NCBI GenBank assembly: GCA_023266845.1
Contig: JAHFPH010000015.1
Coordinates: 1-39,167, forward strand
Length of the DNA: 39,167 bases
Direction of reading: 5' to 3'
From: Rhodospirillaceae bacterium
GTDB lineage: Bacteria; Pseudomonadota; Alphaproteobacteria; JAEULC01
Below the pieces are notes generated by a model. That model had not been told where the DNA came from and did no database searches. It saw only the letters and a program-made list of their open reading frames with translations. A program made the translations under genes and the position numbers. How positions within the stretch are numbered: the first letter of the stretch is position 1; each line of letters starts with the position of its first letter. Shown here one piece after another: positions 1-39,167 of this stretch.

Positions 1-256
1 CGCGGCGGCGGCGGTTGCGGCGCGCGTTGCGGCTGGGGCGCGGGCGGACGCTGCGGCGGGGGCGCGGGCGGACGCTGCGGCGGGGGCGTGTAGGGTTTGC
101 CCGACGGCGAGAGTACCGTGCGGCTCGCCGGCGCGCGCACCGGATTCTGGTACAGGCTCGGATCGACATCGGCGGTCGCAAGGCGCCTTCCGCGCGCGTC
201 GCGCTTGCGCGGGCGTGGATCGCTGCGGAACAGATTCAGAAGATCGAACAGACCCA
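1..256 (-). CDS. Cut gene, probable LptB (LPS export ABC ATPase) with proline-rich N-terminal extension
   Basis: Only the first 85 codons are in the window; the gene runs off the left edge. The ATG at 256-254 lies 8 nt after the lptA stop on the same strand, so it belongs to the kdsD-lptC-lptA operon. The protein opens MGLFDLLNLFRSDPRPRKRD and continues into a stretch of Pro, Gln, Arg and Ala built on repeated PPPQRPPA units. No Walker motif is reached. In proteobacteria lptB, the ATPase of the LptBFGC exporter, usually follows lptA. That gene order is the only reason for the assignment. The proline-rich part would be an extension that standard LptB lacks. It could instead be a separate low-complexity protein. 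Confidence 0.45.
35..82. repeat. Two perfect tandem copies of a 24-bp unit
   Basis: Positions 35-58 and 59-82 are identical 24-mers, and a third partial copy starts at 83. Read on the minus strand each unit encodes an eight-residue Pro/Gln/Arg/Ala block, so copy-number change would lengthen or shorten the proline-rich N-terminus in frame. Confidence 0.9.
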
Positions 257-264
257 TCGCCGGA

Positions 265-1443
265 TCACCGCGCCGCCGGCAAACGCGGCCGCGACGGATC
301 GTCGGGCGGCGGGGCCTGGCGGGTTTCGTTCATCTGCTCGCCGGCGCCCGCCGGCTGGGGCGACTTCGCCGGGGCAAGCAGCGCGCGCACGCGCTGGCCG
401 GGCCCCGTGGGCGTGGCGGCGCTGAGAATCCGGCTCACGCCGGTGTTCATGTTGACCTCGGCCTGCTCGCCGTTCATCTGGTTGGTGCCGCGCGTGATTT
501 TCACGCCGCCGGTGACGATGGCGATGCCGGTCGAGGTGGTGTAGACCGCCTTCTCGCCGCGCGCGATCGATTCCGCCGAGGACAGGAACACGTTGCCGAA
601 CGCGTCGATGCGCTCGACGCCGCCGTTGGTCGTGGTGGTCGGCGCGCCCGGCGTGGCGGGCACGGGCTTGGCGGCTTTCTGCTGGGCCTTCGGATCGGGC
701 TTGGCCGGGGCCGCCGCACCGCGCGTGTTGCCCAGGTGCGCGGTCAGCACGTCGGCGCGCACGCGCTTGTCATTCTGCACCGCCACCGCATCGCCGCGCG
801 CGACGGCCAGATTCTTGTCCTGGTAGTATTCCAGGCTGTCGCGCGCCGTGATCTTGCTGTCCGGCGTCTCGAAGCGCAGCGCCTTGCCGGTCAGCACCGT
901 GACCTGTTGGCCGTTGTCGAAGACCGCCTCGTCGCCGAACGCGGTCGTGCTCTTGGCGGGCGAGACCAGCCGCACGGCGCCGGTCATGGTCATGACGCCC
1001 AGGTCGACGTTGTAGACGCCGCGATTGGCGAAGGCCTGCTCGCCCTTGTTGTCGATGCGCACCTTGCCGATCGCGTCGATCTTCCAGACCTCGGTGCCGC
1101 CGGCGGGATTTTCCTGGGCGGCGGGCGCGGGCGCGTTCTTGGCCGGCTGGCCGGGCGCGGGTTTGGCCGCGACGGGCGCGGACTGGCTCTTCTTGCCGTC
1201 GGCGGCCTGGCGGTAATGCGCGATCACCGTGTCGGCGTAGAGCGTGACTTCGCCGCGCACCACCTTCACGTTGCCGCGCGCGATATAGACCTTGTCGTCC
1301 TGGCGCCATTCGATGCCGTCGTCGGCCTCGATCTCTAGGGGCGCGTCGGATTTTTTGTCCAGGATGCCCAGGCCCTGGGCGCGCGCCGGCGCGGCCGTGG
1401 CGAGCAGCGCCGCGCAGAGCGCCAAGCAAGCGGCCGCCCTCAT
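265..1443 (-). CDS. lptA: LptA/OstA-family periplasmic LPS transport protein, double length
   Basis: LptA forms the periplasmic bridge that carries lipopolysaccharide from the inner-membrane LptBFGC complex to LptD. The start at 1443 overlaps the lptC stop by 4 nt and opens with a clear signal peptide (MRAAACLALCAALLATAAPARA). The mature protein begins an OstA-type beta repeat (IEADDGIEWRQDDKVYIARG). A second set of OstA-like strands follows around residues 115-330, with Ala/Pro/Lys-rich linkers near residues 75-105 and 230-255, and the tail is Pro-rich. At 392 aa it is about twice the E. coli length (185 aa). Long LptA proteins with tandem OstA segments are, to my knowledge, common in alphaproteobacteria. 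Family assignment is firm; the exact domain edges are my estimate. Confidence 0.85.
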   Translation of the reverse strand: MRAAACLALCAALLATAAPARAQGLGILDKKSDAPLEIEADDGIEWRQDDKVYIARGNVKVVRGEVTLYADTVIAHYRQAADGKKSQSAPVAAKPAPGQPAKNAPAPAAQENPAGGTEVWKIDAIGKVRIDNKGEQAFANRGVYNVDLGVMTMTGAVRLVSPAKSTTAFGDEAVFDNGQQVTVLTGKALRFETPDSKITARDSLEYYQDKNLAVARGDAVAVQNDKRVRADVLTAHLGNTRGAAAPAKPDPKAQQKAAKPVPATPGAPTTTTNGGVERIDAFGNVFLSSAESIARGEKAVYTTSTGIAIVTGGVKITRGTNQMNGEQAEVNMNTGVSRILSAATPTGPGQRVRALLAPAKSPQPAGAGEQMNETRQAPPPDDPSRPRLPAAR

Positions 1444-2111
1444 CGCGTCGCCGACATGTAATCGCGGCGGATCACCATCCGCGACTTGCCCAGGAAATGC
1501 ACCACGGCGCCGCGATTGATCACGCGGAAGCCCTGGGCCACCAGCGTACCGAACGGCCCCTGGCCGTCGACGCGCTCGTTGCCCTCGGCGGCGGCCGCGT
1601 TCATATCGAAGCGCGCGCTCGAGGTGCGGAACTCGTAGCCGGAATCGTGGAACACGTTCACGCGGCCATAGGCGTCCAGCACCTTCAGGTCCTTGTAGTA
1701 GTTGCCGTTGTCCGCCATCAGCGCGATCCAGCTTCCGTTGCTGAGCGTGATGTCGCCTTTGGGACGAAGAAGCTCCACCACCGACGGGTCGTTCGGCTGC
1801 TGCAGGGCGTCGTCGGCCGTCATCACATAGGGCCGCTCGGCGGCGTCGATGCCGGTGAAGCGCGGCTTGGTCATGCGCACGGTCGTCGCCTCTTCCAGGC
1901 TCACGGTCGACACGCCGATGCGGAAGCGCTCGTCGCGTTGGGTCAAATGCGGCCAGGCGGCGACCAGCAGGATCAGCGCGCTGGCGATCAGCGGCAGGGT
2001 CAGCTTCAGCATGCCGACCACGCGGCTGTGGAAGCCGCTCGACGCCTTGGTGACCTTGGGGCCGGGGCGGCGCTGGGCCGAGCGCGTGGTGGCGATTCCG
2101 GTTGCGACCAT
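1440..2111 (-). CDS. lptC: LptC, inner-membrane LPS export protein
   Basis: LptC is a bitopic membrane protein that receives LPS from LptBFG and passes it to LptA. The 223-aa product has a basic N-terminus and a single membrane segment around residues 33-52 (LTLPLIASALILLVAAW), followed by a periplasmic OstA-fold domain. Typical LptC phrases are visible, such as MTKPRFTGIDAAERPYVMTA and, near the C-terminus, GFRVINRGAVVHFLGKSRMV. I chose the ATG at 2111 because it places the membrane anchor normally and lies 26 nt after kdsD; an ATG further upstream would overlap kdsD. The stop overlaps the lptA start by 4 nt (ATGA). Confidence 0.88.
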   Translation of the reverse strand: MVATGIATTRSAQRRPGPKVTKASSGFHSRVVGMLKLTLPLIASALILLVAAWPHLTQRDERFRIGVSTVSLEEATTVRMTKPRFTGIDAAERPYVMTADDALQQPNDPSVVELLRPKGDITLSNGSWIALMADNGNYYKDLKVLDAYGRVNVFHDSGYEFRTSSARFDMNAAAAEGNERVDGQGPFGTLVAQGFRVINRGAVVHFLGKSRMVIRRDYMSATR

Positions 2112-2137
2112 CGGCGGTTCCCGCAGCGCCCGCGCCG

Positions 2138-3154
2138 TCACGCCACGCCCGCCCGAAGGCAGTCGTGGATGTGCAGGATGCCGACCGGCTTGCCGCCCTC
2201 GACCACCCATAGGGCGGTGAACGGGCGCTCGGCATTGGTCATGAACCCGACCGCCTCGGCCGCCAGCGCGGACGCGCGGATGGTCTTGGGCCCCGGCGTC
2301 ATCACCTGCGATACGGGCTTCGCCAGCAGATCGGGCGACATGTTGCGGCGCAGATCGCCGTCCGTGACGATGCCCAAAAGCTTGCCGGACGCGTCCACCA
2401 CGCCGACGCAGCCCAGGCGTTTTTCGGTCATCACCAATATGGCGTCGCTCATCTTGCGGCCGGGGCCGATCAACGGCATGGCGTCGCCGGAATGCATCAG
2501 GTCGGAAACGCGCAGGAACTTGCTCCCCAGCCGCCCGCCGGGATGCAGCACGTGGAAATTGTCGGGCGAGAAGCCGCGCCGCTCGAGCATCGCCACCGCC
2601 AGCGCGTCGCCCAGCGCCAGCATCGCGGTGGTGGACGTGGTGGGCGCCAGGCCCATCGGGCAGGCCTCGGGCGATTGCGGCAGCACCAGCGCCACGTTGG
2701 CGGCGTCCGCGAGGACACTAGGAGCACGACAGGTCATGGCGATCAGCGGAATGTTGCGCAGCTTGGCGTAGGCGACCAGGTCGCCGAGCTCGTCGGTCGC
2801 GCCGGAATTCGACAGCGCCAGCACCGCGTCGCCCGGTGCTACCATGCCCAGATCGCCGTGGCTTGCTTCTCCGGGGTGGACAAACAATGCCGGCGTGCCG
2901 GTGGAGGCGAGCGTGGACGCGATCTTGCGCGCCACATGTCCGCTCTTGCCCATGCCGCTGACGACCACGCGGCCGGTCGTGTTCTCGAGAATGTCGAGGG
3001 TGGCGACGAAGGACAGGCCGAGCGCGCCATTCAACGCGTCACGCAACGCGCGCAAGCCATCGGCCTCGACCGCCAAGGCGCGGCGCGCGGCGTCGAGATC
3101 ACGCTGCTGCGGCGTGATCGCGGCCGGTTCCTTCCTCGGGTTCGGAGTCGTCAT
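2138..3154 (-). CDS. kdsD: Arabinose-5-phosphate isomerase (KdsD/KpsF family)
   Basis: KdsD converts ribulose-5-phosphate to arabinose-5-phosphate, the first step toward the Kdo sugar of the LPS inner core. The 338-aa protein has an N-terminal SIS sugar-isomerase domain (roughly residues 45-185, with VVVSGMGKSGHVARKIASTL and LALSNSGATDEL) and two C-terminal CBS repeats (about 205-265 and 275-335, with GIVTDGDLRR). This is the standard KdsD layout and length. It is the first gene of an operon with lptC and lptA, linking Kdo synthesis to LPS transport. Confidence 0.93.
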   Translation of the reverse strand: MTTPNPRKEPAAITPQQRDLDAARRALAVEADGLRALRDALNGALGLSFVATLDILENTTGRVVVSGMGKSGHVARKIASTLASTGTPALFVHPGEASHGDLGMVAPGDAVLALSNSGATDELGDLVAYAKLRNIPLIAMTCRAPSVLADAANVALVLPQSPEACPMGLAPTTSTTAMLALGDALAVAMLERRGFSPDNFHVLHPGGRLGSKFLRVSDLMHSGDAMPLIGPGRKMSDAILVMTEKRLGCVGVVDASGKLLGIVTDGDLRRNMSPDLLAKPVSQVMTPGPKTIRASALAAEAVGFMTNAERPFTALWVVEGGKPVGILHIHDCLRAGVA

Positions 3155-3312
3155 CGCGCCTAGCGTTGCCGTTTCAAAGGTGGTCGCTGTTCCAAGGAAC
3201 TCGGCCTTAAAGCCCGCCCGTCTCGGGCGCGGACGGCATCGCCATCCGTCATCGGGCTATCGTTTCATTTTACGCTCAACGGCCCGGCAATACATCCCCA
3301 GGCTCCAAGGCC

Positions 3313-3340
3313 GGTATAGGCCTTGCATAAAGGCCGACAA
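3313..3340 (-). promoter_or_regulatory. Candidate promoter of the kdsD-lpt operon, spacer contains an inverted repeat
   Basis: On the minus strand TTGTCG (3340-3335) is followed after 16 nt by TATACC (3318-3313), which would give a leader of about 150 nt. The spacer contains a perfect inverted repeat, GGCCTT and AAGGCC around a 5-nt loop, which could be an operator. Pattern match only. Confidence 0.35.
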
Positions 3341-3366
3341 TCCAGCGATTCCAAGGATGTAAAGTG

Positions 3367-3391
3367 GCCGGAGTATGCAGGGAGCTCCGGC
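3367..3391. repeat. Inverted repeat between rnd and kdsD
   Basis: GCCGGAG (3367-3373) and CTCCGGC (3385-3391) form a 7-bp stem with an 11-nt loop, about 34 nt past the rnd stop. There is no T-run after the stem in the rnd direction, so it is not a canonical terminator. It could act in 3'-end stability of the rnd mRNA. Confidence 0.4.
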
Positions 3392-3424
3392 AAAAAGCAA
3401 TCACGCGGCGGGAACCGAACCGAC

Positions 3425-4045
3425 TCAGTGCGCGAAAATATCCTCGTTGGCCCAGCCGGCGAGGTCGAGCGTGGCGCGGTGCGGCAGGAAGGTGAAGCAG
3501 GCCTGGGCCAGCTCGGTGCGTCCTTCGCGGGCCAGCATGGCGTCGAGCTTGGCCTTGAGGGCGTGCAAATGCAGCACATCAGACGCCGCGTAGCGCGTCT
3601 GTTCCTGCGTCAGCTCGGTCGCGCCCCAGTCCGAGGATTGCTGCTGCTTGGACAAATCGACGTCCAACAACTCCTTGCACAAATCCTTGAGCCCGTGCTT
3701 GTCGGTGAAGGTGCGCACCAGGCGCGAGGCGATCTTGGTGCAATAGACGGGCTGCGCCGCGACGCCGAGATAGTTGTTCAGCACCGCCACGTCGAAGCGC
3801 GCGAAATGGAACAGCTTCAGCACTTTCTTGTCGCCGAGCATAGCCTTGAGGTTGGGCGCGTCGTATTTCGGGGTCGGGAAATGCACGAGATGCGCGCTGT
3901 TATCGCCGGCGCTGAGCTGCACCAGGCACAGCCGGTCGCGATGCGGCGCCAAGCCCATCGTCTCGGTGTCCACCGCCACGCTGCCCGCGAACTTCACGCC
4001 AGCGGGCAGGTCGTATTGGTGCAGCTTGATCGTCGGGTTGGCCAT
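3425..4045 (-). CDS. rnd: Short RNase D (DEDDy 3'-5' exoribonuclease)
   Basis: RNase D trims the 3' ends of tRNA precursors and other small stable RNAs. The 206-aa protein is one DEDDy exonuclease domain with all motifs present: ExoI DTET (D26, E28), ExoII FHFARFD (D85) and ExoIII Y152-x3-D156 (YAASD). The C-terminal HRDC domains of E. coli RNase D (375 aa) are absent, as in many alphaproteobacterial proteins of this family. The ATG at 4045 gives the usual N-terminus; an upstream in-frame ATG would run back into the tRNA gene. It lies 45 nt downstream of tRNA-Leu on the same strand. Confidence 0.88.
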   Translation of the reverse strand: MANPTIKLHQYDLPAGVKFAGSVAVDTETMGLAPHRDRLCLVQLSAGDNSAHLVHFPTPKYDAPNLKAMLGDKKVLKLFHFARFDVAVLNNYLGVAAQPVYCTKIASRLVRTFTDKHGLKDLCKELLDVDLSKQQQSSDWGATELTQEQTRYAASDVLHLHALKAKLDAMLAREGRTELAQACFTFLPHRATLDLAGWANEDIFAH

Positions 4046-4090
4046 CGGTGCGTCCGGCCGGGCGCCGCCGGCCGGCGCGCGGAATTGAAG

Positions 4091-4176
4091 TGGTGCCCAG
4101 GAGAGGACTCGAACCTCCAAAACCTTGCGGTCACAGGTACCTGAAACCTGCGCGTCTGCCATTCCGCCACCTGGGC
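4091..4176 (-). tRNA. tRNA-Leu (anticodon CAG), CCA encoded
   Basis: Read on the minus strand, the acceptor GCCCAGG (from 4176) pairs with CCTGGGC and is followed by discriminator A and an encoded CCA (4093-4091). The anticodon arm is CAGGT, loop TTCAGGT, ACCTG, giving anticodon CAG (reads CUG). There is a class II variable arm, and the T-loop TTCGAGT is present. Length is 86 nt including CCA. Confidence 0.95.
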
Positions 4177-4218
4177 TTATTCCCCAAGGGCTTGTCCTTA
4201 GGGGGCAAAAGCGCGGGC

Positions 4219-4246
4219 ATTCTGGTCACCGACGCGCGGATGTCAA
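4219..4246 (-). promoter_or_regulatory. Promoter for tRNA-Leu(CAG) and probably rnd
   Basis: On the minus strand a perfect -35 TTGACA (4246-4241) is followed after 16 nt by CAGAAT (4224-4219). Transcription would start about 35 nt before the mature tRNA 5' end, and no terminator separates the tRNA from rnd. Confidence 0.55.
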
Positions 4247-4283
4247 ATGGATTTGGGGTATGGTCGCGGGCGCGACAGGCATC

Positions 4284-4311
4284 TGGACAAACGCGGTCCT
4301 AGCGCTACCTA
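4284..4311 (+). promoter_or_regulatory. Candidate promoter of the NDUFA9-like gene
   Basis: TGGACA (4284-4289), a 16-nt spacer, then TACCTA (4306-4311), about 31 nt before the ATG at 4343. The -35 is close to consensus and the -10 is weak. Confidence 0.35.
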
Positions 4312-4342
4312 ATCGAGTTGAACGCAAGCTTCGGAGACAGCG

Positions 4343-5296
4343 ATGGACGCCAGGACGGTCACGGTTTTCGGCGGCTCGGGCTTCATCGGGCGGCATCTCG
4401 TGCGCCGCCTGGCGCAACGCGGCTGGCGCGTGCGCGTGGCGGTGCGCCGGCCGGATTCGGCGCTGTTCCTGAAGCCGATGGGCGACGTGGGCCAGATCAC
4501 GCCGGTGCAGGCCAACCTGCGCGACGAGGCCTCGGTGCAGGCGGCCGTCGCCGGCGCCGAAGCGGTGGTGAACCTGGTCGGCATTCTCTACGAGTTCGGC
4601 AAGCAGCGCTTCGACGCGGTGCATCACGACGGCGCCCGGCGCGTGGCGGCGGCCGCGCGCGCGGCGGGCGCGAGCCGCTTCGTGCAAATGTCGGCGCTGG
4701 GCGCGGATTTGCAGTCGCCCGCGACCTACGCCCGCACCAAGGCCCTGGGCGAACAGGCCGTGGCCCGCGCCTTTCCCGGCGCCACGATCATAAGACCCAG
4801 CGTGGTGTTCGGGCCCGAGGACGGCTTCTTCAACCGCTTCGCCGCCATGGCGATGGTCTCGCCGTTGCTGCCCGTGATCGGCCGGCCGCCGCATGGGCCG
4901 CGCTTCCAGCCCGTGTTCGTGGGCGACGTGGCCGAAGCCATCGCCCGCGCGATCGAGGATCCCGCTACCGCCGGCAAGACCTACGAACTCGGCGGACCGC
5001 AGGTCTATACGCTGGCGGAAATACTGCACCTGGTCCTGAAATGGACCGGACGCAGGCGGCTGGTGGCGTGGCTTCCCATGAGCATCGTCAAGCTGCAGGC
5101 CGCCGTTCTGGAATGGCTGCCCGTGCCGCCCCTGACCCGCGACCAGGTGAAGCTGCTGCAGGTCGACAACGTGGTGTCGGGCGCCAAGCCCGGCTTCAAT
5201 GAACTGGGCATCCAGCCGGCCGGGGCCGAGGTCGTGGTGCCCGGCTATCTCGGCCGCTTCCGGCGCGGGGGAAGGCGACCCGTCAAGCCGGCTTAG
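4343..5296 (+). CDS. Complex I NDUFA9-family NAD(P)-binding protein (atypical SDR)
   Basis: The 317-aa protein begins with a Rossmann nucleotide-binding turn (TVTVFGGSGFIGRHLVRRLA) of the atypical SDR type. It contains NLVGILYE, SALGAD, YARTKALGE and IIRPSVVFGPEDGFFNRFA, which are hallmarks of the NDUFA9/NuoEB group. These proteins bind NAD(P)H and, in mitochondria and some alphaproteobacteria, attach to the peripheral arm of respiratory complex I. No nuo genes are in this window. The normal SDR Tyr-x3-Lys is present as YARTK, but a catalytic role is doubtful for this group. It appears to be a single-gene unit, with about 165 nt upstream to the tRNA on the other strand. Confidence 0.85.
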   Translation: MDARTVTVFGGSGFIGRHLVRRLAQRGWRVRVAVRRPDSALFLKPMGDVGQITPVQANLRDEASVQAAVAGAEAVVNLVGILYEFGKQRFDAVHHDGARRVAAAARAAGASRFVQMSALGADLQSPATYARTKALGEQAVARAFPGATIIRPSVVFGPEDGFFNRFAAMAMVSPLLPVIGRPPHGPRFQPVFVGDVAEAIARAIEDPATAGKTYELGGPQVYTLAEILHLVLKWTGRRRLVAWLPMSIVKLQAAVLEWLPVPPLTRDQVKLLQVDNVVSGAKPGFNELGIQPAGAEVVVPGYLGRFRRGGRRPVKPA

Positions 5297-5604
5297 CTGG
5301 CCGTCCATCTCTACCCGCCGACATGGCTAAGCATTACGAAAGTCAGGATTCCAGCCATTTCAAATAGTACCGTCTTGAGACCTTCTTAATTCGCTACGAT
5401 CCCAAAAACAGACGAAAATGTAGGCAGAGAGCATACAGAGCAGAAAATTAGTCAGTATATTTGTCCTATCTTGACGTTTTCGCTGGAAATCCGCGGACTG
5501 CTCCCGTAAAGCATGGAAAACAAAGGGCTGTCCGGCTGCCTGTGCAAGGCAGCGCGCCGTGGCGGGGGCTGCGGCGGGTAAGGGGCGGCCCTCCGGGTGG
5601 GCCA
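5297..5604. other. Intergenic gltD leader with an AT-rich island
   Basis: About 308 nt without a supported gene. Positions roughly 5330-5480 are clearly AT-rich for this genome (about 42 percent GC by eye). They contain a -10-like TATATT at 5456-5461 without a convincing -35. A perfect hairpin, GCTGCCT and AGGCAGC around GTGCA, lies at 5535-5553 and would be in the gltD mRNA leader. No tRNA, ORF or sigma-54 site (GG-N10-GC) was recognised. Confidence 0.5.
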
Positions 5605-7068
5605 ATGCCGAACAAGATGTTGTCTTTCGTGCGGGTCGGGCAATCCATGCCCGATAAGCGCATGCCGGTGGAGCGGCGGCGGGATTTCCGCGAGATCTAC
5701 GCCGAATACGATGCCGCGCGCGCGTCCGAACAGGCCGGACGCTGCTCGCAATGCGGCGTGCCATTCTGCCAGGTGCATTGCCCGCTGCAGAACAATATTC
5801 CCGACTGGCTGAAGCTGACGGCCGAGGGGCGGCTGGAAGAGGCCTACGAAGTCTCGTCGGCGACCAACAACATGCCCGAGATTTGCGGTCGCATCTGCCC
5901 GCAGGACCGCCTGTGCGAAGGCAATTGCGTGATCGAGAAAGGGTTCGAGGCGGTCACCATCGGCTCGGTCGAGAAATACATCACCGACACGGCGTTCGAC
6001 CGCGGCTGGGTGAAGCCGCCCAAGCCGGTGCGCGAATTGGCTCAAAGCGTCGGCATCGTCGGCGCCGGCCCGGCGGGTCTGGCCGCCGCCGAGCAGCTCA
6101 GGCGCAAGGGCTACAAGGTCGCGCTTTACGACCGCTACGACCGCGCCGGCGGGTTGCTGATCTACGGCATTCCCAATTTCAAGCTGGAAAAAGAGATCGT
6201 GCAGCGCCGCACGCGGCTGCTGGAACAGGGCGGCGTTACGTTCAAGCTCAACTTCGAGATCGGCCGCGACGCGACGCTCGCCGACTTGCGCCAGCGCCAC
6301 GACGCGGTGCTGATCGCCACGGGCGTCTACAAGGCGCGCGACATCCAGGGGCCGGGCGCGGGCCTGGGCAATATCGTGCCGGCGATGACGTACCTGACCG
6401 CCAGCAACCGCAAGGGCCTGGGCGACAAGGTGCCGGAGTTCGAGTCGGGCGCGCTCGACGCCCGGGGCAAGCGCGTGGTGGTGATCGGCGGCGGCGACAC
6501 GGCGATGGATTGCGTGCGCACCGCGGTGCGCCAGGGTGCTGTCTACGTGAAATGCCTCTATCGCCGCGACCGCGCCAACATGCCCGGCTCGATGCGCGAG
6601 GTGAAGCATTCGGAGGAAGAGGGCGTGGAATTCCTGTGGCTATCGGCGCCCGAGGCGTTCCTGGGCGAGCGCAAGGTGCGCGCGGTGCGCGCCGCGCGCG
6701 TGCATCTGGGCGTGCCCGACTCCACCGGCCGCCAGACGCCGCAGGTGATCGACAACTCGCATTTCAACGTCGACGCCGACTTGGTGGTGAAGGCCCTGGG
6801 CTTCGATCCCGAGGACGCGCATCAAGTGTTCGGCGAGCCGGGCCTCAAACTCACGCGCTGGGGAACCTTGTCGATCGACTACCGCACGCAGATGACCAAT
6901 ATCGAGGGCGTGTTCGCGGCGGGCGACATCGTGCGCGGCGCGTCGCTGGTGGTCTGGGCGGTGCGCGACGGGCGCGACGCGGCCGAGGGCATGCACAAAT
7001 ACCTGCGCGCCAAGGCCAGCGCGGTGGAAGCCGTCGCCCCACTATCCGCGCAAGCGGCGGCGGAGTAG
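5605..7068 (+). CDS. gltD: Glutamate synthase small (beta) subunit
   Basis: GltD passes electrons from NADPH through FAD and iron-sulfur clusters to GltB, which makes two glutamates from glutamine and 2-oxoglutarate. The 487-aa protein has the N-terminal Cys-rich cluster region (C47, C50, C55, C59 and C94, C98, C104, C108), an FAD-binding GAGPAG near residue 153, and an NADPH-binding GGGDTAMDC motif near 295. A C-terminal FAD motif VFAAGDIVRGASLVVWA follows. It matches Azospirillum GltD closely from memory (RMPDKR, QCGVPFCQVHCP, NNIPDWLKL). The ATG at 5605 gives that N-terminus, although the Shine-Dalgarno match is poor; 5617 is an alternative. It is the first gene of gltD-DUF2059-gltB. Confidence 0.95.
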   Translation: MPNKMLSFVRVGQSMPDKRMPVERRRDFREIYAEYDAARASEQAGRCSQCGVPFCQVHCPLQNNIPDWLKLTAEGRLEEAYEVSSATNNMPEICGRICPQDRLCEGNCVIEKGFEAVTIGSVEKYITDTAFDRGWVKPPKPVRELAQSVGIVGAGPAGLAAAEQLRRKGYKVALYDRYDRAGGLLIYGIPNFKLEKEIVQRRTRLLEQGGVTFKLNFEIGRDATLADLRQRHDAVLIATGVYKARDIQGPGAGLGNIVPAMTYLTASNRKGLGDKVPEFESGALDARGKRVVVIGGGDTAMDCVRTAVRQGAVYVKCLYRRDRANMPGSMREVKHSEEEGVEFLWLSAPEAFLGERKVRAVRAARVHLGVPDSTGRQTPQVIDNSHFNVDADLVVKALGFDPEDAHQVFGEPGLKLTRWGTLSIDYRTQMTNIEGVFAAGDIVRGASLVVWAVRDGRDAAEGMHKYLRAKASAVEAVAPLSAQAAAE

Positions 7069-7079
7069 GGGAGCGGGCG

Positions 7080-7580
7080 ATGCGCGGCGGGAAAATGCTT
7101 GGCGTTCTGTTGGCGGCGATGCTCGCGGCGACGCCGCTGGCGGCCAACGCGGCCGACGAGGCGGCGCTGGAACAGGCGCGGCTGGTCATCCGCAAGACCA
7201 ACGCGCTGGCGCGCGCCGACCAGGTGCTGTCGATGATGATGACGCAAATCGTCGGGCTGTTGCGCAACGCCAACCCGGCCCAGGGCGATCTGGCGCAGAA
7301 AATATTCGAGGAATACGGCTTGCCGACGTTCCGCAAGCGCATGCCCGAGATGGGCGAGGTGATCGCCCAGGTCTACGCCAACCGGTTCACCGCCGACGAA
7401 TTGCGCCAGGTGGGCGCGTTCTACGACACGCCCGTCGGCCGCAAGCTGATCGACCAAATGCCGGGGATCACGCAGGACAGCATGGCGGCGGGCGCGGCCT
7501 GGGGCCAGAGCGTGGCGCAGGACGTGCTCAAGCAGATGATGCCCGAGCTGGAAAAACGCGGCCTGAAGGCGCCGATCTGA
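7080..7580 (+). CDS. Secreted DUF2059 protein between gltD and gltB
   Basis: The 166-aa product starts with a signal peptide (MRGGKMLGVLLAAMLAATPLA, cleavage probably after ANAA). The rest is helical and carries the DUF2059 signature, including YANRFTADELRQVGAFYDTPVGRKLI. The family has no established biochemical function. The gene sits 11 nt after gltD and 16 nt before gltB, so it is almost certainly co-transcribed with both glutamate synthase subunits. A periplasmic protein inside this cytosolic operon is unexpected. Confidence 0.8.
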   Translation: MRGGKMLGVLLAAMLAATPLAANAADEAALEQARLVIRKTNALARADQVLSMMMTQIVGLLRNANPAQGDLAQKIFEEYGLPTFRKRMPEMGEVIAQVYANRFTADELRQVGAFYDTPVGRKLIDQMPGITQDSMAAGAAWGQSVAQDVLKQMMPELEKRGLKAPI

Positions 7581-7596
7581 CGGCCGGAGGTGCACC

Positions 7597-12168
<4,572 letters not shown>

Positions 12169-12172
12169 CCGC

Positions 12173-12784
12173 ATGCTGACGCTGCACGACAACATCACCT
12201 CGGGCAACGGCTATAAATGCCGTCTGCTGCTGACGCTATTGAAAAAACCGTTCAAGCGCATCGAGTACGACATCGACAAGGGTGAAACGCGCACGCCGGA
12301 GTACCTAGCGAAGATCAATCCCAACGGCCGCATCCCGGTGCTACAATTGGAAGACGGGACGTGCCTGCCCGAATCCGACGCGATCATGTGGTATCTGGCG
12401 GAAGGCACCGAGTTCCTGCCGGCGGATAGGCTCGCCCGCGCGCAAGCCCTATCCTGGATGTTCTTCGAGCAATACAGCCACGAGCCCAACATCGCCACGC
12501 TGCGCTATTGGATCACGCACAAGGTCGAGATGACGCCGGAGCGCCGGGCGGCGCTGCCGGGCAAGCGCGTCCAGGGCCAAGCCGCGCTGAAGGTGATGGA
12601 AAACCATCTGGCGAAGCACGGCTGGTTCGTGGGCGGCGGATATTCGATCGCCGATATCGCGCTTTATGCCTATACGCACGTGGCGGAACAGGGCGGGTTC
12701 GAGCTGAAGCCCTATCCGGCGCTGAACGCGTGGCTGAAACGCGTGGCGTCGCGGCCCGGGCACATCCCGATCACCAAGGGATGA
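12173..12784 (+). CDS. Glutathione S-transferase family protein
   Basis: 203 aa with an N-terminal thioredoxin-fold GST domain (residues 1-75, including the cis-Pro strand NPNGRIPVLQLEDGTCLPES and the SDAIMWYLAE glutathione gamma-Glu site) and a C-terminal helical domain (FVGGGYSIADIALYAYTHVA). The first motif, SGNGYKCRLLLTLL, places Ser or Asn where a catalytic Ser/Cys/Tyr would sit. The start is 4 nt after the gltB stop, so it can be read through from the glutamate synthase operon. The substrate cannot be told from sequence. Confidence 0.85.
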   Translation: MLTLHDNITSGNGYKCRLLLTLLKKPFKRIEYDIDKGETRTPEYLAKINPNGRIPVLQLEDGTCLPESDAIMWYLAEGTEFLPADRLARAQALSWMFFEQYSHEPNIATLRYWITHKVEMTPERRAALPGKRVQGQAALKVMENHLAKHGWFVGGGYSIADIALYAYTHVAEQGGFELKPYPALNAWLKRVASRPGHIPITKG

Positions 12785-12788
12785 GGCG

Positions 12789-13008
12789 ATGGCCGCGGGC
12801 CTGCCCTCGGTGGTCAGCGAGTGGAACGGCTACAAGGACACGGTGCGCGACGGCCGAGACCCAGGCGATGCTGGCGCGCCTTGCCAAAGGCGAGGCGAGC
12901 GTGGGCGAGTTGCTCGAGCTCGTTCCGGCGGGGCGGCGAATCGTCGCTCAGCGCGGCATCGTCTGGTTCGCCAAATACGGCGTGGCGCGAATCACAAAAC
13001 CCGCCTGA
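12789..13008 (+). pseudogene. Glycosyltransferase remnant with internal deletion and frame change
   Basis: From the ATG at 12789 the frame reads AAGLPSVVSEWNGYKDTVRDG, a phrase typical of the nucleotide-sugar-binding half of GT-B glycosyltransferases. At about 12858 the recognisable coding sequence moves to another frame and reads AETQAMLARLAKGEASVGEL, then RRIVAQRGIVWFAKYGVARI and a stop at 13008. I read this as an internal piece joined to the natural C-terminus of the same gene after loss of the middle. The N-terminal half is absent and the GST gene abuts it. The glycosyltransferase identity of the second part is inference. Confidence 0.55.
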
Positions 13009-13061
13009 ATCGAAGGCAACCTCTACCCACCGGCCACGCGCGAGGCGTATAGTCCGCGCCC

Positions 13062-13733
13062 GTGCGAACGCTCTATCACATGTTCCTGTCGCCCTATTCG
13101 CGCAAGGTGCGCGTGGCGCTGCGCGAAAAGGCGCTCGATTTCGAGCTGAAATCGGAAAAGGTCTGGGAGCGCCGCCCCGAATTCCTGGCGCTGAATCCGG
13201 CGGGCACGGTGCCGGTGCTGGTGGAGGAGAACGGCGCGGTGATCGCCGACAGCGTCGCCATCACCGAATACCTGGACGAAGCCTATCCCGACACGATCAA
13301 ATTGCTGCCCGACTCAGCCGGCGAGCGCGCCGAGGCGCGGCGCCTGATCGCCTGGTTCGACGAGAAATTCGGGCGCGAGGTGACGCGCAATCTGGTCGGC
13401 GAAAAACTGATGAAGCGGTTCCTGGTGCGCAGCGCGCCCGACTCCTCGGCGATCCGCGCCGGCAAGGAGAACGTCAAAACCCATCTCGGCTACATCGCCT
13501 ATCTCAGCGAGCGGCGGAACTGGCTGGCAGGCGACCGCTTCACGCTGGCCGACATCGCCGCGGCGGCGCAGGTCAGCTGCGTCGATTATCTGGGCGACGT
13601 TCCCTGGGACGAGCATCCCTTGGCCAAGGACTGGTACGCGCGGGTCAAGTCGCGGCCGAGCTTCCGCCCGCTGCTCGCCGACCATATTCCTGGCGCCCCG
13701 CCGCCCGCGCATTACGCCGATCTGGATTTTTAG
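13062..13733 (+). CDS. Glutathione S-transferase family protein (GTG start)
   Basis: 223 aa. The N-terminal thioredoxin fold (RTLYHMFLSPYSRKVRVALR) has the S-x-Y-S-x-K pattern of bacterial GSTs. It is followed by NPAGTVPVLVEENGAVIADS and ITEYLDEAYPD, then a helical domain with WLAGDRFTLADIAAAA. The GTG at 13062 was chosen because the first beta strand (RTLYHMF) is needed; the ATG at 13080 would cut it. It is convergent with the TPR gene, only 10 nt apart. It is not a close copy of the GST at 12173. Confidence 0.85.
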   Translation: MRTLYHMFLSPYSRKVRVALREKALDFELKSEKVWERRPEFLALNPAGTVPVLVEENGAVIADSVAITEYLDEAYPDTIKLLPDSAGERAEARRLIAWFDEKFGREVTRNLVGEKLMKRFLVRSAPDSSAIRAGKENVKTHLGYIAYLSERRNWLAGDRFTLADIAAAAQVSCVDYLGDVPWDEHPLAKDWYARVKSRPSFRPLLADHIPGAPPPAHYADLDF

Positions 13734-13743
13734 GCCGCGCGCC

Positions 13744-14574
13744 CTATTGCTTCACGTCCATCTTTTCCAGATTGGATTGCGCGGCGAGCGCGGCGGGGCT
13801 GTCGGGATGCGCCTTGATCACGGCCAACCAGTCCTCGCGCGCGCCGGCGTCGTCGCCGGTCAGGCGTTTGATGATGCCGCGCTCGACCAGCGCGTCGGGA
13901 TCGGTGGGCCTCAGCTTCAGCGCGCGGTCCACGTCCTGCCGCGCGCCGGCGAAATTCTCCAGGAACCGCCGCGCGCTGGCGCGAAACAGAAAGGCGTCGG
14001 CGCGCTCGGGGTCCAGCTTGATCGCCTGGTCGAAATCGGCCACCGCCTCCTTGTAGTTCTTGGCGGTGGCCAGCGTCTGGCCGCGGTCGATCCACAGTTC
14101 CGGGTCCTGTGGAACCAATTTCAGCGCCGCGCTTTGCACCGCGTTGGCGCGGGCCGTGTCGCCCAACAAAAGCCAGGCCTGGCCGGCCTGGGCCAGCAGG
14201 CCCACGCGCAGCAATTCCTGCTCGGGGTTCTTCAGCTCCTGCGCCAGCTGCTCCAATCGCTCGGCGCCCTGCTTGTATTGCTTGAGCGCCACCAGCGCCA
14301 CGGCGGCACAGTGCCGCGCCGGCGCCCCGCCGCCCTGGTCCTGCCAGGTCAGCGCCTGGTCGAACGCGGTGTTGGCGTCGCGCCGCGCCATGGTCATGCA
14401 GGCCTCGTAGCGCTGCTCGTCCGACGGCGGTTTGCTCTTGGACGCCTGGGCCAGGACATCGGAGGCCAACCACCAAGGCACCAAGACACCTAGAAGAGCG
14501 ATGCGCGGCCAAAAGCCGCGCAAAAAACCATTTCCTTGGTGCCTTGGTGTCTTGGTGGTTATCTTCATCTGCAT
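13744..14574 (-). CDS. Exported TPR-repeat protein; signal peptide encoded by a dispersed palindrome
   Basis: 276 aa. After an apparent signal peptide (h-region IALLGVLVPWWLA, cleavage near VLAQ-A) the protein is made of tetratricopeptide repeats from about residue 75 to 265 (for example AVADFDQAIKLDPERADAFL and DVDRALKLRPTDPDALVERG). TPR proteins act as protein-binding scaffolds; no partner is evident. The first ~38 codons, including ITTKTPRHQGNGFLRGFWPR, are read out of a palindromic repeat (14468-14560), so the native start may have been replaced or extended by that element. No Shine-Dalgarno sequence precedes the ATG at 14574; an ATG at 14568 is an alternative. Confidence 0.75.
   Translation of the reverse strand: MQMKITTKTPRHQGNGFLRGFWPRIALLGVLVPWWLASDVLAQASKSKPPSDEQRYEACMTMARRDANTAFDQALTWQDQGGGAPARHCAAVALVALKQYKQGAERLEQLAQELKNPEQELLRVGLLAQAGQAWLLLGDTARANAVQSAALKLVPQDPELWIDRGQTLATAKNYKEAVADFDQAIKLDPERADAFLFRASARRFLENFAGARQDVDRALKLRPTDPDALVERGIIKRLTGDDAGAREDWLAVIKAHPDSPAALAAQSNLEKMDVKQ
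14468..14560. repeat. 93-bp palindromic element of the dispersed TTKTPRHQ type
   Basis: The outer arms are 14468-14492 (AACCACCAAGGCACCAAGAC...) and 14536-14560. They are complementary over about 25 bp with a few mismatches (the GG and GA positions are swapped). The centre has a perfect 7-bp hairpin, GCGCGGC and GCCGCGC around CAAAA (14503-14521). From memory, translations such as NHQDTKAPR and TTKTPRHQG recur across unrelated bacterial genomes and mark a dispersed intergenic repeat. Here it lies inside the 5' end of the TPR coding region. Confidence 0.8.
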
Positions 14575-14575
14575 T

Positions 14576-14612
14576 GATTCTACGCCGGCCCGTGAAACCT
14601 GACCATAGAATC
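14576..14612. repeat. Inverted repeat in the divergent TPR / epimerase region
   Basis: GATTCTA (14576-14582) and TAGAATC (14606-14612) are perfect 7-bp complements separated by 23 nt, within the 46-nt gap between divergent start codons. Each arm contains a TAGAAT that could serve as a -10 box, but no matching -35 boxes were found. Confidence 0.4.
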
Positions 14613-14620
14613 GCAGGAAA

Positions 14621-15493
14621 ATGACCGAACCAAGGCGTCTGTTCTGCTTCGGCCTGGGCTACACCGCGCTGGCGTTGGCCGAGGGGTTTAGCGCCCAGGG
14701 CTGGCGCGTCGCCGGCACCTGCCGGACCGGGGACAAGCGTGCCGCGTTCGCCGCGCGCGGGATCGAGGTCTTCGTCTTCGACGGCGGCGCCAAGCTGTCC
14801 GATCCGCGCGCGGCCCTGGCCGGCGCGACGCACATCCTTTCTTCCGTGCCGCCCGGCGTATTCGATCCGGTGCTCGCCGCGCATGGCGCCGATCTCGCGG
14901 CGCTCAAGGGCGTGGAATGGGCCGGCTATCTGTCCACGACCGGCGTCTATGGCGACCGCGCCGGCGGTTGGGTGGACGAACAGAGTGAGAGGCTGCCGAC
15001 GAGCGCGCGGGGCCGCCAGCGTGTCGCGGCGGAAGACGCGTGGCTCAAGCTGTGGCGCGACCATGCGTTGCCGGTGCATGTATTCCGTCTTGCCGGAATC
15101 TACGGGCCGGGGCGCAACGCGGTCGACACGGTGCGCGCTGGACAGGCCAAGCGCATCGACAAGCCCGGCCAGGTGTTCAGCCACATCCACGTGGACGACA
15201 TCGCCCGGGTGCTTGCGGCCTCGATCATCAGGCCCAATCCCGGCGCGATCTACAACCTGTGCGACGACGACCCCGCCCCGCCCGCCGTCGTGATCGAGGA
15301 AGCCTGTCGGCTGCTCGGCGTTCCGCCGCCGCCGCTGGTGCCGTTCGAGCGGGCGAAGGTGGGCATGTCGGAGATGGCGCGGAGCTTCTATGCCGACAAC
15401 AAGCGCGTGCGCAACGACCGCATCAAGCAGGAGCTGGGCGTGACATTGCGCTATCCAAGCTACAAGGACGGGCTGCGGGCCTTGCTCGCATAA
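14621..15493 (+). CDS. NAD(P)-dependent epimerase-like SDR (YeeZ type)
   Basis: 290 aa. The N-terminal Rossmann region reads RLFCFGLGYTALALAEGFSA, a GxGYxA turn like that of E. coli YeeZ and related atypical SDRs. It is followed by HILSSVPPG, YLSTTGVYGDRAG, VFRLAGIYGPGRNAVD and FSHIHVDDIARVLAASI, which is the extended-SDR dimer and substrate region. The usual catalytic YxxxK is not evident, which fits this subgroup. No metabolic partner is nearby; the substrate is unknown. Confidence 0.8.
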   Translation: MTEPRRLFCFGLGYTALALAEGFSAQGWRVAGTCRTGDKRAAFAARGIEVFVFDGGAKLSDPRAALAGATHILSSVPPGVFDPVLAAHGADLAALKGVEWAGYLSTTGVYGDRAGGWVDEQSERLPTSARGRQRVAAEDAWLKLWRDHALPVHVFRLAGIYGPGRNAVDTVRAGQAKRIDKPGQVFSHIHVDDIARVLAASIIRPNPGAIYNLCDDDPAPPAVVIEEACRLLGVPPPPLVPFERAKVGMSEMARSFYADNKRVRNDRIKQELGVTLRYPSYKDGLRALLA

Positions 15494-15534
15494 GACCGTC
15501 GTGCCCGGCCGGGACGAAAGAGGCATAAAACGGC

Positions 15535-16308
15535 TTATTTCAGCTTATCGCTGAGTTCCTCGACCGCCGCGAGGATCAGCCCGATCTCATCGGGCTCGGC
15601 CTGGCGATGGCCGGCCTTCTTGACCAGCGTGAGCGTCACGTCTTCGCTCTCCAGCTTCTCCGCCAGACGCTGCGAATAAGTCCAGGGCACGTCGCGGTCC
15701 TGCATGCCGTGCAGCAAGCGTACCGGACACTTGATCGGGATCGGCGCACCCAGCAGCAGATGGTTGCGACCGTCCTCGATCAGGGCCCTGGTGATGGGAT
15801 ACGGCCCGTCGCCATAGGCCGAGGGGCGATAGATCACGCCGTCCAGCATCAGGGTTTCGCGCACGGACGGCGCCATGTTCGGCCACATCAGTTCTTCGGT
15901 GAAATCGGGCGCGGCGGCGATGCCCACCAGCCCCGCCACGCGCTCTGGACGTTTAAGAGCCACAAGAAGCATCAGCCACCCGCCCATGCTCGAGCCGACC
16001 AGGATCTGCGGCCCTTGCGTCAGCCGGTCGAGCGCGTCTAGCGAATCGCTAAGCCAAGTCGAGATGGTGCATCGGGTGAACTCGCCGCCCGTGGCGCCGT
16101 GGCCTGAATAATCGAAGCGCAGGAAGCCCTGCTTGCGCGCGCGGCAGAAGCCTTCCAGGGCCAGGGCTTTCGCGCCAGTCATGTCGGAGCGGAACCCGCC
16201 CAGGAACATCACGCCGGGCGCGGCACCGGCCGTGCGGCGATACGCGATTGCCGCGCCGCCTTCGCGTGTTAGTATCGCGGCCTCTTGCGATTTCCGGTTA
16301 TCGGACAT
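15535..16308 (-). CDS. Alpha/beta hydrolase
   Basis: 257 aa (259 if the ATG at 16314 is used). The nucleophile elbow is GSSMGGW, the oxyanion region is VMFLGGFRSDMTGAKA, and the catalytic Asp and His are probably in LLHGMQDRDVPW and KKAGHRQAEPDEI near the C-terminus. It resembles the serine aminopeptidase S33 / palmitoyl-thioesterase ABHD10-like hydrolases of alphaproteobacteria. The substrate is not predictable. Its ATG (16308-16306) overlaps the ATG of the divergent glycosyltransferase in one CATG, and neither start has a visible Shine-Dalgarno sequence. Confidence 0.82.
   Translation of the reverse strand: MSDNRKSQEAAILTREGGAAIAYRRTAGAAPGVMFLGGFRSDMTGAKALALEGFCRARKQGFLRFDYSGHGATGGEFTRCTISTWLSDSLDALDRLTQGPQILVGSSMGGWLMLLVALKRPERVAGLVGIAAAPDFTEELMWPNMAPSVRETLMLDGVIYRPSAYGDGPYPITRALIEDGRNHLLLGAPIPIKCPVRLLHGMQDRDVPWTYSQRLAEKLESEDVTLTLVKKAGHRQAEPDEIGLILAAVEELSDKLK
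16248..16275 (+). promoter_or_regulatory. Candidate promoter of the glycosyltransferase pair, inside the divergent hydrolase gene
   Basis: TTGCCG (16248-16253), a 16-nt spacer, then TAGTAT (16270-16275). Predicted transcription starts near 16282, about 25 nt before the ATG at 16307. It lies within the first codons of the hydrolase gene on the other strand. Confidence 0.45.
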
Positions 16309-17569
16309 GGGCATTTCGGGCGGCAGCGCGTCCACTCCTGGGCTTGGCGAGGCATCGGCTGATCCGGCGCGCGACGGCCGGCCGCCGGTTGTCTTACAGG
16401 TGTTGCCGGGGCTTGTCACCGGCGGGGTCGAGCGCGGCACGGTCGACGTCGCCGCCGCGCTGGCGGCCGCGGGCTGGACCAGCCTGGTCGCGTCCAGCGG
16501 CGGGCCGATGGTGCGCGAATTGGAGCGCGCCCGCGCCAGGCACATCCCACTGCCGCTCGACAGCAAGAACCCGTTCGTCATGCGCGCCAATATCGACCGT
16601 CTGCAGCGCGCGATGGCCGAGTTCGGCGTCGACGTGGTGCATGCGCGCAGCCGCGCGCCCGCCTGGAGCGCGCTGTTCGCCGCGCGGCGGCACGGCGCGC
16701 GCTTCATCACCACCTTCCACGGCACCTACAACATCGCCGGCAACCCGGCCAAACGTTGGTACAACTCGGTCATGGCGCGCGGCGACCGGGTGATCGCCGC
16801 CTCGCGCTTCATCGTCGATCACGTGGTCAAGGATTACGGCGGCGATCCCACGCGCATCCGCCACATTCCGCGCGGCATCGACTTCAACGTGTTCGACCCG
16901 GCGCGGGTCAGCGCCGAGCGGCAGATGAAGTTGGCGCGCGACTGGCGCCTGCCGGACGGCGTGCCGGTGATCATGCTGCCGGGCAGGCTGACGCGCTGGA
17001 AGGGGCAGTCCGTGCTGATCGACGCCATCGCCCGGCGCGGCAAGCGCGACCTGCGCTGCCTTTTGGTCGGCGCCGATCAGGGGCGCGGCGGCTATCGCAA
17101 GGAGCTCGAACAGCGCATCGCCGCGGCCGGGCTGGATACGGTCATCCACATCATCGACCAATGCAACGACATGCCCGCGGCCTATAAGCTCGCCGATCTC
17201 GTGGTGTCGGCCTCGACCGACGCCGAGGCGTTCGGGCGCGTGGCGGTCGAGGCGCAGGCGATGGGCAAGCCGGTGGTCGCCACCGACCACGGCGGCTCGC
17301 GCGAGACGGTGCTGCACGGCCAGACCGGCTGGCTGATCCCGCCGGGCGACCCCGCTTCGCTTGCCGTCGCGATCGACGCCGGCCTGTCGCTGACCGAGGC
17401 CGAGCGCCACGCCATCGCCGAGCGCGCCATCGCCTTCGCCCGCGCCAATTTCAACAAGCAGCTGATGTGCGCGCGCACGATGGAAGTGTACCGCGAGGTG
17501 CTGGGCTTGGCGCCGATTGGCGTTCCCATGGCCGCGCCGCCGGGCGACGAAGGCGCGGCCGCGGCGTGA
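16307..17569 (+). CDS. GT4-like glycosyltransferase
   Basis: 420 aa, GT-B fold. The N-terminal acceptor domain starts at VVLQVLPGLVTGGVERGTVD. The C-terminal nucleotide-sugar domain has VIMLPGRLTRWKGQSVLIDA, the E-x7-E type region AEAFGRVAVEAQAMGKPVVA and the loop TDHGGSRETVLHGQTGWLIPPGD. Proteins of this kind build LPS core or other surface glycans. The ATG at 16307 adds about 27 residues before the first strand; no later Met fits. It overlaps the next gene (a GT9 protein) by 4 nt, so the two likely act on the same glycan, plausibly the LPS core. Confidence 0.88.
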   Translation: MGISGGSASTPGLGEASADPARDGRPPVVLQVLPGLVTGGVERGTVDVAAALAAAGWTSLVASSGGPMVRELERARARHIPLPLDSKNPFVMRANIDRLQRAMAEFGVDVVHARSRAPAWSALFAARRHGARFITTFHGTYNIAGNPAKRWYNSVMARGDRVIAASRFIVDHVVKDYGGDPTRIRHIPRGIDFNVFDPARVSAERQMKLARDWRLPDGVPVIMLPGRLTRWKGQSVLIDAIARRGKRDLRCLLVGADQGRGGYRKELEQRIAAAGLDTVIHIIDQCNDMPAAYKLADLVVSASTDAEAFGRVAVEAQAMGKPVVATDHGGSRETVLHGQTGWLIPPGDPASLAVAIDAGLSLTEAERHAIAERAIAFARANFNKQLMCARTMEVYREVLGLAPIGVPMAAPPGDEGAAAA

Positions 17570-18501
17570 GCGCGGGCCTGCCCGCTGGGCGCATTCTCGT
17601 CATCAAGCTGGGGGCGCTGGGCGATTTCATCCAGGCGCTGGGGCCGATGCAGGCGATCCGCCGGCATCACGCCCGCGCCCATATCGCGCTCCTGACCACG
17701 CAGCCCTATGAAGCGGTCGCGCGCGCGAGCGGATTGTTCGACGAGATCAACACGGGCGGACGCACGCCCTGGTGGCGCGTCTATCGATTGGCGCATCTGT
17801 TCGGCTGGCTGAACGGCGGCGATTTCGACCGCGTGTACGATCTGCAGACCTCGCGGCGCAGCTCGTTTCTGTTCGAATTGTTCCTGCACAACCGGCGCCC
17901 GGAATGGTCGGGCATCGCCGCGCGCGCGTCGCATCCCCACAAAAATCCCGCCCGCGACCGCATGCACACGGTCGACCGCCAGCGCGAGCAGTTGCGGATG
18001 GCCGGGATCGACGACGTGCCGGACGCGGACTTGTCGTTCCTCACGGGCGACGTGGCGCAATTCGGCCTGCCGCCGCGATTCGCTTTATTGGTTCCAGGCG
18101 GGTCGCCGCAGCGCCCGGTAAAACGCTGGCCCAGGGAAAGTTATATGGCGCTGGCGCGTGAGGTGAAGGGCAGGGGAATAGCGCCGCTCGTGCTCGGCGG
18201 CCCGGAGGAGCGCGATTTGGCCGAGGTGATCGCCAGGGCCGGGCAGGGAATGAACCTTGCCGGCCGGACCGACCTCGGCGACGTCGCCGCGCTCGCGCGC
18301 CTGGCCGTTTGCGCGGTCGGCAACGACACCGGCCCGATGCATGTGATCGCCGGCGTGGGCTGCCCGTCGCTGGCGCTGTTTTCGTCCGACTCCGACCCGG
18401 CACTGTGCGCCCCTAGGGGGCCGAAAGTCCAGATTCTGCGCCGCGACCGGCTGGATCGGCTGACCCTGGCCGAGGTTGCTGCGGCGATCCCCTTGCGCTA
18501 A
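17566..18501 (+). CDS. GT9-family (heptosyltransferase-like) glycosyltransferase
   Basis: 311 aa starting at GTG 17566, which overlaps the previous stop as GTGA. The N-terminus [20 protein letters not shown] is the classical heptosyltransferase opening. In the C-terminal half are [16 protein letters not shown], the [14 protein letters not shown] strand and [20 protein letters not shown], the ADP-heptose site typical of WaaC/WaaF relatives. It probably adds a heptose or similar sugar to LPS core together with the upstream glycosyltransferase. The acceptor position is not known, so no waa symbol is given. Confidence 0.87.
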
Positions 18502-18529
18502 ACCTGCGCGCCCTGAAAGCCGCACGGAT

Positions 18530-20473
18530 ATGAGCCAGCAAGTAACGGTCACGCTGCCCGACGGCAGCACGAAGAGCTTCGACGCGCCGCCAACCGGCGC
18601 CGATGTCGCGCGCGCCATCGGTCCCGGCCTGGCCAAGGCCGCGCTCGCGGTCAAGCTCGACGGCAAGCTCGCGGACCTCAAATCGCTGATCGGGCGGGAC
18701 TGCAAGATCGAGATCGTCACGGCCAAAAGCAAGGAGGCGCTGGAGCTGCTGCGCCACGACGCCGCGCATGTGCTGGCCGAGGCGGTGCAGGAGTTGTTCC
18801 CCGGCACCCAGATCACCTTCGGCCCCGCGACCGAGGACGGGTTCTATTACGACTTCGCGCGCAAGGAGCCGTTCTCGACCGACGACTTCGCTGGAATCGA
18901 GGCGAAGATGCGCGAGATCGTGGACCGCGACGAGCCGATCGAGCGCGAGGTGTGGGACCGCGACAAGATCAAGAAGTATTTCGTCGAGCACGGCGAGACC
19001 TTCAAGGCCGAATGGGCCGAGGAGCTGCCGCGGGACGAGATCATCACGGTCTACCGCCAGGGCAAGTGGCTGGACATGTGCACCGGCCCGCATCTGCCCT
19101 CGACCGGCAAGCTCGGCAAGGCGTTCAAGCTGATGAAGTTGAGCGGCACCTATTGGCGCGGCGACCGCAACAAGCCGCAGCTCCAGCGCATCTACGGCAC
19201 CGCCTGGGCCGACGAGAAGCAGCTCAAGGACTATCTGACGCGCCTGGAAGAAGCCGAGAAACGCGACCATCGCAAGATCGGCCGCGAGATGGGCCTGTTC
19301 CATCAGCAGGAAGAGGCGATCGGCAGCGTGTTCTGGCACGACAAGGGCTGGACCTTGTGGCGCACGCTCGAGACCTATATGCGCCGGCGGCTGGAGCGCG
19401 CGGGCTATCAAGAGGTGAAAACGCCGCAGCTTGTCGACCGCTCGCTGTGGGAAGCCTCGGGCCACTGGGAAAAATTCCACGAGGGCATGTTCCTGGCCAA
19501 TCCGCGCAGCGAAAAAGCCGCGGCCGAGGAAAGCGGACGCGTCATCGCCATCAAGCCGATGAACTGCCCCTGCCACGTGCAGATCTTCCGCCAGGGCTTG
19601 CGCAGCTATCGCGAGCTGCCGCTGCGCATGGCCGAGTTCGGCTCGTGCCATCGCTACGAACCTTCGGGCGCGCTGCACGGCCTCATGCGCGTGCGCGCCT
19701 TCACCCAGGACGACGCGCATATCTTCGTGACCGAGGATCAGATCACGTCGGAGGGCAAGGCGTTCTGCGACTTGCTGCGTTCGGTCTACAAGGACCTGGG
19801 GTTCAGCGATGTGTCGGTGAAATTCTCCGACCGCCCGGCGGTGCGCGCCGGATCGGACGCGGTGTGGGACAAGGCCGAGGCGGCGCTACGGGACGCGGCC
19901 GAGGCCGGCGGGCTGGCGCTGACCTTCAATCCGGGTGAGGGCGCGTTCTATGGGCCGAAGCTGGAATTCGTGCTGCGCGACGCGATCGGCCGCGACTGGC
20001 AATGCGGCACGCTGCAGGTCGATTTCGTGATGCCCGAGCGGTTGGGCGCCTCTTACGTGGGCGAGGACGGGCAGAAACACGTGCCTGTCATGCTGCATCG
20101 CGCGATCCTGGGCTCGTTCGAGCGCTTCATCGGCATCCTGATCGAGCATTACGCCGGCAAGTTCCCGCTATGGCTCGCACCCTTGCAGGCCGTGGTCGCC
20201 ACCATCGTGGGCGAGGCCGACCCCTATGCCATGAAGGTGCTGGAGGCGCTAAGCGCGGCGGGCATCCGCGCCAAGGCCGATCTCAGCAACGAGACCATCA
20301 ATTACAAGGTGCGCGAGCACAGCCTGGCCAAGGTGCCCTATATGCTCGTGCTCGGACGCAAAGAGGCCGAGGCCGGCACGGTCGCGCTGCGCGAATTGGG
20401 CGGCAGGGCCCAGGAAGTCCTTGCGCTGGCGGAAACCGTCTCTAAACTAAAAGACGCGGTGCAAATGCCCTGA
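18530..20473 (+). CDS. thrS: Threonyl-tRNA synthetase
   Basis: 647 aa with the full ThrRS layout. An N-terminal TGS domain (about 1-63, [20 protein letters not shown]) is followed by the editing domain with the H-x3-H pair in [17 protein letters not shown]. The class II catalytic core has motif 2 and [20 protein letters not shown], which carries the zinc Cys, and the C-terminal anticodon domain starts around 545. It lies 28 nt after the GT9 stop. infC follows after 71 nt, the conserved thrS-infC order. No T-box or other leader was seen. Confidence 0.97.
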
Positions 20474-20532
20474 GGCCGGACGGTCGGTAAGGGCTTGATT
20501 TGCCGCAGTTTGCCCCACGGGGGCTTTGCCAC

Positions 20533-20547
20533 AGGAGGCCTTCAATA
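20533..20547 (+). promoter_or_regulatory. Ribosome binding site and AUA start of infC
   Basis: A perfect AGGAGG (20533-20538) sits 6 nt before ATA (20545-20547), in frame with IF3. No ATG, GTG or TTG near this position is both in frame and properly spaced. Confidence 0.75.
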
Positions 20548-21081
20548 GCCCGTCTTCCCACCGACCTTGCGCCTAGTCGCGAAGGTCCACGCGTCAATCA
20601 CGAAATCCGCCTGCCCCAAGTCCGCCTTGTCGATGAAAGAGGCAACATGATCGGCGTCGTGCCGATCCGCGAGGCGCTGGACCGCGCCGACGAGGCCGGC
20701 CTCGATTTGGTCGAAATCGCGCCCCAGGCCGAACCGCCGGTCTGCAAGATTCTCGACTACGGCAAATATAAATACGAAATCCAAAAAAAGAAAAACGAGG
20801 CGCGCAAGCGCCAGAAGGTGATCGACGTCAAGGAGGTCAAGTTCAGGCCGGGCATCGACGATCACGACTACGACGTCAAGATGCGCGCCATGAAGAAATT
20901 CCTGGATGAAGGCGACAAGGTGAAGGTCACGCTGCGCTTCCGCGGCCGCGAGATGGCGCACCCGGAGCTGGGCGCCCAGGTGCTGGAGCGGGTGCGCAAG
21001 GATCTGGGCGAGCTGTCGAAGATCGAGCAGTTCCCGCGCATGGAAGGCCGGCAGATGACCATGGTGGTCGCGCCGAAATAG
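20545..21081 (+). CDS. infC: Translation initiation factor IF-3, apparent ATA start
   Basis: IF3 binds the 30S subunit, blocks premature 50S joining and checks start-codon pairing. Started at ATA 20545 the product has 178 residues, the normal length. The N-domain carries [22 protein letters not shown], the linker is rich in Lys and Arg ([16 protein letters not shown]), and the C-domain has [20 protein letters not shown] and GREMAH. The ATA is preceded by a perfect AGGAGG. IF3 discriminates against non-canonical starts, and E. coli infC uses AUU for autoregulation. An AUA here would give the same feedback. An in-frame ATG at 20500 would add about 15 residues and has no ribosome site. Confidence 0.93.
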
Positions 21082-21119
21082 GCGCGGGCGCCGGCCCTCG
21101 CCGCGGCTTAAGCTCATTC

Positions 21120-22022
21120 ATGTCCGACCCAACGGTCATCCTGAAAGCCGATGGCGCCGAGGCGGGCGTGCTGCCGGAAATCGGCGGCTGCATTGCGTTT
21201 TACCGCGCGGATATCGCCGGGCGGAAAATCGACTTTCTGCGCCCCGCCGGCGCCGCCGCCTTAGCCCAGCGCGACCCGCGCCTGACCGGATGCTTTCCAT
21301 TGGTGCCGTTCTCGAACCGCATCCGCGCAGGAAAGTTCCGCTTCGCCGGGCGCGAGATCGCGCTGCCGGCCAACGCGCCGACCGGCCCGCACGCGATCCA
21401 CGGTTTCGGCTTCGAGGCACTCTGGCGGGTGGCAACGCGGAGTGAATCCCGGTTGGCGATCGAGCATCGCCGTGACGGCGGCGCTTGGCCGTTCTCCTAT
21501 ATCGCGCGGCAGGTTTTCGAGCTTACGTCCGCCGGCCTGACGGTGACGATGAAGGTAGGAAACCTGGGCGACGAGCCGATGCCGCTGGGCCTGGGCTGGC
21601 ATCCCTATTTCCCGCGCACCCCCCGGGCGCGGCTTGTCGCCTCGGTCAAGAAGATGTGGCGCAACGACGCCGAGACCATGCCGATCGAGTTGGTCGATCC
21701 GCCCGCCGGGCAGCGGCTGGACAAGGGCGTGCGCCTGGAGGAATTCGCGGTCGACAATTGCTTCACCGGCTGGGGCGGGCGCGCGCTCATCGAATGGCCC
21801 GAGACCAAGACGCGGCTGGAGCTGTCGGCCGACGGCGTATTCAAGTTCCTGGTCGTGTTCGTGCCTCAGGGGCGCGATTTCTTCTGCGCCGAGCCGGTCA
21901 GCAATTGCACCGACGCCTTCAACCTGGCCGATCAGGGCCGGACCGACACGGGCATGACCGTCCTCAAGCCGGGCAAGACCCTGCGCGCGGCCATGCGCCT
22001 GGCGCCCGAGTCGATACTTTAG
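21120..22022 (+). CDS. Aldose 1-epimerase (galactose mutarotase) family protein
   Basis: 300 aa, a beta-sandwich mutarotase. It has RIRAGKFRF, the first His in HAIHGFGFEALW (H94), the catalytic His in GLGWHPYF (H161) and the base Glu in FFCAEPVSNCTDAFN (E258), so the catalytic set looks complete. Such enzymes interconvert alpha and beta anomers of hexoses. The gene lies 38 nt after infC on the same strand and breaks the usual infC-rpmI neighbourhood together with the next gene. The substrate sugar is not predictable. Confidence 0.85.
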   Translation: MSDPTVILKADGAEAGVLPEIGGCIAFYRADIAGRKIDFLRPAGAAALAQRDPRLTGCFPLVPFSNRIRAGKFRFAGREIALPANAPTGPHAIHGFGFEALWRVATRSESRLAIEHRRDGGAWPFSYIARQVFELTSAGLTVTMKVGNLGDEPMPLGLGWHPYFPRTPRARLVASVKKMWRNDAETMPIELVDPPAGQRLDKGVRLEEFAVDNCFTGWGGRALIEWPETKTRLELSADGVFKFLVVFVPQGRDFFCAEPVSNCTDAFNLADQGRTDTGMTVLKPGKTLRAAMRLAPESIL

Positions 22023-22122
22023 TTCCGGTCGCGGCGTCGTGAACGCCGCCGCCGGCTCTTGCCGCCCGTGTCACGCGACAGTGTGTTGCCGCGCGGCCCC
22101 GGACTTGCGAGCGTTCGGAGCG

Positions 22123-23520
22123 ATGGGCGGCTCGATGCGAATGGTCCGGGCGATCCAGCGCGGCGTTCTCGCGGCGCTGGTAGCGGCCGTACTGGGCGCG
22201 TTGGGACCGCCGTGCGCATCGGCCCAGGAGCCGGACTCGGTCGAGGCGCTGTCGCGCACGGTGGTGTTCGGCGACGGCGAGGAGATCGGCCGCGCGCTCA
22301 CGGCCTTGCGCTGGCGCGGTATGGTGGACGTTGCGCCGGCGCTGATCCTGGCGCTGCGCTACAACCGCGCGGCCTCGGGTCAGGTTTTGCCCACGCTGGC
22401 CGCGTTGACGGGCAACCGCGAGGCGCAGGATTGGTTCGACTGGATGCTGTGGCAAGAGGCGCATCCGGAGATCGCGCCGCATCCCAGCTTCAGGCGTCTG
22501 AAGCTGGACTTGCTCACGCGCATCGACGTCCAGTTCTCGCGCTTTTTCGGCGGCAACCCGCGCATGGACATAAGGCTGGAGGAAATCGCCTGGGGCGGGG
22601 TAGAGGTCGACGGCATCCCCGCCCTGGTGGACGCCGCAATGGTCCCGGCCGCCGAAGGTCGGTACCTGACGGACGGCGAGCCGGTGTTCGGCGTCGCCAT
22701 CGGCGGCGACGTGCGCGCCTATCCGTTGCGGATTCTCGATTGGCACGAGATGGCCAACGACACGGTGGGCGGCGTACCCGTGGCGCTGGCCTATTGTACG
22801 TTGTGCGGCGCGGGCATCCTGTTCGATCGGCGCGTTCCCGGACACGAAAGGCCGTTCGAGTTCGGCTCGTCCGGACTGCTCTACCGCTCCAACAAGCTGA
22901 TGTACGACCGCGAGACCGACAGCCTGTGGAACCAATTCACCGGCCGCCCGGTGGTGGGCAAGCTGGCGGGGTCGGGGATCGAGCTGAAGCAGCTGCCGGT
23001 GACGATCGCGAGCTGGGGCAGATGGCGCGAACGCCATCCCGACACGAAAGTGCTGTCGCCCGACACCGGGCATGTACGCGATTACAAACCGGGCGCGGCC
23101 TATGGAAGATATTTCGCCAGCCCAAACCTCATGTTTCCCACCGGGCTCGCCGACGGCCGGCTCAACGCCAAGGACCAGATATTCGGCGTGCGCGTGCCGG
23201 CCGGCGCCAAGGCCTGGCCACTGGAGGCGTTCCGCGGCGCGCCGGTGATCAACGACCGGGTCGGCGCGGTGGACGTGGTGGTGATTGGCGACGCCGCCGA
23301 ACGCACCGGCCGGGCCTATCGCCGCGACGGCCGCGAATTCCACGCCGCGCCCGACCCGGGCCTGCTGCTGGGACCGGGCGGCGCGTGGCGCGTCACCGAG
23401 GAGGCGCTGATCGGCCCGGACGGCGCGCGCCTGCCGCGGCTGGCGGGGCATGTCGCCTATTGGTTCGCCTGGGCCGGCTATCTGGGCCCAAAGCCCGAGC
23501 TTTACCAGCCTGCGCGCTAG
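22123..23520 (+). CDS. Exported DUF3179-domain protein
   Basis: About 465 aa. I place the start at ATG 22123 because it gives a signal peptide (basic MRMVRAIQR, hydrophobic GVLAALVAAVLGALGPP, cleavage near ASAQ). ATGs at 22135 and 22141 are equally possible, and an ATG at 22039 would add a non-signal extension. The DUF3179 core includes GRYLTDGEPVFGVAIGGDVR, YPLRILDWHEMANDTVGG, VALAYCTLCGAGILFDRR with a CxxC, and LMYDRETDSLWNQFTGR. The family function is unknown. The CxxC and export suggest a redox or metal role in the periplasm, which is speculation. Confidence 0.82.
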   Translation: MGGSMRMVRAIQRGVLAALVAAVLGALGPPCASAQEPDSVEALSRTVVFGDGEEIGRALTALRWRGMVDVAPALILALRYNRAASGQVLPTLAALTGNREAQDWFDWMLWQEAHPEIAPHPSFRRLKLDLLTRIDVQFSRFFGGNPRMDIRLEEIAWGGVEVDGIPALVDAAMVPAAEGRYLTDGEPVFGVAIGGDVRAYPLRILDWHEMANDTVGGVPVALAYCTLCGAGILFDRRVPGHERPFEFGSSGLLYRSNKLMYDRETDSLWNQFTGRPVVGKLAGSGIELKQLPVTIASWGRWRERHPDTKVLSPDTGHVRDYKPGAAYGRYFASPNLMFPTGLADGRLNAKDQIFGVRVPAGAKAWPLEAFRGAPVINDRVGAVDVVVIGDAAERTGRAYRRDGREFHAAPDPGLLLGPGGAWRVTEEALIGPDGARLPRLAGHVAYWFAWAGYLGPKPELYQPAR

Positions 23521-23531
23521 GCCCCGCAGGC

Positions 23532-23560
23532 TTGCCTTTACCCGTTCGGGCCGCTATATA
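23532..23560 (+). promoter_or_regulatory. Promoter of rpmI-rplT
   Basis: TTGCCT (23532-23537), a 17-nt spacer, then TATATA (23555-23560). Start near 23567 would give a leader of about 95 nt before rpmI. Confidence 0.6.
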
Positions 23561-23574
23561 GCCGCGCCTTAACC

Positions 23575-23629
23575 GGACGGCTGGCCTTGAGGGTTTCGAC
23601 CCTCCGCATAAGGGCATGCCTCGCCGTCC
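23575..23629 (+). promoter_or_regulatory. Structured leader of rpmI-rplT, candidate L20/L35 autoregulatory site
   Basis: A perfect 6-bp hairpin with a UUCG tetraloop (GAGGGT-TTCG-ACCCTC, 23589-23604) is enclosed by a longer-range 7-bp pairing, GGACGGC (23575-23581) with GCCGTCC (23623-23629). The rpmI ribosome site AAGGAG begins about 20 nt later. In E. coli and Bacillus, L20 represses its own operon by binding leader RNA; whether this fold does so is inference. Confidence 0.45.
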
Positions 23630-23660
23630 TAAACCGAACCCAACCGGCAAGGAGCCGAAA

Positions 23661-23861
23661 ATGCCCAAGATGAAGACGAAAAGCGGCGCGAAGAAGCGCT
23701 TCCGCTTCACCGCGACCGGCAAGGTCAAGTTCTCCCCCGCGCGCAAGCGGCACATGCTGCGCCGGCGGTCCCAAAAGATGAAGCGCCAGGCGCGCGGCAT
23801 GCATATTCTGAACGATTCCGATACCGGCCTCGTTCTGAAATACATGCCCTACAACCGTTGA
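23661..23861 (+). CDS. rpmI: 50S ribosomal protein L35
   Basis: 66 aa, strongly basic. It has the L35 signature [20 protein letters not shown] and the [20 protein letters not shown] region. The ATG at 23661 is preceded by AAGGAG and gives the standard N-terminus; an earlier in-frame ATG at 23616 would add 15 residues not found in L35. It is followed after 13 nt by rplT. Confidence 0.97.
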
Positions 23862-23874
23862 AGGGGGACCGCCC

Positions 23875-24237
23875 ATGGCACGCGTCAAACGGGGCGTCAC
23901 CGGCCACGCCCGGCACAAGAAGGTTTTGGACCTCGCGAAAGGCTATCGCGGCCGGTCCAGCAAGGCCTATCGCGTCGCGCTGGAAAAGGTCGAAAAGGCG
24001 CTGCGCTACGCCTATCGCGACCGGCGCAACAAGAAGCGCGATTTTCGCGGCCTGTGGATCCAGCGCATCAACGCCGGCGCCCGCGAGCACGGCCTGACCT
24101 ATTCGCGGCTGATGAACGGCATCAAGAAGGCGGGCATCGAGATCGACCGCAAGGTGCTGTCGGATTTGGCGGCGCGCGAGCCCGATTCGTTCAAGGCGCT
24201 GGTGGAAAAGGCCAAATCTGCCCTGCAAGCGGCCTGA
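23875..24237 (+). CDS. rplT: 50S ribosomal protein L20
   Basis: 120 aa, the usual length. It begins [20 protein letters not shown] and includes [40 protein letters not shown] and [21 protein letters not shown]20 is needed early in 50S assembly and is the known autorepressor of this operon in other bacteria. An AAGGGGG ribosome site precedes the start. Confidence 0.98.
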
Positions 24238-24265
24238 AACGGCCCGATTCCAGGGGCTTATCGCA

Positions 24266-24294
24266 TTGACCGGCATCGGGCGCGGACCTTATAG
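24266..24294 (+). promoter_or_regulatory. Promoter of the pheST leader
   Basis: TTGACC (24266-24271), a 17-nt spacer, then TTATAG (24289-24294). This is one of the best sigma-70 matches in the window. Start near 24301 puts about 30 nt before the leader-peptide ATG. Confidence 0.65.
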
Positions 24295-24330
24295 TCCCCG
24301 CGCCCGATCGCTTTAGGGACCGGTTTCGCC

Positions 24331-24429
24331 ATGCGCCTCAGCGTATTCGTCTTCGTTCCCGGCCGATTTACCGCCTGCATAACGGCACCGCCCGCGCATC
24401 GGCGCATGGGCCGGTTGGCGCTGGACTGA
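24331..24429 (+). CDS. pheST leader peptide (PheM-like), 32 aa
   Basis: A short reading frame directly after the predicted pheST promoter. It begins [13 protein letters not shown], with Phe codons at 24346, 24352 and 24367, and ends at TGA 24427. The Phe codons are clustered but not consecutive, unlike E. coli PheM. The stop codon falls in the loop of a hairpin (24413-24424 with 24432-24442, one bulged G). Translation of the leader would sense charged tRNA-Phe and set the fate of the terminator before pheS. There is no clear Shine-Dalgarno sequence before the ATG, which lowers certainty. Confidence 0.5.
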
Positions 24430-24442
24430 ATCCGGCGCAACC
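24413..24442 (+). promoter_or_regulatory. Leader hairpin around the leader-peptide stop codon
   Basis: GGTTG(G)CGCTGG (24413-24424) pairs with CCGGCGCAACC (24432-24442) with one bulge and one G-T pair, leaving the loop ACTGAAT that contains the stop TGA. A ribosome finishing the leader would melt it. This fits a pause or protector hairpin of an attenuator. Confidence 0.45.
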
Positions 24443-24455
24443 GCGCGAAGGGGAC

Positions 24456-24491
24456 GGGGCCGGAAATCGCTTTCGGCCCCTTTTCGTTTTT
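24456..24491 (+). terminator. Rho-independent terminator (attenuator) before pheS
   Basis: GGGGCCG(G)AAA pairs with TTTCGGCCCC around the loop TCGC (24456-24480), followed by TTTTCGTTTTT (24481-24491). It sits 18 nt before the pheS start and downstream of the leader peptide, so it can only act by attenuation of pheST (or as the rpmI-rplT terminator). Confidence 0.8.
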
Positions 24492-24508
24492 GGACGGACC
24501 TGTTTTCG

Positions 24509-25588
24509 ATGAACGACGTTGAAACCTTGAAAAGCAAATGGCTCGGCGCGGTCCGGGCGGCCGGCGATCTGGCGGCGCTGGAGAATTTGCGCGTCGAGGC
24601 CCTGGGCAAGAAGGGCGAGGTCAGCGGGCTGATGAAGACGCTGGGGTCTGCCCCAGCCGAGGAGCGCAAGGCGCTGGGCGCGGCGTTCAATGCCCTTAAA
24701 GACGAAGTCGCGGCGGCGATCGAGGCGCGCAAGGCGGACCTGGGCGACGCGGCGCTGGACCAGAAGCTCGCCGCCGAGCGCCTGGATGTGACCCTGCCGG
24801 CGCGCCCGGAGCCCGAGGGCAGGCTGCACCCCATCTCGCAGACCATCGACGAGGTCGTGGCGATCTTCGGCGCGATGGGTTTCAAGGTCGCCGAAGGCCC
24901 GGACATCGAGGACGATTTTTACAACTTCACGGCTCTCAACATCCCGCCCGAGCATCCGGCGCGGCAGATGATGGACACGTTCTATCTGCCCGAGCGCCAG
25001 GACGGCTCGCGCCTGGTGCTGCGCACCCACACCTCGCCGGTGCAGATCCGCACCATGCTGAGCCAGAAGCCGCCGATCCGCATCATCGTGCCGGGCCGCA
25101 CCTATCGCAGCGATCACGACATGACGCACACGCCCATGTTCCATCAGGTCGAGGGGCTGGTGATCGACAAGACCACGCATATGGGCCACCTGAAGGGGTG
25201 CCTAGCCGATTTCTGCCGCGCCTATTTCGAGCTGCCCGACGTGCCGGTGCGCTTCCGCCCCAGCTTCTTTCCGTTCGTCGAGCCGGGAGCGGAAATGGAT
25301 ATCGGCTGCTCGCGCAAGGGCGGGGAACTCAAGATCGGCGCGGGCGACGATTGGCTCGAGATTCTGGGCTGCGGCATGGTGCATCCCAAGGTGCTGCGCC
25401 ATTGCAATCTCGATCCGGCCGAATACCAGGGCTTCGCCTTCGGCATGGGGATCGAGCGCGTGGCGATGCTGAAATACGGCATCCCCGATTTGCGCACCTT
25501 CTACGAGGCCGATCTGCGCTGGCTCAGGCATTACGGCTTCCTGCCGCTGGAAGCGCCGAGCCTCGTGCGCGGGCTGTCGCCGTCATGA
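24509..25588 (+). CDS. pheS: Phenylalanyl-tRNA synthetase alpha subunit
   Basis: 359 aa. The N-terminal coiled coil (about 1-85) is followed by the class II catalytic core. It contains [13 protein letters not shown], motif 2 [20 protein letters not shown], the glycine-rich [10 protein letters not shown] and motif 3 [18 protein letters not shown]. PheS and PheT form an alpha2-beta2 enzyme that charges tRNA-Phe. The stop overlaps the pheT start by 4 nt (ATGA), consistent with coupled, equimolar synthesis. It is controlled by the attenuator upstream. Confidence 0.97.
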
Positions 25589-27990
25589 AGTTCACGCTTT
25601 CCTGGCTGAAAGAGCATCTCGATACGCAAGCCGGCGCTGCCGAGATCGCGCGCACGCTGACCATGCTGGGCCTAGAAGTAGAGGCGCTGACGGATCGCGC
25701 CCAGGCCTTGAAGCCGTTCGTGGTGGCGCGCGTGGTCGAGGCCAAGCCGCACCCCAATGCCGACCGGTTGCGCGTGTGCATGGTGGATTTCGGCGCGGCT
25801 GCTCCGTTGCAGGTGGTTTGCGGCGCACCCAACGCGCGCACCGGCATGAAGGGCGTGTTCGCGCCGGCCGGTTCCTACATTCCCGGCACCAAGTTCGATT
25901 TGAAAAAGGGCACGATCCGCGGCGTCGATTCGAACGGCATGCTGCTGTCGGAGCGCGAGCTGGGATTGAGCGACGAGCACGAGGGCATCATCGACCTGCC
26001 GCCGGACGCGCCGGTAGGCGCATCATACGCAAGCTACGCGCAGCTCGACGATCCGCTGTTCGAGATCAAGCTGACGCCCAACCGCGCGGATTGCCTGGGC
26101 GTCCACGGGATCGCGCGCGACCTGGCCGCCGCGGGCCTGGGCAAGGTGATCGCGCAGAAGACAGAAAAGATCCCCGGCAAGTTCAAAAGCCCGCTCGGCG
26201 TCGATTTCGCCCTGCCGCCGGAGCACGCGAACGCCTGCCCGCTGTTCATCGGGCGCTATATCCGGGGCGTGAAGAACGGCCCCAGCCCCGCCTGGCTCAA
26301 GCGCAAGCTGGAAGCGGTGGGCTTGCGCCCCATTTCCGCGCTGGTCGACATCACCAATTACGTGACCATCGGCAGCGACCGGCCCTTGCACGTGTTCGAC
26401 GCCGACAAGGTCAGGGGCGGCGTTCGCGTGCGCTTCGCCAAGCCGGGCGAAGCGCTCGCGGCGCTCAACGACAAGACCTACGAGCTCACCGACGGCATGA
26501 CCGCGATCTGCGACCACGAGCGCGTGCTGGGCCTGGGCGGCATCGTCGGCGGCGAGGGATCGGGCTGCACCGAGGCGACGCGGAACGTGTTCATCGAGGC
26601 GGCGTTGTTCGATCCCAAGCGCACGGCCGCAACGGGGCGCAAGCTCGCCATCGACAGCGACGCGCGCCAGCGCTTCGAGCGCGGCCTCGACCCCGAATTC
26701 ACCGCCCCCGGCATGGAGCTGGCGACGCGCCTGATCCTGGAGCTGTGCGGCGGCGAACCCGGTGAGGTTGTCGTCGCCGGCAAGGCGCCGGAATGGCGCC
26801 GCACCATCCATCTGCGCCAGTCGCGCATCGCGGGATTGGGTGGAGTGGACGTGCCCGCGCCCCAGGCTGAATCGATCCTGAAATCGCTGGGCTTCACGGT
26901 CACGCATGCGGGCGACGGATTCGACGTCCAGCCGCCGTCCTGGCGCGGCGATATCGAAAGCGAGCCCGATCTGGTGGAAGAAGTGGTCCGCGTCCACGGC
27001 TTCGACAATATTCCCGCCGTGTCGATGCCCGCCCCGGCGGTGACGCCCGAGCCCGCGCTGACCCCCGCGCAACGCCGCGCCGGCATCGTCAAGCGCGCGC
27101 TGGCCTCGCGCGGCGTCATGGAAGCCGTCACCTGGTCGTTCATGGGCAAGGCGCAGTCCACGCTGTTCGGCGGCGGGCAGGCGGCGCTGGCGCTGGCCAA
27201 TCCGATCTCGGCCGAGCTCGACCAGATGCGCCCGTCGATCCTGCCCAATCTGCTGGCCGCCGCGCAGCGCAACGCCGATCGCGGTTTTCCCGATCTCGCG
27301 CTGTTCGAGGTCGGGCCGGTTTACGCCAGCGACGCGCCCGAGGGCCAGTCGCTGCACGCCACGGCGATCCGCCGCGGCAACAACGCGCCGCGCCACTGGG
27401 ACGCCAAGCCCCGAGCCGTCGACGCGTTCGACGCCAAGGCCGACGCGCTGGCGGTGCTTTCGGCCTGCGGCGTGCCGCTGGCGAACCTGCAGGTCGATGC
27501 CAAGCCGCCCGTCTGGTACCACCCGGGCCGCGGCGGGGTGCTGCGCCTGGGCCCCACGGTGCTGGCGAACTTCGGCGAAATCCATCCGCGCGTGCTGAAG
27601 CGCCTGGACGTGGAAGGGCCGGCCGTGGGCTGCGAGATCAATCTCAGCGCCGTACCGCTGCCCAAGAGCAAGGCGGGCAGGGCGCGGCCTTTGCTCAAGG
27701 CGTCGCCGTTCCAGCCCGTGGTGCGCGACTTCGCCTTCGTGGTGGACGAGGCGGTGCCGGCCGAGCAACTGGCGCGCGCGGCGCGCGGCGCCGACAAGGT
27801 TCTGATCGCCGACGTAAGCGTGTTCGACCGCTTCTCCGGCGGCGCGCTGCCCCAGGGCAAGAAATCGATCGCCATCGCCGTGACCCTACAGCCGGTCGAG
27901 GCGACGATGAGCGACGCCGAGATCGAGGCCGTGTCGCAGAAGATCGTGGCCCAGGTGGCGAAAGCCACCGGCGGCACGTTGCGCGGCTAG
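25585..27990 (+). CDS. pheT: Phenylalanyl-tRNA synthetase beta subunit
   Basis: 801 aa from ATG 25585. It begins [16 protein letters not shown], followed by the EMAP-like tRNA-binding domain (about 39-150, [20 protein letters not shown] and [16 protein letters not shown]). The B3/B4 editing region (about 210-385, with [15 protein letters not shown]) and the B5 domain (about 400-475) come next. The synthetase-like core and a C-terminal FDX-ACB anticodon-binding domain ([20 protein letters not shown] onward) complete the normal beta-subunit plan. lepA follows after 7 nt. Confidence 0.97.
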
Positions 27991-27997
27991 GGCAGGC

Positions 27998-29800
27998 ATG
28001 ACCGACCTCAAGCATATCCGCAATTTCGCGATCATCGCCCACATTGACCATGGGAAATCCACCCTGGCCGACCGGCTGATCGAGCGTTGCGGCGGGCTGG
28101 AAGCGCGCGAAATGCGCGCGCAGGTGCTCGACTCGATGGATATCGAGCGCGAGCGCGGCATCACCATCAAAGCCCAGACGGTGCGGCTGACCTATAAGGC
28201 CAAAAACGGCGAGACCTATGAGCTGAACCTGATGGACACACCCGGCCACGTGGACTTCGCCTACGAGGTCAGCCGGTCGCTCGCGGCCTGCGAAGGCTCG
28301 CTGCTGGTGGTGGACGCCACCCAAGGCGTCGAGGCGCAGACCCTGGCGAATGTGTACCAGGCGATCGACAACAACCATGAAATCGTGCCGGTGCTGAACA
28401 AGATCGACCTGCCGGCGGCCGATCCGGAGAAGGTGCGCCAGCAGATCGAGGACGTGATCGGGCTGGACGCCTCGCACGCCGTGCCGATCTCGGCCAAGAC
28501 CGGGCAGGGGATCGACGACGTGCTGGAAGCCCTGGTGACGCGCCTGCCCGCGCCCACGGGCGACGCGGCCGCGCCGCTCAAGGCGCTGTTGATCGACAGC
28601 TGGTACGATTCGTATCTGGGCGTGGTCGCGCTGGTGCGGGTGAAAGACGGCGTCTTGAAGCCCGGCATCAAGATCCGCCTGATGGCCACCGGCGCATCGC
28701 ACAATATCGAGCGCGTCGGGTTTTTCACGCCCAAGCGCCAGCAATGCGACGAGCTTGTGCCGGGCGAGGTCGGCTACATCACCGCCGGCATCAAAAGCGT
28801 GGCGGATTGCAAGGTCGGCGACACGATCACCGACGACCGCAAGCCAGCCGACAAGCCGCTGCCCGGCTTCAAGCCCTCGGTGCCGGTGGTATTCTGCGGC
28901 CTGTTTCCGACCGACACGGCGCAGTACGAAAACCTGCGCGAGAGCCTGGCCAAGCTGCGCCTCAACGACGCCAGCTTCCAGTTCGAGCCCGAGACCTCGG
29001 CCGCCCTCGGCTTCGGCTTCCGCTGCGGGTTTTTGGGTCTGCTGCATCTCGAGATCATCCAGGAGCGGCTGGAGCGCGAGTTCGACCTGGATCTCATCAC
29101 CACCGCGCCGTCGGTGATCTATCGCATCCATTTGATCGACGGCACGATGAAGGAGCTGCACAACCCCGCCGACATGCCCGATCCGGTGCGTATCGACCAC
29201 ATGGAAGAGCCGTGGATCAAGGGCACGATCTTCGTGCCGGACGAATACCTGGGCGCGATCCTGAAGCTGTGCGAGGACCGCCGCGGCGAGCAGGTGGAGC
29301 TGACCTATGCCGGCAGCCGCGCGATGGTGATCTACAAACTGCCGTTGAACGAGGTGGTGTTCGATTTCTACGACCGGCTGAAATCGATCAGCCGCGGTTA
29401 CGCCAGCTTCGATTACAACGTCGAGGGCTATCGCCAGGGCGAGCTGGTGAAGCTCTCGATCCTGGTGAACGGCGATCCGGTCGACGCGCTATCGATGATC
29501 GTGCACCGCGCCTCCGCCGAAACGCGCGGGCGCGCTCTGTGCGAGCGGTTGAAGGACCTGATCCCGCGCCAGATGTTCAAGATCGCAATCCAGGCGGCGA
29601 TCGGCGGACGCGTGATCGCGCGCGAGACGGTCAGCGCGCTGCGCAAGGACGTGACGGCGAAATGCTACGGCGGCGACATTACGCGCAAGAAAAAACTGCT
29701 GGAAAAGCAGAAGGAAGGCAAAAAGCGCATGCGCCAATACGGCAAGGTGGACATTCCGCAATCCGCCTTCATCGCCGCCCTCAAGATGAACGACGAATAG
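27998..29800 (+). CDS. lepA: Elongation factor 4 (LepA)
   Basis: 600 aa translational GTPase. It has G1 [10 protein letters not shown]2 [11 protein letters not shown]3 DTPGHVDF, G4 NKIDLP and SAKTGQG, followed by domain II, the EF-G-like domains III and V and the LepA-specific C-terminal domain ([40 protein letters not shown]). LepA acts on ribosomes during initiation or stalled elongation under stress. It lies 7 nt after pheT and is probably the last gene of the pheST operon; the next gene is convergent. Confidence 0.97.
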
Positions 29801-29833
29801 CGAAACAGCGGAACGGTTGCCGCCGGCTGCGAA

Positions 29834-30148
29834 CTAGCGGCCGAATCCGCCGCGCCGCCGCGGCTGCCGGCCCAGCAGCAGCAATAGAATCGCCGGCACG
29901 CCGAGCACCGCCGCCGCCGGCAACAGCAGCACCGGCACGATCACGGCCTGCCACAGCCCCGGCCAGACATGACGGTCGATCGCCGGCTCGGCCAACAGCA
30001 GGCTGTCGCGATGGATCGCCGCCCACAGCTCGCCGGTCGCGGCGAATCGCGCCCCGCCCTGGTGCATCGAGGCGGACATGTCCATTGCCAGGACCACGAG
30101 CGCCAGCAGCAGTAATATCCATCCAAGAAAACGCGCAATGGCGCGCAT
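29834..30148 (-). CDS. Small two-helix membrane protein
   Basis: 104 aa. One membrane helix lies near residues 8-24 (LGWILLLLALVVLAMDM) and a second near 67-92 (AVIVPVLLLPAAAVLGVPAI), with a basic C-terminus (GRQPRRRG). The middle part, GELWAAIHRDSLLLAEPAID, resembles a family of alphaproteobacterial small membrane proteins that I recall being annotated as PetM-like; that is memory and not a proven homology. The start at 30148 was chosen so that the first helix sits at the N-terminus; 30184 is an alternative. Convergent with lepA, 33 nt apart. Function unknown. Confidence 0.6.
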   Translation of the reverse strand: MRAIARFLGWILLLLALVVLAMDMSASMHQGGARFAATGELWAAIHRDSLLLAEPAIDRHVWPGLWQAVIVPVLLLPAAAVLGVPAILLLLLGRQPRRRGGFGR

Positions 30149-30298
30149 CGGCCCCGTTCCCCCGTCGGAAGCCGGCCTTAGCACCGGCGGCCCGCAATTC
30201 CGGCTTGGAGTGTAGCAAAATCGGCGCTTCGCGCCATTGCCGGAATGGGGCTCCCTCGGCTAGTGTCCCGCCCGTTCCGCGACTGAATTGGCGGCATC

Positions 30299-30388
30299 GG
30301 ACGGGTGGCCGAGCGGTTGAAGGCGCACGCTTGGAAAGCGTGTTTACGGGAAACCGTAACGTGGGTTCGAATCCCACTCCGTCCGCCA
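30299..30388 (+). tRNA. tRNA-Ser (anticodon GGA), CCA encoded
   Basis: Acceptor GGACGGG (from 30299) pairs with TCCGTCC (G-T at the last pair), discriminator G, encoded CCA to 30388. Anticodon arm CACGC, loop TTGGAAA, GCGTG gives GGA (reads UCC and UCU). The long variable arm is typical of tRNA-Ser. A weak promoter candidate, TTGCCG at 30237 with CTAGTG at 30260, precedes it. Confidence 0.96.
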
Positions 30389-30414
30389 CCCTTAAGCCTT
30401 CGGCTTCGGGTGGC
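30385..30414 (+). repeat. Compound stem-loop directly after tRNA-Ser
   Basis: GCCACCC (30385-30391) pairs with GGGTGGC (30408-30414), and inside it AAGCC pairs with GGCTT around TTC. The outer stem begins in the encoded CCA end. No T-run follows, so it is more likely a processing or stability element than a terminator. Confidence 0.5.
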
Positions 30415-30494
30415 AGGCCACGAAGCGATCGTCCACCGGGCCGCTTCGCGTCTCTGCGCAGGATGGCCGAGATTCACCGATCAAGGAGACCGGA

Positions 30495-30722
30495 ATGGTC
30501 GGCAAGAAGACGAAAACCGGCGACAGCGGGTTCCTGTTGTTCGACGTGCTGTACGAAGACGGCACGCGCACCTCGAACCGCAAGGTGCCGAGCGCCGAGA
30601 TCGGCTACTTCGACAAGGACGATACGATCAAGGCGATCCTGGAGGCGCAGGACCGCAAGATCGCCGAGCTTTCCGGCCGCTCGCGCGGCCGCATCAAGTC
30701 GATCGTCAAGTCGGCTGGCTGA
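30495..30722 (+). CDS. Small conserved-looking cytoplasmic protein, 75 aa
   Basis: Starts at ATG 30495 behind a good AAGGAG site. The protein opens MVGKKTKTGDSGFLLFDVLY, has a central NRKVPSAEIG stretch and ends with a basic segment (AELSGRSRGRIKSIVKSAG). It looks like a compact globular domain with no signal peptide or membrane segment. I recall similar short hypothetical proteins in alphaproteobacteria but know of no function. The basic tail could bind nucleic acid, which is a guess. It lies 106 nt after tRNA-Ser. Confidence 0.7.
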   Translation: MVGKKTKTGDSGFLLFDVLYEDGTRTSNRKVPSAEIGYFDKDDTIKAILEAQDRKIAELSGRSRGRIKSIVKSAG

Positions 30723-30784
30723 GCGCCACCCCGGAACCCATCCGCCTTTGATCGTAATTCCCCAATACAGCGCCGCGCCCTGCG

Positions 30785-30948
30785 CTAAAACCAGCCGCGG
30801 TATTTCGGATGGCGAGGCCCGAGCGGCAGATCGACCGCCGCGCCGAAATCGTCGGGGTCCATTTCGTCCATCTCCTCATCTTTGGTGCCCGGCAGCAATC
30901 GCCGCGCCGGACTTCAGAATCGAACGGCGGAAAATCTGCCTCGGCATG
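30785..30948 (-). pseudogene. Remnant of a Tat-exported protein: signal peptide joined to the C-terminus
   Basis: From ATG 30948, with GGGGAG 7 nt before it, the frame reads MPRQIFRRSILKSGAAIAAG, a twin-arginine export signal, and then stops. In another frame from about 30885 the sequence continues LPGTKDEEMDEMDPDDF and then AAVDLPLGPRHPKYRGWF before the stop at 30785. The second part reads like a natural protein C-terminus. The simplest view is a gene that lost its middle and kept both ends. The original protein was not recognised. Confidence 0.55.
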
Positions 30949-30991
30949 TGCGTTCTCCCCTGAATTCTTATGGCGTGTATTTGTTTGACCA

Positions 30992-31021
30992 ATTATCGCG
31001 CCGCAATTTCGGACGGCGCAA
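30992..31021 (-). promoter_or_regulatory. Candidate promoter of the Tat-protein remnant
   Basis: On the minus strand TTGCGC (31021-31016), an 18-nt spacer, then GATAAT (30997-30992), about 44 nt before the remnant ATG. The palindrome at 31030-31045 lies 8 nt upstream of the -35. Confidence 0.4.
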
Positions 31022-31029
31022 CTGGAAAA

Positions 31030-31045
31030 ATAACCAACTGGTTAC
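31030..31045. promoter_or_regulatory. Palindromic operator, copy 1
   Basis: ATAACCAACTGGTTAC contains the perfect inverted repeat TAACCA-AC-TGGTTA. It matches the site at 33389-33404 at 13 of 16 positions. The size and symmetry fit a dimeric helix-turn-helix regulator such as GntR or LacI types. Confidence 0.6.
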
Positions 31046-31098
31046 TTAGCCCGGGAATCGGCCTTGTAATAATCGCTGCAGCGCAACGCAAACCGCGT

Positions 31099-32244
31099 TC
31101 AGTACCGATAATCCTCAATCTTCAGCAACGGAAAGGCGCTGAGGACGTGCGGCGGATTGGCGGGCTGGGCGGGATGCAGGTAGCTGCCGTCCAGTTGCGC
31201 GAGCCCGGTTACCCCCAGCAGACCCAGGCACCGCTTCACCTCGTCCTCCAGGATTTCCAGCATGCGCACCACGCCAGCCTCGCCTGCGGCGGCCAGGCCG
31301 AAGCACTGCATGCGCCCCATGCCCGCCAGGTCTGCGCCGGCGGCGATCGCCTTCACCACGTCGCTGCCGCGGTTGATCGCGCCGTCGACCATCAGCCTGG
31401 CGCGGCCGGCGACGGCGTCGCGGATTTCCGGCAGCATCTCCATCGCGCCGCGGCCGTGATCGAGTTGCCGTCCGCCGTGATTCGACACGTAGATCCATTC
31501 CACGCCGTGCTCGACCGCGATGCGCGCGTCCTCGGCCGTGGCGATGCCCTTCAGAATCAGCGGAATCTTGAACCTGTCCTTGATGCGCTTGACGGTGCGC
31601 CAGTTCAGCGCCGCCAGGTATTCGCGCCCCTCGACCCGGCGGCGCCCCGCGGTCATGTGGCGCTTGGCGATGTCGCGTTCGCGCCGGCTATAGAGCGCCG
31701 TGTCGACCGTCAGGCAGAACGCGGCATAGCCCCGCGCGATGGCGCGCGTCACGCAATCGTCCACGAACGCGTCGTCGCCGCGCACGTAGAGCTGGAAGAT
31801 GCGCAACGCGCCGGGCGCGGCGTCGGCCACGCCCTCCAGGCCCGGCTGGCAGACCGAGCTCAACATATGCGCCGCGCCGAACCCACCGGCGGCGCGCGCG
31901 ACCGAGGCGGCCGCTCCGGGATGGAAGCATTCCAGATTTCCGATCGGCGCCATCAGGACCGGCAGGCGCAGCTTGCGGCCGAACGCCGCGGTCGAAGCGT
32001 CGACGTTGCTCACATCGCGCAGCACGCGCGGCCGGAACGCGATCGAGTCGAGCGCCAGGCGGTTGCGCCTGAGCGTCGTTTCGGTTTCGGTGCCGCCGAC
32101 GATGTAGTCCCAATTGTTCTGGTCCAGATTGCGGCGCGCTTTCCTCACGATTTCGTGCAGCGTCTCGTATTCGGCCGCGGCAATGTTGCCGCCCTGCGCG
32201 CCACCGGGCAGCACCCGGGTCATCTTTTCGTCCGCGTTCTTCAT
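31099..32244 (-). CDS. FMN-dependent alpha-hydroxy-acid oxidase/dehydrogenase
   Basis: 381 aa, TIM-barrel of the glycolate oxidase / lactate dehydrogenase / mandelate dehydrogenase family. Active-site features are the FMN region LPVLMAPIGNLECFHPGAAA, QLY near 151-153, K232 in ILKGI and the catalytic H256 in SNHGGRQLD. The phosphate-binding VDGAINRGSDVVKAIAAGAD follows near residues 287-306. It oxidises a 2-hydroxy acid to a 2-oxo acid; the substrate is unknown. It lies 13 nt after the cyclase gene on the same strand, so the two form an operon divergent from the ABC importer. Confidence 0.88.
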   Translation of the reverse strand: MKNADEKMTRVLPGGAQGGNIAAAEYETLHEIVRKARRNLDQNNWDYIVGGTETETTLRRNRLALDSIAFRPRVLRDVSNVDASTAAFGRKLRLPVLMAPIGNLECFHPGAAASVARAAGGFGAAHMLSSVCQPGLEGVADAAPGALRIFQLYVRGDDAFVDDCVTRAIARGYAAFCLTVDTALYSRRERDIAKRHMTAGRRRVEGREYLAALNWRTVKRIKDRFKIPLILKGIATAEDARIAVEHGVEWIYVSNHGGRQLDHGRGAMEMLPEIRDAVAGRARLMVDGAINRGSDVVKAIAAGADLAGMGRMQCFGLAAAGEAGVVRMLEILEDEVKRCLGLLGVTGLAQLDGSYLHPAQPANPPHVLSAFPLLKIEDYRY

Positions 32245-32257
32245 CGACCGGTCTCCG

Positions 32258-33310
32258 TCATACTGTCGCCACGGGCGTGGCGGGCGAGCCCACGGCGCCG
32301 GGCAGGCGCAAGGGCGGTGCGGTGAGCAGGAAGCGATAGCGCCTATGCGCGCGCAGCCACCCGGCCAGCGGCGTCAGGTGCCAAAGCTCGCCCAGATGGA
32401 TGCCCAGCTTGAACAGGCAATGCTCGTGCAGCGGCAATCCGGCGCAGCAGCCCGCATGAGGGCGGGCGGGGATGGCCTCGACCGCGTAATTGTCGGCGAT
32501 CAGCACGCTCAGTCCGCAATCGCTGATCCATTGCAGCAGGCGCGCATCGCGGCCGTCGAGCACGGCGCAGGAGGAATGCAGCTTTTTGCCGTCGGGTCGC
32601 TTGTCCATGCCCAGGATCATCTGGGCGAGGCCCGTGTGCAGGCACACCATGTCGCCTTTCTCGACTGTCACCTTGTCGGCGTCGATCACGCGCATCAACG
32701 CGTCGTAACCCACCAGCGTGCGCGCGTCGCCCAGATGCGCGTGCAGGTCGATCATCACGCCGCGTCCCTGCACGCAGCGCTCGGCCATGCGCTCGATGCC
32801 CAGGGCCTTGGCCTCGGAGCTGGACGCCGCTTCGACCATGCCGATCGCGCCGGCCCGTTTCGGGTCGCTGGGACCGACGACATGTTCGCCGGACTTGAAG
32901 CCGTTGTAGAACACCGGCTCGGCCTTGCCGTCGCCGTCGGCGTCGAATTCCTGGCCGATATGGCACAGGCTGTCCCATTGCGTGGAGTATTGCAGGTGCA
33001 GGATCGCCGCATCGTCGTTGACGATGTCGGTGCTGACCTGGTCGTCCTGGCCGCGGCGGTAATTGAACAACGGGCGGTCGTTGCGCAAAGTCGGGCGCAG
33101 CACCGGCGGATGGCGGCTGGGGTTCAGCGCGTTGCCGCCGGGATAGTCCAGCGGCAGGCTCAGGCAAAACGTCAACCCCTCGCGCGCCTCGGCGATGCCC
33201 TGTTTCACTTTCTCGGGGGTCAGAAGATTCAAGCGCCCGTTCTGGTCGTCCGGGCCGAAATCGCCCCAGTTCGACCCCTCGGGCCGCCGTTTCCATCGCG
33301 CCGCCGCCAT
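32258..33310 (-). CDS. Cyclase-family metal-dependent hydrolase
   Basis: 350 aa of the putative cyclase / kynurenine-formamidase-like family. Visible features are PEGSNWGDFGPDDQNGRLNL, TQWDSLCHIGQ (the usual HxGTHxDxPxH metal motif in a divergent form), a second region with GVMIDLHAHLGDA, and a C-terminal HEHCLFKLGIHLGELWHL. Members open lactone, amide or formamide bonds. The ATG at 33310 has a GGGGGAG site and is preferred to 33358. It is the first gene of a two-gene operon with the hydroxy-acid oxidase. Together they suggest ring opening followed by oxidation of a hydroxy acid, which is inference. Confidence 0.83.
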   Translation of the reverse strand: MAAARWKRRPEGSNWGDFGPDDQNGRLNLLTPEKVKQGIAEAREGLTFCLSLPLDYPGGNALNPSRHPPVLRPTLRNDRPLFNYRRGQDDQVSTDIVNDDAAILHLQYSTQWDSLCHIGQEFDADGDGKAEPVFYNGFKSGEHVVGPSDPKRAGAIGMVEAASSSEAKALGIERMAERCVQGRGVMIDLHAHLGDARTLVGYDALMRVIDADKVTVEKGDMVCLHTGLAQMILGMDKRPDGKKLHSSCAVLDGRDARLLQWISDCGLSVLIADNYAVEAIPARPHAGCCAGLPLHEHCLFKLGIHLGELWHLTPLAGWLRAHRRYRFLLTAPPLRLPGAVGSPATPVATV

Positions 33311-33388
33311 GTCCGGCTCCCCCTTCGCTCCGATTTCCGTCCGGTTGGATATGCCCAAATATCGGCCATAGCAACCGCGCGCGGCCGG

Positions 33389-33404
33389 GTAACCAGCCGG
33401 TTAC
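33389..33404. promoter_or_regulatory. Palindromic operator, copy 2
   Basis: GTAACCAGCCGGTTAC has perfect GTAACC and GGTTAC arms. It lies in the 171-nt divergent region between the cyclase and ABC operons, 3 nt upstream of the predicted -35 of the ABC promoter. Confidence 0.65.
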
Positions 33405-33407
33405 TAC

Positions 33408-33436
33408 TTGTCGGTCGGCACGGGTTTTGTGTTAAT
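33408..33436 (+). promoter_or_regulatory. Candidate promoter of the ABC importer operon
   Basis: TTGTCG (33408-33413), a 17-nt spacer, then GTTAAT (33431-33436). The start would be near 33443, about 40 nt before the ATG at 33482. A GGGGAGG ribosome site follows. Confidence 0.45.
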
Positions 33437-33481
33437 CTTGCGTCACTCAAATAGTCTGACAAAAGGGGAGGAACAAGATCC

Positions 33482-34870
33482 ATGACATTCCGCAAGACTC
33501 TGCTTCTGGGCGTCGCGGCCGCGTTTGCCGCCGTCACGGCGCTGGGCTTCGCCGCCCCCGCGGCGGCGCAGGAAAAGCTGGTGGTGTGGTGGCAGAAGGG
33601 CTTCTACAAGTCCGAGGACGACGCGCTGTTCGAGGCGGTTAAGAAGTTCGAGGCCAAGACCGGCGTCAAGGTGGACTTGTCGCTCTACGCGCCGCAGGAC
33701 ATGGTGCCGAAGAGCGTGGCCGCCCTGGACGCGGGCACCGTGCCCGACGTCGCCTATGGCGACGTGTACGACTTCCAGGTCGCCAGCAAATGGGCGTTCG
33801 ACGGGCGGCTGGAGGATCTGTCGGATGTCATCAACCCGCTGAAGGCCGGCTTCGCCCCGAACACGGCGGAAACCGCGTTCCTCTACAACGACAAGGCCAA
33901 GAAGCGCGCCTACTACGCCTTCCCGTTGAAGCAGCAGACGATGCACATCCAGTACTGGATCGACATGCTGAAGGACGCGGGGATCAAGGAAACCGACATC
34001 CCGAAGGACTGGAAGGGCTATTGGGCGTTCTGGTGCGGCAAGGCGCAAACCGAGTCGCGCAAAAAGACCGGCCAGCGCATCTTCGGCATCGGCCATCCGA
34101 TGGGCGTGGATTCCAGCGACTCGTTCTACTCGTTCCTGACCTTCATGGACGCGCACAACGTGAAGCTGGTGGACGACAACGGCAAGCTGCTGGTGGACGA
34201 CCCGAAAGTGCGCCAGGGGCTGATCAACACGGTGAAGGACTACACCGAGCCCTATACCAAGGGCTGCACGCCGCCGTCCTCGACCAGCTGGAAGGACCCC
34301 GACAACAACGTCGCCTTCCACAACCGCACGACGCTTATGACGCATAACGCGACCATCTCGATCGCGGCCAAGTGGCTGGACGACATGAACAACGCCACGC
34401 TGCCGCAGACCGAGCGCGACACGGCCAAGAAGAACTACGAGCAGAACATCGCCACCGCCGGCTTCCCCAACAAGCCGGACGGCAAGCCGATGGTCTATCG
34501 CGCGGCGGTGAAGGTGGGCGTGATGTTCACCGAGGCCAAGAGCAAGGCGCGGGGCAAGGAATTCATCGCCTTCATGCTGCAGGAAGAGAACCTGACGCCC
34601 TATGTCGAAGGCTCGCTCGGCCGCTGGTTTCCGGTCACCAAGGCCGGGCAGGCGCGCCCGTTCTGGAAGCAGGACAAGCATCGTCTGGCCGTCTACAACC
34701 AATTCATGGCCGGCACGGTGTCGTTCGAGTTCACCAAGAACTATAAGTTCACCGTTCTCAACAACGAGAACGTGTGGGCCAAGGCGGTGAACCGCGTGGT
34801 CAGCGAAAAGGTGCCGGTCGACAAGGCGGTCGACGAGATGATCGCCCGCATCAAGGCGGTCGCCGGCTGA
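33482..34870 (+). CDS. ABC transporter extracellular solute-binding protein (family 1, carbohydrate type)
   Basis: 462 aa. A signal peptide (MTFRKTLLLGVAAAFAAVTA, cleavage near AAAQ-E) is followed by the mature start KLVVWWQKGFYKSEDDALFE, typical of MalE/UgpB-type binding proteins. It continues with KKFEAKTGVKVDLSLYAPQD and a two-lobe fold to a C-terminal helix. The ligand is probably a sugar or polyol, but the family also binds other solutes. It is the first gene of binding protein - permease - permease and is divergent from the cyclase operon, with an operator in between. Confidence 0.9.
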   Translation: MTFRKTLLLGVAAAFAAVTALGFAAPAAAQEKLVVWWQKGFYKSEDDALFEAVKKFEAKTGVKVDLSLYAPQDMVPKSVAALDAGTVPDVAYGDVYDFQVASKWAFDGRLEDLSDVINPLKAGFAPNTAETAFLYNDKAKKRAYYAFPLKQQTMHIQYWIDMLKDAGIKETDIPKDWKGYWAFWCGKAQTESRKKTGQRIFGIGHPMGVDSSDSFYSFLTFMDAHNVKLVDDNGKLLVDDPKVRQGLINTVKDYTEPYTKGCTPPSSTSWKDPDNNVAFHNRTTLMTHNATISIAAKWLDDMNNATLPQTERDTAKKNYEQNIATAGFPNKPDGKPMVYRAAVKVGVMFTEAKSKARGKEFIAFMLQEENLTPYVEGSLGRWFPVTKAGQARPFWKQDKHRLAVYNQFMAGTVSFEFTKNYKFTVLNNENVWAKAVNRVVSEKVPVDKAVDEMIARIKAVAG

Positions 34871-34885
34871 GACGCATCGCTTAAA

Positions 34886-34925
34886 GCCGGCCCGGCCGTT
34901 CCGCCAGGGGACGCGCCGGGCCGGC
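34886..34925 (+). repeat. Perfect 11-bp inverted repeat between binding-protein and permease genes
   Basis: GCCGGCCCGGC (34886-34896) and GCCGGGCCGGC (34915-34925) are perfect complements around 18 nt. There is no T-run. Hairpins in this position (as between malE and malF) protect the upstream mRNA and lower permease synthesis. A TATAAT follows at 34931. Confidence 0.7.
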
Positions 34926-34944
34926 AGCGATATAATCCCCCATC

Positions 34945-35823
34945 ATGTCGTCGCTGACGCTTTCGGATTCCGCCGCCGCGCCCGCGCCCAGCGCGGCGAG
35001 CGAGCGGTTTTCGCCCTGGCAGGTCTGGGGCCTGATCCTGTGCGTGCCCTATGTGCTGGTGTTCCTGATTTTCGTGCTGTTCCCGGTCGGATACGGGTTC
35101 TGGCTGGCGCGCGCGCCCGCCACCTATGTGAAGCTGTTCGACGACCCGATCTTCTTCCGCTCGCTGATCAACACCATCGCGTTCCTGGTGATCGGCATCA
35201 ACCTGAAGATGCTCGTGGCACTGCTGCTCAGCGGCTTTTTCGTCACGCCGCGCTGGTGGATCAAGATCTTGTCGGTGCTGTTCATCCTGCCCTGGGCGCT
35301 GCCGTCGATTCCGACCATCCTGTCGTTCCGCTTCATGCTGAACCCGGAATGGGGCGTCATCAACCAGCTCATCTTCCAGCTCACGACCGACGACGGCCCG
35401 AATTGGTTGAACGATCCGACGCTGGCGCTGGCGCTGGCCATACTGGTGCATATCTGGAAGTCGCTGCCATTCTGGACGCTGATCCTGATCGCCGGGCGTT
35501 TGGCGATTCCAAGTGAAATGTACGAGGCCGCGTCGGTCGACGGCGCCAGTAAATGGCAGAAATTCCGCCACATCACCTGGCCGTCGATGCAGACGCTGTA
35601 TCTGACCTGCACCGTGTTGTCGATGATCTGGACTCTGGGCGACTTCAACAGCGTGTACCTGTTGACCGGCGGCGGGCCGGCGGACCTCACGCATGTGCTG
35701 GCGACGCTCGGCATCAGGTATCTCAGGCTCGACGAGGTCGATATGTCGGTCGCCTCGATCGTCTGCGCGTTGCCGCTGGTGCTGCCGCTGATCTATTTCA
35801 TGATGAAGCGGCTGTCGAAATGA
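34945..35823 (+). CDS. ABC transporter permease, MalF/UgpA type
   Basis: 292 aa with six predicted membrane segments. The first is around 27-50 (LILCVPYVLVFLIFVLFPVG) and the last near 270-287. The EAA loop that docks the ATPase is present as YEAASVDGASKWQKFRHITW. The ATG at 34945 has no Shine-Dalgarno sequence (the upstream bases are TATAATCCCCCATC), which is odd for an operon-internal gene. The stop overlaps the next start by 4 nt. Confidence 0.9.
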   Translation: MSSLTLSDSAAAPAPSAASERFSPWQVWGLILCVPYVLVFLIFVLFPVGYGFWLARAPATYVKLFDDPIFFRSLINTIAFLVIGINLKMLVALLLSGFFVTPRWWIKILSVLFILPWALPSIPTILSFRFMLNPEWGVINQLIFQLTTDDGPNWLNDPTLALALAILVHIWKSLPFWTLILIAGRLAIPSEMYEAASVDGASKWQKFRHITWPSMQTLYLTCTVLSMIWTLGDFNSVYLLTGGGPADLTHVLATLGIRYLRLDEVDMSVASIVCALPLVLPLIYFMMKRLSK

Positions 35824-36671
35824 AGCTCCCGGGCATGCGCGCGGTTGTGGACGAAGGCAAGCTGATGTTGGTCGGCATCCCCGTGTTTCTGTGGACGGCG
35901 TTGCCGATCTACCATCTCTGCCTGTTCGCGTTCTCGGCAAAGGACTCCGCTTTTTCCGGCCGGTTGTGGCCGGCCGAGCCCACTTTGCGCAATTTCGGCA
36001 CGGTGTTCGGCCAGAAGCATCACTTCCTGGTGCATTTCTGGCTGCAGCTCGGCAATTCGCTGCTGATCGCGGTGGCGGTGGGCGTGCTGACGCTGCTGAT
36101 AGCTACCTGCACGGCCTTCGCCATCAGCCGCCTTAAGGTGCCGGGTGGGCGGTGGATCATGAACCTGTCGCTGTTCACCTATTTCATCCCCGCGGCGTTC
36201 CTGGCGGTGCCGATGTACAAGGCGATGGGCGTGTACGGATTGCTGAACAATCAGTGGGCGCTGATCTTGGCGATGGTGACGATCGCCTCGCCCTATTCCA
36301 TCTGGGTGCTGAAGCAGGCCTCCGACAAGCTGCCCTACGAATTGGACGAGGCGGCGAAGGTCGACGGCGCCACGCCCTTGCAGCTGTTCCGCTTGGTTTA
36401 CCTGCCGCTGGTGGCGCCGTCGATGGTGGCCATCGGCATCTATGCGCTGATCCTGGCGTGGAACGAATATCTCTACGCCTTCCTGCTGCTGTCCAACGAC
36501 AAGGACATTACGCTGGCCGTAGCGCTCGGCAATTTCCTTGCCGCCGACGATTCGCCCTGGGAGCTGCTGATGACCACGGGACTGATCTATGCCTTGCCGC
36601 CGGCCGCGATCTATTACGCGTTCCGGCGCTATATGACCGCCGACCTGACCGCGGGCGCCGTCAAGAGCTGA
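35820..36671 (+). CDS. ABC transporter permease, MalG/UgpE type
   Basis: 283 aa with six predicted membrane segments. It has the EAA loop LDEAAKVDGATPLQLFRLVY and the usual MalG-type ILAWNEYLYAFLLLSNDKDI. It pairs with the upstream permease to form the channel. No ATP-binding subunit is encoded next to it, so the importer must use an ATPase encoded elsewhere, as many carbohydrate importers of this family do. Confidence 0.9.
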   Translation: MKLPGMRAVVDEGKLMLVGIPVFLWTALPIYHLCLFAFSAKDSAFSGRLWPAEPTLRNFGTVFGQKHHFLVHFWLQLGNSLLIAVAVGVLTLLIATCTAFAISRLKVPGGRWIMNLSLFTYFIPAAFLAVPMYKAMGVYGLLNNQWALILAMVTIASPYSIWVLKQASDKLPYELDEAAKVDGATPLQLFRLVYLPLVAPSMVAIGIYALILAWNEYLYAFLLLSNDKDITLAVALGNFLAADDSPWELLMTTGLIYALPPAAIYYAFRRYMTADLTAGAVKS

Positions 36672-36702
36672 CGGCGATGGCGCCGCCGGCGCGCAGCATT
36701 GC

Positions 36703-37548
36703 ATGATGCGGGCCATGGCAATTCCCGCGATCGCGATGGACGGCCCGGTTCTGGTCTATGGCGGAACCTACAGCAATTTGTTCGCGACCCTGGCGCTGCT
36801 GGAGCAGGCCGAGCGCCTGGGCATTCCGCGCGAGCGCATGATCTGCACCGGCGACGTCGTGGCTTATTGCGCCGAACCCCTGGCGACGGCCGATGTGGTG
36901 CGGCGCTTCGGCGGCCATGTCGTGATGGGCAATTGCGAGGAGTCGCTGGGCAACGAGGCGGCGGATTGCGGCTGCGGATTCGAGGAAGGAACCGCCTGCG
37001 CCGCCTTGGCGGTGGAATGGTACGCCCACGCCGTCGACGGGCTGGACGCGGAGCATCGCGCCTGGATGCGCGGCCTGCCCCGGCGCATCGACATTCTGAT
37101 CGGCGGGCGTCGATTGGCGGCGATCCATGGCGCGGTCAGCAAGATCAACCGCTTCATCTTCGCCTCGACGTCGCGGGATGAAAAGCTGCGCGAAATCGCG
37201 CTGGCCGGAACCGATGGTGTGATCGGCGGGCATTGCGGCCTGCCGTTCACGCAAATTCTCGACGGAAAGCTGTGGCACAATCCCGGCGCGATCGGCCTGC
37301 CGGCAAACGACGGCACGCCGCGCGTCTGGTACAGCGTGCTGACGCCGGAGGGTGCTGGATTGCGCATCGAGCATTGCGCCCTCGACTACCGATACCGCGG
37401 TGCCGCCGGCATCATGCGCGGCATCAATCTGGCGGGCGGATACGCTGCCGCGCTGGAAACCGGCCTGTGGCCGAGTTGCGACGTGCTGCCGCCGGACGAG
37501 TTGCGCGCCCGGGGCAGGCCGATAGCGCCCAGCGCGGTTCTGTGGTGA
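36703..37548 (+). CDS. Metallophosphoesterase-like protein with altered metal ligands
   Basis: 281 aa with the order of a calcineurin-like phosphoesterase: motif I region VLVYGGTYSNLFATLALLEQ, motif II TGDVVAYCAEP (D51), motif III GNCEE (N77), motif IV IHGAVSKIN (H142), motif V GHCGLPF, and the trailing NPGAIGLPANDGTPRVWYSV. In motif I the usual D-x-H is G21-T-Y23, and in motif V the second His of GHxH is G179. Three normal ligands are therefore missing while the rest is well kept. It may bind fewer metals or act without catalysis. It lies 31 nt after the ABC operon and is probably co-transcribed. ATGs at 36703, 36706 and 36715 are all possible starts. Confidence 0.78.
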   Translation: MMRAMAIPAIAMDGPVLVYGGTYSNLFATLALLEQAERLGIPRERMICTGDVVAYCAEPLATADVVRRFGGHVVMGNCEESLGNEAADCGCGFEEGTACAALAVEWYAHAVDGLDAEHRAWMRGLPRRIDILIGGRRLAAIHGAVSKINRFIFASTSRDEKLREIALAGTDGVIGGHCGLPFTQILDGKLWHNPGAIGLPANDGTPRVWYSVLTPEGAGLRIEHCALDYRYRGAAGIMRGINLAGGYAAALETGLWPSCDVLPPDELRARGRPIAPSAVLW

Positions 37549-37784
37549 TCGCGCCCCTGCGCTTCAGCAGATAGGTTTCCATGGGGCCTGTGCCGCGTAT
37601 GTCGCCGGTCCCGCTTGTGCCGGATGAAGCCCCGTTCTTGCCGATTGGTTGATCCGGTTTAGATCGCTTGTACGGGCGGCATCCGGCCGATTTTCCAGTA
37701 CGGACTTGTCAAATCGCCCGCGCTGCGCCATTCAGGTTGTCCACTGCGTCATCCGTCCGGGGCGGGTCGTCCACGCAGGCAGCC
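37549..37784. other. Intergenic stretch with nothing recognised
   Basis: No ORF, RNA, promoter pair or repeat that I can support between the metallophosphoesterase-like gene and the monooxygenase remnant. Confidence 0.5.
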
Positions 37785-38048
37785 GAAAGAAAGCAAACCG
37801 TTCTGATCGCCGGCGACGGGATCGGCGGGCTGGCCACGGCCGTGGGGTTGGCGCAGGCCGGCTTCGGCGTCACGGTGCCGGAGCAGGCCCAGCAATTGGG
37901 CGAGATCGGCGCGGGCATCCAGCTCGGCCCCAACGCATTCCACACCCTCGATTTTCTGGGGGTCGGCGAAGCGGCGCTGGACGGGGCGGTTTTTATCGAC
38001 CGGCTGGTACCGCCGTATGGCGTGAACCGCATGAGCGCCGCGCGCTAG
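37785..38048 (+). pseudogene. N-terminal remnant of an FAD-dependent aromatic monooxygenase
   Basis: The frame reads [20 protein letters not shown] with the GxGxxG FAD-binding turn, then the ribose-binding Glu in [20 protein letters not shown] and [20 protein letters not shown]. This is the opening of salicylate / 3-hydroxybenzoate hydroxylase-type enzymes (normally about 400 aa). It ends at a stop at 38046-38048 after about 87 recognisable residues, and no start codon stands before the conserved part. The catalytic and NADPH regions are gone. It is a decayed gene beside the SDR. Confidence 0.7.
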
Positions 38049-38072
38049 ACAGGGTTGCCGCATCGACCGCGC

Positions 38073-38087
38073 CGGTACAAAGTACCG
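38073..38087. repeat. Short perfect inverted repeat before the SDR gene
   Basis: CGGTAC-AAA-GTACCG, 54 nt upstream of the SDR start. It could be an operator or an mRNA hairpin. No promoter pair was found around it. Confidence 0.35.
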
Positions 38088-38140
38088 CACCGAACGAGAT
38101 TCTCCGCCAAGGGACAGCACATCCAAGGGAGATCGCAAGC

Positions 38141-38899
38141 ATGGCTGCAAACGGAAAAGTCGCCGTCGTCACCGGCGCGGGAAGCGGAATCGGCAAGGCC
38201 GCGGCGCTGGCGCTGATGCGCGAAGGCTATGCCGTGGTGCTGGCTGGGCGCCGCAAGGACGCGCTCGAGGCGGTCGCCAAGGAAGCGCAGAAGACCAACG
38301 GCAAGGGGCTGGCGGTGCCAACCGACGTGGGCGACGCCGATTCGGTGCGCGCGCTGTTCGCCAAGACCAAGGAGGCATTCGGGCGGCTGGACCTGCTGTT
38401 CAACAACGCGGGCATCGGCGCGCCGGCCATCCCGATGGAGGATTTGAAGTTCGAGCAGTGGAAGGCGGTGGTCGACACCAACCTGACCGGCCCGTTCCTG
38501 TGCGCGCAGGAAGCGATCAAGATGATGAAAAGCCAGATGCCCAAGGGCGGGCGCATCATCAACAACGGCTCGATCTCGGCGCACGCCCCGCGCCCCAATT
38601 CGGTGCCCTATACCTCCACCAAGCACGCGATCACGGGCCTGACCAAGTGCATCGCGCTGGATGGGCGCAAGAACGATATCTCGTGCGGGCAGATCGATAT
38701 CGGCAACGCGCTGACCGACCTTGCCGCGCGCATGGCCCAGGGCGTGCCCCAGGCCAGCGGCCAGGTGGCGGTCGAGCCGCTGATGGATGTCGAGAACGTC
38801 GCCAAGACCATCGTCTATATGGCTAGCCTGCCGGCCGAGGCCAACGCGCTGTTCGTCACGGTGATGGCGACCAAAATGCCGTTCGTCGGACGTGGCTGA
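38141..38899 (+). CDS. Classical SDR-family oxidoreductase
   Basis: 252 aa. The NAD(P)-binding TGAGSGIG (11-18), NNAG (88-91), N114, S144 and the catalytic Y157-x3-K161 (YTSTK) are all present, so the enzyme should be active. The R37-R38 pair after the second strand (LAGRRKDAL) suggests NADP preference. Members reduce or oxidise alcohol or ketone groups; the substrate is unknown. An AAGGGAG site precedes the ATG at 38141. The stop overlaps the next gene by 8 nt. Confidence 0.88.
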
Positions 38900-39167
38900 A
38901 GCAGCCCTAGCGATCTATGTCGACGCCGATGCCTGTCCGGTAAAGGAAGAGATCTATCGCGTCGCCCGGCGCTATGGCTTGAAAGTCTACGTGGTGGCCA
39001 ACGGCGTGGTGAACGTGCCGCGCGAAGAGCTGATCGAGCGGGTGCCGGTGGACGGCGGCTTCGACGCGGCCGATAACTGGATCGCCGAGCGCGCCGGACC
39101 CGGGGCCATTGTCGTTACCGCCGATATTCCGTTGGCCGACCGGTGCCTCAAAGCGGGCGCGGCGGCG
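38892..39167 (+). CDS. DUF188 / YaiI-YqxD family protein, cut by the window end
   Basis: The first 92 codons from GTG 38892; the gene continues past the right edge. It reads [20 protein letters not shown], then [40 protein letters not shown] and [13 protein letters not shown], the conserved pattern of the YaiI/YqxD family (about 150 aa, PIN-like fold, uncharacterised). It overlaps the SDR gene by 8 nt, so the two are translated from one mRNA. Confidence 0.88.

Follow-up and report, generated by a model that had tools for sequence, protein, structure and literature searches.

The rplT-pheS spacer of the 39,167-nucleotide stretch of Rhodospirillaceae bacterium DNA analysed here (the window) appears to hold a divergent representative of a conserved family of leaders, which would control pheST by ribosome-mediated transcription attenuation; we put the probability of this reading at about 0.7. 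The leader family itself looks sound, the window copy being less certain. For the family, the attenuator reading is supported by conservation, by the reading frame, by the co-occurrence of the parts and by predicted switching. We infer translation of the leader peptide, its response to phenylalanine and the working of the window copy, whose frame is 36 nt longer.

The elements of the window locus are collected in Table 1. The promoter, the 32-codon frame with its three Phe codons (codons 6, 8 and 13), the hairpin with the stop codon in its loop and the terminator with a T-run close to pheS had been pointed out in a first-pass annotation, and each was found in the sequence. The promoter was the sole sigma-70-like site detected by a scan of 1.3 kb (shuffle mean 0.1), and the leader RNA would be predicted to start from it near 24302. 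In the stop-codon hairpin, 24412-24425 is paired with 24431-24443 and the stop lies inside the loop CTGAA. The terminator stem (24456-24480) comprises 10 pairs and is followed by TTTTCGTTTTT. Because the gap between this T-run and pheS is 17 nt, pheS transcripts from either upstream promoter must cross the terminator.

Table 1. Features of the rplT-pheS region of the window
Feature	Position	Strand	Basis or remark
rplT (ribosomal protein L20)	23875-24237	+	
Sigma-70-like promoter, TTGACC (24266-24271), N17, TTATAG (24289-24294)	24266-24294	+	Consensus match
Leader peptide frame, 32 codons and TGA	ATG 24331, TGA 24427-24429	+	Homologues of the frame at 29 loci in another order
CGA-TTT-A heptamer (Arg12-Phe13), presumed regulatory codon	24364-24370	+	Invariant core of the family
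In-frame 36-nt (12-codon) stretch, putatively not part of the family leader	24373-24408	+	Family comparison
Region 1, 5' arm of the stop-codon hairpin	24412-24425	+	
Region 2, after the stop codon; UCCGGC (24431-24436) pairs with region 3 (antiterminator) or region 1	24431-24443	+	
Intrinsic terminator GGGGCCGGAAATCGCTTTCGGCCCC with T-run TTTTCGTTTTT; its 5' arm is region 3	24456-24491	+	
pheS, the regulated gene, with pheT next downstream	24509-25588	+	

Two other observations concern the window. CGATTT (24364-24369) is the exact complement of AAATCG (24465-24470) in the terminator loop; no such complementarity was seen in the family leaders compared by eye, and the pairing has the wrong polarity for classical control. 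An Rfam scan of the window detected two tRNA genes, at 4094-4176 (-) and 30299-30385 (+).

Chance expectations for the window leader were estimated from dinucleotide shuffles of 24238-24455. A frame of 8-40 codons with three Phe within 8 residues arose in 1.2% of them; CGATTTA occurred in 4%, and in frame of an ORF in 0.4%. The folding of the whole window leader was not unusually good (z -1.55). On the window sequence by itself, the case for an attenuator is moderate, and the strong evidence for the leader is comparative rather than drawn from single-sequence statistics.

The family was uncovered from two genomes of one order (G060 and G174) by collecting the loci of their families. A conserved pheS leader was present in 29/37 loci of this order, which is not that of the window. 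CGATTTA and the terminator were both found in these 29 loci and both missing from the remaining 8, and no locus carried one alone. The family leaders directly follow rplT, and an internal promoter of the window type is not conserved there; the frame often overlaps the rplT stop or begins directly after it. The peptide consists of Met, 3 to 11 residues, R-F-(T/S/I/R), a few residues and the stop, which is reached 6-8 or 11 codons from CGA. All 29 leaders encode Arg-Phe as CGA TTT, with A as the following base. The codon to which this A belongs varies (ACC, ACG, AGC, ATC, AGT, AGA, ATA), its first base never. In the pheS genes of the same genomes, CGA makes up 3.6% of the Arg codons and TTT 15% of the Phe codons. 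All of the 27 family peptides contain at least one Phe, and 20 of the 27 exactly one.

Downstream of the frame, the stop is immediately followed by GGCCCC or a variant (GCCC or GGCTC within 14 nt, counted from the first base of the stop, in 27/29), and a GGGGCC...GGCCCC-T terminator precedes pheS in 29/29 leaders. Read in the CGA-TTT frame, 26 of 28 leaders reach their first stop beside GGCCCC; read in the other two frames, none does (0 and 0). GGCCCC has two possible pairing partners, the terminator 5' arm and a CGGG just 3' of the heptamer. In a permutation test (p 0.01), the fit of region 2 to region 3 was better within a locus than between loci. In the covariance model, the covariation term of the terminator is small because its sequence hardly varies. 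The region 1:2 hairpin of the family was slightly better than shuffles (mean z -0.78).

Palindromic repeats were also seen between rplT and CGATTTA in several loci (L056 and its identical counterpart L165, as well as L167, L178, L180, L237 and L239), for example CTCTCCCCG...CGGGGAGAG and GGTCATCCCG...CGGTATGACA. They extend or re-start the leader frame, which stays unbroken.

The proposed control would operate as follows. The family leader peptide is 10-20 codons long, and its one invariant slow pair is CGA-UUU (Arg-Phe). Under a shortage of charged tRNA-Phe, the ribosome would halt at this pair and cover region 1 (ACCGNCGGG), leaving region 2 (GGCCCC) to pair with the terminator 5' arm (GGGGCC) and permitting read-through into pheST. 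When Phe is abundant, the ribosome would reach the stop codon and cover region 2, and the terminator would form. It would also form when no ribosome is present, regions 1 and 2 then being paired with each other. The choice of CGA and TTT fits a his-leader assay in which CGA strongly stalled ribosomes and NNU codons were mostly slower than NNC codons (PMC4046918).

Since equilibrium folding of the full-length RNA always favours the terminator, stalling was simulated by folding the RNA before the terminator 3' arm exists, the bases covered by the ribosome being removed. Over 25 leaders, from which the window and the family member L182 were left out, neither of them switching in this simulation, the antiterminator probability was 0.24 for ribosome-free RNA, 0.93 for a ribosome halted at TTT and 0.39 for one at the stop. 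The corresponding values for shuffled leaders were 0.14, 0.27 and 0.34. Switching was optimal at codon offsets 0 to +2 relative to TTT.

A covariance model of the family (R1), built without the window sequence, was then the basis for placing the window copy. Its best match in the window genome was the window leader itself (24340-24491, 38.1 bits, with a rough E-value of 2.1e-7). This score exceeded that of every listed class and phylum match other than the pheS leaders of the leader-bearing order (best 36.4). The best matches outside pheS leaders (G691, G567, G471) had no CGATTTA nearby, and those found before pheS in G075, G004 and G027 were terminators only, likewise without CGATTTA.

In the window, CGA-TTT-A lies in frame, the stop precedes region 2 and the terminator precedes pheS, as in the family. 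Region 2 reads UCCGGC where the family has GGCCCC and begins one base after TGA. The first-pass annotation had identified no convincing antiterminator pairing; one does exist, right after the stop codon, between 24431-24436 and 24459-24464, and no other of the 27 region 3 sequences suits the window region 2 as well as its own (GCCGGA). The expectation that the Phe codons are conserved held for Phe13, which lies in the family core G-R-F-T, but not for Phe6 and Phe8. Without 24373-24408, the window peptide would end in RFTGRLALD before the stop, resembling the family endings RFTGRQSG and RFTGGTL, and the frame stays open across these extra 36 nt. Two features occur in the window genome alone, the internal promoter and the extended C-terminal half of the peptide. 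We regard membership of the window leader in the CGATTTA family as most likely.

As for switching, region 1 of the window is located about 40 nt downstream of Phe13, and the region 2:3 pairing at the Phe stall had a probability of 0.00 in the folding simulation. Pairing at longer range, by 24384-24389, would work for each of the three Phe codons but did not exceed chance: a stall-minus-stop difference at least as large was reached by 16% of shuffles. In silico removal of the 36-nt stretch did not restore switching. The earlier proposal of a pheM-like Phe attenuator is supported for the leader family, but switching was not seen by simulation in the window copy. This failure, even in the shortened RNA, is what would be expected if the family were a real attenuator and the window copy had decayed or been re-purposed, or if its CGATTTA were due to chance; the copy would then act as a partial terminator, constitutive and without Phe response, that has a promoter of its own. 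The frequencies of CGATTTA in shuffles and the congeners described below, which lack the element, point the same way. Against it stand the open frame over the extra stretch, a region 2 that is still the best partner of its own terminator arm, and the rank of the window leader as best model match in its genome. Taken together, we hold such a loss of function in the window to be rather unlikely.

The window's genus was represented in the genome set by four genomes, and the set had no others from its family or order. The leader was absent from all three congeners (G001, G002 and G003). In G002 and G003, another gene fills the rplT-pheS gap, where neither terminator nor CGATTTA occurs; in G001, the end of that same gene directly precedes pheS and the contig stops before rplT. 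The leader frame is thus not conserved within the genus, since the congener gaps hold another gene or its end. The first-pass annotation had named loss of the frame or of its Phe codons in relatives as an outcome that would refute its reading, and the comparison gave a divided answer: the frame is absent in the congeners, whereas CGATTTA, the stop and the terminator recur in another order. In a PheS tree, the window stood separate from the leader-bearing order, the deep support being weak. With the window apart in so weakly supported a tree, the distribution may reflect shared ancestry followed by losses, transfer or, with lower likelihood, chance.

The gene in the congener gap (L082 in G003, L084 in G002, L152 in G001) encodes a small, possibly lipoprotein-like product, with the C-terminal pattern ...NNRQT..VALE..DGQPQ..GALGLLMMQLE. 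A similar gene was noticed in L014 and L063.

The wider survey covered about 150 alphaproteobacterial loci, of which 127 have rplT at most 400 nt from pheS. A strong terminator lies inside the gap in 57 of these 127, and most of the gaps concerned are too small for a leader frame. Such a background would suit a plain rpmI-rplT terminator in the window, its hairpin and T-run leaking into pheS without any leader-peptide switch. However, in the window the terminator is separated from rplT by a promoter-like site and a frame, and in the family the frame and the terminator are gained or lost together and region 2 matches the terminator arm; a plain terminator consequently seems improbable to us. 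Across the survey, k-mer enrichment over all 152 spacers yielded chiefly terminator words. CGATTTA was spotted by eye in several long-leader loci and is common to the window, at 24364. Among 80 named relatives, the Phe-rich frames proved to be terminator T-runs that give Phe codons, pieces of rplT or scattered frames lacking a common pattern. The distance from terminator to pheS is often just 15-60 nt, so that in many cases pheST transcription must cross the terminator.

The heptamer might also be an RNA or DNA motif, CGAUUUA, bound by a factor rather than a codon pair. The A after TTT is indeed invariant though the third residue may be Thr, Ser, Ile or Arg, which a bound motif would explain; but the frame relation of heptamer, start codons and stop is kept, and slow codons such as CGA and TTT are what control would be expected to use. 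We consider a bound motif slightly less probable again than a plain terminator. Finally, a small RNA of about 185 nt made from the promoter-terminator unit, in place of a pheST leader, is very improbable: the promoter-like site and the terminator do flank such a unit, but the family leaders have no space for a promoter of their own and the window T-run lies just 17 nt from pheS.

Returning to the attenuator reading, the closest known system is the E. coli pheM-pheST attenuator (Rfam Phe_leader, RF01859). Both lie between rplT and pheS, both have a short leader frame with Phe codons and a region 2 directly after the stop, and both place a terminator before pheS. Under a like protocol, the same switch was predicted for pheM (0.03 with no ribosome, 0.63 at the stall and 0.20 at the stop, values in which any pairing of the terminator 5' arm with upstream sequence is counted). 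The peptide and the RNA are nevertheless unrelated to those of E. coli, as the first-pass annotation had stated for the peptide. Whereas pheM has five Phe codons, the family usually has one, within the invariant CGA-TTT-A; and the family terminator is close to pheS, that of E. coli about 220 nt before it. The Rfam Phe_leader is modelled on enterics. At its gathering score, RF01859 had no match in the window or in 8 family loci, and no Rfam family matched the leader in these sequences. Other alphaproteobacteria have plain rplT terminators ahead of pheS; these share the gap and the presence of a terminator, but mostly leave no room for a leader frame and have no CGATTTA upstream.

As in the trp, his and ilv attenuators of proteobacteria and Actinobacteria (PMC1262725, PMC1183508), the position of the ribosome would select between mutually exclusive hairpins. 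Those attenuators use runs of control codons, in contrast to the mostly single codon of the CGATTTA family. In theory, many regulatory codons are important for sensitivity and few make a poor sensor, and a one-codon attenuator is predicted to be insensitive or poorly expressed (PMC1183508); it is for this reason that the family is of interest. Tentatively, and with slightly less than even confidence, we propose that at least one alphaproteobacterial order, probably two, senses Phe-tRNA charging by a single invariant slow pair, CGA-UUU followed by A, instead of a Phe run, and that a constraint at the nucleotide level may set the pause. Attenuation of pheST has been named for gammaproteobacteria (PMC1262725). 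The CGATTTA leader family in alphaproteobacteria is apparently undescribed, no account of it being found in a literature search that did not extend to the 2004 FEMS survey of proteobacterial attenuators. Phe-controlled attenuation of pheST would thus be extended, with an unrelated leader, beyond the gammaproteobacteria of the literature found, and the family would offer a natural one-codon attenuator in which the slow CGA-UUU-A is possibly a way round the insensitivity expected in theory.
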